The translations under genes and the position numbers were made by a program. From Rickettsia bellii RML369-C (GTDB taxonomy: Bacteria > Pseudomonadota > Alphaproteobacteria > Rickettsiales > Rickettsiaceae): 64,000 nt of DNA. Below, in pieces: positions 1 through 64,000 of the stretch (position 1 is its first letter; every line of letters starts with the position of its first letter). A model generated the notes under the pieces. The model saw only the letters and a program-made list of their open reading frames with translations. It had not been told where the DNA came from and searched no databases. Location of the stretch: positions 372,001 through 436,000 of the forward strand of contig NC_007940.1 in assembly GCF_000012385.1 (NCBI RefSeq). The letters are read 5' to 3'.

Positions 1-1
1 T

Positions 2-526
2 GCTGGTGATCAAATATATGCTTTGCATAGCTCGATTATAGGTAGTATCGGTGTAGTCTCAAGCGGCTTTGGCTTTCATGAAGCAATTAATAAGCTTGGA
101 ATAGAAAGAAGAGTCTATACAGAGGGGAAAAATAAAGCAGTTTTAGATCCTTTCAAACCTATTAATAAAGAGGATGTAAAAATTATTAAAGATCTACAAA
201 AGCAAGTTTATGAGCATTTTGTTGATTATGTAAAAACAAGAAGAGTTGGTAAATTAACTCAACAAGACGATATTTTATTTAATGGCGAATTCTGGGCAGG
301 ACGAACAGCTCTTGATTATGGTTTAATTGATGACCTTGGCGATATGTATAGTACTATGAAAGCTAAATTTGGTGATAATATTAAATTTCAGTATCTTTGT
401 GCTAAACAACCATGGATTAAAAAGAAGCTTGGTATGGCAAGTAAAATACTAACTGATAATTTTGCTGACTCCTTAATTAATGCAGTTGAAAATAAGATTA
501 TTAACGATAAATTTGATATAAAGTAA
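2..526 (+). CDS. sppA: Signal peptide peptidase SppA-like (family S49), 5' end outside window
   Basis: The reading frame is open from base 2, so this is the C-terminal part of a longer gene. The first visible residues, [18 protein letters not shown], match the stretch after the catalytic serine in S49 peptidases, where the protein recognises a 'GSIGV' turn. Later [22 protein letters not shown] is the family's usual segment (G-R-x-A-x-x-x-G-L-I-D). S49 enzymes degrade cleaved signal peptides and membrane-protein fragments. The catalytic serine lies upstream or at the window edge and cannot be checked. It ends one base before dut, which suggests cotranscription. Family call is firm; the exact subtype (SppA or SohB) is not. 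Confidence 0.85.
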
Positions 527-527
527 C

Positions 528-980
528 ATGACTATAACACAAGTTAAAGTTAAGAAATTAGATAATTTTTTCGGCAAATTGCCTGAATATGCTACTGATC
601 ATAGTGCTGGTATGGATTTAACGGCAGCAAACGAGCAACCTATAACTATAAAAGCAGGCGAAATACAGCTAATTCCAACCGGTATTGCTATTGCACTGCC
701 GGAATTATTTGAAGCACAAATAAGACCTCGTTCAGGGCTTGCCGCCAAAAATGGCATTACAGTTGCTAATTCCCCTGGTACTATTGATGCTGATTATCGT
801 GGTGAGATAAAAGTTATTCTTATTAATTTAGGTAAAGATGACTTTGTTATAGAAAAAGGTATGAGAATTGCTCAAATGGTAATATCAAAATATGAGCGTA
901 TATCATGGAAAGAAAGCGAAACTCTTGAAGAGACTGCAAGAGGTAGTGGCGGCTTCGGTTCTACAGGAGTATACCTTTGA
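528..980 (+). CDS. dut: dUTP diphosphatase (dUTPase)
   Basis: 150 residues, the normal length of the trimeric dUTPase, which hydrolyses dUTP to dUMP and pyrophosphate to keep uracil out of DNA and supply dTMP synthesis. The conserved motifs appear in order: AGMDLTA near residue 27, PRSGLA near 67, the substrate loop [10 protein letters not shown] near 85, and the glycine-rich C-terminal motif GSGGFGSTG. The start ATG follows the upstream stop by one base. The last residues (VYL and stop) run into a palindromic repeat that starts at about 970, so the repeat supplied the stop codon and replaced the original tail. Confidence 0.97.
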
Positions 981-1096
981 TACTTCAAGATTTGATAAGC
1001 CAAATTACGGGACTCGTCTTTGCTCACGTAGTTTATCTACGTTCCGCAGACTCACCGCTTATTTGACTTACCAACTTTTGAAGTATCTGCGGTATA
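970..1096. repeat. Rickettsia palindromic element, family A copy
   Basis: Imperfect palindrome of about 127 bases with ends TATACC and GGTATA and inner arms GATACTTCAA and CAACTTTTGAAGTATC. The interior carries CTCACGTAGTTTATCTACG. A second copy lies at 30426-30553. It fills the gap between dut and tsaB and overlaps the end of dut. Confidence 0.85.
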
Positions 1097-1117
1097 TAAA
1101 TTTAGTCATTATAACTC

Positions 1118-1813
1118 ATGAAAATTCTAGCATTTGATACGGCAAATAATACGGCATCGGTAGCACTTTCAGATAACGACAATATCTTAGCGTATGCGGA
1201 AGAATTACGCCCGTCTATGCAGGCAGAAAATCTAATGCCGATGATAGAACAAGTAATGAAAGCTGCTCAGTGTTCGTATGATGAGCTGGATTATCTAGCA
1301 GTAACAAACGGTCCTGGTAGTTTTACAGGAATTAGGATAGGGCTTGCTGTAGCTAAGGGTATATTATTTGCCAAAAAGAATATTAAAGGTGTGGCGGTTA
1401 GTAATTTTGAGCATGCTTATTTTAGAGCTATAGGGCAGGTTAAAGATTATGATAAAATATATGTATTCTTAAACGCCTATCGTAGTCAGCTTTATTTACA
1501 GATTTTTGATAGATCAGGTAAAACAAATGAACCGTTATTAATAGATTTTGATTATGCTATAGAACTACTTAAGAACGAGAAAGGGAATATAGTTTGTTGC
1601 GGTAGCGGTCTTGAATTTATATATACTCAAGTTAAAAATCTGCCGAATATAATAATTCTGCCACGCTTTGCTAGAGTTAAAGCATTTATTATTTGTAGAT
1701 ATGTAGCAAGCTTACTTGCAAATAAGGCGGAGTTAAATAGTGCTATAGAGCCGCTTTATATCCGCACACCTGATGCTAAAATAAGCGTCATAAATAGCAA
1801 ATTACAGCAATAA
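1118..1813 (+). CDS. tsaB: tRNA N6-threonylcarbamoyladenosine biosynthesis protein TsaB
   Basis: 231 residues with the ASKHA-fold start [16 protein letters not shown] and the TsaB signature [19 protein letters not shown] near residues 59-78. TsaB is the scaffold partner of TsaD and TsaE in making the t6A37 modification of ANN-decoding tRNAs. The C-terminal half ends with the usual EPLYIR segment. Its start lies just after the palindromic element that separates it from dut, so it may have lost or gained its own promoter there. Confidence 0.95.
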
Positions 1814-1835
1814 TTTACTATTTATATTTAAAACT

Positions 1836-2276
1836 TTAAACCAATATTGCTTTAGAACAATACACATCATCAATACCTAACGTTTCAATAAGAGGCATAG
1901 AATCTTCAATATAACTTGTATTGTGATATAAATTATATATCGGGATATTTTTTTCAATAAAGATATTTTGCATCACTTGTGGTAAATCGTGATTTGAAAT
2001 AGTAGTTTTTAATAATCTTTCATCTGAGATCGTATCTAGAGCTTTTTTTAAATAGGTAGTAGGAAGTATACTTTTTAATTTAACAATAATAAAAAATTTT
2101 ACCTTATCAGAAGTCATATTTTGTTTTTTAGATTGTTCAACTTTATTAAATTCAATTATATTCTCTTCACCGAATATAAATTCATCATTAGCCTTAAAAG
2201 AAGCAGGTTTAAAAGAATTGTTTCTTCCAAACGAATTGAAAAAATTTTTTGTTAATTTACTTAGTGCTATTATCAT
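1836..2276 (-). CDS. Hypothetical protein, 146 aa
   Basis: I do not recognise a family. The protein starts with a basic, Phe- and Asn-rich stretch (LTKNFFNSFGRNNSF) and continues into a mixed alpha/beta-looking region with no transmembrane segment. The C-terminal part has short hydrophobic strands (KFFIIVKLKSILP, NIPIYNLYHN). It is convergent with tsaB and divergent from the vWA-domain gene, with about 230 AT-rich bases between. Base composition is like its neighbours. It could be a lineage-specific gene or a shortened relic. Confidence 0.55.
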   Translation of the reverse strand: MIIALSKLTKNFFNSFGRNNSFKPASFKANDEFIFGEENIIEFNKVEQSKKQNMTSDKVKFFIIVKLKSILPTTYLKKALDTISDERLLKTTISNHDLPQVMQNIFIEKNIPIYNLYHNTSYIEDSMPLIETLGIDDVYCSKAILV

Positions 2277-2506
2277 AATTCTACTTATTTATTCATTTTA
2301 ATAATCAGCGTTGCAGTATATTAGGAATTATAGAATAATCAAGAAAAAAGTTAATATTTATTATAAAATTACTTGAAAGTCTAGTGAAATAAGCACTTAG
2401 TAAAATACAAGTTTTAATAAAAAATAGTTAATATTTCTCAATAATTATCCTTGCATTATTTTTTGGATAAAATTAGAAATTTTATTCCATTAAATTAAGA
2501 GGAATT

Positions 2507-4057
2507 ATGCCTATACAACATAAGATGCCGGAACAAAAATGGCAGATTTTTTTGAGAGCTTTAGGAGCGAAAGGAATAGAAGTAGAAACAGTAACTGATA
2601 GTAAAGTTATTTTTAAAATTAGTGCTGAAGATTTAGAGCATCTACGTAATTTATTGGATGATAAGGAAGCATTAAAGAAAAATGTCATACATGCTTTATT
2701 TAATAGCGAAAAAAATAATATAGAGAAATTGGAGGAATACACATATGATGCTGATATATTAGATAAAGATATCAGTAAATTATTAAATAAAATCGTATCT
2801 CCTAAATTTATACAAAAAAATAATATTGATAATATTTTAGATAAATTAAGAATTGAGTTTGATGAAAAATTATTGGTAAGTAAAGGGAAGCTCAGTTTTA
2901 AAAATCCGATAAAAAAAGATATAAAAGAAGCAACGCTTAAATTATTACAAGCTACTATAAAAGATGAAAAGTCTCTATCAAAAATTTTAGTAAATGAAGA
3001 AGATATAACTCCTTTTCAAAAAGCTATATACCATCCTACTGATTTTTCTCAATTAATAACGCAAATTAGTTCTAATGAAGAAAATTCTCTAAACTTTATT
3101 ATGAATAATGGGGCAATAGCACAAAGCGTGCAAGTTTATACTGCTGACGGTAAAGCTCCTATTATTGCTTCTGACTTAAAGGATGGATTTATTATTGATA
3201 AACAATATTTGTTAAAATATTTATTACCAATATTTAATGGTTTTATTTGGAATGAAGAAGGAAAGTTTCCTATTATGTTTGCTCCAAAAAATCCAAAAGT
3301 TTTAGATGGGGAAAATAATTACGCTCATAATATTAGTTTATTAATTGATATTAGCGGTAGTATGGAAAAAGATTTTAGCGTTTACAAAAATAATATATTA
3401 AAAATATTAGATAAATTAGCTGAAATTCCCAATTGGCAAATTAATATAGTAGTTTTTAATGACGAAAGTACAGCACGATCATTTTCAAATCAGGAAAATA
3501 ATATTGAAGATATCAAAGTTTATATCAATAATTTAAAAGCAAATGGTTATACAAAATTATATGGTACTATTAAAGAAGCTTTAGAGTCTTTTAAAGGAAA
3601 AATTGATGAGTCTTCTACCCTTATAGTATTTACCGATGGGAAAGATGAGGGAACTAACAGTAATGTTACTGAAAAGGATGTAGTCGATGTTACGAGTGAA
3701 GTAATAAAAAATCCTCAATTTAATATGTATACTGTAGGATTTGGTCAATATTATAACCAAGAATTTTTTGAACAAGTCGCTACACGTGGAGGGTTTACTC
3801 ATGTTAGCTTAAATGATCCTACAGGGATGCATCAACTTCAGCAATATATAGATAATATTGAGCAAAAAGTAATGACATTTGAAATAATTACGGAGGAGCT
3901 AAAATTGATAACACGAGTAAAAGCCGGCGATGTATTTATTGGAGGTGAAGTTAATATTAGTGAAGGAAATGAATTTCATATGAATGGACAACCATTTTCT
4001 ATTGGAACGGAAAATCATGAGGTAGAAACTATCGGGATATCCGAATACGTTGCTTAA
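2507..4057 (+). CDS. von Willebrand factor type A domain protein
   Basis: 516 residues. A vWA domain begins near residue 275 with the MIDAS motif DISGSM (Asp at about 281), followed by the conserved STLIVFTDGKDEG near 366-378 that completes the metal site. The N-terminal 270 residues are charged and helical, with no signal peptide or membrane segment, so it is probably cytosolic or delivered by another route. A good ribosome site, AAGAGGAATT, sits just before the ATG. vWA domains bind partners through Mg2+; the partner here is unknown. It stands alone between a divergent gene and an aldehyde dehydrogenase gene. Confidence 0.85.
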   Translation: MPIQHKMPEQKWQIFLRALGAKGIEVETVTDSKVIFKISAEDLEHLRNLLDDKEALKKNVIHALFNSEKNNIEKLEEYTYDADILDKDISKLLNKIVSPKFIQKNNIDNILDKLRIEFDEKLLVSKGKLSFKNPIKKDIKEATLKLLQATIKDEKSLSKILVNEEDITPFQKAIYHPTDFSQLITQISSNEENSLNFIMNNGAIAQSVQVYTADGKAPIIASDLKDGFIIDKQYLLKYLLPIFNGFIWNEEGKFPIMFAPKNPKVLDGENNYAHNISLLIDISGSMEKDFSVYKNNILKILDKLAEIPNWQINIVVFNDESTARSFSNQENNIEDIKVYINNLKANGYTKLYGTIKEALESFKGKIDESSTLIVFTDGKDEGTNSNVTEKDVVDVTSEVIKNPQFNMYTVGFGQYYNQEFFEQVATRGGFTHVSLNDPTGMHQLQQYIDNIEQKVMTFEIITEELKLITRVKAGDVFIGGEVNISEGNEFHMNGQPFSIGTENHEVETIGISEYVA

Positions 4058-4127
4058 TTATTAACATTTCCCTTGCTAGTATTATTATATAGCCTTAAAG
4101 TTAAATATTAATATTAGTGAGGGATAT

Positions 4128-5519
4128 ATGAATTTACTAGCAAGTATTACCGGCAAGAATTATGTAAACGGGAAGTTTATAACTGCTTCAAAGCAAGTTT
4201 CGGTTGTTAATCCTTCGACTTTAAAAGAAATTGCAACTGTGCCGAATTTGGAATTATCAGAAATTAATTCTGCAATAGATAACACAGTGCAAACCTTTTC
4301 AGCATGGTCGCAAAGTTTTTTTGAGGAAAGAATAGCGATTCTACGCAAATGGCATGCTTTAGTGATCGAAAATATTGATGAGCTAAGTCATATATTAACC
4401 TTAGAGCAGGGGAAAATACTTGCTGAATCAAAAAAAGAAATCCTATATGGGGCATCTTTTATTAATTGGTATACATATGCAATTCATAATATTCATTCTG
4501 TTGTAAAGCCTGGCAATAACAAGAATCATAAAATCGTTACGCATTATGAGCCTGTTGGTCCAGCTGCTGCTATAACACCTTGGAATTTCCCAAATGCCAT
4601 GATTACCCGCAAGGTAGTTCCTGCAATAGCAGCCGGTTGCAGCGTTATATTAAAGCCGTCAAGTCTTACACCGCTTTCGGCTTTAGTACTAGCAAAGTTA
4701 GCTTACGACGCCGGATTGCCGGCAGGAGTGTTTAACGTTATTACTGGTGATTCTAACATTATCGGTAAAGCTTTTTGTGAAGATTTTAGACTGCGTAAAT
4801 TATCGTTTACTGGTTCTACAAATGTTGGCAAAATTCTATATCAAGCTTCGGCAAATACTGTAAAGCGTTTATCTTTAGAGCTTGGCGGTAATGCTCCTTT
4901 CATTATAACAGCTGATAATGATCTAGAAAAAGTCGCAGATGATTTGGTTATTTCTAAGACTCGAAATAGCGGACAGTCTTGCACTTCCCCTAATAGAATA
5001 TTTGTAGAAGAATCTATATATGAAAAATTTATAGAAATTCTAACTCCTAAATTTAACAAACTTAAAGCAGGCGACGGATTTGATAACGCATCGGATGTAG
5101 GTCCACTAATTAATTCTGCTGCTATAGAGAAAATCCAAAAATTGCTTGCCGATGCTCAAAATAGAGGGGCTAAGTTAATTTGCGGTGGTAAGGCTAATAA
5201 TAATTTCATTGAGCCAACTATTATTATTGATTGTTTAGATAATATGGATATCTTTAAAACGGAAATATTCGGTCCGGTAATTGCTTGCTATAAATTTAAG
5301 AGTTTAGACGAGGTAATAGAGCGTGCTAATAATACCGAATATGGCTTGCAAGGATATGTATATTCGCAGAATTTAAGCGTTGCTAAGATGATGGCAACAA
5401 AGCTTGATTTCGGTATGATATCGATTAATGATCCGCTGCCGGCTAATGCTAAAGCTCCTTTTGCGGGGCGTAAAGCGTCAGGTTTTGGAGTTGAAGGATC
5501 ATTTGAAGGAATTATTTGA
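4128..5519 (+). CDS. gabD: Succinate-semialdehyde dehydrogenase (NADP+) family, aldehyde dehydrogenase
   Basis: 463 residues with all ALDH landmarks: AAAITPWNFPNAM (cofactor entry), KPSSLTPLSAL, FTGSTNVGK, the catalytic glutamate in LELGGNAPF near residue 250, and the catalytic cysteine in NSGQSCTSPNR near 287. The C-terminus ends KASGFGVEGSFEGI. Length and motifs best fit the GabD subgroup, which oxidises succinate semialdehyde to succinate and feeds the TCA cycle. The substrate is inferred from family likeness only. GAGGGATATATG precedes the start. Confidence 0.9.
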   Translation: MNLLASITGKNYVNGKFITASKQVSVVNPSTLKEIATVPNLELSEINSAIDNTVQTFSAWSQSFFEERIAILRKWHALVIENIDELSHILTLEQGKILAESKKEILYGASFINWYTYAIHNIHSVVKPGNNKNHKIVTHYEPVGPAAAITPWNFPNAMITRKVVPAIAAGCSVILKPSSLTPLSALVLAKLAYDAGLPAGVFNVITGDSNIIGKAFCEDFRLRKLSFTGSTNVGKILYQASANTVKRLSLELGGNAPFIITADNDLEKVADDLVISKTRNSGQSCTSPNRIFVEESIYEKFIEILTPKFNKLKAGDGFDNASDVGPLINSAAIEKIQKLLADAQNRGAKLICGGKANNNFIEPTIIIDCLDNMDIFKTEIFGPVIACYKFKSLDEVIERANNTEYGLQGYVYSQNLSVAKMMATKLDFGMISINDPLPANAKAPFAGRKASGFGVEGSFEGII

Positions 5520-5570
5520 ATATCTAAACTCCAAATATATAAATTTACAACAAACATAGAATGAAAATAT

Positions 5571-5889
5571 ATGCCTACATTTAGTACTCTTAAGCCGGAG
5601 CTAAAAAAGGAAATAAAAGATATCATTAATTTAGCCATACAAGAAAATATTAATAATGAAGAATTGACTGCAAAATGTAAAAGTTTTTTTGAGTCAGTAT
5701 TTTCAGATAATAACAAATCTTGTATTGATGAATGTTATCAAATCTTATTTATATTGTGTGAGACAGAATTTTAAAGAGTCTATTTCTATACCTGATCCTA
5801 TTACAATTTTAACAGTTCAATTATCATGTTTATATGATCCTTCTTCTCTGCCTTTAGGTGTAACTAATTTAGATAATAATGAGGAGTAA
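5571..5889 (+). pseudogene. Small unknown ORF, probably frameshifted; first of three tandem ORFs
   Basis: The first 67 codons (5571-5774) start MPTFSTLKPEL and are helical and charged. They stop after ILCETEF, while the +1 frame continues KESISIPDPITIL to LDNNEE at 5889. One lost or gained base near 5760-5775 would join them into a protein of about 105 residues. The tail LDNNEE directly precedes the next gene. The two downstream ORFs also start with 'MP' behind the near-identical leader AGTAAAAATTATGCCA, suggesting duplication. Function is not recognised. Confidence 0.45.
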
Positions 5890-5894
5890 AAATT

Positions 5895-6233
5895 ATGCCA
5901 ATAATTATAGATAATTTTGAAAAAAATAAAGAAATTAGTGAAATATTAAATAATAAAGAAGTAGTTAATTTAGAGTTACAGGAAGTATCTAATGATTTTG
6001 CTCAATTATTAAATGATTATAATTTGATTTCTAAAGAGCAATTTCATCCTCTTAAAATACTGATAGAATTATTTGATGAGAAGAAGATAATAATACCGCA
6101 AGAACTTAATAAATCATTGTTTTATCTACTAATTGACATTCAAGATAATTTTATTGATTCAGAAGACTTTGTAAAAGATATAGATAATTGTTTAGAGATT
6201 GTGGATGCTTTAGGTTTAGGTGATTATTATTAA
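5895..6233 (+). CDS. Hypothetical acidic helical protein, 112 aa (tandem family)
   Basis: No recognised family. The 112 residues are acidic and predicted helical throughout, with no signal or membrane segment, ending CLEIVDALGLGDYY. The neighbour at 6280-6666 ends in the similar SLNMVKTLGLLCDEN, so the two share a start (MP plus a D/E-F-x-K patch) and a C-terminal 'V-x-x-L-G-L' pattern. The leader GAGGAGTAAAAATTATG is a clear ribosome site and is repeated before the next gene. These look like local duplicates under loose constraint. Confidence 0.55.
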   Translation: MPIIIDNFEKNKEISEILNNKEVVNLELQEVSNDFAQLLNDYNLISKEQFHPLKILIELFDEKKIIIPQELNKSLFYLLIDIQDNFIDSEDFVKDIDNCLEIVDALGLGDYY

Positions 6234-6279
6234 CTTTATATATAACTAATTTAAATAGCAATAATGAGAAGTAAAAATT

Positions 6280-6666
6280 ATGCCAGCACTTACAGATGAA
6301 TTTGATAAAGAATTAGAAGCAATTTATGAAAGATTTGATTTAATAAAAAATAAAGACTTTATGTTACCGGAAAATCAAAAAGATATACAAACTTTCTTGA
6401 TGTTAGCATCTGATTATCTAGGAAAAAACTTAGAAGAAAAGACAAAATTGTCAATTGGTTATTTGCCAATTTTAATAAAATTAATAAAAATATTTTCTGA
6501 AATAAATAAAAAATTATCTGATGAGCTCGAAGAGTCTTTGGATAAAGTTTTAAATTTATATAAAGATAAAGAGGATACTAAAGAATTCCAAACAGAGATA
6601 GAAGAAAGCCTAAATATGGTTAAGACTCTAGGATTGCTATGTGATGAAAATATGGGTGATTTTTAA
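6280..6666 (+). CDS. Hypothetical acidic helical protein, 128 aa (tandem family)
   Basis: Third member of the tandem group; starts MPALTDEFDKELEAIYERF and ends in LNMVKTLGLLCDENMGDF. Charged and helical with one more hydrophobic central helix (IGYLPILIKLIKIF) that is probably buried rather than membrane-spanning. The leader GAGAAGTAAAAATTATG nearly repeats that of the upstream ORF. No function recognised. A promoter for the next gene begins 25 bases after its stop. Confidence 0.55.
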   Translation: MPALTDEFDKELEAIYERFDLIKNKDFMLPENQKDIQTFLMLASDYLGKNLEEKTKLSIGYLPILIKLIKIFSEINKKLSDELEESLDKVLNLYKDKEDTKEFQTEIEESLNMVKTLGLLCDENMGDF

Positions 6667-6690
6667 ATTGATTGATTTTTTAAGAATATA

Positions 6691-6720
6691 TTGACAGCTT
6701 GTTATATCTCCGTGTATTAA
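6691..6720 (+). promoter_or_regulatory. Sigma-70-type promoter for the 443-aa gene
   Basis: TTGACA (6691-6696) and TATTAA (6715-6720) with an 18-base spacer, 25 bases before the start codon. CTCCG at 6708-6712 can pair with CGGAG at 6734-6738, the ribosome site, so the leader could partly mask translation initiation. Confidence 0.65.
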
Positions 6721-6744
6721 ATTAATATAAATCTCGGAGTTTTT

Positions 6745-8076
6745 ATGACCACAACTTTTCAACTTATACAAGAGTCTAATTTTACTGAAGCAGTTAAAGA
6801 ATTAACAAGAGAGAACGTAAACGAGCGAGGAGATATCGTTTTTACATTAAATTTTAACAATAAACAATTTTCTTATGCAGCGAAGAACGTTAATACTTTA
6901 GAAGCTTTATGTTTTATGAATTCGGTATTATCTTTAACTTCCACTTCTCAACAGCAATTAAAAGACAGATTAAATATATTAAAAAGTTGTATCAAAACTG
7001 CATATAATAAAATGCACGAATATGATAATGCAATCTGGAATGGAAGAGATGATAACAATAACAGCACAGCAATATGGCTTGCTTGGGGAGGAGTCTCAGA
7101 AAAGCTTAAGGATTTGTTAGACAAGCACCCTAATTTGATAGAGGATGAACAAGAACTTATCCGTAATGCTTTTGATGTAACAATGGAAGTGGGGCATTTA
7201 AATATAGAGCAAAAAATAGAATTAGCTAAAGTTTTAATTCCTTTAGGAATACAAATTAATAATTTAAATACATATAACATCATATTGCAAAATGAGAATT
7301 ATTTAGCAGCTTTTAAAAATATCATAGAAGATGCTAGTAATTTATCTTCAGAAATATTTAGTAAATTTGTAGATAATGTAATTAGCAAAATAGGTATTTT
7401 AATTAGTAATTCTAAAGCCCAAAAAATAGATAATTCTATTATTAAAAATGCTATAACAAAATGTTATGAAATAATTGAACAAATATTTAAGCATGAAGAA
7501 AAAATAAATATTAAAGACACATTAGAAAAAGATTTAAGTACTTCAAATACTTATGTTTCTCCATTTTTACACTGGTTATTGGAATTGGGTAATAATAATT
7601 TGACTTCTATTTTACAAAATTATGATCAAAATAAAAAGTTTGATTTTTATGTAAAAGATTGGAATGGTAAGGAAGCATACAGAAGTGCATTAGAATGGAT
7701 AGCTAATTATAGATTTGATATTTTAAATAATGAAGTTTTCAAACCTTATTTAAATCCATCTAAAAAACAAGAAAATGAAAAGATACTGATAAATTTAGTA
7801 AGTAATGGCAGTAAGGTAAATGACACAAAGCAAATAGCACCTTTTTTTAAAGAATTATTAGAGCATAGACCACCTTTATTTAATAATAACCTTAATAATA
7901 CAAAACAAGCTATTTGCAATAAAATGTTTCAAGAATCAGTAAATGCTAAAAAAATTTCATCTGAAATTTATACAGATCAAACATTAGATTTTGCTTCATG
8001 TTTAATTGCTATACAACAATTTGAAAAAGAAATAGTGGATAGTCTAGGCGTTGCTAATCTTAACCCGTACGATTAA
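6745..8076 (+). CDS. Hypothetical protein, 443 aa, helical-repeat-like
   Basis: I do not recognise a family. It is helical and hydrophilic, with the repeated spacing of hydrophobic residues expected of an alpha-solenoid and stretches that faintly resemble degenerate ankyrin units (DNNNSTAIWLAWGGVSEKL, VSPFLHWLLELGNNN). There is no signal peptide or membrane segment. It has its own promoter and the ribosome site CGGAG. It follows the small tandem ORFs on the same strand and ends just before a palindromic repeat. A host-interaction role is possible for such proteins in Rickettsia, but nothing here proves it. Confidence 0.6.
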   Translation: MTTTFQLIQESNFTEAVKELTRENVNERGDIVFTLNFNNKQFSYAAKNVNTLEALCFMNSVLSLTSTSQQQLKDRLNILKSCIKTAYNKMHEYDNAIWNGRDDNNNSTAIWLAWGGVSEKLKDLLDKHPNLIEDEQELIRNAFDVTMEVGHLNIEQKIELAKVLIPLGIQINNLNTYNIILQNENYLAAFKNIIEDASNLSSEIFSKFVDNVISKIGILISNSKAQKIDNSIIKNAITKCYEIIEQIFKHEEKINIKDTLEKDLSTSNTYVSPFLHWLLELGNNNLTSILQNYDQNKKFDFYVKDWNGKEAYRSALEWIANYRFDILNNEVFKPYLNPSKKQENEKILINLVSNGSKVNDTKQIAPFFKELLEHRPPLFNNNLNNTKQAICNKMFQESVNAKKISSEIYTDQTLDFASCLIAIQQFEKEIVDSLGVANLNPYD

Positions 8077-8092
8077 ATTAAAATTATTGTGT

Positions 8093-8255
8093 GGATCATT
8101 TTCCCCTGTCATACCGTGATTTATTCGGCGTTGTTGCATGGGTTCTTTCTTACCTGTCACCCCGTGGCTTGCTAACTAGGTCCAGCTAAAAAATACTAAT
8201 AAAATTAGTATTATTTATTATTTTCTGGATCTAGTTAGCAAGCCACGGTATTGTA
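8093..8255. repeat. Rickettsia palindromic element, family C copy
   Basis: The halves CCGTGGCTTGCTAACTAG and CTAGTTAGCAAGCCACGG are perfect reverse complements around an AATACTAATAAAATTAGTATT centre. The start TCATTTTCCCCTGTCAT is the mirror of the tail of other copies. Related copies lie near 12.4, 14.7, 18.1, 19.2, 27.1, 34.2 and 39.2 kb. Confidence 0.85.
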
Positions 8256-8307
8256 AGAAAAGAAAGTGATATAATATAAGTTATAAATGTAATATAAACA
8301 TTTATAA

Positions 8308-8495
8308 GAGAGTGTTAATACCCTATATAATGATATAGGGTATTAAGCGGGCATAAGCGACCGTCACGGTATAGTAGGTTTTATACGACCGGAGTCATCA
8401 AGGTACTATAGCCCGACTCTCGAGAAGTTTGAATAGTTGGAAGGGATGCGATAAGCACGCCCGATTACAATCCTAAACAATATAAAATCTCGAGG
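8308..8495 (+). ncRNA. Candidate IS110 bridge RNA
   Basis: A long non-coding leader sits before the IS110 start codon, the place where the bridge RNA is encoded in IS110-group elements. It folds strongly: GAGAGT (8308-8313) pairs with ACTCTC (8416-8421); a 14-bp perfect hairpin lies at 8315-8346 with loop AATG; CGGGC (8348-8352) pairs with GCCCG (8411-8415) and encloses a large loop region at 8353-8410. A second stem-loop domain follows at about 8425-8480. Two looped domains fit the target- and donor-binding loops of known bridge RNAs. The family precedent is established; the assignment here is inference. Confidence 0.6.
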
Positions 8496-8500
8496 TACAT

Positions 8501-9458
8501 ATGATAAAATATCACAAACATATAGGAATTGATATAGGAAAATATAATTTTGTAGTAGGAATAGAGGGCATAAAAGATACAAAAGAATATGAGAATACAA
8601 GTTTCGGTATATTTGAATTTATTAATGATAATAAGGATATTTTAGCAAACTCTCTAACTGTAGTTGAAACAACAGGCGGATATGAACTAGAGTTATTGTA
8701 TAGCTTATGTGAAAGAGGTTATGTAGTACATAGAGCAGATGCAAGAAAGGTAAAGAATTTTATCAGATCATATGGTAATAGTGCAAAAACAGATAAGTTA
8801 GATGCTAAAGCATTAGGATTATATGGTAAGGAGCGAGCAGATAAGCTTGAAGTATTTAAGCCTGAATCAAAACAAAATATACAATTATTTCGGTTAGTAC
8901 AAAGACGGAATGATTTAAAGCAAATGTTAGTTGCCGAAAAGAATAGATTACAACAAGCAAATACAGATAAGTTTGTTAAAAATAGCTGTATAAATATGAT
9001 AGATGTTTTAAGTAATCAAATTACAGAGATTACTAATCAGGTAGAAGTGATTATATCATCAGATCAGCTGTTAAAAGCAAAGCATGAGATATTGAAAGAG
9101 ATAAATGGCATTGGTAATATAGTTGCTTTTGAGTTATTAATATTATTACCGGAGTTAGGGAAGTTAACAAGACGGCAGATTGCTTCTCTTGCAGGGCTTG
9201 CTCCAAAAGCTAATGATAGTGGTAAATATCAAGGATATAGAAAGGTAGGACATGGTGTAGAGCAGGAGTCAAGCTATACTATTCCTTGCTGCTATGTCAG
9301 CCCGTAATAGCAAGACTTCTGGTTTAAGACTCTTTTATGAGCGACTCATTAACAATGGTAAAAAGAAAATGGTCGCTCTTACCGCTTTAATGCGTAAAAT
9401 TATTGTCATCGCTAATGCTAAATTAAAATCTCTTCTTTTTAATTTAAAACATAGTTGA
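8501..9458 (+). pseudogene. IS110-family recombinase (transposase), frameshifted
   Basis: Residues 1-252 keep the RuvC-like DEDD set (D11, E56, D98, D101) and the C-terminal domain with the serine in NDSGKYQG (S240). After GHG the frame shifts near 9250-9262: the frame read from the start stops at 9307, while another frame continues the family C-terminus (ILFLAAMSARNSKTSGLRL... to LLFNLKHS) to the stop at 9456-9458. The full protein would be about 318 residues, normal for IS110. The lesion removes the helix after the catalytic serine, so the copy should be inactive unless frameshifting occurs. ATG is preceded by CGAGGTACAT. Confidence 0.9.
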
Positions 9459-9628
9459 TGACAGCGTACGTGCTTTTCGATTCATGCGAGCAATACTGTA
9501 GCTAGGATGAAACCAATTTTATAACTAATAAAACTACCTCCAATACTTACTTTACCCTTTAACCCCACAAAGTTATTGTTTGTTTTACTTTTTGTGATTA
9601 TTATCGCATAGAAAATTAACTTAACTCT

Positions 9629-12379
9629 ATGCCAAATATAGACATTCTTATTTTTGCTAGTTTTTTAGCGATTAATTTAATCGTTGGATTTGCGGATATT
9701 AAAAATATAAAGAATATTCGGGAATATGCGATTGGAAAAAGAAATTTCTCGACCGGTACAATAGTCGCAACCTTGATTGCTACTTGGATTGGTACTAGCA
9801 CTTTCCTAATCAATAATTCACGAATATATATTGACGGGTTGTTTTACTTGCTTCCTAGCATACTCGGTAGTGTTGTTAGTTGGCTCTTAATTGCCTATTT
9901 CCTTGCTCCTCGTTTCGAGCATTTTTTAGGTAGTAGGTCAGTAGCCGAAATAATGGGGAACGCTTACGGCAATAAAGTTCGTGGTCTTACCTCTATTGTT
10001 AGCATATTAATGGCTATAGGCAGGATTGCCATCCAGTTTCATATAGCTAGTCTAGTACTAGAGTTATTTTTTGGTATTTCAAATTTTTATGTGAATTTGT
10101 GTTTAGCGACTTTCATAATAAGCTATTCGGCTTTCGGCGGCGTTAAATCCGTTACTTTTACTGAAGCCGTACAGTTTTTTACCTATAGTGCCGTTATTCC
10201 GGTAATAGGGATTATAGTGTGGAATGTTTTTAGCGATCCTACTATTTCTATCGACTCAAATGTGCAACATCATCTTACCGATTTAGGGATGATATTTAAC
10301 TATACTAACCCTAAATTTTGGATATCCTTAAATATCTTTATATATTTTGCAATTCCATCGCTTGGTCCTTCGATTTTTCAAAGAATATTGATGGCAAAGG
10401 ATATACACCAGATATCAAGAACCTTTTTTATTTCAGCAATTATTTGCCTTTGTTTATCTGTCTTATTCATTTGGATTGCGATATTATTGCTTTCCCAAAA
10501 TGCTGTCGATAGTAGTCAATTATTTTCTCAGATTACTAAAAGCTATATAGGATTTAAAGGCTTAATAGTTGGCGTTATTATGGCAATGATAATCTCAAGC
10601 ACTAACTCTTATATTAACGTTGCAACAGTAAGCTTTATTAATGATATCTGTAAAAAAACCTCGTTGCGATATAGCTATGTAACTGCGGTTATCATAGGTT
10701 TGATAGGATTCGTTATCTCGCTTTATACGAAAGACCTAATTAATATATTCTTATTACTTACAAGTATATATTTACCTATAATTACCTTGCCGTTGATTCT
10801 CTTGATATACGGCTTTAAATCAACTGCTAAAACCTTTTTTATTGGTGCGGTAGCAGCATTGTTAACAATCATAGTATGGCAGCTATTTTCTTTAAGGCAG
10901 ATTATAGGAATTTATCCGATCTTGCCGGCTGCGATCATAAACTTAATCTTTTTCCTTGGTAGTCATTATATTTTAAAACAGCCGGGCGGCTTTGGTTCGT
11001 TAAAAGAGCCTCTAAGTGTAAGGCTGATAAAGCAAGAGCGAAGAAGAAAATTCTTGGGTTTATTCCGCTTAATCAAGAATTTTAATCCTTTAGTATATTG
11101 GAATAATACATTACCACGCCAGGAAATCACTTATAGCTATGTTGGGATATTTATTTTAATCTCTATTTTTTCATCATTATATCTTATGCCTAACAGTAGG
11201 ATAATGAACCATCTAAATATATATAATATTATTTATCATTGTACGCTTGTAACTTCTGCAATATTAATTACTTACCCGCTATGGCCTTTGAGGTTTCAGA
11301 AGAAATATATCATATCCTTATTCTGGTTTGTTGCTAATTTCGGGATATTGATATTTTTTAGTAGTTTGCTTGTTTTATCAAGCAACTTCTATCAATTACA
11401 ATTGATGAGTTCAATAATTAACCTGCTAATAATTGCGACATTATTTAGATGGCATACTACCTTGCTTATGACTATTATTGGCGTATTTGTCAGCATAGAG
11501 TTTTATAAATATTTTATGGATGAGAAGCTTTTAGTTAATATAGATAGTTTTCAGTTCAAAGTGATATATTTCATTACTTTATTTAGTGGTTTGTTAATTG
11601 TTTTCTTAAGACCAAGGCAAGAACAGGAAAGATTAGTTAATCTAAAAAATACTCATTTAGGGGATAGGGTTAGCTTTAGAGAGCAGGAACTAGAGAAATT
11701 ACTTGATTTAAAACATGAATTTCTACGTAATATAAACCATGAAATAAATACGCCGCTAACCGGTATTATTAGCCTTGGTGAAACTTTATGGGCTAATTAC
11801 GATAGATTTAGTGATGATCAACGCCGTAATGCAGTAGAGATAATAGCTAAAAGTTCTATTAGATTAAATAGTCTGATAAGTAATATTTTAGATTTTTCAA
11901 AACTATCTAGTCTTGGTTATGAATTAAATAAAGACAACATAAATTTAAGTGAGCTATTGCATGAGCGAATTAAAATATGTAAAAAACTATACTTGAATAA
12001 TAAGAAGTTAGAATTTATATCTGAGATTGAAGAAAATATAATATTTAAATGTGATCCTCATTATATTAGCCATACATTCGATAATTTGATAATTAACGCT
12101 ATTAGCTATTGTAATGACGGTATAATAAAAATTGATTTACAAAAGCAGGAAAATAATATTTTATTTACTATCAAAGATGATGGAATAGGTGTACCAAAAG
12201 AGGAACTACAAAGTATATTTGGTGTGTTTGTCGTAAGCTCAAAGACCCGAACACCTGCAGGTGGTAGAGGAATGGGGCTTGCCTTGTGTAAAAAGGTAAT
12301 AGAGCTGCATGGTGGCAAAATCTGGGCAGAAAATGATAAACAGGGGAAGACGGCTTTTGTGTTTACTATGCCCCTTTAA
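9629..12379 (+). CDS. Sodium:solute symporter fused to sensor histidine kinase (CbrA-like)
   Basis: 916 residues. The first ~450 form a multi-span SSS (SLC5/PutP-type) transporter with segments such as GTIVATLIATWIGTSTFL. After further membrane segments up to about residue 670 comes a cytoplasmic kinase: HisKA with H704 in RNINHEINTPLTGII, an N box (TFDNLIINAISYCNDG), DDGIGVP, and the G box GRGMGLALCKKVIELHGG. This is the layout of CbrA-type sensors, in which transport and signalling share a protein. No response regulator gene is adjacent. The substrate is not deducible. The start follows a short AT-rich gap after the IS110 remnant; an SD-like site is weak. Confidence 0.9.
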   Translation: MPNIDILIFASFLAINLIVGFADIKNIKNIREYAIGKRNFSTGTIVATLIATWIGTSTFLINNSRIYIDGLFYLLPSILGSVVSWLLIAYFLAPRFEHFLGSRSVAEIMGNAYGNKVRGLTSIVSILMAIGRIAIQFHIASLVLELFFGISNFYVNLCLATFIISYSAFGGVKSVTFTEAVQFFTYSAVIPVIGIIVWNVFSDPTISIDSNVQHHLTDLGMIFNYTNPKFWISLNIFIYFAIPSLGPSIFQRILMAKDIHQISRTFFISAIICLCLSVLFIWIAILLLSQNAVDSSQLFSQITKSYIGFKGLIVGVIMAMIISSTNSYINVATVSFINDICKKTSLRYSYVTAVIIGLIGFVISLYTKDLINIFLLLTSIYLPIITLPLILLIYGFKSTAKTFFIGAVAALLTIIVWQLFSLRQIIGIYPILPAAIINLIFFLGSHYILKQPGGFGSLKEPLSVRLIKQERRRKFLGLFRLIKNFNPLVYWNNTLPRQEITYSYVGIFILISIFSSLYLMPNSRIMNHLNIYNIIYHCTLVTSAILITYPLWPLRFQKKYIISLFWFVANFGILIFFSSLLVLSSNFYQLQLMSSIINLLIIATLFRWHTTLLMTIIGVFVSIEFYKYFMDEKLLVNIDSFQFKVIYFITLFSGLLIVFLRPRQEQERLVNLKNTHLGDRVSFREQELEKLLDLKHEFLRNINHEINTPLTGIISLGETLWANYDRFSDDQRRNAVEIIAKSSIRLNSLISNILDFSKLSSLGYELNKDNINLSELLHERIKICKKLYLNNKKLEFISEIEENIIFKCDPHYISHTFDNLIINAISYCNDGIIKIDLQKQENNILFTIKDDGIGVPKEELQSIFGVFVVSSKTRTPAGGRGMGLALCKKVIELHGGKIWAENDKQGKTAFVFTMPL

Positions 12380-12512
12380 TGTCATACCGCAAGCTTGTAG
12401 CGGTATCCAAAAAAACAATAAAAAATACTAACGTATTTTTAACTGGCTCTAGTTCCCAAGCCACGGGATGACACTGAACGCCTTTTTGAAGTCATGTGCC
12501 ACGGGACGACAA
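12380..12512. repeat. Palindromic element, family C, degenerate
   Basis: Begins GTCATACCGCAAGCTTGTAG and carries the family C core AAAAAATACTAACGTATTTTT then GCCACGGGATGAC. A further CCACGGGACGAC follows. It fills the whole gap between the symporter-kinase and the next gene. Confidence 0.7.
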
Positions 12513-12537
12513 TTAAACAATAAAAAAACAAACAAAT

Positions 12538-13713
12538 ATGAAAACAATTTTACTTATAGCATTACTTAGCACGCAATATAAGGGTGATAACGATAATGTT
12601 TTAGCAATTACTGAGGCTTTAAAACAACAATATCAAAAGGAAAACTTACAGATTGATACAGTTAATTTGGAAATCGATAAGCTAAATTCTAATCAGATAG
12701 AAAAATATCCAAATCAGGTAATTATTATAGGTGCAGGGCTTGATGGTATTAAAGCATTTACTATTTTAAACTCTAACAAAGGCAGTAGTAAATTTATTTG
12801 GAGTGGTCATCAATTAATAAATGAAGTAACAGAAAATTTAAAGATTTTAGATAATATAGTATTGCCATCTTATGCTTTAAATCAAGAGCAAATCAAACAA
12901 ATTCAAGAAGCAAAGGTTAAGTTAATAGAAACTACCGGCATACCTCATACTCTTACAAAAGAGGATTGTATAAAGGAGTATAGAGATTTAGCTGATAAAA
13001 AGTTAATTCCTGATTCTTCTAACGGTTATATATTTACCTGTCTATCAGGTGATGCTCCTGATTCAAATGGAAAAATAAAATTTTATACCCAAGAAGAAGC
13101 TTATAAATTGGGTGAGCAATTAGCTCAAATTGTAAAATTAAAAAATATGATGCTTTTAGTGACAAATGGACCTAGAACCGGTCAATATGATCCTAAGGCT
13201 GTTCCTGATAAAGTAAAACTTCCAGTACATGAAAAAAATAGTGATATTGATTTAGTTAGTAAAGCTTTTTTAAAAGGAGTAAAAAGCATATTAGATAATG
13301 AAGCAGAGGAAAAAGTAAAATTTGAGAATTTTGTATTTGGAAAGCCAAGTGTATTTAAAGGATATTTAGGTGCAGCTATAGAAAATGAAAAAAGCATAGT
13401 AGTTATTGGCGGGGAATCTTCAAGCCAAATTACACAAGCGTTAGACTTAGTACCTGGTAGGTTATATATTAAGAAAAATACTGCTATGAATGATGTTCAT
13501 GAAAAGCAAGTAAATAAAATACTAGAAACTAATAAAGGAGCTAAATTATTAAATGATAATGAAGTTGATTTAATTATTAATGTTATTACTGATGAAGCCT
13601 ATAGTGATGCTGAAATAGTTGCAAAGGAGTTTGAAGAAGAAAATCATTTTTTTAATGAAGAAGAATGTTTATATGAAGTTATAGGATATACATTAGAGCT
13701 AGGAACGGTATAA
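12538..13713 (+). CDS. Hypothetical protein, 391 aa; possible ELM1-like (DUF1022) fold
   Basis: No signal peptide in the usual sense; an initial hydrophobic strand (TILLIALLSTQ) looks like the first strand of a Rossmann-type domain. Alternating strands and helices continue, with VIIIGAGLDGIKAF near residue 62, MLLVTNGPRTGQYDP near 203, and VVIGGESSSQITQALD near 285. The latter two sit where ELM1-like glycosyltransferase-fold proteins have 'TSRRTP' and 'T-x-D-S-x-S-M' motifs, so that is a guess at the fold only. Five bases separate it from ldcA, suggesting one transcript and perhaps a cell-envelope role. Confidence 0.55.
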   Translation: MKTILLIALLSTQYKGDNDNVLAITEALKQQYQKENLQIDTVNLEIDKLNSNQIEKYPNQVIIIGAGLDGIKAFTILNSNKGSSKFIWSGHQLINEVTENLKILDNIVLPSYALNQEQIKQIQEAKVKLIETTGIPHTLTKEDCIKEYRDLADKKLIPDSSNGYIFTCLSGDAPDSNGKIKFYTQEEAYKLGEQLAQIVKLKNMMLLVTNGPRTGQYDPKAVPDKVKLPVHEKNSDIDLVSKAFLKGVKSILDNEAEEKVKFENFVFGKPSVFKGYLGAAIENEKSIVVIGGESSSQITQALDLVPGRLYIKKNTAMNDVHEKQVNKILETNKGAKLLNDNEVDLIINVITDEAYSDAEIVAKEFEEENHFFNEEECLYEVIGYTLELGTV

Positions 13714-13718
13714 AAAAC

Positions 13719-14615
13719 ATGAAAAAAATTATTTTTAATAAACAACAAGATTTTATATCAATTATAGCACCGGCGTCAGGTTGTCCTGATGCACAAGATA
13801 GGTTAGCTAAATCAATTGAAATGCTAAATTTGCAAGGTTTTAAAACCTTAGTAGATGATAAGATATTGGTAGGGGATGAGCTACCATTTTTTGTTGCTCC
13901 AAAAGCTGAAAGGCTTAGAATGTTTAAAGAGGCAATGGAAAATGAGCAAGTTAAGATAATTTGGGCTTTTCGTGGCGGGTATGGTTGTAGTGAGATTGTA
14001 GAAGATTGCTTTAATATACAAAAAAAAGGTGATAAAATCCTGATAGGTTATAGTGATATTACAGCACTGCATCTACTTTTTAATGGTCATTATAATATTC
14101 CAACTATTCACGGCTCGGTCTTAACTTCGTTTCTACATCCTGTAAATCAAGATATTAATTCTATCCTAAATGTTCTAAAAGGTGAAGATAGTAGAATTGC
14201 TCTTTCGCCAATAAATAAAATTAATGACAATCCTATAGAGGGAAAAATACTAGGTGGCAATTTAACGGTTTTTAGCAAGCTAATTGGAACTTCCGTTAAT
14301 CTAAAAACAAACAATATATTGCTGCTTGAAGACGTCAACGAAAAAGGCTATGCAATTCATCGTAATTTGGTGCAGCTAAAGAATGCCGGTATATTTGATG
14401 GAATAGAGGCGATAATTTTTGGTGATTTTACTAGCGGGGATGAAAATATAGAATTGGCTATAAAAAGTTTCTGTCTAAACCATATTCCAAATATTAAGAC
14501 TTATAGAGCTGAAGGGATAGGGCATGGAACAGTAAACCAACCGGTTATTATGAATCATGAAGTAGTTATAAGCGGTAATTACTTAAGTTTCTCTAGCCCT
14601 TTTGAGATGATGTAG
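13719..14615 (+). CDS. ldcA: LD-carboxypeptidase (muramoyltetrapeptide carboxypeptidase, family S66)
   Basis: 298 residues. Family S66 removes the terminal D-alanine from the tetrapeptide of recycled murein. The nucleophile serine is in GYSDITAL (S112), preceded by the signature WAFRGGYGCSEI near residue 87. The catalytic glutamate fits LLLEDVNEKGYAIHR near 206, and the histidine fits GIGHGTVNQPV near 268. The complete triad suggests an active enzyme. The cut protein acts in the cytosol on peptides imported during wall turnover. It follows the preceding gene closely on the same strand. Confidence 0.93.
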   Translation: MKKIIFNKQQDFISIIAPASGCPDAQDRLAKSIEMLNLQGFKTLVDDKILVGDELPFFVAPKAERLRMFKEAMENEQVKIIWAFRGGYGCSEIVEDCFNIQKKGDKILIGYSDITALHLLFNGHYNIPTIHGSVLTSFLHPVNQDINSILNVLKGEDSRIALSPINKINDNPIEGKILGGNLTVFSKLIGTSVNLKTNNILLLEDVNEKGYAIHRNLVQLKNAGIFDGIEAIIFGDFTSGDENIELAIKSFCLNHIPNIKTYRAEGIGHGTVNQPVIMNHEVVISGNYLSFSSPFEMM

Positions 14616-14637
14616 GTTGGCTTTAATGTCATTCCCG

Positions 14638-14892
14638 CATAGGCGGGAATCCAGCATAAAGCAAGATACCTAAGCTTTTAATTTTAAAAACTTGCTGCTT
14701 TTATGTTTATTTTTCTGGATTCCCGCTTCTGCAGGAAGGATTTGTTGCGTGGATTCAAAAGCACCATAGGTGTCATCTAGTTGCTTGGGAACTAGATCCA
14801 GAAAATAATAAAAAATACTAATTTTATTAGTATTTTTAACTGGATCCCATGAATAAATCACGGGATGACAGGGGAAAATGATCTACGCAACA
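14638..14892. repeat. Long family C palindromic element, copy 1
   Basis: About 255 bases. Starts GTCATTCCCGCATAGGCGGG and ends CGGGATGACAGGGGAAAATG. Nearly identical (about 95% by eye) and in the same orientation as 19122-19384. It looks composite: an outer GTCATTCCCGC unit plus an inner CTAGTTGCTTGGGAACTAG hairpin. Confidence 0.9.
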
Positions 14893-15071
14893 ATTTAACA
14901 AAAATAAATGTAGAAAGGGAAAGCTCTATTTTGCCATATTGTTACTTCTTCTATTACCTTATCTGTTAGATTAAATTTAATTTCTTTGCCTTATATAAGT
15001 TTTTTAAATTATAGATAAGTTGCAAATTTAACAATTTGCAACTTCTTTTTTTAAAACTTACACAGATTTTA

Positions 15072-17387
15072 TTACATATCTCCTCCAAAATCATCGTCGT
15101 AGTTACCAATATTTTGTCCAGTGAGCTCTAGAGCATACTGATACATCCCAGACTCATTATTCTTTTGTGCATGGTATCTGATTTGCTCTAGATGCATATC
15201 TTGCATTTTCCTGTCATGTTCTAAAGCCTGCTGATTATAATCCTGTATGAACTTAAGCATATCATCTCCTCTTGATGGTCCAGGATTTAATGGTTTTAAT
15301 TCTACTCCTTTTTCAGAATCATCTTGATTTGTCTTTGCTGAACTTTTCTTTATACATTTATATGCAACAAAACCACCAACACCACATAATGCTAATATTC
15401 CGCTAATACCACCAACTATTGACAACCATGGAGTTTCTGTAGTATTTTCTGATTCAGGAGTAGTACTATTGTGAGGCTGAACGAGGTCATTTGGTAGTAT
15501 TTTATAATCCTCTTGAGTTAATGGTACTTGATAACATCTTTTTATTTCCCCAACAATATAGTTGGTCCATTTATCTACTTCAGTACAATCGTTAAAATTA
15601 TCAGTATGTAAAATTGGTTTTATAGTATGCTCTAACCAACTCTCCCATCCTTTTCCACATTGATATTTTATAATTGAGTAAGGTGTTGCCTGTATAAGGG
15701 CTATTCCATCTTGTTGTTGTTTTATGACTATTACTTTCTCTCTATCCGGGACTATGATACGGTCACCAGGACGTAAACAATCATTTTCCTTTACTAAAGA
15801 ACAAGGTTTGCCAATATAATCTTCTATAGTTTTAATTATATGTGGTTGTTGGTTACAAGTATAAGTGTTAGGTGTACCTTTAGAATTGCATGTGAGGACA
15901 AAATCTTTATTGTTAGTTGTTTTATCGGGTTCCTGTCTATCATTTCCTTTACTTGTATCGGGATTTTGTAACCATGATTTGAAATCGTTCATACTACATT
16001 TTGCTTCTAGCTTATGTATACCAATTAAATTTCTTACAGAAACTGAAAATGTAGATGTAAATTTTTCTCTAATTATTGTATGAAAGTATTCTTGTAGTGC
16101 AGTTGGTGATTGATGATTACAAAACAATAACCAAGCCTCTCCTACAACATAATTATAAGAGTGAGCATGGTAAGATTGTACATAATTTAATAGCTCGAAA
16201 AAGTCATTCCAATTATGCTTTGCTACTATATTATTAGCACTAGTAATACGTGCTTGTTGTAGGGTTGCTGAATCATAATGCATCACAGCACTTGCGAATC
16301 CTTCAGTAAAAAAACGAGGCATTGAATCCATTTTACCTTGAAGTATAGCATTGATTATTGCATGGGCCATTTCATGCTCAAGTACCCGAAAATCACTATT
16401 GATGTGTGAGGAGGCTCTCATGTTACATATAATCTTTTGAGCATTATTATAACCAGGATAAGGAGTTGAACCATAGACTCCACTTTCTCCATAATATGTT
16501 GGTGGTGGACTTAAATTTAATGTGCAGTCATGTGTTATCGCCTTATTTAGTAGGTTAGTCCCAAATATTTCGCCAATTTTATCAATAGCTATTTGCAAAT
16601 GTTCTTTAACTGCTGTTCTATTCCTACCATAATAACTATCACTAACTTTAAAAGTACCAAAACGACCAAAATCCACATTATATTGGTCAAGATATTGAGA
16701 TGGCGTTTGCGTTGCACAAGTGTCAGAAAAACATTCATCAATTATCACATAATTATTACTTGGTGCATATTGTGCTGAATGCTTTGGGAGTTCTATATCT
16801 TCACGTTTATTTCTTACATGAGATGAATTGTAACTTGAATAATAACTTCCTTCTTCCTTATAGTAGTTCAATTCATCTTTTATATATTTTTTAAGGTCAT
16901 AACCCTTATAACTGTCTTTTTTATGACCCAACGATGAAGTAGCTTTATTGTTGTTTTGCTGTTTTTTGTTATGGTGAGAGTCTTTAGACTTATTTCTCTC
17001 TTGGACCTGAGGTGCAGTAGAGTAGCTACCTTTTTGTTGAGGTTTAGCTAATTTGTGATTATTATTAGTAACTTTCTCTATTTTTTTAGAATTATATTGA
17101 GAATGATTTGATGTTAGAGAAGAAGAATTAACTTTCTGATTATTATAATTCTGCATAAAATGATGATTGCCATTGTACATATATTTAGGAAGCAAATTAT
17201 GTGAGCTATGACTAATAGAACTAGTGTTCTTGTGGTGGTAACTTGTAGATAAAGTATGATTAAAATGCGTAGTAGTTGAGTTTACAATAGCAGAACCATT
17301 ATTATGTATTTTTGTATTATTTGTATTAGTTTTGATATTGCTTAGTGCAGCCGTAACCGTCACCATGCCAGTTGTTGTATTAAACAT
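15072..17387 (-). CDS. Large surface metallopeptidase-like protein (gluzincin HExxH, collagenase M9-like)
   Basis: 771 residues. The zinc site is LEHEMAHAI (H338, E339, H342) followed 20 residues later by FFTEGFAS (E362), the glutamate-ligand spacing of gluzincins and close in style to bacterial collagenases. The first ~170 residues are low-complexity, rich in His, Asn, Ser and Thr. A Cys-containing, LysM-like stretch (QPHIIKTIEDYIGKPC ... RPGDRIIVPDREKV) lies near 500-570. One membrane span (SIVGGISGILALCGVGGFVAY) near 655-675 precedes a charged ~90-residue tail. No clear N-terminal signal peptide is seen. It may be a membrane-anchored protease; substrate and topology are unknown. Confidence 0.75.
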   Translation of the reverse strand: MFNTTTGMVTVTAALSNIKTNTNNTKIHNNGSAIVNSTTTHFNHTLSTSYHHKNTSSISHSSHNLLPKYMYNGNHHFMQNYNNQKVNSSSLTSNHSQYNSKKIEKVTNNNHKLAKPQQKGSYSTAPQVQERNKSKDSHHNKKQQNNNKATSSLGHKKDSYKGYDLKKYIKDELNYYKEEGSYYSSYNSSHVRNKREDIELPKHSAQYAPSNNYVIIDECFSDTCATQTPSQYLDQYNVDFGRFGTFKVSDSYYGRNRTAVKEHLQIAIDKIGEIFGTNLLNKAITHDCTLNLSPPPTYYGESGVYGSTPYPGYNNAQKIICNMRASSHINSDFRVLEHEMAHAIINAILQGKMDSMPRFFTEGFASAVMHYDSATLQQARITSANNIVAKHNWNDFFELLNYVQSYHAHSYNYVVGEAWLLFCNHQSPTALQEYFHTIIREKFTSTFSVSVRNLIGIHKLEAKCSMNDFKSWLQNPDTSKGNDRQEPDKTTNNKDFVLTCNSKGTPNTYTCNQQPHIIKTIEDYIGKPCSLVKENDCLRPGDRIIVPDREKVIVIKQQQDGIALIQATPYSIIKYQCGKGWESWLEHTIKPILHTDNFNDCTEVDKWTNYIVGEIKRCYQVPLTQEDYKILPNDLVQPHNSTTPESENTTETPWLSIVGGISGILALCGVGGFVAYKCIKKSSAKTNQDDSEKGVELKPLNPGPSRGDDMLKFIQDYNQQALEHDRKMQDMHLEQIRYHAQKNNESGMYQYALELTGQNIGNYDDDFGGDM

Positions 17388-17560
17388 GATGTATCCTTTT
17401 TGTTAATCTTAATAAATGATGTTAATAGACTTAGAATCTAAAAATAGGTAGTACTCAAAGATTAGGTAAGACAAAAAATAGAGGATAAAAATAGCAGGTT
17501 ATTTTAGGTATCCCTTTTTTGGAGAAAAATTAATATATTCGTAAGTAAGTATTTATGAAT

Positions 17561-17633
17561 TACACTATGACACTGTTAACAAAATCTCTTTGATTATCAA
17601 TTAAAGCTATTTTGTTAACAGTGTCATAGTGTA
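17561..17633. repeat. Perfect 25-bp inverted repeat
   Basis: Left arm 17561-17585 and right arm 17609-17633 are perfect reverse complements (core CTATGACACTGTTAACAAAA), with a 23-base spacer. It lies upstream of the metallopeptidase gene and beside a transposase remnant. There is no T-run typical of a terminator. Confidence 0.8.
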
Positions 17634-17682
17634 GATAAGAATATTAAATTGAATATTGAAGAAGTAAGCTAGTCATGTATAA

Positions 17683-17905
17683 GGGTTAATTCAGAATTGA
17701 CGGACACCGCTGGCGAGAATTTTTTCTAAGCCATTCATAATACGTTTTTCGCAATATACCATAATCTCTGCATGTCTTTTGATATATTCGCTACTGCTTC
17801 AGTATATTTAAATACTTTATCTCTTGTTTTCTTGATCGTGCCATAACTGTTACCTTGATAATTTAACATATCTTGCTCCTCCTCTCTCTTGAACACCGCT
17901 ATAAT
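17683..17905 (-). pseudogene. Transposase remnant (helix-turn-helix part)
   Basis: Read on the minus strand, broken frames give ARSRKQEIKYLNILKQ, stops, then RDYGILRKTYYEWLRKN. The latter resembles the helix-turn-helix of IS481-type transposases (R-x-x-G-I-x-R-K-T-x-Y-x-W-L). Everything downstream has been lost. Before it, GVQERGGARYVKLSR is translated from what may be another repeat. The rest of the 17388-18193 gap holds the inverted repeat and a short palindromic element and otherwise nothing recognisable. Confidence 0.4.
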
Positions 17906-18090
17906 ATAGCTCTGCTAAATATTTTTCATAAAATGTAAAAATTATTTCTCCTCTTTTTTTTAATGCTCTGTTATAATTATTCCAGTTGTAAACTCTTTAT
18001 AGCTTTGACATATACACTTGTGGTTAAGTTCTTTGTCAATTCAATACTTTATCGAATTCGTAGCTATTTTTTTCTTATCCACAAAACAAT

Positions 18091-18160
18091 ACCTCCCGTG
18101 GCTTGGGAACTAGAGCAGTTTTTTTATTATCATCCCATGACTTGATCACGGGATGACACA
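18091..18160. repeat. Short family C palindromic element
   Basis: CTCCCGTGGCTTGGGAACTA on the left and TGATCACGGGATGAC on the right; the interior is mostly deleted. It lies 34 bases before hemC. Confidence 0.65.
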
Positions 18161-18193
18161 TAAATAGCACTAATAATATAAGAATAAATTTAA

Positions 18194-19096
18194 ATGATAA
18201 ATTCTATCAGGATAGGCACTAGAAAAAGTAAGCTCGCTTTAACGCAAACTAACCTAGTTATTGAGCAAATCAAACAGCATTTTCCTAATATTAATTGTGA
18301 GATAGTCGAAATTACTACTAGCGGTGATTTGATCCAAAATAAACCTTTATATGATATAGGCGGTAAGGCTTTATTCTTGAAAGAAATAGAGCAGGCTTTG
18401 CTTAATAAAAAGGTTGATTTGGCTGTTCATTCTTTGAAAGATGTTCCAGGAATAATACCTAAAGATTTGAGTATTGAAGCTGTTTTAGAGCGAGAAGATT
18501 CAAGAGATGTGTTTGTTTGTCTGACACATAAATCCATAGAAGAGCTGCCGAAAAATGCCGTAATAGGGACTTCCTCGGTACGCCGAAAATTATGTGTACA
18601 AAGAATGAGACCGGATTTAGAAATAATAGTGTTTAGGGGTAATGTTGACTCAAGAATCAATAAGTTAATTAATAAGGAAGTTGACGCAACCATACTTGCA
18701 TATGCCGGCTTAAAAAGGCTTAATGCATTTAATCCGGAATATTGTCATTTGATAGAGCATTCGCAGATGTTGCCATGTATAGGGCAAGGTGTTATTGCGA
18801 TTGAAATACGAAAAGATGATCATGATATGATTGAGATATGCAAACAAATTAACCATCTACCAACTTTTGAATTGATAAAGCCGGAAAGAGCACTTTTAGA
18901 ATATTTAGATGCAAATTGCCGCACGCCTATAGGTGCTTATTCGAAATATTTAGATAATGGTGATATACAAACCGATTTTATGCTCGGTAACCTTGATGGT
19001 AGTAAAATAGCTTTCCATACAGAAATATCTAACCCGAAAACCTCTAAAGAATCAGGCATAAAAGCCGCTAAAGTGATGCTGCTCTCTTTATCTTAA
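18194..19096 (+). CDS. hemC: Porphobilinogen deaminase (hydroxymethylbilane synthase)
   Basis: 300 residues, full length. HemC joins four porphobilinogens into hydroxymethylbilane for heme synthesis. Signatures: [13 protein letters not shown] at the start, HSLKDVP near residue 80, GTSSVRRK near 130, RGNVDSRI near 150, and the dipyrromethane-cofactor cysteine C242 in [11 protein letters not shown]. The gene sits alone between repeats with no heme genes nearby, which is common in Rickettsia where pathways are scattered. The ribosome site is poor. Confidence 0.97.
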
Positions 19097-19121
19097 AATA
19101 AAATTGTTGTATGGCTTCAAT

Positions 19122-19384
19122 GTCATTCCCGCGTAGGCGGGAATCCAGCATAAAGCGAGATACCTAAGCTTTTAATTTTAAAAACTTGCTGCTTTTATGT
19201 TTATTTTTCTGGATTTCTGCTTCTGCAGGAAGGCTTTGTTGCGTGGATTCAAAAGCACCCTAGGTGTTATCTAGTTGCTTGGGAACTAGATCCAGAAAAT
19301 AATAAAAAATACTAATTTTATTAGTATTTTTAACTGGCTCTAGTTCATAAATCACGGGATGACAGGGGAGAATGATCCACGCAA
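19122..19384. repeat. Long family C palindromic element, copy 2
   Basis: Nearly identical to 14638-14892, same orientation, about 260 bases, starting GTCATTCCCGCGTAGGCGGG. The two copies flank the metallopeptidase gene and hemC. Confidence 0.9.
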
Positions 19385-19500
19385 GCAAACCTTAAGCGGG
19401 AATGATATACAAGGTCACCTACACATGAATAAAATATAACGTTTTTTTAAAACTTTCTGGTATTATTGACAGTTTGTCCTTATGCTTTTGTAGAAAATTT

Positions 19501-20505
19501 TTAAGCTGTTTCAGGTGCAGATTTATCTGTTTCACCGGCTAAGTTATATTCTTGGTGTTCAGCTTCATTTATAAAACTTGGGGTTACATCAGGTGATGAA
19601 ATTTCTGTAGTACTATAAGAAGTTATATGTTCATTTATTTTTTGTATAGTTTCATTACTTACTAGTTCTTTAGTTTCTAGGAAGTTTTTAAGATTATCTA
19701 ACTCACTTAAATGTTTATCAAAAAACCTAGAATTTTCAGGTGTTATCGATAATTGCCAATCAATAAATTCTACTATATCTTTAGCAGTAATAGTATTATC
19801 TACTATGCTGAAATTATTATCTTTACATGCTTTTGTAAGTGTTAGTAAAGCTTTTAATTCGGGCTTATTACTTGGTACCGATTCTACTAAACTTTTTCCA
19901 GAATAATAAGAATTTGTTTCAATAGAAGCTATTACATTAATATCTGCACCATTTTGTATTAATGACTTAACTATTTCTGTATGTCCGTACTGAGTAGCTG
20001 ATTGAATAGGAGTAAATCCTACAAAGTCTTTTAATTCTGTTAAAGCACCATTTTGTAATAAAAGTTTTGCTATGTAAATTTCTGTTTTGTCGATAAATCT
20101 ATTGCTTATTATTTTACTTAATGGAGTATTATCAGAATTATTAGAAATATTAGGATTAGCACCTTTTTTTAATAAAAATTGTACAACTTCAACCAGAGAA
20201 CTTTGACAAGCGTATAGTAGCAAAGTATTCCCTGAGCTGTCTTGAATATTAGGATTAATACCTTGCTCAAAAGCTTTTTGAAAAAGTAATTTTAATTTAT
20301 CAGTTTTAGAAGAAATTCCAGGAATATCAAATGTATTAAATAATAATTCTGCTGTAATAGTAGATGTTGAATTTAAAATACTTTCTAATTTATCGGCTGG
20401 TTGTATTGTTTCAGATGATTCCATAGATACTATCTCAGGACCACGTTTAAATAGAAAAACTTTCCCAAGAGTAGGAGGATAAGGATAGTAATTATTTTTT
20501 GACAT
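19501..20505 (-). CDS. Ankyrin-repeat protein, 334 aa
   Basis: Three to four ankyrin units lie between about residues 75 and 210: SSGNTLLLYACQSSLVEVVQ, NSDNTPLSKIISNRF, and FVGFTPIQSATQYGHTEIVK, each with the following helix pair (LLKKGANPN, LLQNGALTE, LIQNGADIN). The N- and C-terminal parts are hydrophilic and unlike any domain I know. There is no Sec signal; ankyrin proteins of intracellular bacteria are often exported by type I or IV systems, but no export signal can be proven here. The proline-rich tail ends DKSAPETA. Confidence 0.85.
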   Translation of the reverse strand: MSKNNYYPYPPTLGKVFLFKRGPEIVSMESSETIQPADKLESILNSTSTITAELLFNTFDIPGISSKTDKLKLLFQKAFEQGINPNIQDSSGNTLLLYACQSSLVEVVQFLLKKGANPNISNNSDNTPLSKIISNRFIDKTEIYIAKLLLQNGALTELKDFVGFTPIQSATQYGHTEIVKSLIQNGADINVIASIETNSYYSGKSLVESVPSNKPELKALLTLTKACKDNNFSIVDNTITAKDIVEFIDWQLSITPENSRFFDKHLSELDNLKNFLETKELVSNETIQKINEHITSYSTTEISSPDVTPSFINEAEHQEYNLAGETDKSAPETA

Positions 20506-20612
20506 AAGACACCTATATTTATTACATAAGCTATTAATATATCATCAACTATTAATTACCAAGTTAATATTTTAGAAGTTTTTTAAGAAAAATAATAAAA
20601 CTTAATTGTTAA

Positions 20613-20640
20613 TTGACTTTTTTGGGGAGTTAAGTATAAA
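20613..20640 (+). promoter_or_regulatory. Promoter for the structured RNA
   Basis: TTGACT (20613-20618) and TATAAA (20635-20640), spacer 16 bases, directly before the RNA-like region. The closeness to consensus supports transcription of a leader or stand-alone RNA. Confidence 0.6.
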
Positions 20641-20852
20641 TTTTAACTGAAGCAGTTAAAACTGTTTTGGGGTGTCGAAACTTCTTGTTACATGGTGGGT
20701 ATCTACCATTAAATGATACCACCCTCGACTATATTATGGTCGGGGTGGTAATAGGTATGTCTAGAGCTTAAGGTACTACTTTAAGCTTAAAACCTATTGC
20801 AGACTGTTGTAACGGTTTTTCGAACGCCCCGACCACCATAATTATTGGTGGT
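20641..20852 (+). ncRNA. Multi-stem structured RNA, family not recognised
   Basis: Stems read directly: 5' hairpin TTTTAACTG/CAGTTAAAA (20641-20661); closing stem GGGGTGTCGAAAC (20669-20681) with GTTTTTCGAACGCCCC (20815-20830); GTTAC (20687-20691) with GTAAC (20809-20813); hairpin GGTGGGTATC/GATACCACC (20694-20723); hairpin CGAC/GTCG (20726-20742); stem AATAGGT/ACCTATT (20750-20798) carrying AGCTTAA/TTAAGCT (20765-20787); and a 3' hairpin ACCACC/GGTGGT (20832-20852). This is a closed three-way-type junction. It lacks the marks of tmRNA, RNase P or SRP RNA. It could be a cis-regulator of the next ORF, a mobile-element guide RNA or a small RNA. Confidence 0.6.
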
Positions 20853-20888
20853 TAATCTTAATTTAATAAGTTTAACGGTGGCAAGTCC

Positions 20889-21331
20889 ATGACTAACCAA
20901 GATCAATTAATAAAAAACTCCATTCTTTTACTAGAACCTCCTTATAATTCCAGAAGCGACAAACTTAAAACAAGAATTGCAGCTTATTGTAAAAAATATA
21001 ATTTAGGTATACCTGAAACTATTGAATTGAAAAATCCTTATGATCATGAAAGTTTAAATGAGCTAGTAGTGCAGGTAAGAGATTGTTCTATTAAGCCCGT
21101 TATAGTCATAATTCAAAAGCTTTCAATGAACTCGTCTATCAACAAAATACTTTGGGCAGTGCTTGGTACGCTTAGTACTTTAAAACTTATTATGAAATAA
21201 ATAAGAAAATAGTGCTAGAGACTATAAACGAAGATAATAATTTTATACATAAAGCTACAGTTTTTGCTAAGAAATATGGATATAATGAATGGCAGCCATT
21301 AGAATATTTAACTAAAAAACCAGAAGAATAA
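20889..21331 (+). pseudogene. Frameshifted serine-recombinase-like ORF, catalytic serine absent
   Basis: The first frame (20889-21200) encodes 103 residues including RIAAYCKKYNLGIPETIEL and SIKPVIVIIQKLS, which resemble the resolvase N-domain pattern (helix, then 'V-x-V-V-x-x-L-D-R'). The usual Y-x-R-x-S start with the nucleophile serine is not present. A shift near 21175 restores a second frame, FKTYYEINKKIVLETINEDN to EYLTKKPEE (stop 21329-21331), giving about 147 residues. TTTAACGGTGGCAAGTCCATG precedes the start. Resemblance to resolvases is weak and is inference; it may be a lineage-specific protein coupled to the RNA upstream. Confidence 0.45.
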
Positions 21332-21438
21332 AAGAGATTTAAAATAAAGACTGATGATAAAATAAAAGTGAAATAATTGTCTAATCAATAGCAAATTACA
21401 AAAGTAATTTGCTATTAGGCGGTAATAACTATAAATCC

Positions 21439-23247
21439 CTACTCTTTCTCCGCATTCTTTCTAGCAGATGGAGAGAGCATAACATTTAATTCTTTTAACG
21501 CCTTATCTTCTACGTAATTCGGGGCGTTCATTAATAGATCTTCAGCTTGCTGATTTAATGGAAAAGCGATTATCTCCCTTATATTAGTAGCTTCCGCAAG
21601 TAACATAACGATTCGGTCTATACCTGGGGCTATGCCGCCATGTGGCGGGGCACCAAATTTAAACGCTCTGATCATACCGCCGAATCTCTTATCAACTTCC
21701 TCTTCACTGTAACCAGCTATAGCAAATGCCTTATACATTATCTCAGGCTTATGATTTCTAACAGCACCGCTAGAAAGTTCTATGCCATTACAAACAATAT
21801 CATACTGATATGCGGTAAGCTCTAGTAACTCTTCGGTTGTTTTTGCGTTCTCAAGAGCTTCTAACCCACCCTGAGGCATAGAAAACGGATTATGGCTAAA
21901 ATCAATTTTACCGGTTTCTTCGTTTAGCTCATAGAATGGAAAATCGGTAATCCAGCAGAATTTAAAGCAATCCTTTTCAAGTAAATCTAACTCATCGGCA
22001 AGCTTAATTCTTACCTTACCCGCAAGTTTTGCAGCTTTATCTTTTTTATCGCTGGCGAAAAATACCGCATCGCCATTGCTAATATTAGCAGTAGCCTTTA
22101 AATCTTCTAACTGCTGAGTGCTTAAGAATTTTGCAACTGGTCCTTTTGCTTCACCGGTTTCGCTAAACTGAATATAGCCAAGTCCTCCAGCTCCCTCCGA
22201 TATTGCAAACTCTATCATTTTATCAAAGAAACTACGAGGTTGTGCGGCTGCATAAGGAGCTGGAATTGCTCGGACAATACTACCTTTTTTGATATTTTCC
22301 CTAAAAATAGTAAAGTCTGAATCTCTAAAAATTTCCGTTACATCAGCAATTACAATAGGGTTTCGTAAATCAGGCTTATCAGAACCATATTTCAGCATAG
22401 ATTCATTATAGGGAATACGGATAAAGGGTGCTTCTGATACTTTCTTATCTGTAAATTTCGTAAATAGCTCATACATTACAGGCTCGATTGTGCTGAATAT
22501 ATCTTCTTGTGTAACAAACGACATTTCGATATCTAGCTGATAAAACTCGCCTGGTGACCTATCTGCTCTTGCGTCTTCATCACGAAAACACGGAGCAATT
22601 TGGAAATAACGATCAAATCCCGATACCATTAATAGTTGCTTGAATTGTTGCGGTGCTTGCGGTAATGCATAAAATTTGCCCGGATGTAATCTGCTTGGGA
22701 CTAAGAAATCCCTCGCTCCTTCCGGTGAGCTAGCAGTTAAAATAGGTGTTTGGAACTCGGTAAAACCTCTTGCAGTCATCAATTGACGGATATAAGAAAT
22801 AATTTGTGAACGTAGCATTATATTATTATGCAACTTCTCACGTCTTAAATCTAAAAAGCGATGTTTAAGCCTTGAGTCTTCAGGTGCGTCTTTTTCCGTA
22901 TTAATCACAAATGGTAAAGTATCAGCAGCTGATTCAACAATAAACTCACCGGCTAAAACTTCTATATGACCGGTAGGAAGCGTATTATTAATAGTCTCTT
23001 CTGATCTTGCTACTACTTTTCCAATTACTGTAACAACTGACTCATAACGTAAACGGCTAGCATCGTCCATAAGCTGCGGATTTTGGTCGGTAAACACGAT
23101 TTGTGTTATGCCATAATGATCACGTAAATCTACAAAAACTAGATTGCCATGATCTCTTCTTCTATGTACCCAACCAGATAATTTTACTTCAGCTCCAACA
23201 TCAGAAATTTTTAATTCGTTACAATTATGAGTTCTATATTTATGCAT
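21439..23247 (-). CDS. aspS: Aspartyl-tRNA synthetase (bacterial type)
   Basis: 602 residues, full length for the bacterial enzyme. N-terminal OB-fold anticodon domain with [19 protein letters not shown], class II core with FLDLRRE, the motif 2 loop [19 protein letters not shown], the bacterial GAD insertion in the middle, and motif 3 [14 protein letters not shown] near residue 545. It charges tRNA-Asp, and in alphaproteobacteria is often non-discriminating, also charging tRNA-Asn for GatCAB. Monocistronic; the minus-strand upstream region holds only short AT-rich sequence. Confidence 0.98.
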
Positions 23248-23311
23248 TTTATTTTTGTTTTTTAAATCAACTCACTATAATCAAAATAGCTAAATCCTGC
23301 AATAAAATTAT

Positions 23312-23477
23312 CTAGGTTCTGTGAAGGGTTCTAATTGATTTTGAGTTTTGAACTATTTTTTAGCGAAAATTAATAAGATTTTTGACGGAATAGTTATTCA
23401 TATTTCAAAAAAATCTTGTAATTTGCAGCAAAAAAGAGTCAAAATTAAATCTTTTTAGAAATCTTCACAGAGCCTAG
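23312..23477. repeat. 166-bp near-palindrome overlapping the end of mipZ
   Basis: Ends CTAGGTTCTGTGAAG and CTTCACAGAGCCTAG; the long inner arms (23338-23386 and 23408-23454) are also complementary with a few mismatches. It fills the aspS-mipZ gap and supplies the mipZ stop codon at 23474-23476. It could fold into a very long RNA hairpin on either strand. Confidence 0.8.
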
Positions 23478-24262
23478 GCTGCAAAAGTAATATTTAGGAA
23501 TTTTAAGAAATTTTTTAGTTCCTGACGAGCAACTATATGTGAGCTATTAAATGCCCGGTCATAATTTGCGACTTTTAAATCAAGTAGAGTTAAACCTTGC
23601 AGAAATAACTCCCTATATATCACACGTTCACTAAAACCATCAGCGAGTTTAAAATTAATTCTTTTAGCAAGCTTGTTCAATACGTTACTAACACGTCTTT
23701 TATTTAGAGCATCAAGGTTACTTAAACGATTACGCAAAATTATCCAATCTATGCTCCCTCTATCACGACTAGCACGCTGCATTTTCTGTTCCCATATCAT
23801 TTGGCTATAGATTGAGGGGCTGATAATTTCATCTTTGCTATCAACTTTTGCTATTACGTCTAAATCTAAAAAGCTATCATTTATCGGTGTAATAATCGTA
23901 TCAGCATAAGAATGAGCAAGCCTTGATAAAGCAGTATGGCTACCAGGCGTATCGATTACTATATAATCAGCATCCATATTATCCTTTAATATCTGCTCAA
24001 AACTATTTGCTTGCTCCTCTTCAGAACTTTCTTTGACATGGAAATGCTTTGGTACTAATACCGGCTTGTCAGGGTTTTGCTCATTATATAAATCTCGATT
24101 TTTTAGGTAATTAGTTAAAGAGCTTTGGCGAGAATCAGTATCAATACTTACAACTGAATATTTTTGATAAAGTAGTGCCACTATTAAATGGATAGAGCAG
24201 GTTGTTTTACCTGCTCCACCTTTTTCATTACCTATAACAAATATATAAGGCTTACTGCTCAT
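23474..24262 (-). CDS. mipZ: Division-plane positioning ATPase MipZ (ParA/MinD superfamily)
   Basis: 262 residues. Deviant Walker A VIGNEKGGAGKTTCSIH at the N-terminus, SVVSIDTDSRQSSLT, and DYIVIDTPGSHTALSRLAHSYADTIITPINDSFLDLD, all typical of MipZ rather than chromosome-partition ParA. MipZ forms a gradient from the ParB/parS pole and blocks FtsZ assembly away from midcell. The C-terminal half (MQRASRDRGSIDWIILRNRLS) also fits MipZ. The start overlaps the end of pepA by 11 bases, so the two are cotranscribed. Confidence 0.95.
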   Translation of the reverse strand: MSSKPYIFVIGNEKGGAGKTTCSIHLIVALLYQKYSVVSIDTDSRQSSLTNYLKNRDLYNEQNPDKPVLVPKHFHVKESSEEEQANSFEQILKDNMDADYIVIDTPGSHTALSRLAHSYADTIITPINDSFLDLDVIAKVDSKDEIISPSIYSQMIWEQKMQRASRDRGSIDWIILRNRLSNLDALNKRRVSNVLNKLAKRINFKLADGFSERVIYRELFLQGLTLLDLKVANYDRAFNSSHIVARQELKNFLKFLNITFAA

Positions 24263-25760
24263 AATTTTCCTTTATAAATTTCTCAAGTAGCCTTACACCA
24301 TAACCTACTGCCCCTTTCGGACCAAGTGATGAGGGTTTATTGCTATTTGCAACGCCTGCTATATCTAAATGTGCCCATTCTACTCCCTCTTGAATAAAAC
24401 GTTTGATAAAATGAGCAGCGGTAGAACTTCCAGCAGCTCCTGGCACATTACCGATATTTGCCATATCAGCTATATCGGAGTTAATCATTGCGTCATAGTC
24501 TTCATGAAGCGGCATTCTCCATAATTTTTCATTTACTTCCTCACCAGCTTTTATTAGTTTATCAGCAAGCTCATCGTTATTAGAAAAACAACCAGCATAT
24601 GTAGGACCTAAAGACACCACTATTGCACCGGTTAACGTCGCAACGTCAATTACGCATTTAGGTTTGAATTTCTCTTGTGCATACCAAACGGCATCAGCAA
24701 GAACTAAACGCCCCTCTGCATCGGTATTTAAAACTTCAGCAGTTTGCCCTGACATAGTAGTTACAACATCACCAGGACGTTGTGCATTACCTGAGGGCAT
24801 ATTTTCAACGAGCCCTACAACACCTACGATATTTACCGGCAATTCTTGACTAGCAACCGCAATCATAGTACCAACTACTGCGGCAGAACCACACATGTCA
24901 TATCTCATTAAATGCATATTATTTGATGGTTTTAGAGATATACCTCCTGTATCAAAAATAACTCCTTTTCCGACTAGAGCAATATAAGGAGCATCTTTAT
25001 TCGCACCTTGATATTCCATTACTACTAGCTTTGATTCATTTTGTGACCCTTGACCCACTCCAAGAAGAGCACCCATGCCAAGATTTTTCATTTCTCTTTC
25101 ACCAAGAATAGAAACATCGACATTTAATTCTTCAAGTATATCTGCTATTCTTTCAGCATATATTTGCGGAGTTTTAATATTTGATGGCTCGTTACTAATA
25201 TCTCTTGTGAAAAAGACCCCTTCAGCAATTAGTTTTTTAACTTCAAACAATTTTGTTGCTTCTGCGTTATTATCCGTAGAGATTTCAAATGATTCTACAA
25301 CAAACTTATCCGCTTCCTTTAAAGTAGTTCTATATTTATCGAATCTGTAGGAAGCAAGTAACGCACCACTAGCAATTAAAGATGCAACATGTGATGATGT
25401 AAAATTGCTAATTCTATTTTTAATTTTTAATCCAATAGTAGCGATTTTAGCATTAGTAACATTCTGTAATATTTTACCGCCTAATTCTTCAATCTTAACT
25501 TCGGTTAGTTTTTCTTCACTTCCAAGCCCTGCTAATACTAAATATTTTACTTCCCCTGATTTAACAACGGAAGGAATAATTTTGATCTGCCCGTATTTAC
25601 CAGTAAATTGTAATTTATTGGCAATAGTCTTGGAGATCAAACCATGATGTTGTTGGTCAAGGTTTATTAGTTCACTATCAAGTTTTAATTTGTCATCAAT
25701 AAACACTATTAATGCTTGAGTGTTTAATGATTCTTCCTCAGTAAAATTTACATGTAGCAT
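24252..25760 (-). CDS. pepA: Leucyl (cytosol) aminopeptidase, family M17
   Basis: 502 residues. The M17 active-site signature NTDAEGRLVLADAV is present, along with the metal-binding lysine and aspartate region GVIFDTGGISLKPSNNMHLMRYDMCGSAAV. This two-metal hexameric exopeptidase releases N-terminal residues from peptides in the cytosol. The N-terminal domain is divergent, as usual. It heads the pepA-mipZ pair and its start is preceded by AAGGAAAAATAAAT. Confidence 0.97.
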   Translation of the reverse strand: MLHVNFTEEESLNTQALIVFIDDKLKLDSELINLDQQHHGLISKTIANKLQFTGKYGQIKIIPSVVKSGEVKYLVLAGLGSEEKLTEVKIEELGGKILQNVTNAKIATIGLKIKNRISNFTSSHVASLIASGALLASYRFDKYRTTLKEADKFVVESFEISTDNNAEATKLFEVKKLIAEGVFFTRDISNEPSNIKTPQIYAERIADILEELNVDVSILGEREMKNLGMGALLGVGQGSQNESKLVVMEYQGANKDAPYIALVGKGVIFDTGGISLKPSNNMHLMRYDMCGSAAVVGTMIAVASQELPVNIVGVVGLVENMPSGNAQRPGDVVTTMSGQTAEVLNTDAEGRLVLADAVWYAQEKFKPKCVIDVATLTGAIVVSLGPTYAGCFSNNDELADKLIKAGEEVNEKLWRMPLHEDYDAMINSDIADMANIGNVPGAAGSSTAAHFIKRFIQEGVEWAHLDIAGVANSNKPSSLGPKGAVGYGVRLLEKFIKENYEQ

Positions 25761-25920
25761 ATTTATTTTTCCTTATTAACATTTTCCTAGATAATTCTAT
25801 TTATCTTATGAAACTTTGCAAGTATTAATTGCCTATAGAGAAACCAAATTAAAAATTAATTGACATAATTTAACGTTTTTTATATTTTTTGTCTTGTAAT
25901 AATTAAAATTAAGTGATTTA

Positions 25921-26994
25921 ATGCTGAGTCTAGAAGCTAAAACCTTTTTACACATTGAAAATAGATATAAAGAAATAAAAAAATTTCATGATATTTATGA
26001 TCTTACACCTCATCCAACAAGATATAATATTCTTAAATACACATTAAAATTCATTTCTTTGCCATTTATAATAGTTGTTCAAGCTATAAAATTTGTTACA
26101 TTAGGTACTGTTTCACTCACATATTTAAACATTGGTAATACTCTTTTAAAAAAAATAAATAAAAGCATTGAAAAAAAAATAGAAGAAGGTTCATGTAAAG
26201 GAACTGATGACAATATCCCGAAAATTGTTGAATATGTATTAAAAAAATATGAAGAAAAGTCTGAATTAATAGAGCAGCCTAAATTTTCATTATTACAAAA
26301 TTTTATAATAAAAGTTAAAGAATATGTACCATTTGCTTCAAAATTCATAAATTTCTGGGATAATGGGGGAGTAAAGCATTCTGAGGAAATGGTAGCGAAA
26401 CAAAAATTAGTCAAAATCATTTATAAGAAAATTGTTTCTGCAATGTATATGGCAGGTAAAAATGGTCAAACAATGGAAACGGAAGATATAAAAAAACTTT
26501 TTCCTGAAGTAGATTTTAAAGAATTTGAAGAAAAAGTTGAGTTAGTTAATACTGAAACAGTCAAAATAGAAGATAACAACTCGGTATCTTTACTATGTAG
26601 TCAACCACCTATTACTGTAGAATCTGAAGAAGTTAAAGTTACTACTGGCTCTGATGATATCATAGAAATTCCAGCAGAACCGGCTATTGCTATTCCAAAT
26701 AATACTATAAACCCGCTAGTAAATCTAATGATGCTGAAAGCTGTGTATGATGAAATAAATCGAGTACAGCAAGAAATAGCTGAATTTTATCAGGAGCAGG
26801 TAGCTATAGAAAATGATATAGAAATTCAAAATGCACTTTCTGATGAATTTTGTCAAGAACAGTGGGCTATAGAAAAAAGCATGAAAATTGAAAATGCCCC
26901 TATTCCATATTACATAGAGCCGCACCAATATTATGGTTATGATAATGCTCTTTTAGGAAATAATTATATCCCACAAGCAATAGCGTGTTGTTGA
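25921..26994 (+). CDS. Hypothetical protein with one membrane-like hairpin, 357 aa
   Basis: No family recognised. A hydrophobic stretch near residues 42-72 (LKFISLPFIIVVQAIKFVTLGTVSLTYL) could span or dip into a membrane. The middle is basic and helical; the C-terminal 140 residues are acidic with imperfect internal repeats around 'E-x-x-E-I-x-N-A' (EFYQEQVAIENDIEIQNALS, then EFCQEQWAIEKSMKIENAP). The last residues are Tyr-rich (PYYIEPHQYYGYDN) and end ACC. No signal peptide. Such a layout would suit a secreted effector or an inner-membrane protein but this is a guess. Confidence 0.6.
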   Translation: MLSLEAKTFLHIENRYKEIKKFHDIYDLTPHPTRYNILKYTLKFISLPFIIVVQAIKFVTLGTVSLTYLNIGNTLLKKINKSIEKKIEEGSCKGTDDNIPKIVEYVLKKYEEKSELIEQPKFSLLQNFIIKVKEYVPFASKFINFWDNGGVKHSEEMVAKQKLVKIIYKKIVSAMYMAGKNGQTMETEDIKKLFPEVDFKEFEEKVELVNTETVKIEDNNSVSLLCSQPPITVESEEVKVTTGSDDIIEIPAEPAIAIPNNTINPLVNLMMLKAVYDEINRVQQEIAEFYQEQVAIENDIEIQNALSDEFCQEQWAIEKSMKIENAPIPYYIEPHQYYGYDNALLGNNYIPQAIACC

Positions 26995-27052
26995 AAATTT
27001 AACATCATTGTGAGAGAAAACTGGCATTATTACATGGCTCAGCCCCGCTCCT

Positions 27053-27295
27053 GTCACCCCGTGATTTATTCACGAGGTCCAGTTAAAAATATCAATAATA
27101 TTGTTGATATTTTTAGTTGTTTTTTAGATTCCGTGGTAGCATTGCCTGCGTGGATCGAAACACGTGTTCGGTGTCATCTAGTTGCTTGACCACGGTATCC
27201 AGAAAAACAACTTTTTTATACTAATAATATTAGTATTTTTTAGCTGGATCCCGCGATCAAGTTGCGGGATGACAGGGGGAGAATGATCAACGTAA
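27053..27295. repeat. Family C palindromic element, long copy
   Basis: Starts GTCACCCCGTGATTTATTCA and ends GTTGCGGGATGACAGGGGGA, with two nested stem units around AATATCAATAATATTGTTGATATT and ACTAATAATATTAGT. It separates the unknown gene from the autotransporter remnant. Confidence 0.85.
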
Positions 27296-27329
27296 CAATG
27301 TCGCCATGGTATGACACCGAACGAGTATA

Positions 27330-30192
27330 TTATAACTTAACTTTTAACTTAACAAAACCTTGGTGGCTTTTATACTTCTTTTGTAAGTGACAATTATACT
27401 CGACTAATACACTTATATTACCTTTTTCAGCTAAAATATTAGCACCGATATTGTAGCCAATTTTAGGTTGTTTTGGTAATGCAACAATTTCAGTAACTTC
27501 TCTATCTTTCCATTTTATTTTAGCAGCAAGTTTTTTATTTTTGTTGTTAAAATAGTTCTCTACAGAAGCCATAATTGTTGGGGTAATGCTTACTGCTCCT
27601 ATTTTTTGTGGAGCTAACGATACATTACCGCCTACAATACTAGACCATATATTTTGCTTTTTAGAGGCAATACTTAAATGCTGAATACCAGCTCCGCTTT
27701 CTTGATAAGTACCATCTTTAATATAACCATATCTTATTCCGATATTTGGAGTGAAGCTCACTTTATTGCTGTAAGATAATTATAACTTAATAAACTTTCA
27801 AAATTATAATTATTATTCTTATATTTACCGTTTGCAATAGTGCCTAAGCGGTTGATCTTACTCTTTACAATATTATGGTTATAAGCAAACATACCTTGGA
27901 TCATAAAGTTTTTTGGCAACTATTTTTGACCATATAAAGCTACGATATGACTATCGACATTAGTATTTAATTTACCACCGTTAGATTTAAACTTTGAATC
28001 TAGTCTAGTATAAGCGATACCGACTAAATCTTTATCATTATCAGATCCAATATCAAAACCGATAGTACCACCGGAAGTATGACCTCTATACCCTATAAAA
28101 CCTTTTTGAGTACCTTGCTTACTGATTCCATAAGTTCCTGATATCCAAAAACCTTTATCAAGCACTCTTTCATCTTCATCACCGGCAGCAACCCCAGTAA
28201 AACTATTTATTCTGCTAGATACAGTACCTTTGCTTACAGTATAAATGTCTTGAGTCGAATTAAAAATCGTTGCGACTACTTTCTCATCTTCTTTTACTGC
28301 TACCTGCATTGTCGCTACTTCTAAAGCTTCAATTCTTGCTTCATCTACATGTTGTGCCTCAAGGATAATAAATTCTTCTTTAGCTTTTTCCTCTTTATCT
28401 AATTCTTCAGCTTCTGCTTCTTTAAAAGATTCACTGCTTCCAGTTTGTTCTTGATCTTGTCTTCGGTTTTCACCTTGATTTTGATTTTGTGCTTGCAGCT
28501 GAACTTGATTTTGACCCTGCTCCTGTAGTCCTCTTAATTTTAATATTAACGTCCTTAGATCCCCCTTCTCTCTTAATAATTCTGCTATTTGTGCTTGTAG
28601 CATCTGCACGGCTTCATTTTCCGGTAAAACTATTACCTCCTTTGCTTCTACATTTCCTTGGCGAGTTATTACTCGTGCTACAGGTACTGGATTTGGAGAT
28701 AAATCAGGAATTATCGGATTTGCTTCAATTCCTGTTCCAAATTTATCCGTTGTGATATTTTCTATTGTTCCGTCTGCTCTTTCAATCGTAAGTCTAATAT
28801 CATTTATAAGATTGGCTCTCTCAATATTATCTATATATGCAATAACAGCTCTTCTTTTTGCATCCTTAATTAATTCTTCTTCATATACATTATATGTAAC
28901 TTGTGTAACACCAGGTTGTGGTTTAAATGGAGAGCGTATATACTCAGATTCCTCGCCATACTTATCAACAACTAAGTTAGCCATCTTATCATCATATTGC
29001 TGTTGAGTAAGGTTGCCATTTTGGAATTGATGAGTCAAAAATTCCATATCATTTTTAATCATTAATGCTTTCTCTTGATAAGCTAATACCATTCCTCTTC
29101 CATCTTTTATAGCATTAATTTCTGCTTGTGTTAGATATTTCTTATACTCATTTTTTTCTTCTGATTTATCAACAACATTATCATAATATAAAATATAATT
29201 GTTACGTTTTTGGTGACGTGGAACTTGAATATTTTCAACAGCTTTTACTATATCGACACCATTTATTACTTCTGTTCTAATATCTTCTTTCAAATTTTTT
29301 AGTAATATTTCTTTTTCATGAAGTTGATCAAGTGTTAAGTCCTTATCTCTAAATGCTTTAATACCCTGTAGTTCAAAAGTTCTTCCTGCTTCAATAAGAT
29401 TATCAGTAACATCTATTTCTTTAATTATATTATCTCTTACATGAAAATATTTTATTTTATAATTATTACCTACAGTAAAACCACTTTTATATCCAATTGT
29501 AGGATTAACATTAATTGGTTTTACTTGAACTGGTGGAAGAGCTTTATTAGGGTTTACCGGGATATTGATTATATCATCTTTATTATAGTGCCAGTCATTT
29601 GCCTTTATTGTTTCAAGTATTTGTACTTTTCGAGCTAATGTTAATGGTGAATTATTTTCTTTTACTTTATTTAAGGTTCTTTCTATTTCTTTTCTTATGT
29701 TTTCATTCGGAGCTTCTCTTAATATAGGTTTAAAGAAGCGAATACCATCAAAATTATCATTAGCTCCTGTAATTTCTGGGTTTATTGCTACATGCGGTAC
29801 AAATCCTCCTGTTTTAATAGTATTCATAATTATATTTCTTGCAGCTCTTTCTGCTTCTCTTTCAGCTGCAGACCTTAATACGTTCTGACCTTTTGCAGCT
29901 TCATTTCGAGCATTTAACTTTGCTTCCACTACTTTTGCATCAATTATCTTCCCTTGTTCATCTCTTAAAATAGGTTTTAAATTTTTTTTCCTTTTAATGC
30001 TGCATTAGTACCGATTTCTGCTATATTATTAAAAGCTTCAACGTCCATACCTTTGTCAATAGCACGCTCACGAGCTTCTTTAATATCCGCCTTTGCTGTA
30101 GCTTGAGCTTCTAAATTTATGCCGGTTAATATAGTAGTTGCAGCACAAATTAAAATTAATTTAGAAAAGTTTTTTGATTTTATGTTAGACAT
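27330..30192 (-). pseudogene. Sca-like autotransporter (type V secreted surface antigen), broken at three places
   Basis: Three reading pieces form one protein of about 950 residues. Piece 1 (to 29977) starts MSNIKSKNFSKLILICAAT with a signal peptide ending near AQA. A run of eight A/T bases at 29982-29989 is one base short of keeping the frame. Piece 2 (27920-29929 and its upstream extension) is a coiled, Gln/Glu-rich passenger (NQVQLQAQNQNQGENRRQDQ) followed by FTGVAAGDEDERV and early beta-barrel strands. A TAG at 27920-27922 and a frameshift near 27775 cut it from piece 3 (27330-27761), the final barrel strands. Autotransporters display adhesins on the outer membrane; this one should not be made intact. 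Confidence 0.85.
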
Positions 30193-30425
30193 AATATTCA
30201 GTACCCCTTGATAAATAATCATTAATTATAATTTAAAATATTAGTATTTTAGTTACTATTAATGAGAATTATACACGAAAAAAATATTATGTCAAAAAAT
30301 TTTTGTTATATTTATATAAGATAAAATATAGTGCGATTTAGAATCGCTTTGGACGAGAAAAATTTGAAGATAAGCTATAAAAATTATTGTTAATCATTAT
30401 AATTTATCCCTAATTGGTAGCTTTA

Positions 30426-30700
30426 TATACCCTTGATACCTTAAGATTTAGTAGGTCAAATTTCAGAATTCATCTTTGCTCACCTATTAAGTATACACCT
30501 AACTTAGGCTCACCACTTATTTGATTTTTAACTTTTGAAGTATTTGCGGTATATACTCGTTTTATTTGAAAAATTGATATAAAACCTTATAAGTTAGGAG
30601 ATAGCAACGTATTATTACATGCTCCATTTCTTGCCCTATAACATTTTAGCTATCTTTACAAATAAAACTTTTTTATAAACTTTTCATTTATTAAAAATAT
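30426..30700. repeat. Tandem palindromic elements: family A then family B
   Basis: 30426-30553 matches the family A copy at 970-1096 (ends TATACC and GGTATA, arm CTTTTGAAGTATTTGCGG). From 30551 to about 30700 follows a family B unit beginning TATACTCGTTTTATTTGAAA and ending near CAAATAAAACTT, seen again at 39.6 and 50.6 kb. The stretch 30701-30885 shows nothing recognisable. Confidence 0.75.
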
Positions 30701-30888
30701 ATCAAGCCTTTTAAAATATGTTACATCAGTGTAGATTTTAAGTAACTTATTTAAATAAATCTTAAGATTTAATTTTTATTAATATATAGTTAATTTGTTA
30801 ATCTACTGAGGTGCATTATATAGAATTTCTTCTATAGCTGCAACAGGTATTATTAAAATTTTTCAGGTATTGCTAACTAAATATAGAT

Positions 30889-31265
30889 ATCGTCATTACG
30901 AGGAAATGCATAGCAGAGGGCAGAGGCAATCTAGTTTAAAAAATGCTAACTTATAGCATTTTTTGTTATTTTCTGGATTGCCACGTCGCTTCGCTCCTCG
31001 CAATGACGATTATAATAATATTATAATTTTCCCCAAACATTACAGCGTCTCCGCAGAAATGATATAGAGCGTTTTTTTGGAATTATGCAGATCAGTTTTT
31101 CCGTCTGAGCTAAGGAAATTACAAAGTAATTGACGAAGCAAGGAAGTAAAAAAATTCTAACTTTATAACATTTTTATTATTATTTTCTGGATTGCCACGC
31201 TCATTTCATTTGCGTAGCTCAGACGACTCTCGATCCACGCAGGCAATGTTTCCTCGTAATGACGA
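30889..31265. repeat. Two palindromic elements, family D
   Basis: The first (30889-31010) runs from CGTCATTACGAGGAAATGC to CTCCTCGCAATGACGA. The second (about 31048-31265) shares the core TTATTTTCTGGATTGCCACG and the end TCCTCGTAATGACGA. Together with the family A/B pair they fill the 1.1-kb gap; no gene is seen in it. Confidence 0.75.
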
Positions 31266-31302
31266 AAAAATCAAACTGTGCAACAACTGCCTCTATAGCA
31301 TA

Positions 31303-31670
31303 TTAACCATTCTCATAATGTGGTGTTTCACCAAGTTTATCTACCTCATCTATTTTATTTTCTAAGGATGATGCTATATATGAACTTATAGTTGAGCAAA
31401 TTAAATCCACTGGAGTATAATCATCATTATCTTTTATACATATTTTTATTCCTGGACATTTTAGTAATATCTTTATTATATCTATGTTTCTTTTTGTATA
31501 AGCATAATGCAGTGCTGTTTTACCATAGATGTCTTGTTCGTTTACGTCGCATTTTCTATGTAAATGTATCCTTACATTTGAGATATTATTTTCCAAAACT
31601 GCTTTATGCAGTGGTATTGTTTAATTTTATCCATCTTAATTCTTGCTTTATTTTCAAAAAAGTCCCACAT
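31303..31670 (-). pseudogene. Ankyrin-repeat gene remnant
   Basis: The open part (31303-31608) reads LHKAVLENNISNVRIHL, then DIYGKTALHYAYTKRNIDIIKILL and DDYTPVDLICSTISSYI, about two and a half ankyrin units. Just upstream the frame shifts: an ATG-led stretch (MWDFFENKARIKMDKIK) is in another frame near 31620-31670. The protein is short and has probably lost most of its repeats. It lies between a repeat cluster and the helicase gene. Confidence 0.65.
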
Positions 31671-31730
31671 AATATGCTACTATAGGTTGTATGTGTGTCT
31701 TATAGCATATTATATTTAGTAAAGCAACTA

Positions 31731-34160
31731 TTAATTGAATAAATTTTTAGTTATTTCATACCAACAGTTTTCGGGGATATTTGATTTGTTACTAAAACCG
31801 CATATAATTAAATGATCTTTTGCTCTAGTCATTGCAACGTAAAGTAATCTTATATATTCTTGTAGATCCTTTAATTTCTCTGCTTCTTTTAGTTCTTGTA
31901 GAAATTTAGGAGTATCAGCAGCACTTGCAGAAAAATACATATCCCCATTATCATGCCAAATAAATTTATTACTACTGATAGGTAGGGTGGTGGAGTCGCA
32001 TAATATAATAATTGGGGCTTCCAAGCCCTTAGAGCCGTGTACTGTCATCACTCTTATTTTATCAGAATGCTCCATATCACGCTTAATCCAAATATCGTTA
32101 TTCTCAAACCAAGATACAAAGCTTTGCAAAGAATTATCCATATTATTTGCGTAATTGCTGCTTAGTGTTAGCAGCTCATTTACCATATCATCGATATGTA
32201 AATTTAGAGTATTCACAAGTAAATCAAAGAAATTATCGAGAGTAGAATTTTGATAAAGCTCGATAAAAGAAGTAAGTTTATTATATATATCTGGATGTGA
32301 GGACAGATTTTCCCACAAACTTTTATCGTTTTTATTTGTTAGAAGTTCATATAATTGTTGCTCGCTAATGCCGATAATCGGTGATTTAAGTAAGGCTGCA
32401 AGGTTTAAATCGTCGTAAGGTAAAAGTGCAAATTTAGCTACCGAGATTAAATCCATTATAGGCAAATGCTCTTTAATATTTACTTTATCGCTTGCCTCAA
32501 CTTTAAGTTTAGTTTTGTTAAGCTCTTTTATCAAATTATTGCTAAATTCATCTCGCTTTCTTACCAAAATCATAAAATCTTTTTCGGATATAGGATTACC
32601 GGTTGCTGGTAGAATTTCTTTGCTAGATATTTTTTCCTTTATGAAGCTAACAATTTTTTCTATAAGTAAATCAGCTGATGAAAGAGCATTAGCATAATCT
32701 TGTGGCAATGCCCAAAAAAGTTCCTCCTGCTTTTCGCTTGTTACCAAAGACCAAACTGTTACAGAACCGGTATGTGTACGAAATGCAGAAATTACCGGAT
32801 TATCGGACAGGAAAAGAGTAGGGTAATGAGCTTTTATATATTTAAAAACCTGATGAGTAAATTGTAAAATTTCGCCGCATGATCTATAAGAATATTCAAG
32901 TGTAATCTTCTTAAATTTTTTATTTGCTTTAGCAAGATTCGTTTGTAATTTCTCATTCACTAAATTAAAATTCGCAAGATCAGCACCTTGAAAACTATAA
33001 ATAGATTGTTTATCATCACCAACTATAAAGATGCTACTATCAGGTCTATTAAACTCGGTTATTAAAGTAGAGATTATGTTCCACTGATCACGGCTGGTAT
33101 CTTGTGCCTCGTCAACAAGTATATGATCAATCTCGCTTTCAAGCTTATGCGATAACCACTCATGTATAGCTTTATTCTGAAATAATTTCTCGGCATGGTA
33201 AATTAAATCATCATAATCAAGCAAGTTATTTTCTTCTTTAAATTTCTCATACTTTTCTAGCAAAATATAAGCAAGTTTAGAAAGTAAATTAGTATGATAT
33301 TCTAGCTCTTCTATGCGATATTCTTCATCTAATTTATAAATCTGAGATGTTAGTTTCTCTAACTCTAACAGCAATTTAGGATGTTTCTTTGTTAGCTCTT
33401 TTGATAAAAGACTTTTGCGTTTTTTTCCGTCTTTGGTAAAAAATAACTCTTTCGGCTCTATTTCTAAATCGTAATCTGCAAATAAATTTTTTATCTTATC
33501 ATAGATATTATTTAGCTCGGATAGTGCTAATCTCTTATTGTGTATTTTTGCCGGAATAGTTTTATGAGTAAATAACTTTTTGAATTTAATTTTTTCGTCA
33601 ATAATCTCGCTGAAAATATCCTGCAAAGTTATTTCATGAAAACGATTTAGTAAAGTTTTAATTAAATCATTATGTTCATCGCTTAAATAAATCTCATTTC
33701 GTATTTTTAGAAAGATATCTTGTAATTGTGTCTCTTCAAGAATCTGGAATTCGGGTGTTATGCCGGCTTCTACGGGAAAAATTTTAAGGATTTTTTGACA
33801 AAATGCATGAATGGTATAGATATTTAAAGGCTCATTATTATCAAGCAATTTGCTATATAGATTTTTTGCATTTTCAAGCTCTAAAGCAAGCGGCTTCTGA
33901 CCACTCATTAAGAAAAGCTCTTGTTCTAGTTGTTTGGGATCACAAAGAGAGAAAGTTTTGAGTTTGTTACTAATTCTTAGCTGCATCTCTATACTAGCTG
34001 CATTAGTAAAAGTAAGGCATAATATGTTTTGGAAATTTACTCCTTTGATTAATAGCCGTAAAAACCGATCAGTTAGAATTTTGGTTTTACCTGTGCCGGC
34101 AGAAGCCGAGACCCAAATAGAATAATCAGGATCAGAAGCTTGTTGTTGTAGATTGTTCAT
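31731..34160 (-). CDS. addA: UvrD/Rep-family helicase, AddA-like, without nuclease domain
   Basis: 809 residues. Superfamily 1A motifs in order: Walker A SASAGTGKTKILTDRF at 18-33, LCLTFTNAAS, HAFCQKIL, DHILVDEAQDTSRDQW, IFIVGDDKQSIYSFQGAD, MTVHGSKGLEAPIIIL and LLYVAMTRAKDHLIICG. AddA proteins normally run to about 1100-1200 residues with a C-terminal RecB-type nuclease; here translation ends at NCWYEITKNLFN, right after the helicase core. Either the nuclease has been lost or this is a helicase-only form that needs a partner. Role inferred: processing of double-strand breaks. Confidence 0.88.
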   Translation of the reverse strand: MNNLQQQASDPDYSIWVSASAGTGKTKILTDRFLRLLIKGVNFQNILCLTFTNAASIEMQLRISNKLKTFSLCDPKQLEQELFLMSGQKPLALELENAKNLYSKLLDNNEPLNIYTIHAFCQKILKIFPVEAGITPEFQILEETQLQDIFLKIRNEIYLSDEHNDLIKTLLNRFHEITLQDIFSEIIDEKIKFKKLFTHKTIPAKIHNKRLALSELNNIYDKIKNLFADYDLEIEPKELFFTKDGKKRKSLLSKELTKKHPKLLLELEKLTSQIYKLDEEYRIEELEYHTNLLSKLAYILLEKYEKFKEENNLLDYDDLIYHAEKLFQNKAIHEWLSHKLESEIDHILVDEAQDTSRDQWNIISTLITEFNRPDSSIFIVGDDKQSIYSFQGADLANFNLVNEKLQTNLAKANKKFKKITLEYSYRSCGEILQFTHQVFKYIKAHYPTLFLSDNPVISAFRTHTGSVTVWSLVTSEKQEELFWALPQDYANALSSADLLIEKIVSFIKEKISSKEILPATGNPISEKDFMILVRKRDEFSNNLIKELNKTKLKVEASDKVNIKEHLPIMDLISVAKFALLPYDDLNLAALLKSPIIGISEQQLYELLTNKNDKSLWENLSSHPDIYNKLTSFIELYQNSTLDNFFDLLVNTLNLHIDDMVNELLTLSSNYANNMDNSLQSFVSWFENNDIWIKRDMEHSDKIRVMTVHGSKGLEAPIIILCDSTTLPISSNKFIWHDNGDMYFSASAADTPKFLQELKEAEKLKDLQEYIRLLYVAMTRAKDHLIICGFSNKSNIPENCWYEITKNLFN

Positions 34161-34190
34161 TTGTTTTTGAATGTGAATTAGGTTTTGCCT

Positions 34191-34320
34191 ATGTCATCCC
34201 GTGGCTTGTCCACGGGATCCAGTAATGAAAATCATAAATACAGCAAATTTTTAGAATTAAAAGCTCGATTTATCTTGCTTTATCCTGGATCTAGTTTCCA
34301 AGCCACGGGATGACACTGAA
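34191..34320. repeat. Family C palindromic element coding the end of SURF1
   Basis: GTCATCCCGTGGCTTGTCCA at the left, CAAGCCACGGGATGACACTG at the right; an inner CTGGAT-type pair. The right half is translated as the last ~20 residues of SURF1 on the minus strand. Confidence 0.9.
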
Positions 34321-34982
34321 CGCTTATAAATCCTATAAATTACAACTAAAGATGCGGCGAGTCCAAACCAAGTAAAAGCGTATTCTAAATGATCGTTTCT
34401 AATAGCTGCTAAATGATTTATTGACAGTGGTAGCAAAATATCTAGATTGCTAATATCTTTGCTCTCTTCAATGAGATAAAAATTTTCAAGATTTAAGCCT
34501 AAAACTTTAGATGCCTCTTGTAAGTCTAGAGTCAACCATACATTGTTTTTAATATCATTGGCAGGTAAGTAGCTACGAGTTTTTTCGGATGGCATAGTAA
34601 CGCCGATAAGCTCATGAGGTTGGTCATTGGTTGCTTGCGTAATAATATTTTTATTGCGGTTACTAAACCAACCACGTGCTACTAAAATAATTTTGTCTTC
34701 ATCGGTCTTAAATGGTGTAACTAAATAATAGCCATCCTTTTCACTCGACATTGACCGCCTACCATATAAATATATGTCTTTATCAGGTAAAAAATGCCCA
34801 GTAATTTTTACTTTATGATAGGGCAGATTATCTTGAATTTTAGCTAAATCAATTGCAGGAGAGGTAAGATTTTCTTGCATCGATGCTAAAAATAGCTTCT
34901 TTTCTTTTAAGCGATTAAGCTGCCAAAAACCTAGTAAGACAAGGATTATAAAGGTGATGAGTACGGTGAGTTTGGTTTTCAT
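34257..34982 (-). CDS. surf1: SURF1-family cytochrome oxidase assembly protein with repeat-derived tail
   Basis: 241 residues. SURF1 helps insert heme a into subunit I of cytochrome c oxidase in the inner membrane. The N-terminal span (LTVLITFIILVLLGFWQLNRL) keeps the FWQ-x-x-R-L motif; YLYGRRSM, GYYLVTPF and ILVARGWFSNRNK follow; the second span is YAFTWFGLAASLVVIYRIYK. After this the residues SVSSRGLETRSRIKQDKSSF are encoded by a palindromic element, not by SURF1 ancestry. The start is two bases downstream of the stop of the MFS gene, so it may be cotranscribed with that cassette. Confidence 0.93.
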   Translation of the reverse strand: MKTKLTVLITFIILVLLGFWQLNRLKEKKLFLASMQENLTSPAIDLAKIQDNLPYHKVKITGHFLPDKDIYLYGRRSMSSEKDGYYLVTPFKTDEDKIILVARGWFSNRNKNIITQATNDQPHELIGVTMPSEKTRSYLPANDIKNNVWLTLDLQEASKVLGLNLENFYLIEESKDISNLDILLPLSINHLAAIRNDHLEYAFTWFGLAASLVVIYRIYKRSVSSRGLETRSRIKQDKSSF

Positions 34983-34984
34983 AA

Positions 34985-36163
34985 TTAAATTTTAATTTTA
35001 TAGTATATACTTATGCATATTAACAAAAATAAACAGATTGTAGAAGTTAATATTGAAGTAAAGCTATAACCCATAAAATCAACACATATAGATGATATAC
35101 TTATAAAAATTATAATAAACAAAGTAATAATAACATTTATAAATGTTATTACATAACCTACCTTATGCTCATCTATATCATATAATATATTGGATAGTGA
35201 GGTTGAATAAATTGATTGGTATATAAAAATTAAAGTAAAGTATAATAATAGAGTAAAAAACTCTATATTAATATAATTTATTGTGGATATAATTATACAA
35301 TTTATAATTATACCTAATGATATAAAATTATTCGCTTTTGATTTAATGGTTGCATATGTAGAACCTAAAATTATTGCTATAGTTGCTACTATTTGAAATA
35401 AAGCTATGTTGTTATACCCATTTTCATTAAACTTAGAAGGTAGAAATATCCTAGATATTTGATAATACCCAAAAAAGAAAACATTAGATAAAAGAATATA
35501 AAATAAATTTTGTAACTGGAATTTATTTTTTGTTATGTCTTGGGAACATTTAAATAAGGAATATGAAGATATTGAAGCCTTATAACTTTTTAAATCAAGC
35601 TTATACCATTTAAAAGTACTATAACAAAGTATAGCTATTAGGCAATTTATTAAATTAATATTTAATACCTGAATAAAATCTTCATTATTAGGTATATATA
35701 ATAGTAAAATTCCTCCTAAAAAGGCTCCTAAAGTTTTAGCACTGTGGAAAAAAGAAAAACACTTTTTATGTAATTTAGAGTCAATATATCTCTTTATAGA
35801 TGTTATGGATATATTTCTATTCAATACCTCCAATAAACCACGTAATAAAATTATTATGTATAATATAAATAAGTCATCTAAATTTATATAAAACATATAA
35901 ATAACTAATAATAGATTAAGAGTACTATTAACTAGTAATATATTTATACCATGGTAATTATTGCTTATTTTAGCAATTATACTACTACCTATTATAGGAA
36001 GAATCCACATGACAGAAAAAACTGAAGAGGATAAAAAAAGTGAATTTGTACTATCTAAAATTCTTTTAGATATAAAAATTAATAGTACTACGTTTGATAT
36101 TGCATGATTTATTGAAGCAGTATAAATTAACAAAAATCGAAAATCTTTAAAAATATTATACAA
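34985..36163 (-). CDS. MFS transporter, 392 aa
   Basis: Twelve hydrophobic segments and no signal peptide, the usual layout of a major facilitator. The basic loop between spans 2 and 3 is modest (SIIAKISNNYHGI). The gene is extremely AT-rich and Ile/Tyr/Asn-rich, more so than its neighbours. It starts four bases after the GRDP-like gene and ends two bases before SURF1. With a peptide gene and an unusual small protein upstream, an exporter for a modified peptide is a reasonable guess; nutrient uptake is the alternative. The substrate cannot be read from sequence. Confidence 0.75.
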   Translation of the reverse strand: MYNIFKDFRFLLIYTASINHAISNVVLLIFISKRILDSTNSLFLSSSVFSVMWILPIIGSSIIAKISNNYHGINILLVNSTLNLLLVIYMFYINLDDLFILYIIILLRGLLEVLNRNISITSIKRYIDSKLHKKCFSFFHSAKTLGAFLGGILLLYIPNNEDFIQVLNINLINCLIAILCYSTFKWYKLDLKSYKASISSYSLFKCSQDITKNKFQLQNLFYILLSNVFFFGYYQISRIFLPSKFNENGYNNIALFQIVATIAIILGSTYATIKSKANNFISLGIIINCIIISTINYINIEFFTLLLYFTLIFIYQSIYSTSLSNILYDIDEHKVGYVITFINVIITLFIIIFISISSICVDFMGYSFTSILTSTICLFLLICISIYYKIKI

Positions 36164-36167
36164 TTTA

Positions 36168-36590
36168 TTAATTTATATATATTTCTTCAGTTTCATATAG
36201 CTCTTCATGAAATTCCTTCTTATAAAGTAATAGGGTATTTTCAAAAGCTTTTAAAAGTTCTTTTTTGTCCTCACCTATACCGAAATAAGGATTATGATGC
36301 TGATAATATCCAAATATTTTTTGACAATCTTCGTAATATTTACGGGTATCTAGTATATGATAATGCCAAAATATATCAATATCCTCAGAAGGTGGTAGAT
36401 CTAGAGAATCATATTTTACCCATAAAAATAACATACGTTTGTATTGTTCTTCCACAATATTCAACTTTTGTATACTCCATCCTTCAAATTCTTCTTTTTG
36501 CATTTTACTTTTTTGTTGTACAAAATCAAGAGATATTATTTTATCCCACAGAATATTTAATTGTTTATCTTTTTCTATTAAATTATTCAT
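36168..36590 (-). CDS. GRDP-like (glycine-rich domain-containing protein-like) protein, 140 aa
   Basis: The core from residue 55 reads LWVKYDSLDLPPSEDIDIFW, HYHILDTRKYYEDCQKIFG, then YQHHNPYFGIGEDKKEL. This D-x-F-W-H-x-H-I-L-D-T-x-x-Y motif is that of the GRDP-like family, whose biochemical function is unknown to me. The His-x-His and His-His pairs could bind metal. No membrane segment or signal. It lies between a tiny peptide gene and the MFS gene, so it may act on the peptide; that is inference from gene order. Confidence 0.7.
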   Translation of the reverse strand: MNNLIEKDKQLNILWDKIISLDFVQQKSKMQKEEFEGWSIQKLNIVEEQYKRMLFLWVKYDSLDLPPSEDIDIFWHYHILDTRKYYEDCQKIFGYYQHHNPYFGIGEDKKELLKAFENTLLLYKKEFHEELYETEEIYIN

Positions 36591-36615
36591 AATATTATTT
36601 TATTTACAGAGGTTA

Positions 36616-36642
36616 TAAAGGGATATTACTGATATCCCTTTA
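36616..36642 (-). terminator. Hairpin between the peptide gene and the GRDP gene (attenuator-like)
   Basis: An 11-bp perfect stem (TAAAGGGATAT and ATATCCCTTTA) with a 5-base loop, eight bases after the peptide stop on the minus strand. No strong U-run follows, so partial termination or 3'-end protection fits better than full termination. Such hairpins often separate abundant peptide messages from downstream genes. Confidence 0.6.
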
Positions 36643-36649
36643 CAATTTC

Positions 36650-36706
36650 TTAATCTAAACAACCTGCAGGTTTAGCTGGTTTTTGTATTAAAATAACTTT
36701 TTTCAT
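36650..36706 (-). CDS. Putative 18-residue peptide gene (candidate modified-peptide precursor)
   Basis: ATG at 36704-36706 follows the excellent ribosome site TTGAGGAAATT. The product is MKKVILIQKPAKPAGCLD and stops at 36650-36652. Lysine/isoleucine at the front and a short Pro/Ala/Gly/Cys core at the end resemble a leader-core split. A stem-loop follows, then a GRDP-like gene and an MFS transporter on the same strand. The strong ribosome site for such a short frame is the main evidence that it is translated. It could instead be a leader peptide for attenuation. Confidence 0.5.
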   Translation of the reverse strand: MKKVILIQKPAKPAGCLD

Positions 36707-36910
36707 AATTTCCTCAAGATTTTATTATTTAAATTAAATACCAGTTATCAACTAAGCTAATAACTGTACCAATATATATAGCTTATAATATATTTTTATA
36801 CAAAAAAATATCAACTAAGGCTAGTGATATTTTAGAACTTTATTGTAAAATTACAACCCACAATTGACTTTAAACTTTGAATCAATATATTTAATTTATA
36901 AATTAATATC

Positions 36911-37600
36911 CTATGCTTGCTTTAAAACCCTACTTAGAAATTCCTTATGTTTTTGTAATTCTTCTTTTGTTGGTTTAATAACGGGAATATTCCTATGTGC
37001 CTGAGAATCCAAGCGATTATAGCTTAAGTTATTTATTTTAGCAGCTTTATCAAGCATCTTAAAGGCTGACTGCCTACCGCCGGTTAGTTCTACATATACT
37101 TCAGCAAGTAAAGCTGCATCTTTAAGAGCACCATGAAGTTGCCTGCCAGAATTATCCACCTTGAATCTTTTACATAAAGCATCAAGGCTATATTTTGATC
37201 CAGGAAACATACTTCTAGCCATCACTAAAGTATCAATAGCATGCTCAAGTTCTAGGAGTTTAATTTCAGCTCTTTTTAATAATGATAATTCATGATTTAG
37301 AAATTTAACATCGAAAGGTGCATTATGAATAACAAGTTTACTATCGGCAATAAACTCTAAAAAATCATCTGCAATAGTATGAAATAGTGGCTTATCTTTT
37401 AGAAATTCACCGGAAATGCCATGAATTCTATAAGCCTCAAATGGCATGTCTCGTTCTGGATTAAGATAGAAATGAAAATGTCTGCCGGTTAGTACCTTAT
37501 TTACCATTTCAATAGCACCGATCTCAACAATTCGGTGACCGCCTTTTGGATCAAGTCCCGTAGTTTCCGTATCTAAAATTATTTCTCTTAAACTCGACAT
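36911..37600 (-). CDS. dnaQ: DNA polymerase III epsilon subunit (3'-5' proofreading exonuclease)
   Basis: 229 residues, DEDDh exonuclease: [13 protein letters not shown] at residues 6-18, [14 protein letters not shown] near 93, and [15 protein letters not shown] near 155 with the catalytic histidine and aspartate. It edits replication errors inside the Pol III core. The C-terminal tail that contacts the alpha subunit is short. Its start overlaps coaE by 13 bases, giving the run lpxI-coaE-dnaQ on one transcript. Confidence 0.96.
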
Positions 37601-38163
37601 TCTAAATTTGCTATTAGGTTATTTATTTGTTTTTCCAAGTCTAACATATCAACGCCGCTATTTATAGCAAAATCTGCTTTTGCTATTTTACTCTCCTGCG
37701 AAAGCTGAATTTCCTTTATCTTGTTATAGATTTCCACATCAAAAGAAGATCTAGTTGTTGCTCTTTGCATTCTTATTTCTTCAGAGCAATGCACAGTTAC
37801 GACAAAATCAAAATATTTATCAAATTTAGCTTCATACAATAGAGGTATTTCAGCAAACCCAAATTTGGAGTTTACGTTTTCCTGTTTAAATTGAATTAGT
37901 TTTTCTATCAGCAGGGGATAAATAAAATTTTGTAATTTCTCACGTGCGAGATCATTGTTATAAATTAAATTACTAATCTTCCCAATATTAAAAGTTTCAA
38001 GCTCCGGCAATAATTTTAAAATACCGGTTTGGATCTTTAAATCTTGATATAATTCTTTTATGCATCTATCGGCACAAAAAGTCTTATATCCTTTTTCTGC
38101 TAAATAATCCAAAATAAAAGTTTTGCCCGATGCATAGCTACCGGTAATACCTATTGCTAACAT
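37588..38163 (-). CDS. coaE: Dephospho-CoA kinase
   Basis: 191 residues, the standard size. P-loop [17 protein letters not shown] at the start, [12 protein letters not shown] (the CoA-binding Asp region), [23 protein letters not shown] near 105, and the lid region [11 protein letters not shown]. It phosphorylates the 3'-OH of dephospho-CoA, the last CoA step. It overlaps lpxI upstream and dnaQ downstream, an arrangement also seen in other alphaproteobacteria for coaE-dnaQ. Confidence 0.95.
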
Positions 38164-38969
38164 TTTGTTATAAAAATTTTATGTTCATTAGCGAGTTTTA
38201 TAGTTTTCTCTTCTTCAGCTATAATTACTTGTTTTTTTTGAATTGCAACGCCTTTGTAATTATATTTGGCAAGATTCTTTATAGTATTAACGCCTATAGT
38301 TGGTAAATCTAGCCTATTATCTTGTCCAATTTTTGAAAGCTTAATAAGCACTCCACCGCAAGATTTTTTACGTAAGTCTGCACATCTAGCTATTAAATTA
38401 TCCGTCCCCTCAGCCGCTTCTATGCCAAGCACATAACCATCTTCAACTATAACCGACTGACCTACATCAAATTTACTTAAATGATTTAATAATTTTACCC
38501 CAAATTCAATATCTTTTTTATCAGAATTTGTAGGGCTAGTATCAGTTATAATAGTAGAATCGCATTGTTGATTTTGATATATCTCACTACTTGAAATTAC
38601 CTTAAAGCCATAATTCTCAAAGAATTTAGCTACTATTCTTAATAAATTATCATCCCCACGAATTTTTTGGCTAATTATTTTAAGAAGTAATAAACCACCT
38701 ATTTTATCCACTGCCAAGTTTTTAAAATTTGGTCTATCGACTCCGCCTATAAAAATAATATTTTGGACGTTATATTGTGTAAAATACTTAATAGCTGCTC
38801 CAACCATACCGATTTTAAAAGGTTGATACTCAAAGTCCTTAATTAATTCTATATTAGCTTCGCCCTCTATCGCAGCTATATAACAATTACCACCTTGTTT
38901 TTTATAATTATCCGCTATTAAAGAAGGTAGCGAACCTTTACCGGCAATAATCCCAAGATTTGGTAGCAT
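38157..38969 (-). CDS. lpxI: UDP-2,3-diacylglucosamine pyrophosphatase LpxI
   Basis: 270 residues. LpxI (DUF1009) replaces LpxH in alphaproteobacteria and cleaves UDP-2,3-diacylglucosamine to lipid X in lipid A synthesis. The start LGIIAGKGSLPSLIADNYKK, the middle FIGGVDRPNF, SVIVEDGYVLGIEAAEGTDNLI and the end segment DLPTIGVNTI are family hallmarks. No membrane span; it acts at the inner face of the inner membrane. First gene of the lpxI-coaE-dnaQ run. Confidence 0.95.
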   Translation of the reverse strand: MLPNLGIIAGKGSLPSLIADNYKKQGGNCYIAAIEGEANIELIKDFEYQPFKIGMVGAAIKYFTQYNVQNIIFIGGVDRPNFKNLAVDKIGGLLLLKIISQKIRGDDNLLRIVAKFFENYGFKVISSSEIYQNQQCDSTIITDTSPTNSDKKDIEFGVKLLNHLSKFDVGQSVIVEDGYVLGIEAAEGTDNLIARCADLRKKSCGGVLIKLSKIGQDNRLDLPTIGVNTIKNLAKYNYKGVAIQKKQVIIAEEEKTIKLANEHKIFITKC

Positions 38970-39104
38970 AAAATAGTTTATAATTTAAAATCTAATATTG
39001 ATTATAAGCGTATTTTAAATATAAATCTAGAAAACCTTTACAAATTAATCAAATTAAGCGATAATAGTAAGTGCTAATATAGCTATAGTAATAAACGTAA
39101 TTTA

Positions 39105-39552
39105 GAATAGAGGTTGCGGACTCGGGGGCAGTACCCGACGCCTCCACCAATAATGTGCTATGTCATTCCTGAATGGAACAAAAGCCGTCTTCGGTGTCAT
39201 CCCGTGGCTTGCTAACTAGATCCAGCATAAAGCGAGATATATCGAGCTTTTAATTTTAAAAAGTTACTTTGTTTGTAATTTTTACTGGATCCCGTGGACA
39301 AGCCACGGGATGACAAGCTCTATAAGGCAATGACATAACAATAAAAATAGTGCAATGACAGGGGGGCGAAATAGGATCGACGTGCCTAATAAAAAAATTG
39401 CTTTTACTCGGGATGATTCCGCCGCAGGCTTTTGCCTTACGGGTCAAAACAAAGAAACGCAAACGATAACTATCGTTCCGCAGGTACTCCAGCTTTAGCT
39501 GTAGCATAAACCTGCACGGCTTGGGGGTTTGCCGGGTAACAGAAAAACCCTC
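39105..39552 (+). ncRNA. ssrA: tmRNA, permuted two-piece type, with a repeat in the excised loop
   Basis: The acceptor piece lies first: GGACTCGGGGGCAGTACCCG and then CGCCTCCACCA ending at 39149. The coding piece begins at 39362 with GGGGGCGAAATAGGATCGAC; GGGGGCG pairs with CGCCTCC of the acceptor piece to rebuild the tRNA-like end. The tag frame at 39459-39509 reads ANDNYRSAGTPALAVA and stop. The region after it, GGGGGTTT with AAAAACCC, closes a final pseudoknot/stem near 39552. tmRNA rescues stalled ribosomes and tags products for ClpXP. The excised loop at 39150-39361 holds a whole family C palindromic element. Ends are approximate. Confidence 0.93.
39196..39315. repeat. Family C palindromic element inside the tmRNA intervening segment
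   Basis: Ends GTCATCCCGTGGCTTG and CAAGCCACGGGATGAC are a perfect 16-bp inverted pair. It lies wholly between the two mature tmRNA pieces. Confidence 0.9.
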
Positions 39553-39553
39553 A

Positions 39554-39680
39554 AATATACTCGTTTTATTTGAAAAATTGGCGTCGTTGTTTTTTGCTTT
39601 TAATCTCACGTATTAAGTATATGTAGCTAGTAAAAGCTTCAAAACGCTTGGCTCTTTTCCAAATAAAACTTCGTCTACTT
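39554..39680. repeat. Family B palindromic element after tmRNA
   Basis: TATACTCGTTTTATTTGAAA at the left and CCAAATAAAACTTCGTCTAC at the right. Other copies are near 30.55 kb, 50.55 kb and, inverted, 49.54 kb. It begins right at the 3' end of tmRNA. Confidence 0.8.
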
Positions 39681-39706
39681 ACTTATATTATTTATTTCTT
39701 CTATAT

Positions 39707-40216
39707 ATGAATATCGAATATAAAAAATTTTTAAATGAATCTATGCTGGAATTTGTAAAAAAGGTTTTAGCAAGGATTCAGCATGAAAATTTATATTGGG
39801 ACCAATTAATATATATATCATATAAGACTGATCATCCAGCTGTCATTTTGCCTTTAAAAGTTAGACAAGCATACCCAAAAGAAATAACGATAGTACTTCA
39901 GAATCAATTTGAGAATATAATAGTAAAAGATACCGGATTTTCTGTAATGTTAAGTTTTAGCGGCATTAAAGAAACAATTTATATACCATTTGATGCTCTT
40001 ATTAGTTTTGTTGATTCAAGCAATAGTTATAGTTTCACTTTTAATCAGCAATTAAATATACAAAATAATAATACAGCTGAAATATTGAAAATAGAAAAGC
40101 AAATTCTGGAAGAAGAAAATAATGATAAAATTGATGAAGCTTTGTTATCAAAAAATGTTATTATGCTAGATAAATTCCGTAACTCTTCTAAGTCTAAACC
40201 TATTAAACCTAGTTAA
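39707..40216 (+). CDS. sspB: SspB-family ClpXP adaptor (alpha type)
   Basis: 169 residues. The core LYISYKTDHPAVILPLKVRQ, YPKEITIVLQNQFENIIV, TGFSVMLSFSGIKETIYIPF, DALISFVDSS aligns in order with alphaproteobacterial SspB, which binds the ssrA tag and hands tagged proteins to ClpX. The tail (residues 128-169) is charged and likely flexible, ending in a basic segment that could be the ClpX-docking peptide. It is the first gene after tmRNA, on the same strand, separated by one repeat. The ribosome site is weak. Confidence 0.9.
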   Translation: MNIEYKKFLNESMLEFVKKVLARIQHENLYWDQLIYISYKTDHPAVILPLKVRQAYPKEITIVLQNQFENIIVKDTGFSVMLSFSGIKETIYIPFDALISFVDSSNSYSFTFNQQLNIQNNNTAEILKIEKQILEEENNDKIDEALLSKNVIMLDKFRNSSKSKPIKPS

Positions 40217-40220
40217 AATA

Positions 40221-40688
40221 TTGAAAGAAGATATATCGAAAGTAGTTATATATACCGATGGTGCATGTTCTGGCAATCCAGGTCCAGGAGGGTGGGGAGC
40301 GTTACTTCAATTTAATGAGGTTAATAAGGAAATATTTGGGCATGAACTTGAGACTACTAATAACCGTATGGAAATTACAGCAGCTCTTGAAGCCCTAAAA
40401 ATTCTAAAAAAACCTTGTCATGTGGAAATTTATACTGATAGTAAATATTTACAACAAGGTATTACCGTTTGGATCCATAATTGGATAAAAAACAACTGGT
40501 GTAAAAGCAACAATGAACCAGTTAAAAATGCTGATTTATGGCAAAATTTGTACGAAGAATTAAGCAAACATACTATCATTTGGAAATGGGTGAAAGGACA
40601 TGCAAGTAATAGCGGTAATATTGCTGCTGATAAACTTGCAGTACAAGGAAGACAAACTGCTATAGAAATTTTAAAATGTCGTGGATAA
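40221..40688 (+). CDS. rnhA: Ribonuclease HI
   Basis: 155 residues with all four catalytic acids: D in IYTDGACSGNPGPGGWG, E in NRMEITAALEAL, D in EIYTDSKYLQQG and D in NIAADKLAVQG. It removes RNA from RNA-DNA hybrids. The start is a TTG at 40221, four bases after the sspB stop; no ATG fits the conserved N-terminus. The end overlaps the next gene by 13 bases. Confidence 0.96.
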   Translation: MKEDISKVVIYTDGACSGNPGPGGWGALLQFNEVNKEIFGHELETTNNRMEITAALEALKILKKPCHVEIYTDSKYLQQGITVWIHNWIKNNWCKSNNEPVKNADLWQNLYEELSKHTIIWKWVKGHASNSGNIAADKLAVQGRQTAIEILKCRG

Positions 40689-40975
40689 ATAAGTTTTTTA
40701 TTACTTTTTTTCATAAAAAAGTAGGAGAAGATGAGTTACTAAACCAATATTACGAAAGTAAGAAGCTTGACTATTTAGGGCGTCCTAAAAGATTTGTTAT
40801 TTATAAAAATGCTAATGAACCAACAAAAATTTCGCCAAGTTGGCATGCATGGTTGCATCATTTAGTAAATGAAGTACCAAAAAATATTAAGCTTTTTTCT
40901 TGGCAAGAAAGTAATAAAATAAGCCAAAAATCATCTAAATCATCGAATGCTAGATATAGCAGATGGCAACCATAA
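40676..40975 (+). CDS. NADH:ubiquinone oxidoreductase NDUFA12-family subunit
   Basis: 99 residues. Matches the mitochondrial B17.2/NDUFA12 family through YLGRPKRFVIYKNANEPTKI and PSWHAWLHHLVNEVP. It is an accessory subunit of complex I kept in alphaproteobacteria and mitochondria. The basic tail (KSSKSSNARYSRWQP) is typical. It overlaps rnhA and is followed 24 bases later by mlaD, the common alphaproteobacterial order. Confidence 0.93.
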   Translation: MSWINKFFITFFHKKVGEDELLNQYYESKKLDYLGRPKRFVIYKNANEPTKISPSWHAWLHHLVNEVPKNIKLFSWQESNKISQKSSKSSNARYSRWQP

Positions 40976-40999
40976 ATCAACTATTTGGTATAAAAAACA

Positions 41000-41449
41000 A
41001 TGAAACAAAACATTATTGAAACAATTATCGGTTTTGCAGTATTAATTATTGCTTTCCTATTCTTAATTTTTGCTTATAAAACTGGTAGTTCTATGACTAA
41101 CGCCAAAGGCTATCAGCTCACTGCCAGCTTTCAAAGTGCGGAAGGAATATCAGTCGGAAGTGACGTGATGATTTCAGGTATAAAAATCGGTAATGTTAAA
41201 AAGATTTTTTTAGATCCAACAAGCTATTTTGCTACTGTATATTTAAATGTCAATGAGAATGTTAAAATACCCAAAGACTCAAAAGCTCAAGTAGTTACTA
41301 GTGGTCTACTTGGAGGTAAATATATTGCAATCGTACCAGGAAACGATAATGATTATTTAACACCTAATGAGGAAATAAAATATACTCAATCGGCAATTAA
41401 TATCGAATCCTTAATTAACAAAATCGTTTCTTCATTCGGTAGTAAGTAA
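41000..41449 (+). CDS. mlaD: MlaD-like MCE-domain lipid transport protein
   Basis: 149 residues. One N-terminal membrane anchor (IGFAVLIIAFLFLIFAYKTG) then a single MCE domain: YQLTASFQSAEGISVGSDV, SGIKIGNVKKIFLD, and TSGLLGGKYIAIVPG. MlaD hexamers link the MlaFE ABC transporter to periplasmic lipid carriers and keep the outer membrane asymmetric. The other mla genes are not in the window. Its last 18 bases overlap the 3' end of the opposing uvrC remnant. Confidence 0.93.
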   Translation: MKQNIIETIIGFAVLIIAFLFLIFAYKTGSSMTNAKGYQLTASFQSAEGISVGSDVMISGIKIGNVKKIFLDPTSYFATVYLNVNENVKIPKDSKAQVVTSGLLGGKYIAIVPGNDNDYLTPNEEIKYTQSAINIESLINKIVSSFGSK

Positions 41450-42502
41450 ATCTCTCAATATCTGGGCTTTGCTTCCTCTTTTTGGCACTATAAATTTAGT
41501 TTTTATATTATATAGTTTTTTAAGAGAACTAATAATTGGTTCAGAATTTTGTATCGGCACGTTAATTATTATTTCTTTAGCAGGTTTTCTTGTTTGATAA
41601 AACTGACCTATAAAAGACTCTAAAACTTCCGCTTTAGTATTTGTCTGATTATAAATGGGGGAATAGTTTTGCTCCCCCCATTTCTGTCCTCCTCTGTAAA
41701 GCAGAACTTTAATTTGGAATCGGCTATCATCTCTAATTACAATCACATCAGCATCTATTATCCCTTCATATTGTTTTCCAATGCGTAATTTAGATAATTT
41801 TATAAGATTGATCCTATCTCTAATTAAAGCTGCTTTTTCAAAATGAGAATGATCGCTTAGAGCCTGCATTTTGAGTGCTAATTTTCCTAGCAATTTTTCT
41901 ATATTACTTGATAAAAAATCGTTAATCTGCTCTATCAACTCGGCATAATCTTCTTTAGAAATATTACCTGTGCAAGGAGCAAAGCATTTGCCAATTTCAT
42001 ATTCTAAACATGGACGTTTTCTAAAGGCAAAATCGCTATCGCTACAAGTTCGTAGCTTAAAGATTTTTTGTAACTCTGTAATGATCAAGTCGATTTGATG
42101 TCCAGAGGTGAAAGGTCCAAACAATTTATTTCCTGTTGAATTATCTAGATAACATTTTACTAATGTAGGGAAGTCATGGTCTGATCGTAGCTTTATATAG
42201 CTGGCTGATTTATCTCGTCTAAGTAATATATTAAAACGTGGTTGATGTTGCTTAATTAATTGTGTTTCCAGCAAAAAAGCTTCGCTTTCTGAAATAGTAA
42301 CTTTATATTCAACTAAATAAACTTGATGCACCATTCTAGCTATTCTGCCACGCAAATTATTTTTACTATAATAGTTTAAACGTTTTTTTTAATTTTTAGC
42401 TTTACCTATATAAATAATTTCCTTATCAGAATTATACATTAAATATATTCCTGGTAGAGTAGGAACTAAAGGTAGTAACTTTTTTATTAGGTTTGCTAAC
42501 AT
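41432..42502 (-). pseudogene. uvrC: uvrC-like excinuclease, nonsense codon at 38 and C-terminal half absent
   Basis: Starting at 42502, MLANLIKKLLPLVPTLPGIY leads into the GIY-YIG nuclease (YIGKAKN) and then a TAA at 42389-42391 where UvrC has leucine in the motif K-A-R-N-L-K-K-R; TTA to TAA explains it. The frame then runs on: KKRLNYYSKNNLRGRIARMV, PRFNILLRRDKSASYIKL, the Cys-rich CLEYEIGKCFAPCTG and the UVR region. It stops at residue 356, before the C-terminal RNase H-like nuclease and HhH domains, so about 270 residues are missing. A complete uvrC may exist elsewhere in the genome. Re-initiation at 42355 would lose the catalytic GIY-YIG. Confidence 0.85.
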
Positions 42503-42548
42503 CTAACAAAATAATTTAAATAAATATTAAATATAAATATCATTTTTT

Positions 42549-43028
42549 ATGCAAAAACCAAGTTATTTAAATTTCGATAATAAAAATTATAAATGGAAAA
42601 ACGATATTGATTATCGTAAAGAGGCTGAAAAATATAGAGTAGGGAAAGGTGAGCAAGGCGTGCTTATTTGTCAGCCTTATAAAAATGAAATATTACCTTT
42701 TTGGAAATTTAAAACCCCTGAAATTGCTAAAGAAAGTAGTGAAAAAATATATGATATGTTTTTGAAGTATTTAAATAATAACGATTTTGTTGGGGCAGAT
42801 ATGGCTCGTAAATATTTACAAATGGGCTTTACCAGAAGCAGACGTTACACTAATTATAAGGGGGGTAAAAAATATGATGCTGAGCATGATTACGAGCAGT
42901 TAGAAAAAGGAACAGGTGATCCTGAAAAAGCCATAAGTGCTGAGATATTTTTTAAAAAATGGCAAGAAGCGGAAGAAAATGAGAAATATAAAGCTATGAA
43001 GAAAGTATGGAAAAAGCAATTTGGTTAA
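42549..43028 (+). CDS. DUF4385 family protein, 159 aa
   Basis: The whole length fits DUF4385: YRKEAEKYRVGKGEQGVLIC, PYKNEILPFWKFKTPEIAKE, DDFVGADMARKYLQMGFTRSR-type segment and a C-terminal KKWQEAEENEKYK. The family has no assigned function. It is soluble, rich in aromatic and charged residues. It is divergent from uvrC with 46 bases between, so their promoters overlap. Confidence 0.88.
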   Translation: MQKPSYLNFDNKNYKWKNDIDYRKEAEKYRVGKGEQGVLICQPYKNEILPFWKFKTPEIAKESSEKIYDMFLKYLNNNDFVGADMARKYLQMGFTRSRRYTNYKGGKKYDAEHDYEQLEKGTGDPEKAISAEIFFKKWQEAEENEKYKAMKKVWKKQFG

Positions 43029-43137
43029 ATAAAAATAATGTAATTAAGCTATTGTAAAGAAGATTTTAGAGGTGTATCATCTAACTATAAGCAAAATAAT
43101 TTGCTTAATAAAACATAAATTAATAAAGGAGTAAATT

Positions 43138-43422
43138 ATGAAAGACTTAAAAGTTGGTTCTGCTAAAGAAGATATCGAAGGAATCAAAAAAGATATAGAG
43201 AGCCTAGTTTCAAGGTTACATAATTTAAAAGGTAAATCTGGTGATATCCTAGATGAGCAGCTAGATAATTTATCATCTGTTATGGATCATTACAAACATA
43301 AAGGAATAGAAAAAGGTAAAGCTAATGTAGCTGATTTATGTGAGTCGACACGTGACCACCCTTTGCGGAATCTCGCCTACGCTTTTGGTGCAGGTGTATT
43401 ACTCGCTATTCTTATGAAATAG
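43138..43422 (+). CDS. ElaB/YqjD/DUF883-family membrane-anchored protein
   Basis: 94 residues: a helical N-terminal part (KEDIEGIKKDIESLVSRLHN), then RDHPLRNLAYAFGAGVLLAI, the family's C-terminal membrane anchor with the 'R-D-x-P' entry. YqjD-type proteins tether stationary-phase ribosomes to the inner membrane in E. coli; the role here is by family only. AAAGGAGTAAATTATG is one of the best ribosome sites in the window. A frameshifted membrane protein gene follows nine bases later. Confidence 0.85.
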   Translation: MKDLKVGSAKEDIEGIKKDIESLVSRLHNLKGKSGDILDEQLDNLSSVMDHYKHKGIEKGKANVADLCESTRDHPLRNLAYAFGAGVLLAILMK

Positions 43423-43430
43423 GTAGTTCA

Positions 43431-43885
43431 ATGTTAAAATCTCTAATATTTGAGTTATTAAAAAGTAGCATGGAGCAGGAAAAAAATCTTACGGTAAGTC
43501 GTTTGTATATTTTTTCAATGTTCTAGGTTTAGCTTTAATAATTGCTGCTAATTATCTTTATGTTGCGAATGCGGTAAAATTTTGTTCTCTTATGAATATC
43601 GGTATAGCATCTATAGTAATTTCTATTATTATTGAAGCTGTCAGATGTTATCTAAAATACAAAAATAGATATCGTACAATAAATATGTTAAGGGATAAAA
43701 GTAGAAATCTAGTAGATGGCGTAAGTGATCAGTTTGCAGATTTAATTCCTAATAAAACCTTGATTAAATATTTACCAACGATTATCCGCTATGTTCCAAC
43801 CACCATGTTAACATTTTTAATAGGTGTTTACATAAAAAGAAAATTCGCTAAAAATATTACAAATCCGCTTTTAGGTAAATGGTAA
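43431..43885 (+). pseudogene. Small membrane protein paired with the DUF883 gene, frameshifted
   Basis: The ATG at 43431 gives MLKSLIFELLKSSMEQEK and then shifts at a run of seven A (near 43480). The correct frame goes on KSYGKSFVYFFNVLGLALII to the stop at 43885, with membrane spans around FFNVLGLALIIAANYLYV, IGIASIVISIIIEAV and TTMLTFLIGVYI. Total length about 150 residues. Resembles the YqjE-type partners of YqjD-like genes in position, but similarity is weak. An internal ATG at 43592 could express only the last 97 residues. Confidence 0.65.
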
Positions 43886-43957
43886 TAAAATAAGATAATA
43901 GTAATTTAAAAATTACTATTATCTTATGGGTAAAATTATGAGTATAATTCTACGTGA

Positions 43958-45133
43958 TCAAAATATAGTTTCGCCTAAGCCTATAATATCATCATTTATG
44001 TTGGTTTCTAATATTGGGGCTTCAAGGTTATTTGAGATTAATTGCTCATGAAAATCTTTTACCGGCATATACTGAATAAACTCGCCTTTATAATTACCGC
44101 TAATATGAGGTGTAGAGCCATCATAATTAGAAAGAAATTCTACAAGTGTTTTAGTATCTACTTGTTGATTTGCAAAAAATTCGTTAAATTTTTCACAATT
44201 AAAACTTGTAACTAAAGAAGATTCGTTTTCGCTAGCAGTGGTGAATAAAATAGCATTTTTGCTGCTTTCTTCCCAAGCCTTATGATATTGACCTGAATAG
44301 CAACTTCTAATAAGATATACAGTTTCCTTTGCTAAATCATCTGGAAATTCTGATATTACTTTTTGTAATTTTCCTTCTTCTTTTGAGTCATGAGAATGAA
44401 TCATTACAAAAACAAAATCTAGTTTTTGGTCTCTAATATTTTTTGCTTCTTTTTGAAGTGTTTCAGATATTTGCTCTGAAAAAAGATATTTAGAACCGGT
44501 GCCATATGTTATTAATTGATCAAATAAAGGGCGTAAATTATTATATTCATAATTACAACTATTATAATTCCAAGTTTTCCCCCCATCATCTTGTATAATA
44601 AAAGCTAAGTTATTTTTATCTATACTAGTAATTTCGGTAAATATATTATTAAATAATGAATGAAGAGGTATATCTTTTTCATTAATTTTAAGAGTTAAGT
44701 TATACTTAAAACTATCTTGATTCATAGCAAATTTTATGAATCTAAGTTTGTTTGCTAAATTATAAACCTTTGTTTCTATATTATTGCTAGTCAGGTTTTT
44801 TACACTTTCAAAATCACCTTTAATAAAAGCGATATCTAAATCAGTTGCCTCTAAACGTTTTAGTTCTTTCACTTCTTCAGGGGAGTCAGCTAACTTTTTA
44901 ATTGTTTTAATAGCAATAGGAAGTAATGCTGTTATTTCTTCATTTTCAGGGTCGTGACTATCTGTTATAGCTTGATCAATTACACATCTTATAATATCAA
45001 TATAACTATTATTTGCTTTACTAGTTTTAGCAAATTCTACTTTTTTTATATTTTTTAATTGAGTAATTAAACCTTGTAAATTTAAATTAAAAATATCTAT
45101 ATTATGACTATCAAAATTTAATTTTCCATGCAT
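43958..45133 (-). CDS. Putative clan CD cysteine peptidase (legumain/caspase-like pattern), 391 aa
   Basis: The C-terminal half shows the clan CD layout: a strand ending in histidine (DFVFVMIHSHDS, H246/H248), 30-32 residues later a strand ending in cysteine (TVYLIRSCYSGQYH, C278), then NAILFTTASENESSL, comparable to the 'T-A-S/A-x-x-E-S' strand after the legumain cysteine. The N-terminal ~200 residues are helical and of unknown type. No signal peptide or membrane segment. If secreted it could act in the host; otherwise it is an internal protease. Family assignment is inference from motif order and spacing. Confidence 0.5.
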   Translation of the reverse strand: MHGKLNFDSHNIDIFNLNLQGLITQLKNIKKVEFAKTSKANNSYIDIIRCVIDQAITDSHDPENEEITALLPIAIKTIKKLADSPEEVKELKRLEATDLDIAFIKGDFESVKNLTSNNIETKVYNLANKLRFIKFAMNQDSFKYNLTLKINEKDIPLHSLFNNIFTEITSIDKNNLAFIIQDDGGKTWNYNSCNYEYNNLRPLFDQLITYGTGSKYLFSEQISETLQKEAKNIRDQKLDFVFVMIHSHDSKEEGKLQKVISEFPDDLAKETVYLIRSCYSGQYHKAWEESSKNAILFTTASENESSLVTSFNCEKFNEFFANQQVDTKTLVEFLSNYDGSTPHISGNYKGEFIQYMPVKDFHEQLISNNLEAPILETNINDDIIGLGETIF

Positions 45134-45369
45134 AAATAATTTCCTTTAATAATTATAAATTAACTTTTAGGCATATACCATATAATATGGTTCTAGAGTT
45201 TGTCAACAAAAAGCTTATAATAATTAGGATTTCAGTATAATAAATATTAATATAAATTAAACTGTTGATTAGTTTATCAACTTTCTTTTGAAGCAGCGTA
45301 AATATTTTACATTAGTTTAATATCAAGCTATTCTTGATTATTATTAAAAAATCTTTAACAGAGGTGATT

Positions 45370-45957
45370 ATGACTAAAGATAAAAAATCAGTTCGATTTA
45401 ATGAAAATCCACAAATTAAAGAGTTTGATCCAAAACTTGATAAAAATAGCGATATCTATTCTATAAAGAGAAAAATAATTAATATAGTTGACGATGAAGT
45501 AGAGGATGAAACTAAATTACTTACTGAAACTCAGTTTCTTGTTTAAAAAACGCCTCATGGTAAAGATTTTAAATATGAGATAACTGGTTTTATTAATAAA
45601 GCTGGGGAATATATAACTGAACCTGAGCAAATAAAACAAAACTTAAAATTATATGCTTTTGCAGAATTTGCTGATTTACAAAAAAATATTTTAGGCAAGT
45701 TTGATAAGGAGGGTAGTTTAAAAATATCTAAAAATTTTGAAGACGATGAAGAGATAGTATTACGAAAAAATGGTAAGTTATTGTTTGTTAAAACAGAGAA
45801 AGGCTTAGTAAATAGGCAAGGAGAATTGAAGAAAGTGAATAAAATTTTACAAAAAGATGGATTCTTTTTTGAAGATTCAGGTAGAGATGTAAAAGTTCCA
45901 AAAAGTGCAATAAGTCCTAATGGAAAGCCAAAAAAGTCGATTCTTAAAAGAAGTTAA
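45370..45957 (+). pseudogene. Unknown basic/acidic protein gene split by one in-frame TAA
   Basis: ATG at 45370 follows the ribosome site GAGGTG. Codons 1-58 (MTKDKKSVRFNENPQIKEFD to LTETQFLV) end in TAA at 45544-45546. The same frame then stays open for 136 more codons (KTPHGKDFKYEITGF to PKKSILKRS). Without the stop it would be a 195-codon gene. The two ends share a K-x-S-V-R-F / K-K-S-I-L-K-R basic patch. The product is not recognised; stop read-through or recent nonsense mutation are both possible. Confidence 0.6.
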
Positions 45958-46013
45958 AATAATATTTTATTCTTATCGTAAAAAAGAAATTTAAAAATTA
46001 TTTAAAATAGTGT

Positions 46014-46042
46014 TTGACAACATTCGAAATTATGGATATAAA
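46014..46042 (+). promoter_or_regulatory. Strong promoter for the 23S-5S rRNA unit
   Basis: TTGACA (46014-46019), 17-base spacer, TATAAA (46037-46042). It lies about 160 bases before the mature 23S and after the end of the split ORF; no 16S gene precedes it. Confidence 0.75.
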
Positions 46043-46205
46043 ATCAATCACACAAGGTTTGAAACACAAAACTTTGTAGCTGTTTAAAAAGTTGATAAAG
46101 CTAAAAACTAAATACACCACGATAATAAAAATTTATATCGTGAGTTAGATACTGAAGAAATTGTAAAATTAATTCTGTATGCATCGTGTAATCTCAAGTA
46201 ATAAA

Positions 46206-48967
<2,762 letters not shown>

Positions 48968-49075
48968 TGCTGTGAGATTACACATGTATATAGTGTTTAT
49001 TCTATAATATGTCAGTATCAACTCACAAAGTTATCAGGTTAAAATAGCTTTATCAACTAATAAAGTGTTGTTGCA

Positions 49076-49218
49076 TGATTGTCATCCCGTGGCTTTATTT
49101 ATATGTCATTCCTGCGAAAGCAGGAGTCTAGTAAAATATAATGTTGTCCTGTGGTTTGTCCGTAGGATTTTCGGATATAAATTGTGATATAAAAATTTCT
49201 TTAAGTCCTGCAACAACA
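49076..49218. repeat. Palindromic element in the 23S-5S spacer
   Basis: GTTGTTGCA at the left and TGCAACAAC at the right enclose a degenerate family C core (GTCATCCCGTGGCTTTATTT). It must be transcribed with the rRNA and removed in processing. Confidence 0.65.
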
Positions 49219-49263
49219 CTAACAGCAAACCAATACAAATCTACTATTTAAAAAGTTTGTATT

Positions 49264-49386
49264 GCTAGCTTGGTGGTTATAGCATGAGTGAAACACACGA
49301 TCCCATCCCGAACTCGAACGTGAAACCTCATAGCGCTAATGGTACTATGTCATAAGGCATGGGAGAGTAAGTCGCTGCCAAGCTTG
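49264..49386 (+). rRNA. rrf: 5S ribosomal RNA
   Basis: The terminal stem is GCTAGCTTGG with CCAAGCTTGC. The loop A/B region reads CACACGATCCCATCCCGAAC and the 3' half GGCATGGGAGAGTAAGTCGC, all typical. Followed by AATGCAAATTTTTTAATTCC, a likely termination region. It lies 296 bases after 23S. Confidence 0.93.
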
Positions 49387-49537
49387 CAATGCAAATTTTT
49401 TAATTCCTCTTGTTAAATCTTCTGTTTATACTCAAAAAATTAAGTTCAATTACAAAAAATAGAGAATATAAATAATAAAATGAGCTATGAGCGACAAAAA
49501 GCATCGTTAAGGGCATTCAATCATTTTATTATATACT

Positions 49538-49690
49538 CCTAATAAATGAAGAGTTGGGGATACTTCGACTCAACTTGGAAAAGAGTAAGGAGTCTAAAGC
49601 CCTCGGAGCGAAGCGTATACTTAATACGTGGCTACCTGCGATCTTATAAGACGACGGAGCCAATTTTGAGGGGTTCTATCTGAGTATATA
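49538..49690. repeat. Family B palindromic element, inverted orientation
   Basis: AACTTGGAAAAGAGTAAGGA and CGGAGCCAATTTTGAGGGG match the reverse complement of copies at 39554 and 50546. The rest of the 49387-49537 stretch shows nothing recognisable. Confidence 0.7.
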
Positions 49691-49698
49691 CATAAGAT

Positions 49699-51023
49699 AT
49701 GATTTTTCTTTATATATTTTTTAGTATTATTTTTTTAACTAGCTGTCAAAATGGTAATCACAGAAACAGCGATCTTAAATATATTTATAACGAAATTCAA
49801 GAAAATCATCCTGGTATTTTTAATAAAGAAGACCCTACATTTAAGGAAAACCTTAAACATAATTATCTAAAAGCAAACAAAGCTTTTTATAAAACATCTC
49901 AAAACCCTAAGCAAATTACAGAAGCTTTTATCAGCACTTTTAATGATACTCATTTAAGCGTTAATTGGTATAATGAAATGCCAAAAACCTTATAATTTTA
50001 AACCATTTCAAATTAAGTATTTTCTTAAAAATATTGTTTGGATAGATTTACCTAACTTTGATTTAACTGAATCGCAACAACAAGAATTTAATTCACTTCT
50101 AGCTGTAATTAAAAACTTTAGAAAAAAGAATATAATAGTTTTTGATTTAAGAGGTAATCAGGGAGGAAATTCTGACTATGGTATAGCTTCAAGCAATAAG
50201 GTTGATACATCAAATTTAGTGAGTCTCAATTGTGCTCACGTATTTTTAAATATACGCTCCGCAATCTCGCTCGCAAATTTAATGTCTGAACCTCATTGCT
50301 TTTTGCTATAGCAAGCTTATTGATAAATTATTTGGGAAAAATTATGCTACACAACAAAGAAATCTAGCTTATAAAAATGTTTATGTAGATTGGCGGGTAA
50401 GCCTTAATAATTTAAACCATGTTAAAAATTTATATAAACAATATCCAAACCCTTATCTTAAAAATATTATTGAGGGTTTAGAGAAAAATTTACAAGAAAA
50501 GCAACCTTATTATAGAGAGTTACTATTTGATAAATCTTTACCCTTAAATATACTCGTTTAATTTGAAAAATTGGCTATGTCGTCTTTGTAACCCTCGGAT
50601 GCTCACGTACTAAATGTACGCTCCGCTCCTCGTCTTACAGCCTCCATGCTCTTTTCCAAATTAAACTTCGTCTACAAACTCTTCATTTATTAGATGTATA
50701 CTTCTTTACTAAATCCGGTTAAAGCAAAAATTATTGTAATTATTGATGAGAAAAATGTAAGTAGCACACTTGATTTTATCGATGAGTTAAAAATAATGAC
50801 TCAAAATATAATTCTTATAGGAAAAACTACAAAAGCCGACCGGCTATATATGGAATTAAGAACGGTTGAGCTACCAAGTAAGCTAGGTATTTTTTCTTTT
50901 CCTATTAAGGTTTACAGAAATCGCAATCGAGGCGACAATATACCTTATATTCCTGACTTTGAAATCGATCCTAAAAATACGGCTAAATTAAAAGATTTTA
51001 TTTTAAATAAAAATTATGATTAA
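49699..51023 (+). pseudogene. S41-family peptidase lipoprotein, broken and repeat-interrupted
   Basis: The first piece (49699-49995) starts with a lipoprotein signal, IFLYIFFSIIFLTSCQNGN (lipobox Cys at residue 16). A frameshift near 49985 leads to the second frame (to 50311) with the S41 core IIVFDLRGNQGGNSDYGIAS. A further shift near 50290-50320, where short repeat-like sequence lies, leads to LFGKNYATQQRNLAYKNVYV and KNIIEGLEKNLQEKQPYYRE. A family B element at 50546-50690 then separates the last piece (50694-51023: AKIIVIIDEKNVSSTLDFID, IPYIPDFEIDPKN). S41 enzymes cut unfolded or C-terminal protein ends in the periplasm. The catalytic serine region appears degraded (VSSTLDF). Confidence 0.8.
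50546..50690. repeat. Family B palindromic element inside the S41 pseudogene
   Basis: TATACTCGTTTAATTTGAAA left, CCAAATTAAACTTCGTCTAC right, with inner CTCACGTACTAAATGTACGCTC. It replaces or splits coding sequence of the peptidase. Confidence 0.85.
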
Positions 51024-51556
51024 TAACTTAATTTTTGATATCCATTACTTATAGCATTTAGTTTTGCAGTACCAGTATATTTTAATGATATATGATAATT
51101 CTCTATTTGTTCTATTCTTATGCATTCATCAATATCATAAATATTATCTGTATGTAGCATTTGGTGATTAGCAAAAAGCTTATTTCTTGCTATTTTTATT
51201 GCCTCTGCTCTAGATTTTGCCACTGTTAGAGTCATAAAATGACTTTCGCCAAAGATGCCTTGTAAGTAATAGCCTAAATTAACAAAAAATAAATTATTAG
51301 ATGTTGATTTTAGTTTGCCTTGATTAACTTCTATCTCAAATCCATCAACATTCTCTATCATAAACCAAGAATCTATATGTAAAGATTTAATATTACCAAT
51401 CCATTTTTCTTTAATTTTATTTGCTATTTCAATGTCAGTTTGTCCTACAACAAATATTACATCATGAATTTCTATATTACACTTATCGATTTTTCCTCCT
51501 AAATAAAAGATAAATAATTTAGGTTTATTATTATTTTGGTTTTCAAAAAATTTCAT
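51020..51556 (-). CDS. DUF1543 family protein, 178 aa
   Basis: LFIFYLGGKIDKCNIEIHDV and IFVVGQTDIEIANKIKEKWI then SLHIDSWFMIENVDGFEIEV match DUF1543, a small family of unknown function that binds no known ligand to my knowledge. The second half (LFFVNLGYYLQGIFGESHFM) resembles the first strand-loop pattern, as expected for a duplicated fold. Its end overlaps the S41 remnant by four bases; its start is divergent from the kinase remnant. Intact frame. Confidence 0.85.
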   Translation of the reverse strand: MKFFENQNNNKPKLFIFYLGGKIDKCNIEIHDVIFVVGQTDIEIANKIKEKWIGNIKSLHIDSWFMIENVDGFEIEVNQGKLKSTSNNLFFVNLGYYLQGIFGESHFMTLTVAKSRAEAIKIARNKLFANHQMLHTDNIYDIDECIRIEQIENYHISLKYTGTAKLNAISNGYQKLSY

Positions 51557-51637
51557 AATATAATATTAGTATGGATAGATTTAAAAATAATATAATTAGT
51601 AAATATAAAGAGCAAGGAAAAGCTTGGCTTGAAAAAT

Positions 51638-52042
51638 GGTATTGCTAAGTAACGACTGATAGTAATAAATTTTTATTAAAAAGTAGAAGAATAGAGTTAT
51701 AGATCATATCAATAGCCTTACTGTATCGCTTAGTTTTACGATTGAATCTAGCAAGATAATTCCGTATTAGAGAGTTAAATGACTCTACTAAAGCAGTTTC
51801 TTTTTTAGTAAAATAATGCCGTTTTGCTATCTTATATGCTCCATAAACATCGTAATGATCGCTGCATGAAATATCTATCTCATAATTCTCCTCGAGCCTT
51901 AAAGCCATAGGTAAATATGAACTAATATCTCGTCCTTTACTCACTTCACCCGCAGCTCTTACATCTTCCTTCCATTTTAAAACCCTTTTTCTTTAACTTT
52001 AACACTTCCTTCTATACTTCTCTATACTTAGTTAGTAATGCC
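51638..52042 (-). mobile_element. IS1-family insertion remnant
   Basis: Ends GGTATTGCTAAGTAA (51638) and, reversed, GGCATTACTAACTAA (from 52042) are imperfect terminal inverted repeats. Inside, minus-strand codons 51645-51944 and upstream read DISCSDHYDVYGAYKIAKRH and KKETALVESFNSLIRNYLAR, then FNRKTKRYSKA, the DDE end of an IS1 transposase. At 405 bases it is about half normal length, so an internal deletion removed the N-terminal part. No clear target duplication remains. Confidence 0.8.
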
Positions 52043-52053
52043 GTATTTTTTAT

Positions 52054-52275
52054 CTAAAAAATACCCCACCTTTTTTTATTATTAATTATAATGGAATTTT
52101 CGTTACCGTTGCTATCATTAAAATCTATTTGTTCAAGAATGCAAGTACTATTCGGAATAATTTTTTTCCAAATAGTACTAATAGGTCCTTTGGTAGGAAT
52201 ATGAAATATACCTGAAGCAAATACTTTATAGCCGTAAGGATTATCGGGTAAAATAGTTATATTACCAGGCAACAT
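52054..52275 (-). pseudogene. Unrecognised gene fragment, 73 aa
   Basis: An open minus-strand frame between the IS1 remnant and the kinase C-terminus: IRIASGFEKTIIMLPGNITI, then PYGYKVFASGIFHIPTKGPI and NSTCILEQIDFND. It has protein-like composition and looks like the end of a larger beta-rich protein, but I know no family. It probably arrived with the rearrangement that split the kinase gene. Confidence 0.3.
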
Positions 52276-52749
52276 AATTATTGTTTTTTCAAACCCTGAA
52301 GCAATACGAATTTAATTTATTTCTTTATTTTTCCAACTCTTCATTTATTAGCAATATACCTATTTACAAAAAGCAAGAACATTGAGAGATAAACTACTTG
52401 AGCGTACCGAATCTCAAATTTTACTTCATGGCGATTTACATCACGAAAATATATTGCAAAATGGAAAGCAGTGGGTGGTAATTGATCCCAAAGGAGTGAT
52501 TGGATATCCTATAAACGAAGTATGGGCATTTATTATAGATATAGAGAAAGATACTGAATTTGTAGCCAATTATTTTGGGTTTAATTTACAAGAAGTTAGA
52601 AATTGGTATTTCGTCCAGCTTATTTTAGCTATTTGCTGGAATCTCGAAGATGGGATAGAAAATAGATTATTTTTGGAACTAGCTAAAAAAGCTTATGAAC
52701 TAGTTATTGAATGATCTATTAAATATCCCGATAAATTTAACTAGTAAAG

Positions 52750-52926
52750 TTAATTTGCCTTTCTAAAAGGAAAATTCCTCCATATTTCATCATCAAAATT
52801 TTCTTCTTTATCCAATTTATTTAATATATCATTTAGTTGCTGTGTTTTGTCTATCTGCTCAGATATATTTTTTAAGTTCATATCATCAATTTTTAAAATT
52901 TTTATTTTTGCTTTGACCATGTTCAT
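52750..52926 (-). CDS. Small hypothetical protein, 58 aa
   Basis: ATG at 52924-52926 (or 52918-52920) follows AAGGAAAATACTTTA, a usable ribosome site. The product begins MNMVKAKIKILKIDDMNLKN and ends DDEIWRNFPFRKAN; the middle is Asp/Glu/Gln-rich and helical. It is like small cytosolic or antitoxin-type proteins in size but has no known motif. It is divergent from the LuxR-type gene; the 52927-53160 gap is AT-rich with nothing clear. Confidence 0.4.
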   Translation of the reverse strand: MNMVKAKIKILKIDDMNLKNISEQIDKTQQLNDILNKLDKEENFDDEIWRNFPFRKAN

Positions 52927-53160
52927 TAAAGTATTTTCCTTATTTTTGTTTGGTGTCTCTCAGTAAGAGCATAAATTACTTTAAGACATAATGTATTATT
53001 AACTAAAAAATAAAAATAATAATTATTTTTTCATTTAACTTTATTAACAATAGTTGAATTATATGTTAAAAAGATATCAGTAAAAATTACGGATGGTTTT
53101 TAAATTTATAATTGATATTATTTATTTCATATTTATTTTTAGTATAGGACACTTTATTGA

Positions 53161-54027
53161 TTGCTTGATATGCTTAATTTAACTGAAACCAATGCTCTTG
53201 CTTATCAATATTACTTATCTACTCAAAAGAGATTAAAAACTATATATGATCATTTAATAAGCCTTGGAGTTCCCTTTTTTGGATATATAAAAATTTTTAA
53301 GGATGGTTCTTATTTACCGCTTATATCAAATATTACAACTGAGTTTATACAAGCCTATTTTTCTATAATAAAAAATCAAGGATTTTCGGCTACTACAGTA
53401 ATTAATAAAACAATTAATACGAAATATAACTATGTATTTTTTCCAACTGAAGTAGAACATTACGATAAAAGAAAAGATCCAATTATGAATCTTATGTATG
53501 ATTTCAATATTTGGAAAAATATGCTCGGTATATATAAGCTAATTAACTCAGAATTTATAGAATGTTATATGTTTAGTATGGAAGGTAGTGCTATTCAAGC
53601 TATGAATTTTTACTTAAATAATACTCAATTACTAGAATATGGTATAGATTATTTTGATGTTAAAGCAAAAGATCTTATAGATACTACTGATAAGACAAAA
53701 CTAGCTTATTTTAAACAGAAACTTAATTTTAATATATTAGATCAAAAAGAATTAATTTTGCAGCAATCAAAACAATTTTCATTGAATGCTGAAGTAAAAA
53801 CAGGAAAATATAACAAATTATCTTATAGAGAAACGGAGTGTATATATTATTTATCTTTAGGAAATAGTATGAAAGAAATAGGAAGTATTTTAAATTTATC
53901 TCCTAGAACTGTAGAACATCATTTAAATAGTATAAAGCAAAAAACAGGCTTATTATATAAATCACAACTAGTTAAAGAGTTTATTAAAAATGCTCCCTCA
54001 GCACTTTTTAAAGATATAAGAACCTAA
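53161..54027 (+). CDS. LuxR-family transcriptional regulator (solo)
   Basis: 288 residues. The C-terminal LuxR helix-turn-helix is clear near residues 220-270: KLSYRETECIYYLSLGNSMK, EIGSILNLSPRTVEHHLNSI, KQKTGLLYKSQLVKEF. The N-terminal ~200 residues could be a diverged ligand-binding domain but lack an evident autoinducer-domain tryptophan/aspartate pattern. There is no LuxI gene or receiver domain nearby, so it is a 'solo'. The start chosen is TTG at 53161 (followed by CTTGATATG); ATG at 53170 is an alternative. A 3'-flanking ABC exporter gene follows on the same strand. Confidence 0.85.
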   Translation: MLDMLNLTETNALAYQYYLSTQKRLKTIYDHLISLGVPFFGYIKIFKDGSYLPLISNITTEFIQAYFSIIKNQGFSATTVINKTINTKYNYVFFPTEVEHYDKRKDPIMNLMYDFNIWKNMLGIYKLINSEFIECYMFSMEGSAIQAMNFYLNNTQLLEYGIDYFDVKAKDLIDTTDKTKLAYFKQKLNFNILDQKELILQQSKQFSLNAEVKTGKYNKLSYRETECIYYLSLGNSMKEIGSILNLSPRTVEHHLNSIKQKTGLLYKSQLVKEFIKNAPSALFKDIRT

Positions 54028-54100
54028 ATAAAATTCATAATAATATTGTAGAATTAAAGATTGTAAAATATAATATTTCTTCAAGTTTTTCAATTTTTTT

Positions 54101-55858
54101 ATGAACCACTCACCTAAACCCATCCCTTTTTTATGATCGATTATAAAGCCATATAAATATTTCTATTTTGTTATGATGATTGCACCGATTGCAAGTGGTG
54201 TTTATCCTATTATATATAATTATGCCGTAAAGCTGGTATTAGATTTATTTACGCAAAACGAGAAAATTACGTTTGCTCAAAGTTATAAGCCAATAATGGT
54301 TTTTATAGCAGCACAAGCCATCCTTGATGGAGCTTGGCGAGCTCATAATTTTGCCCAGCTTAAAACGCTACCTTATGTTTTTCAGAATATAATGAATAAA
54401 ATATGTAATCATTGTTTTAATTTACCGTATAGTTATTTTCAGGATAATCTTTCAGGTTCTATAGCTGGAAAAATACGTGGTATAGGTGATAATTACTATA
54501 GGCTGCATCAACCTATTGAGGGAAAATTAAGCATATCTCTATCTAGTACATTATTTTCCGGTATTACACTCGCCTATATCAATATCAAAATATTTGTTTT
54601 TATTGTCCTTTTCATAGCTGTTTATCTACCACTTGCATTACATTTTTTTACTAAGATTGCTAAAATGGAACAAGCAAGACAAAATGCTTGGTATGATCTA
54701 TTTGGTATAGTATCTGATTGCATATCAAACATCTTTACTATTTTTTCATTTGCCACAACACAGCGAGAATTAAATAAAATTGATGATCGTTACAATAATG
54801 TGCATAATCCTTTAGCAATTAAATATTATAAATACGACCTAATTATTTCTATAATATTGTCTTTAGTATATTGGGTATATTTAATAGGAATATTTATATA
54901 TGTAATTCACTTGCGAAATCTAGGCGAAATTAGCATCGGTGATATTGCTTTTATCATGTCTCTAACTTTTTTATTTGCTGAAAGTTCTTGGCAAGCTACT
55001 ATGGCAGTTAAAGACTTTTTAGAGGTAATAGCTTCTTTTCGCTCTGCTTTTACAATTATGCAAATACCGCAAAATATGATAGATAAAGAAAATGCCGCTG
55101 AACTAAAAATATCTAAAGGGGAAATTATATTTAAAGATGTATCTTTTTCTTACAAAGATAATAGTAATGTATTTAAAAACCTTAATTTGCATATTAAAGC
55201 CGGCGAGAAAGTTGGTATCGTTGGGCATTCAGGCGGTGGTAAATCTACTTTAATTGCGTTGTTATTGAAAAATTTTAAAGTTTCAAGCGGAGACATTATA
55301 ATCGATAATCAAAGTATTTATAATACCTCATCTGATAGTTTGCGATCACAAATATCGTTAATTCCGCAAGATATTATGCTTTTCCATCGCTCTATAGGTG
55401 AGAATATCGGATATGCCAAAGAAAATGCATTGCCTCATGAGATAGAAAATGCTGCAAAAGCTGCAAATATTCATGAATTTATTGAAAATTTACCAGAAAA
55501 ATATAATACGATAGTCGGTGAAAGAGGCGTAAAGTTAAGCGGTGGGCAAAGGCAACGTATAGCGATTGCTAGGGCTATTCTTAAAAATGCTCCGATCTTA
55601 ATTTTAGATGAAGCGACCTCAAGCCTTGATAGCCATACCGAGCAGGAAATACAGAAATCTATTAACGCAATGCTTGATATTGAGAACGTAACTATACTTG
55701 CTATAGCTCACCGACTATCCACCATCAAACACATGGATAGAATTATCGTTATGGATAAAGGTAATATCATTGAAAGCGGTACTTTTACTGAACTGCTTTC
55801 CAAGGAAAAAGGTAAATTTAAGGAGCTATGGGAGCATCAAATTAACGGGTTTGTTTAA
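54101..55858 (+). CDS. ABC exporter, membrane plus ATPase half-transporter, with an early nonsense codon
   Basis: From 54173, 561 residues: six membrane spans in the first 300, then the ATPase with Walker A GHSGGGKSTLIALL, signature LSGGQRQRIAIARAIL, Walker B LILDEATSSLD and the H-loop AIAHRLSTIKHM. An in-frame ATG lies upstream at 54101 (MNHSPKPIPFL) but is followed by TGA at 54134-54136 where a tryptophan TGG would fit, then SIIKPYKYFYFVMM. So the ancestral start is lost and translation probably begins at 54173 or 54176, shortening the first membrane helix. MsbA/multidrug-type; substrate unknown. Confidence 0.85.
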
Positions 55859-55912
55859 TTTACTATATGCCTTAATATTTAACCTTTTAAATAACAGATG
55901 ACTACTTGTCTA

Positions 55913-56782
55913 TTATATTTTTGCACAATCTAAGTGATTTAAAACAATATTATAATTTTTAAGTTGTGAATATAAAGCAATATTTAAATTATTTTTAATA
56001 TATTCAAAATCAGAGTTTTTCTTAATATCAATATTGAATCTAATATAAAAAGTTAAGCCGTTATTATCTACTTTTGTTAAAAATACATTCGCTTCTTCAT
56101 TAGGAATTATAAAATCTAATTTGCTCACTGATGTTTTAAGTTTATCCATCAAACTTTCAGGATTTAGTTTAGTTTCGCTACTCGGAAATGTTATTTCTAC
56201 CTGATATTTTACTATATTATTGTCTAGGGTCCAATTTGTTACATTATTTAAAATAACTTCACTACTAGGAATAAGGATAGAATGATTAGTAGTAGTTTGT
56301 AAAATAATACATCTAATACCTATTGTTTTTACTTTTCCGATTACACCTTTTATTTCAATTATATCCCCTTCTTTAATCGGTTGCTCGATCATTATAATAA
56401 TTCCACTAATAAAATTAGTAATTAATGTTTGCGTACCGAATCCTAAACCGAATGCTAATGCTCCGCCTAAAATGGCTAAGCTTCCCATAGGGATATTAGC
56501 TAGAGACATAGCAATAATTATGTATAAAATACGTATAGAATATGTAATTAGTTTACTTATAATACTTGTGCTAGTGTTGTTACCATTAAATCTATGACTT
56601 ACAAAGTTATTAACAGATTTAGATAAGCGTTCTGAATATTTAATACCAAATAGTAAAAGTAGTATGAAAATACAGATATTACTTACTGTGATCTGGTTAT
56701 TAGCAATAGGGAACAATTCATATTTCCATAAAGCAAGAAATTTTTGAGAAATTAATTCAATTCCCTCTTCAATATGATACAT
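55913..56782 (-). CDS. MscS-family mechanosensitive channel
   Basis: 289 residues. Three membrane helices; the pore helix is PMGSLAILGGALAFGLGFGT (Gly/Ala-rich TM3) followed by the beta-domain QTLITNFISGIIIMIEQPIK, EGDIIEIKGVIGKVKTIGIR, and SILIPSSEVILNNVTNW. These are the hallmarks of MscS, which opens under membrane tension to release solutes. The N-terminal loop is short. Divergent from the ATPase gene at 57081; the ABC exporter gene converges from the other side. Confidence 0.93.
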   Translation of the reverse strand: MYHIEEGIELISQKFLALWKYELFPIANNQITVSNICIFILLLLFGIKYSERLSKSVNNFVSHRFNGNNTSTSIISKLITYSIRILYIIIAMSLANIPMGSLAILGGALAFGLGFGTQTLITNFISGIIIMIEQPIKEGDIIEIKGVIGKVKTIGIRCIILQTTTNHSILIPSSEVILNNVTNWTLDNNIVKYQVEITFPSSETKLNPESLMDKLKTSVSKLDFIIPNEEANVFLTKVDNNGLTFYIRFNIDIKKNSDFEYIKNNLNIALYSQLKNYNIVLNHLDCAKI

Positions 56783-57044
56783 ATTAATTCCTTTATAATA
56801 ATTTGTTTTTTAAAAAATATAACAAGAAAAGTTAATATATAAGTAATATAATAAATTTAAAATGTATCAAAAATATAAATTCAATTTAGAAAATCAATTG
56901 ATTGATAAGTTGCTTTTGAGTAACACATAATTTAATAAAGCTTGAAAGAAAAGTTGCATTTTAGCTTTTACAAAGATTATAATATTGGTTTTAAAAAGTA
57001 ATATTATGGAATTTAAAATATGGACTTAATTCCTAAAAAGTGAT

Positions 57045-57072
57045 ACTATTTAGGAATGTATTCCTAAATAGT
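57045..57072. promoter_or_regulatory. Perfect palindrome (operator-like) over the leader of the ATPase gene
   Basis: ACTATTTAGGAAT (57045-57057), two bases, ATTCCTAAATAGT (57060-57072): 13-bp arms, no mismatches. A half-site TTCCTAAAAAG lies at 57031-57041. It ends eight bases before the ATG and touches the ribosome site TAAGGAA. Either a dimer-binding operator or an RNA hairpin blocking translation. Confidence 0.65.
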
Positions 57073-57080
57073 AAGGAAAA

Positions 57081-58259
57081 ATGTATAATAGATGTTTAAA
57101 ATTAAGCTTGGATAAAAAACAGACAGCTTTTTTATGGGGAGCAAGAAAAACAGGCAAATCTACTTATCTAAAAGAATTATATCCAAACTCTATATATTAC
57201 GATTTATTAAAAACAGATTTACAGCTGAAATATTTAAAAAAGCCTTCAGATTTTCGAGAAGAAATTTTAGGACTTGAAAAAGATAAACTCACTTTACCTA
57301 TTATAATAGATGAAATCCAAAAAGTACCTGTATTGCTTGATGAAATACATTGGCTTATAGAGAATACGGATTGTTATTTTATTTTATGTGGTTCAAGTAC
57401 AAGAAAATTAAGAATTGCCGGTACAAATTTATTGGGAGGCAGAGCGATAAAATATAATTTTTATCCATTAGTATATCCAGAGATAAAAAAAGATTTTAAT
57501 TTACTCAAGATATTCAATAATGGCTTAATTCCATCACATTTTATCAGTAATAACCCTCGTAAATTGTTAAAAGCATATGTAGAAGATTATTTAACAAATG
57601 AAATCAGAGTCGAAGGGTTAGTACGAAACATAGCAGCTTTCGGTAGATTTATGGATAGTATTGCTTTTTCTCATGGTGAGTTATTAAACTATTCTAATAT
57701 AGCACGTGATTGTAGCATAGATGCAAAAACAGTTAAGGAATATTATCAAATACTTGTTGATACTTTAGTGGGATATTTGCTTTATCCATATAGCAAAAAA
57801 GTTAGCAGAGAAATTATATCATCTGTGCCAAAATTTTATTTTTTTGATGTTGGGGTTGCAAATAATATTACCCAGCATCAATTTAATAATACAAAAGGGC
57901 AAGAAGCAGGAAAAGCCTTAGAACATTATATATTTACCGAGTTAAAAGCTTATATAGGTTTAAATGATATTGATTATCGTATAAATTATTGGCGTACTAA
58001 AACAGGTCTAGAGGTTGATTTTATAATTAGCACAGTTCGTGGTAAAGTTTTACCGATTGAAGTAAAAATCTCAGAAAATGTACATAATAGTGAGCTTCGA
58101 GGTATTAAATCTTTTATGGAAGAGCATCAAGTTAATAAAGGTTACATAATATGCTTAGAAGAAAGGCTAAGAAAAATAACTTGGGGTACGCACGAAATAG
58201 ATATAATACCTCTGCAACAATTTTTAGAAAAATTATGGAATAATGAAATTATTTTTTAA
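57081..58259 (+). CDS. AAA+ ATPase with DUF4143 domain
   Basis: 392 residues. Walker A LWGARKTGKSTYLKELY near 18-34, Walker B IIIDEIQKVP near 76, sensor-type ILCGSSTRKLR, then GGRAIKYNFYPLVYPEI. The C-terminal DUF4143 part has LEVDFIISTVRGKVLPIEVK, a PD-(D/E)-x-K-like metal site. Such proteins are frequent, mobile and often sit with toxins or restriction-like genes in intracellular bacteria; their action is not known. It sits alone behind a perfect palindrome. Intact frame. Confidence 0.9.
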   Translation: MYNRCLKLSLDKKQTAFLWGARKTGKSTYLKELYPNSIYYDLLKTDLQLKYLKKPSDFREEILGLEKDKLTLPIIIDEIQKVPVLLDEIHWLIENTDCYFILCGSSTRKLRIAGTNLLGGRAIKYNFYPLVYPEIKKDFNLLKIFNNGLIPSHFISNNPRKLLKAYVEDYLTNEIRVEGLVRNIAAFGRFMDSIAFSHGELLNYSNIARDCSIDAKTVKEYYQILVDTLVGYLLYPYSKKVSREIISSVPKFYFFDVGVANNITQHQFNNTKGQEAGKALEHYIFTELKAYIGLNDIDYRINYWRTKTGLEVDFIISTVRGKVLPIEVKISENVHNSELRGIKSFMEEHQVNKGYIICLEERLRKITWGTHEIDIIPLQQFLEKLWNNEIIF

Positions 58260-58412
58260 AGTTGTAGATCCGTCACCCTATTGTGGTATTGTTGCATGAC
58301 TCATTTGTCTCCCAAATTCTGCGGGAATGGTATAGAAATCATGCCGCAATACTACTTTTAGCTAAGAATGAATTAAAATATAGGCTGTCCAGTTATCATT
58401 TTTTCATAGCAG

Positions 58413-59853
58413 TTATAAATTAATTTTGAAGTTTATACTTCCTAAATGCGATATAAATTTATTTGCTTTAGTTCCATTATAATTTATTCCTATCTCAATT
58501 GATTTTGTTTTAAGACTTAATTTTGCCCCATAACTAAAACTTAAAGGTAATTTCCTGATATATATAGGTAATATTCTATTATCTATAATATTTGTTTGAG
58601 CACTCGGTATTTTTGACTTAATATTTTTATGGGCAAAAGCATATATTTCAGGAGTAATAATTACTGATTTTAGTGTATTTGAATTTGCTAATTTTACCCC
58701 TAAGATACCTTCAATCGTCCGCTCTTTAACACTTGCTATTGATAAATTATCTTCTAAATATGATGCTTCTCTAATTTTGCTATATTTAAGTCCTAACATA
58801 GGCTTAATATGCGTAGTACTAAATAACTTATAGTTAGAGCCAAGCATTACTTGTATAGTACTAGTATAGGCTTTGTGAGTATTTTTTATTTGATTAAAGT
58901 TAATTATATCACTAATTCCATATATTCCAATTATACTTGTAAAGATGTTTTGGTTTGAAGGTGTATATAGTCCATACAATGAGTAGTAATTACTTCTAAC
59001 TGTAGTTTTATATCTTGGAAAATTAAATTTTGTTTCTACTCTAGTAAAATTTGCTCCAAGTTGCAAAGAATCGTTTAAGTGTGCATCATGCCCTATTATT
59101 GTGCCTTTACTTGTACTATGATATCTACTTATTTCTTTTGTTTCTTTTTGAGTTGCTTTGCCTATAAATGGATTAATATAAAATCCATAAATTTGTTCTT
59201 CATCTCCTGCGGCTAATGCTGCAAAACTTCTTGTTAATGAATTTAATCTATTATCAATATTAGATATTAAAATATCGGTATTATTAACCACTCTACGTGG
59301 TGCAAATTCTGTGGTTGTAGAATCTTTCGTTGATGTTAAGCTATTGTTAGCATAATGTACTAAATTATTTTCAGAATTTTCAAAGTCTTTTTCAGTAGTA
59401 CTATTTATTTTGCTTTCATCAGTTAGATTATGATTATCAGCTACTTCATTTTTAGCTAAATTATCTATATTTTCGTTTAAACTATTATTTGCATCAAAAT
59501 TATGCTGGGTCAATTCAATTATTTCGTTATAATTTGACTCTAATTCTTGAGCATTTAAGGCTGTGGCGGAATTATTATCTGGTATATCTTGCTTAAGTAA
59601 ATTATCTGCTTCATTTCGGGTATTGGAGCTTTCTTCTAATATTTTGAGAGGAAGGATAATATGATAAAGAGTGTAAAACTAAATCATCAAATATACTATC
59701 ATCTATAAGATCAGTGTCGTCCCATAAAAAATCATTATCATCAAATACAAAATCATTGAGGTTATTACTTTCTATAGTTGGGTTTTCGGTGTGTGGAGAT
59801 GCTTTAATTTGAATTGATATTAATATGACTAATAAAAAAATATGTTTCATCAC
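58413..59853 (-). pseudogene. Second small Sca-like autotransporter, frameshifted
   Basis: The first piece (59853-59611) begins MMKHIFLLVILISIQIKASP, a signal peptide, and an acidic segment (FVFDDNDFLWDDTDLIDDSI). A frame change near 59640 leads to ILEESSNTRNEADNLL and then a long open frame to 58413 with FAALAAGDEEQIYGFYINPF and C-terminal beta-barrel strands ending GSINFKINL. Total about 480 residues, small for an autotransporter. The barrel of about 290 residues is intact; the passenger is only ~170. Some expression from a start inside the second frame would lack the signal peptide. Confidence 0.75.
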
Positions 59854-59962
59854 TTGTTACCTATTTTTAATATTTCAAATAACAACTTATTAACAAAAAT
59901 TAAATTACCATATTTTATGGTAATAGTCAACTAGAAATTAGAGTAGTTAATTAAAATCTTTC

Positions 59963-60232
59963 TTGAACGATTTTTTATTTAGGAAAAACGAAGAAGTGAA
60001 TAATAAAGTAAGTCAGCTTTCAGGTGGAGAAAAAGCTAGATTAAGCCTAGCTAAAATTGCAGCTAGCTTACCAAAGCTTTTAGTACTTGATGAAATCACT
60101 AACAACCTTGATTTAGAGACAAAGGAGCATATAATACAAATCTTAAAATCATATCCAGGTGTGATGCTAGTTATTTCACACGATATAGATTTTTTGAAAG
60201 CAATCGAAATAAAGGATTTTTTTAGAATATAA
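59963..60232 (+). pseudogene. C-terminal remnant of an ABC-F ATPase
   Basis: 89 codons reading FLFRKNEEVNNKVSQLSGGE, KARLSLAKIAASLPKLLVLD and EITNNLDLETKEHIIQIL: signature, Walker B and D-loop of the second ABC-F cassette. Walker A and the first cassette are missing. It differs from the intact ABC-F next door, whose second signature is LSGGEGARLLLAK, so it is a separate, deleted gene, close to the resistance-type ABC-F proteins. Confidence 0.8.
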
Positions 60233-60235
60233 AAC

Positions 60236-61837
60236 ATGATTATTATTAATGATTTAGCCATGAGTTATGGTGCAAAAATATTATTTACAGATGTGAATTT
60301 ACACATCAAAGATAATAAAAGATATGGTTTGGTAGGTGCCAACGGAGCGGGTAAAACAACCTTTTTTAAGGTTTTAATGAGTGAAGAAGAACCGGCATTC
60401 GGCGAGGTTAATATACCTAAAAATTCTAAAGTAGGTTGTTTAAAACAAGATCAATTTCTTTTTGAAAATACCAAAATTATAGATACGGTAATAGCTGGCA
60501 ATAAAGAATTATGGCAAGCCTTGCAAGAAAAAGAAGAAATATTGAATAGGCAAGAATGTAGTGATGAAGATGGCTATAAGCTTGGTGAACTTGAACAAAT
60601 AATATTTGATAATGATGGGTATAGTGCTGAAGTTTTTGCAAGTAGTTTGCTTACAGGGCTTGGGATAAATGAAAAATATCATTATGAGCCTCTTTCTATA
60701 TTATCGGGGGGTTATAAATTGCGGGTTTTACTTGCCCAAAGTCTATTTAATAATCCTGATATTTTATTATTAGATGAGCCAACAAACCATTTGGATATTG
60801 TTTCAATTTATTGGCTTGAGAATTATTTAAAAAATTCTTTTAAAGGAATATTAATTTTCATTTCCCACGATTTAGTTTTTTTAAATAACGTTGCAACGGA
60901 TATTTTAGATATAGATTATGGAGAAATAAAATCATATACGGGTAATTATGATAATTTTACTCAAGAAAAAGCAATAATAGCCGAACAGAAATTAAGCGAG
61001 CGAAATTTTTTAGAGAAAAAAATAGAAAATATGCAAGCTTGGGTGGATAAATTTAGAGCAGGTACAAGAGCAAGGCAAAGTAGCTCGCGAGAAAAGCAGT
61101 TAGAAAAAATACAAGTGCCGGATTTGCAAAAAACTTCACGAATTAGTCCGTTATTTAGATTTTTGCAGCTAAGACCTTCAGGAAAGTTAGTATTAAAAAT
61201 TGATCAGATAACTAAGAGTTTTGAGGATAAACAAATATTAAATAAAGTCGGTTTTAGCGTATCACGAGGCGAGAAAATTATCATTATCGGTGCAAATGGT
61301 ATCGGCAAATCTACTTTATTAAAAATTTTGATGAATAAAATAGAAGCTGATCAGGGTAGTTATGAATGGGGATATGAAGCACAAATATCCTATTTTGCTC
61401 AAGATCATCATGAATTGCTTAATGAAAATATTAGCATTCTTGACTGGCTTAAAAATTATGCTGAAAAAGAAACAGAAAACACCGTAAGAAATATATTGGG
61501 GCAGGTATTATTTCGTAGCGATGAAGTAAATAAAAATATCCTAAATTTAAGCGGTGGAGAGGGGGCAAGATTATTACTTGCTAAAATGATACTAGAAAAA
61601 AGCAATATTTTAGTTCTTGACGAGCCAACAAACCATCTTGATTTAGAATCACGAGAAGCACTTAAAAAAGCCTTGGTCGATTTTGAGGGTACAGTAATAT
61701 TAGTGACTCACGATCGTGATTTCGCAAGTTTAGCAACTAGAATCATCGCTCTTTCTCATAAAAGAAATATTATCGATTTTAAAGGTAAATATAAAGAATA
61801 TGTTGAGAAACACGGCAATGATTATCTAAAAATCTGA
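60236..61837 (+). CDS. ABC-F family ATPase (translation factor type)
   Basis: 533 residues with two cassettes: GANGAGKTTFF, LSGGYKLRVLLAQSL, LLLDEPTNHLD, and then GANGIGKSTLLKIL, LSGGEGARLLLAKMIL, LVLDEPTNHLD. The linker NMQAWVDKFRAGTRARQSSS is the basic P-site-interacting region; there are no membrane spans. ABC-F proteins act on ribosomes to relieve stalls or antibiotics; the nearest E. coli subfamily (EttA, Uup, YbiT, YheS) I would guess is YbiT-like. It starts three bases after the ABC-F remnant stop. Confidence 0.92.
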   Translation: MIIINDLAMSYGAKILFTDVNLHIKDNKRYGLVGANGAGKTTFFKVLMSEEEPAFGEVNIPKNSKVGCLKQDQFLFENTKIIDTVIAGNKELWQALQEKEEILNRQECSDEDGYKLGELEQIIFDNDGYSAEVFASSLLTGLGINEKYHYEPLSILSGGYKLRVLLAQSLFNNPDILLLDEPTNHLDIVSIYWLENYLKNSFKGILIFISHDLVFLNNVATDILDIDYGEIKSYTGNYDNFTQEKAIIAEQKLSERNFLEKKIENMQAWVDKFRAGTRARQSSSREKQLEKIQVPDLQKTSRISPLFRFLQLRPSGKLVLKIDQITKSFEDKQILNKVGFSVSRGEKIIIIGANGIGKSTLLKILMNKIEADQGSYEWGYEAQISYFAQDHHELLNENISILDWLKNYAEKETENTVRNILGQVLFRSDEVNKNILNLSGGEGARLLLAKMILEKSNILVLDEPTNHLDLESREALKKALVDFEGTVILVTHDRDFASLATRIIALSHKRNIIDFKGKYKEYVEKHGNDYLKI

Positions 61838-61914
61838 TAATAAAAAATATATATTTAATTCATTAGCACATTCTTATATAGTCATAAGCCAGTATATAAA
61901 TAATTTTACTTGGT

Positions 61915-64000
61915 ATGAATTTTCAAGAGTTTAAGCATAAATATGGTTATGATGCTGCTACTAAAATGATGCAGCAATATTTAGATATTAAATTTGCTCA
62001 CCTAGATTGCTTATTGCTTTTTAGAATGGGTGATTTTTATGAAATGTTTTATGAGGATGCCGTGCTTGCTAGCGGCGTACTCGGTATTGCTTTAACTAAA
62101 AGAGGTAAAAACGGCGATGAAGAAGTGCCGATGTGCGGCGTACCTTACCATGCTCTTGAAAATTACCTAACTAAATTAATCGAAGAAAATTATAAAGTTG
62201 CTATTTGTGATCAGCTTGAAACCCCTGAAGAGGCAAAAAATAGAGGCGGTTATAAAGCAGTAGTTAACAGAAATGTTACCCGGATTATAACGCCTGGCAC
62301 AGTGATTGAGGAAAACCTAATTACCACTGTTGAGCCGAATTATCTAGCAAGTCTTGTTGTGCCGAAAAACAAAGATACGGCAGCACTTTGCTATGCTGAC
62401 CTTTCTACTTCCACGATTTTTGTAGTTAACGTCCCTGAGCTTGAAATTCTTAATGAACTTGCTCGCCTTAAGCCTCGTGAAATTCTACTTAGTGAACATT
62501 TAAGATCTTCCGACCTTGCAAGTAATATTTCCAAGCAACTAAATTTCCGCATTACTTATCAGGTCGATAGTTTTTTTGCAGTGAATAAATGTGAAAAGAT
62601 TATTCTAGATTTTTATAAGATGAAAGATATTAAAGGGGTAGGAGAAATATCTAATAGTCAAATTTGTGCCATAGGTAGTATTTTGGAATATCTTACCCTA
62701 ACGCAAAAAGAAAATATCCCAAATTTACCAAAGCCGAAGATTATCGATTTTCATAGCTATATGACGATTGATTTTTCGACAAGGCGTAATCTTGAGATAG
62801 TCACAAATTCATGCGGGGGAAATAAAGGAAGCTTGCTAAGTACTCTTAACCACACTGTTACTAAGCAAGGTGGGCGGTTGTTATATAATTTCCTATCAAG
62901 CCCTTTAACTGATACTCATAAAATAAATCAGCGTTTAAATATAACGGAGTTTTTCCATTCTAATCTAGATATAACCGCAAAAGTTCGTGAGCTACTTAAG
63001 AAAACCAGCGATATAGAGCGTTGTTTAACCCGTATTACTATGAATAGAGGTTCGGGGCGTGATTTGCTTAGTATCAAATATACGTTAGAGACGGCTAACT
63101 CTATCAAAGAAATATTCTTTGATAATTATGGTTTTGAGCTACCAAGCTTCATTGAAAAAATAGTTAAACCATTAATAAGAAATGATGAGCTATATAATTT
63201 AATAGAAGAAAGCATATGTGAAGATGCCCCAAATAATTTAAATGATGGTGGTGTTATAAAACACTCATACCATCCGAAAGTATTACAGTTGCATGATCTG
63301 ATTAATAACGGCAAATTACATATTGAGAAACTAAAAGATCAGTATAAAAAAGAAACAGGGATAGATAGTTTAAAAATATCTCATAATAATGTGATAGGGC
63401 TGTTTATCGATATTACCGCTAAAAATGCTAATAAGATTAATGATCCTAAATTTATTCATCGTCAAACGACTGTTAATAGCGTGCGTTATACTACGGCTGA
63501 GTTACAAAAACTAGAAAGCGATTTAGTTAATGCTAAAACTTTGGTAGTAAGTTTGGAAAAAGAGTTATACGAAGATATATGCAAGCGAGTAACGAAGCAA
63601 TCCGATTATTTACGGATTCTTGCCAGTTCTCTAAGCGGTATTGATGTATTTTGTAACTTTGCTTATATTGCAAGCGAAAATGATTATACTAGACCTGAAT
63701 TTACCGATGATTTAAGCTTTGACATCGTTAAAGGGCGGCATCCGGTAGTCGAAGAAGCTTTGAATAAAGAGAGAAAAAGCTTTGTGCATAATGATTGTCA
63801 TTTATCGGAAGCGGAGCGTATTTGGCTAATTACTGGTCCTAATATGGCAGGTAAAAGTACTTTCCTGCGGCAAAATGCCATTATCGCAATTATTGCTCAA
63901 ATAGGTTCATTCGTACCTGCTAAAAGTGCTAGAATAGGGATGGTAGATAAGATATTTAGCAGAATTGGGGCAGCTGACGACCTGATTAAAGGACAATCGA
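61915..64000 (+). CDS. mutS: DNA mismatch repair protein MutS, 3' end outside window
   Basis: The frame is open from ATG 61915 to the end (about 695 codons). The start FQEFKHKYGYDAATKMMQQY and the mismatch-recognition segment LLFRMGDFYEMFYEDA (Phe-x-Glu) are clear; KRGKNGDEEVPMCGVPYHAL and RIITPGTVIEENL follow. The ATPase begins with Walker A TGPNMAGKSTFLRQN near 63832. MutS recognises mispairs and recruits MutL. The Walker B and C-terminal helix-turn-helix lie beyond the window. It is independent of the ABC-F gene. Confidence 0.97.
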   Translation, partial: MNFQEFKHKYGYDAATKMMQQYLDIKFAHLDCLLLFRMGDFYEMFYEDAVLASGVLGIALTKRGKNGDEEVPMCGVPYHALENYLTKLIEENYKVAICDQLETPEEAKNRGGYKAVVNRNVTRIITPGTVIEENLITTVEPNYLASLVVPKNKDTAALCYADLSTSTIFVVNVPELEILNELARLKPREILLSEHLRSSDLASNISKQLNFRITYQVDSFFAVNKCEKIILDFYKMKDIKGVGEISNSQICAIGSILEYLTLTQKENIPNLPKPKIIDFHSYMTIDFSTRRNLEIVTNSCGGNKGSLLSTLNHTVTKQGGRLLYNFLSSPLTDTHKINQRLNITEFFHSNLDITAKVRELLKKTSDIERCLTRITMNRGSGRDLLSIKYTLETANSIKEIFFDNYGFELPSFIEKIVKPLIRNDELYNLIEESICEDAPNNLNDGGVIKHSYHPKVLQLHDLINNGKLHIEKLKDQYKKETGIDSLKISHNNVIGLFIDITAKNANKINDPKFIHRQTTVNSVRYTTAELQKLESDLVNAKTLVVSLEKELYEDICKRVTKQSDYLRILASSLSGIDVFCNFAYIASENDYTRPEFTDDLSFDIVKGRHPVVEEALNKERKSFVHNDCHLSEAERIWLITGPNMAGKSTFLRQNAIIAIIAQIGSFVPAKSARIGMVDKIFSRIGAADDLIKGQS

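Follow-up and report, generated by a model that had tools for sequence, protein, structure and literature searches.

A candidate RiPP-like cassette with a GRDP-like protein in Rickettsia bellii RML369-C and its relatives in distant bacteria

Introduction

Among ribosomally made, modified peptides (RiPPs) are some whose precursor is fused to another protein, of which the borosins are an example. Methanobactin systems combine a precursor, MbnA, with a TonB receptor, MbnT. The loci described here resemble RiPPs, including borosins, in having either a short precursor that comprises a leader and a core, or else a presumed modifying protein to which many core repeats are fused. Exporters beside some of the cassettes, and hairpins after the precursor gene in the six that were folded, are further points of likeness; the difference is that the protein common to these loci is GRDP-like (PF07173/DUF1399). 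The likeness to methanobactin systems lies in a related clade where a Cys-core precursor and a GRDP-like gene occur near a TonB-dependent receptor, often with a TonB-type protein, whereas the cassette from Rickettsia has no receptor beside it. As a further difference, nothing resembling MbnB or MbnC was noticed among the neighbours.

The DUF1399 domain is shared with plant GRDP1 and GRDP2. AtGRDP2 carries it at the N-terminus, followed by a C-terminal glycine-rich domain with interspersed cysteines (PMC4299439). The plant proteins differ in being large eukaryotic proteins known from studies of growth and stress, and the available portion of that paper describes no peptide-modifying role for them (PMC4299439). 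At the level of the titles and abstract openings covered, the literature yielded no link between GRDP/DUF1399 and a bacterial peptide product. There is also some likeness to TIGR04222 (near_uncomplex), as one Planktothrix protein (L012) has a GRDP-like N-terminus together with TIGR04222 and carries a GGCGG tail. However, that protein is a long membrane protein, whereas the GRDP-like protein studied here has no NCBIfam match and no tail.

Results

Gene content of the cassette

The window is the whole 64,000-nucleotide stretch of R. bellii RML369-C that was analysed (contig NC_007940.1, positions 372,001 to 436,000). The cassette is read on the minus strand in the order peptide frame, stem, GRDP-like gene, MFS-type gene, and consists of the following features (window coordinates):

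36709..36715, minus strand: ribosome-binding site GAGGAAA of the peptide gene, 2 bases before the ATG (direct sequence reading)
36650..36706, minus strand: precursor-like peptide gene of 18 codons, translating to MKKVILIQKPAKPAGCLD, with one A-x-C core motif (PAGC)
36616..36642, no strand assigned: perfect stem of 11 bp with a loop of 5 bases, between the peptide and GRDP-like genes (sequence and simulation)
36168..36590, minus strand: GRDP-like (DUF1399/PF07173) protein of 140 aa, modelled as all-helical, with an FWHYH / WHxH motif (open reading frame, Pfam, AlphaFold, alignments)
34985..36163, minus strand: MFS-type membrane protein of 392 aa with a TTG start, proposed exporter (open reading frame; about 10 predicted transmembrane helices)
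34994..36921, no strand assigned: approximate extent of an insert between dnaQ and surf1 (ends of aligned flanks; 1.9 kb, AT-rich)

An earlier note on this DNA had described the 18-codon frame with its GAGGAAA site, the perfect 11-bp stem, a 140-residue GRDP-like protein with an F-W-H-x-H motif and an MFS gene four bases beyond it on one strand, and all of these parts were found, in that order and spacing. Both protein assignments lie below curated Pfam cut-offs, since the GRDP-like protein scores 16.3 bits against PF07173 (gathering cut-off 22.7) and the MFS-type protein 31.8 bits against PF07690 (cut-off 33.4); by hydropathy the latter has about 10 transmembrane helices, compared with a criterion of about 12. 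PHROGs gave zero matches for the three proteins. Pfam and NCBIfam placed neither the GRDP-like nor the MFS-type protein in a RiPP modifying enzyme family, and no TonB-dependent receptor was seen among the open reading frames of 30000-42000 (by eye) or the seven flanking and cassette proteins scanned.

Chance would rarely give such a stem at this base composition: ten 64-kb Markov sequences together held one stem of 11 bp or more whose arm reached 27% GC or more. A terminator scan called it on the plus strand only, and found 2 terminator-like sites in the region compared with 0.2 expected. The stem may set the ratio of precursor to protein or protect an mRNA end.

Insertion between dnaQ and surf1

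The GRDP-like gene has no match in any of the 22 other genomes of the genus. In 20 of these the site is empty, with 105-306 bp between the dnaQ and surf1 flanks; G020 has them about 92 kb apart, and G017 cannot be judged because its flanks sit on different contigs. GC content is 20.9% in the MFS gene, 25.5% in the GRDP-like gene and 26.3% in the peptide gene, compared with 31.2% for the whole window. The empty site, the absence of the gene from the rest of the genus and the low GC support the earlier suggestion that the cassette was acquired recently, apparently by horizontal transfer.

A palindromic, repeat-like stretch (34190-34320) overlaps the 3' end of surf1, and some other genomes of the genus have similar-looking repeats between dnaQ and surf1. 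ARAGORN places a permuted (two-piece) tmRNA gene at 39057-39600.

The GRDP-like protein

PF07173 matches 62 of 63 aligned homologues (alignment A3) at E<=0.05, with a best value of 9.5e-8. Residues W75, H76, H78, D81, T82, Y85, C89, H98 and H99 are invariant in the 63 sequences, and D72, W75, H76, H78, Y85, D88 and H99 stay invariant in a more mixed set of nine. The AlphaFold model of the window protein is all-helical (pLDDT 91), and comparison with solved structures in the PDB gave no match for the fold. The conserved His/Asp cluster suggests that the GRDP-like protein is probably a metalloprotein with its site at these residues.

Distribution of relatives

Relatives were collected in several ways. 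By tblastn, 37 plasmid records had a GRDP-like match, of which 13 were examined; a scan of genome contigs gave 521 GRDP-like relatives, and the best 80 of the 521 were taken as 78 loci. A model built from nine proteins was used to sample genomes, and matched in 27 of 385 genomes of the class (the window genome included), 30 of 398 of the phylum (overlapping the first set), 35 of 369 of a second class and 12 of 36 of one order, many of these matches being weak and belonging to a wider superfamily. A GRDP-like protein is also encoded on eight viral contigs, of which six exceed 90 kb. Seven of these eight frames have Gly/Ser/Cys-rich tails (two, L150 and L151, are identical) and the eighth, L157, is short; the tailed proteins (L150-L156) occur on viral contigs of about 80 to 530 kb. 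In a tree of 50 rows, where G913 was not placed, the nearest relative of the window protein is encoded on a plasmid of Maritalea (support 98/90).

Background rate of short Cys frames

Short Cys frames behind a ribosome site are found upstream of 7 of 49 window genes, the GRDP-like gene among them; of 280 control genes elsewhere, 25 have an upstream short frame of this kind, with a ribosome site and a Cys late in the frame. At these rates the window peptide frame alone proves little, so that the case for it rests on relatives. These rates are also the reason to weigh seriously the view that the frame is a chance open reading frame and only the GRDP-like and MFS genes are real.

We applied a fixed rule to 32 GRDP-like genes kept by a gene picker from 40 stretches of other genomes, with 280 controls. 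Such an upstream frame was present for 12 of the 32 and 25 of the 280 (Fisher p 6e-5). In all 12, the final 15 residues of the upstream peptide include two or more Cys, which holds for 7/280 controls. A Cys after the domain occurs in 14/32 GRDP-like tails and within the last 39 residues of 110/280 controls, so tail Cys as such was rejected as a discriminator; at least two tail Cys are present in 11/32 and 42/280. The looser count, an upstream frame or any tail Cys, reaches 25/32, but this is weak support because controls reach 128/280 by the matching rule. The argument from tails is thus carried by Ala at position -2 and by repeats rather than by the presence of Cys. The two-Cys count offsets the weakened tail count, and we retain our moderate leaning towards a peptide product.

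By eye, precursors beyond the fixed rule were seen in L227, L229 and L230, and a divergent one in L257. The pairing of a short precursor-like frame with the putative maturation gene is kept in relatives (12/32 versus 25/280), although L236, L259 and L272 showed neither a tail Cys nor an upstream peptide by eye.

Loci with a separate peptide

The Maritalea plasmid repeats the layout of the window. A 21-aa frame behind AAGGA, MKKVKVKTSKKAEARRCEPGP, is followed by a 9-bp hairpin, the GRDP-like gene and, directly after it, a 443-aa protein with about 11 predicted transmembrane helices. The gap between peptide and GRDP-like gene is 57 bases, compared with 59 in the window. The peptide is unannotated, its start having been picked within a 46-codon frame for the AAGGA site, and its Cys lacks Ala at -2. 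The earlier note had staked its proposal on conservation of the short frame in relatives, and the Maritalea layout, together with the two-Cys peptides upstream of 12/32 GRDP-like genes (7/280 controls), bears this out.

In P. savastanoi and Halomonas, annotated peptides of 44 and 42 aa end in GGHCQGGG(G/S)W and are accompanied by homologous membrane proteins. On the P. savastanoi 1448A plasmid (L003 4611-5384) the GRDP-like frame is split compared with that of strain PVFi1 (L004). Peptides of the form MNKVTS...GKAFCGKLCMP were identified in G323 and G233. A hairpin was found in all six peptide/GRDP gaps that were folded (the window and five others, a selected set).

Four gammaproteobacterial genomes (G1194, G1217, G913 and G1225) encode peptides of the form MK...KPAxC close to a GRDP-like frame. 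Among 294 frames of 14-30 codons with ATG and ribosome site in 402 kb (the stretches of about 10 kb fetched around GRDP-like genes), KPA.?C, a pattern fixed after the first examples had been seen, occurs in these four only, all at most 440 bp from a GRDP-like frame. The four loci vary. In G1194 the peptide overlaps its GRDP gene, which leaves no room for a hairpin; in G1225 it is on the strand opposite to the GRDP-like gene; and the GRDP frames of G913 carry stop codons. In the tree, the GRDPs of G1194, G1217 and G1225 group together (99/93) in a clade separate from the window protein, and G913 is unplaced, so the likeness of the KPAxC peptides to the window peptide may be convergent. The idea that peptide type follows GRDP phylogeny was not upheld for KPAxC.

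Membrane proteins and other neighbours

A protein with many transmembrane helices directly follows the GRDP-like gene in five cassettes. It is MFS-type in the window (below cut-off), a clear MFS protein next to the pair in G233 (8.8e-11), and MatE-like, below cut-off, in Halomonas with a homologue in P. savastanoi; in Maritalea it has no family match. Except between P. savastanoi and Halomonas, the neighbouring transporters have no significant likeness to one another by BLASTP. The window MFS-type protein has no match in 112 other related genomes or in plasmids, and two weak matches (E 4.6e-4 and 0.007) in 41 other GRDP-bearing genomes. On these counts MFS as a conserved partner was rejected. 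Elsewhere the pair is joined by a different multi-TM protein or has none beside it: no same-strand transporter was found beside it in G323, and none directly next door in G1194 or G1217, where a permease-like gene lies about 1.9 kb on in the latter.

Also present near some GRDP-like genes are candidate tailoring enzymes. Methyltransferases were identified near the copies in G233, Azospirillum and Stanieria, a dioxygenase-annotated gene in Azospirillum, and a SagB/ThcOx-annotated (nitroreductase) gene about 4.4 kb from the GRDP-like gene of Maritalea. The last is, by its annotation, the only tested neighbour placed in a RiPP enzyme family. As tailoring candidates, these genes fit a RiPP-like reading. 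In the Azospirillum stretch (L008 4941-10372) the GRDP-like gene is followed by the methyltransferase, a TauD/TfdA-annotated gene and a UvrA-like ATPase, perhaps for self-protection. The third gene of the Maritalea cassette (L002 7691-8458) has no Pfam or NCBIfam match; we take it, from a motif seen by eye, to resemble a sulfotransferase.

Loci with a TonB-dependent receptor

In a further clade, precursors of about 48-68 aa (starts set by eye) lie just upstream of the GRDP-like gene. They share a leader (LLxEI...PS...RF) and a Cys core (CSGxC, CNGxC), and 12 of them, from this related clade and not the window's own, align as a family with a conserved leader and a variable core. Differences at codon positions 1/2/3 in four precursor pairs number 45/37/91, and these precursors therefore look translated.

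A TonB-dependent receptor was identified by phmmer in 13 of 16 stretches, being absent in L229, L259 and L264, the last of which ends at a contig edge. The receptors include opposite-strand copies and partial or split ones (L227, L228, L231, L232, L236, L263, L265). In both stretches that were checked, Pfam confirms the receptor and a TonB protein. The GRDP-like genes of L227, L228, L230-L232, L236, L258, L260-L263, L265 and L219 are near a TonB-dependent receptor, often with a TonB-type protein. These loci, which mostly have a Cys-core precursor, are possible peptide metallophore loci.

This clade bears on whether the GRDP-like domain is an enzyme at all. It could be a binding or scaffold protein, with the Cys/Gly tails or Cys peptides serving as metal ligands (a buffer or carrier) and the MFS protein moving the loaded peptide. 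A receptor in the same stretch as the precursor in 11 of 12 loci speaks for such a role, as does the small, all-helical predicted fold, for which no catalytic match was recognised. A lone Cys, however, would make a poor metal site, and the window peptide and several tails have just one; in 28 of 77 fused tails (from the best 80 of 521 relatives) Cys is lacking altogether and repeated [YWF]S[GAS] stands at the corresponding location. We regard this account as unlikely.

The precursors of this clade also affect the reading of the short window frame as a translated leader that controls the hairpin, and with it the GRDP-like and MFS genes, by attenuation or translational coupling, and that is not itself a product. 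The very small size of the frame and its place directly before the stem are as such a leader would have them. But the peptides of many relatives are about 42-68 aa long, one set having a conserved leader and Cys core; Rfam gave zero matches in 34200-37600; and attenuation leaves unexplained the fused tails, with their up to about 20 copies of A-x-C. A leader function is, on this evidence, quite unlikely.

Loci with a fused tail

The A-x-C motif of the window peptide was found both in GRDP-associated peptides and in tails fused to GRDP-like proteins. Of the 78 loci from the best 80 of 521 relatives, 77 were readable past the domain (L034 was dropped). Among these 77, tails with Cys are present in 48, tails with at least two [YWF]S[GAS] and no Cys in 28, and neither in one (L028), counts that are not independent because most of the loci come from related Burkholderiales. 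Most tails in this best-80 set are tandem repeats, for example AYCAGP, AWCSLEAGKP and AYSGRVAAEA. Weighted by locus over the 48 Cys loci of the same best 80 of 521, Ala is at -2 of Cys in 87% compared with a background of 26%, and Y, W or F is at -1 in 89%; in 43 of the 48, Ala occupies -2 for half or more of the Cys. L021 has 7 copies of KPAYC and L078 has 20, and the window peptide has KPAGC. AlphaFold did not dock a fused tail onto the domain (pLDDT about 42-51 for the tail).

Of 51 readable loci, mostly from Burkholderiales (L015-L092, from the best 80 of 521), 40 have a member of one large gene family close to the GRDP-like repeat protein, mostly directly upstream on the same strand; one annotated record gives this family as EAL-type. 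An MFS-like family, recognised by eye, is common to 25 of these 51 loci (again from the best 80 of 521) but lies several genes off, and in L019 an MFS-like gene is 2.8 kb downstream with a reductase-like gene between. This may be plain synteny. A role other than that of a secreted product is possible for the Burkholderiales repeat proteins.

These tails complete the case against a chance frame. The layout repeated in Maritalea, the location of all four KPAxC frames in 402 kb near GRDP-like frames, the agreement of A-x-C with the fused repeats and the two-Cys count (12/32 versus 7/280) led us to reject it, and we consider it very unlikely despite the rates of 7/49 in the window, this gene included, and 25/280 among controls.

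The tails are also hard to reconcile with a small membrane-active toxin or bacteriocin for which the GRDP-like protein provides immunity or acts as antitoxin. In the fused relatives the Cys core belongs to the GRDP-like protein itself, unlike in a toxin/antitoxin pair. The MKK start and the Lys-rich character of several KPAxC peptides would suit a toxin, but the hydrophobic run of the window peptide is just four residues (VILI), and neither the GRDP-like nor the MFS-type protein has a match in PADLOC-DB (anti-phage defence). Such a function seems extremely improbable.

Discussion

Fused repeats, separate short peptides, hairpins, exporters and receptors are most simply accounted for by a RiPP-like system in which the GRDP-like protein handles an A-x-C core, and of which the window holds a minimal, horizontally acquired cassette. 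We favour this account with moderate confidence, from sequence and comparison of genomes, and with the same confidence suggest that the window peptide gives rise to a secreted, probably modified short peptide. The RiPP-like layout proposed in the earlier note is supported by relatives (12/32 versus 7/280, and Maritalea); that the peptide is modified, exported and a natural product is the inferred part of that proposal.

In the proposed scheme, the 18-aa peptide would be a precursor whose leader, MKKVILIQK, contains Lys and whose short core is PAKPAGCLD. As a probable metalloprotein, the GRDP-like protein would bind the peptide and act at the Cys of A-x-C; alternatively, it may be an indispensable binding partner for a step at that Cys. 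The hairpin would let more precursor be made than downstream protein. The product, presumably cleaved as well as modified, would be exported by the MFS-type protein and might take up metal, signal or inhibit rivals.

A bolder reading, which we hold tentatively and at somewhat less than even confidence, is that GRDP-like/DUF1399 proteins are a new family of peptide-modifying metalloenzymes acting at A-x-C (or A-x-S) and founding an unrecognised RiPP class. The class would have three layouts: a precursor with an exporter (the window, Maritalea, Halomonas); a Cys-core precursor with a TonB receptor; and a self-substrate with at most about 20 fused core repeats. Its members would be found in Pseudomonadota, Bacteroidota, cyanobacteria and huge phages, and the plant GRDPs with Gly/Cys tails may, by homology, modify themselves.

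In summary, distant bacteria repeat the pairing of a short peptide with a GRDP-like protein, and this points to a so far undescribed type of peptide, ribosomally made and probably modified. If this is correct, it would be the first bacterial role for a domain for which, at the level of titles and abstracts, functional work was found in plants only. The A-x-C motif and the marker domain would allow mining of hundreds of overlooked peptide loci (521 relatives in one scan), and the chemistry of DUF1399 would become directly testable. Rickettsia would gain a candidate peptide product.
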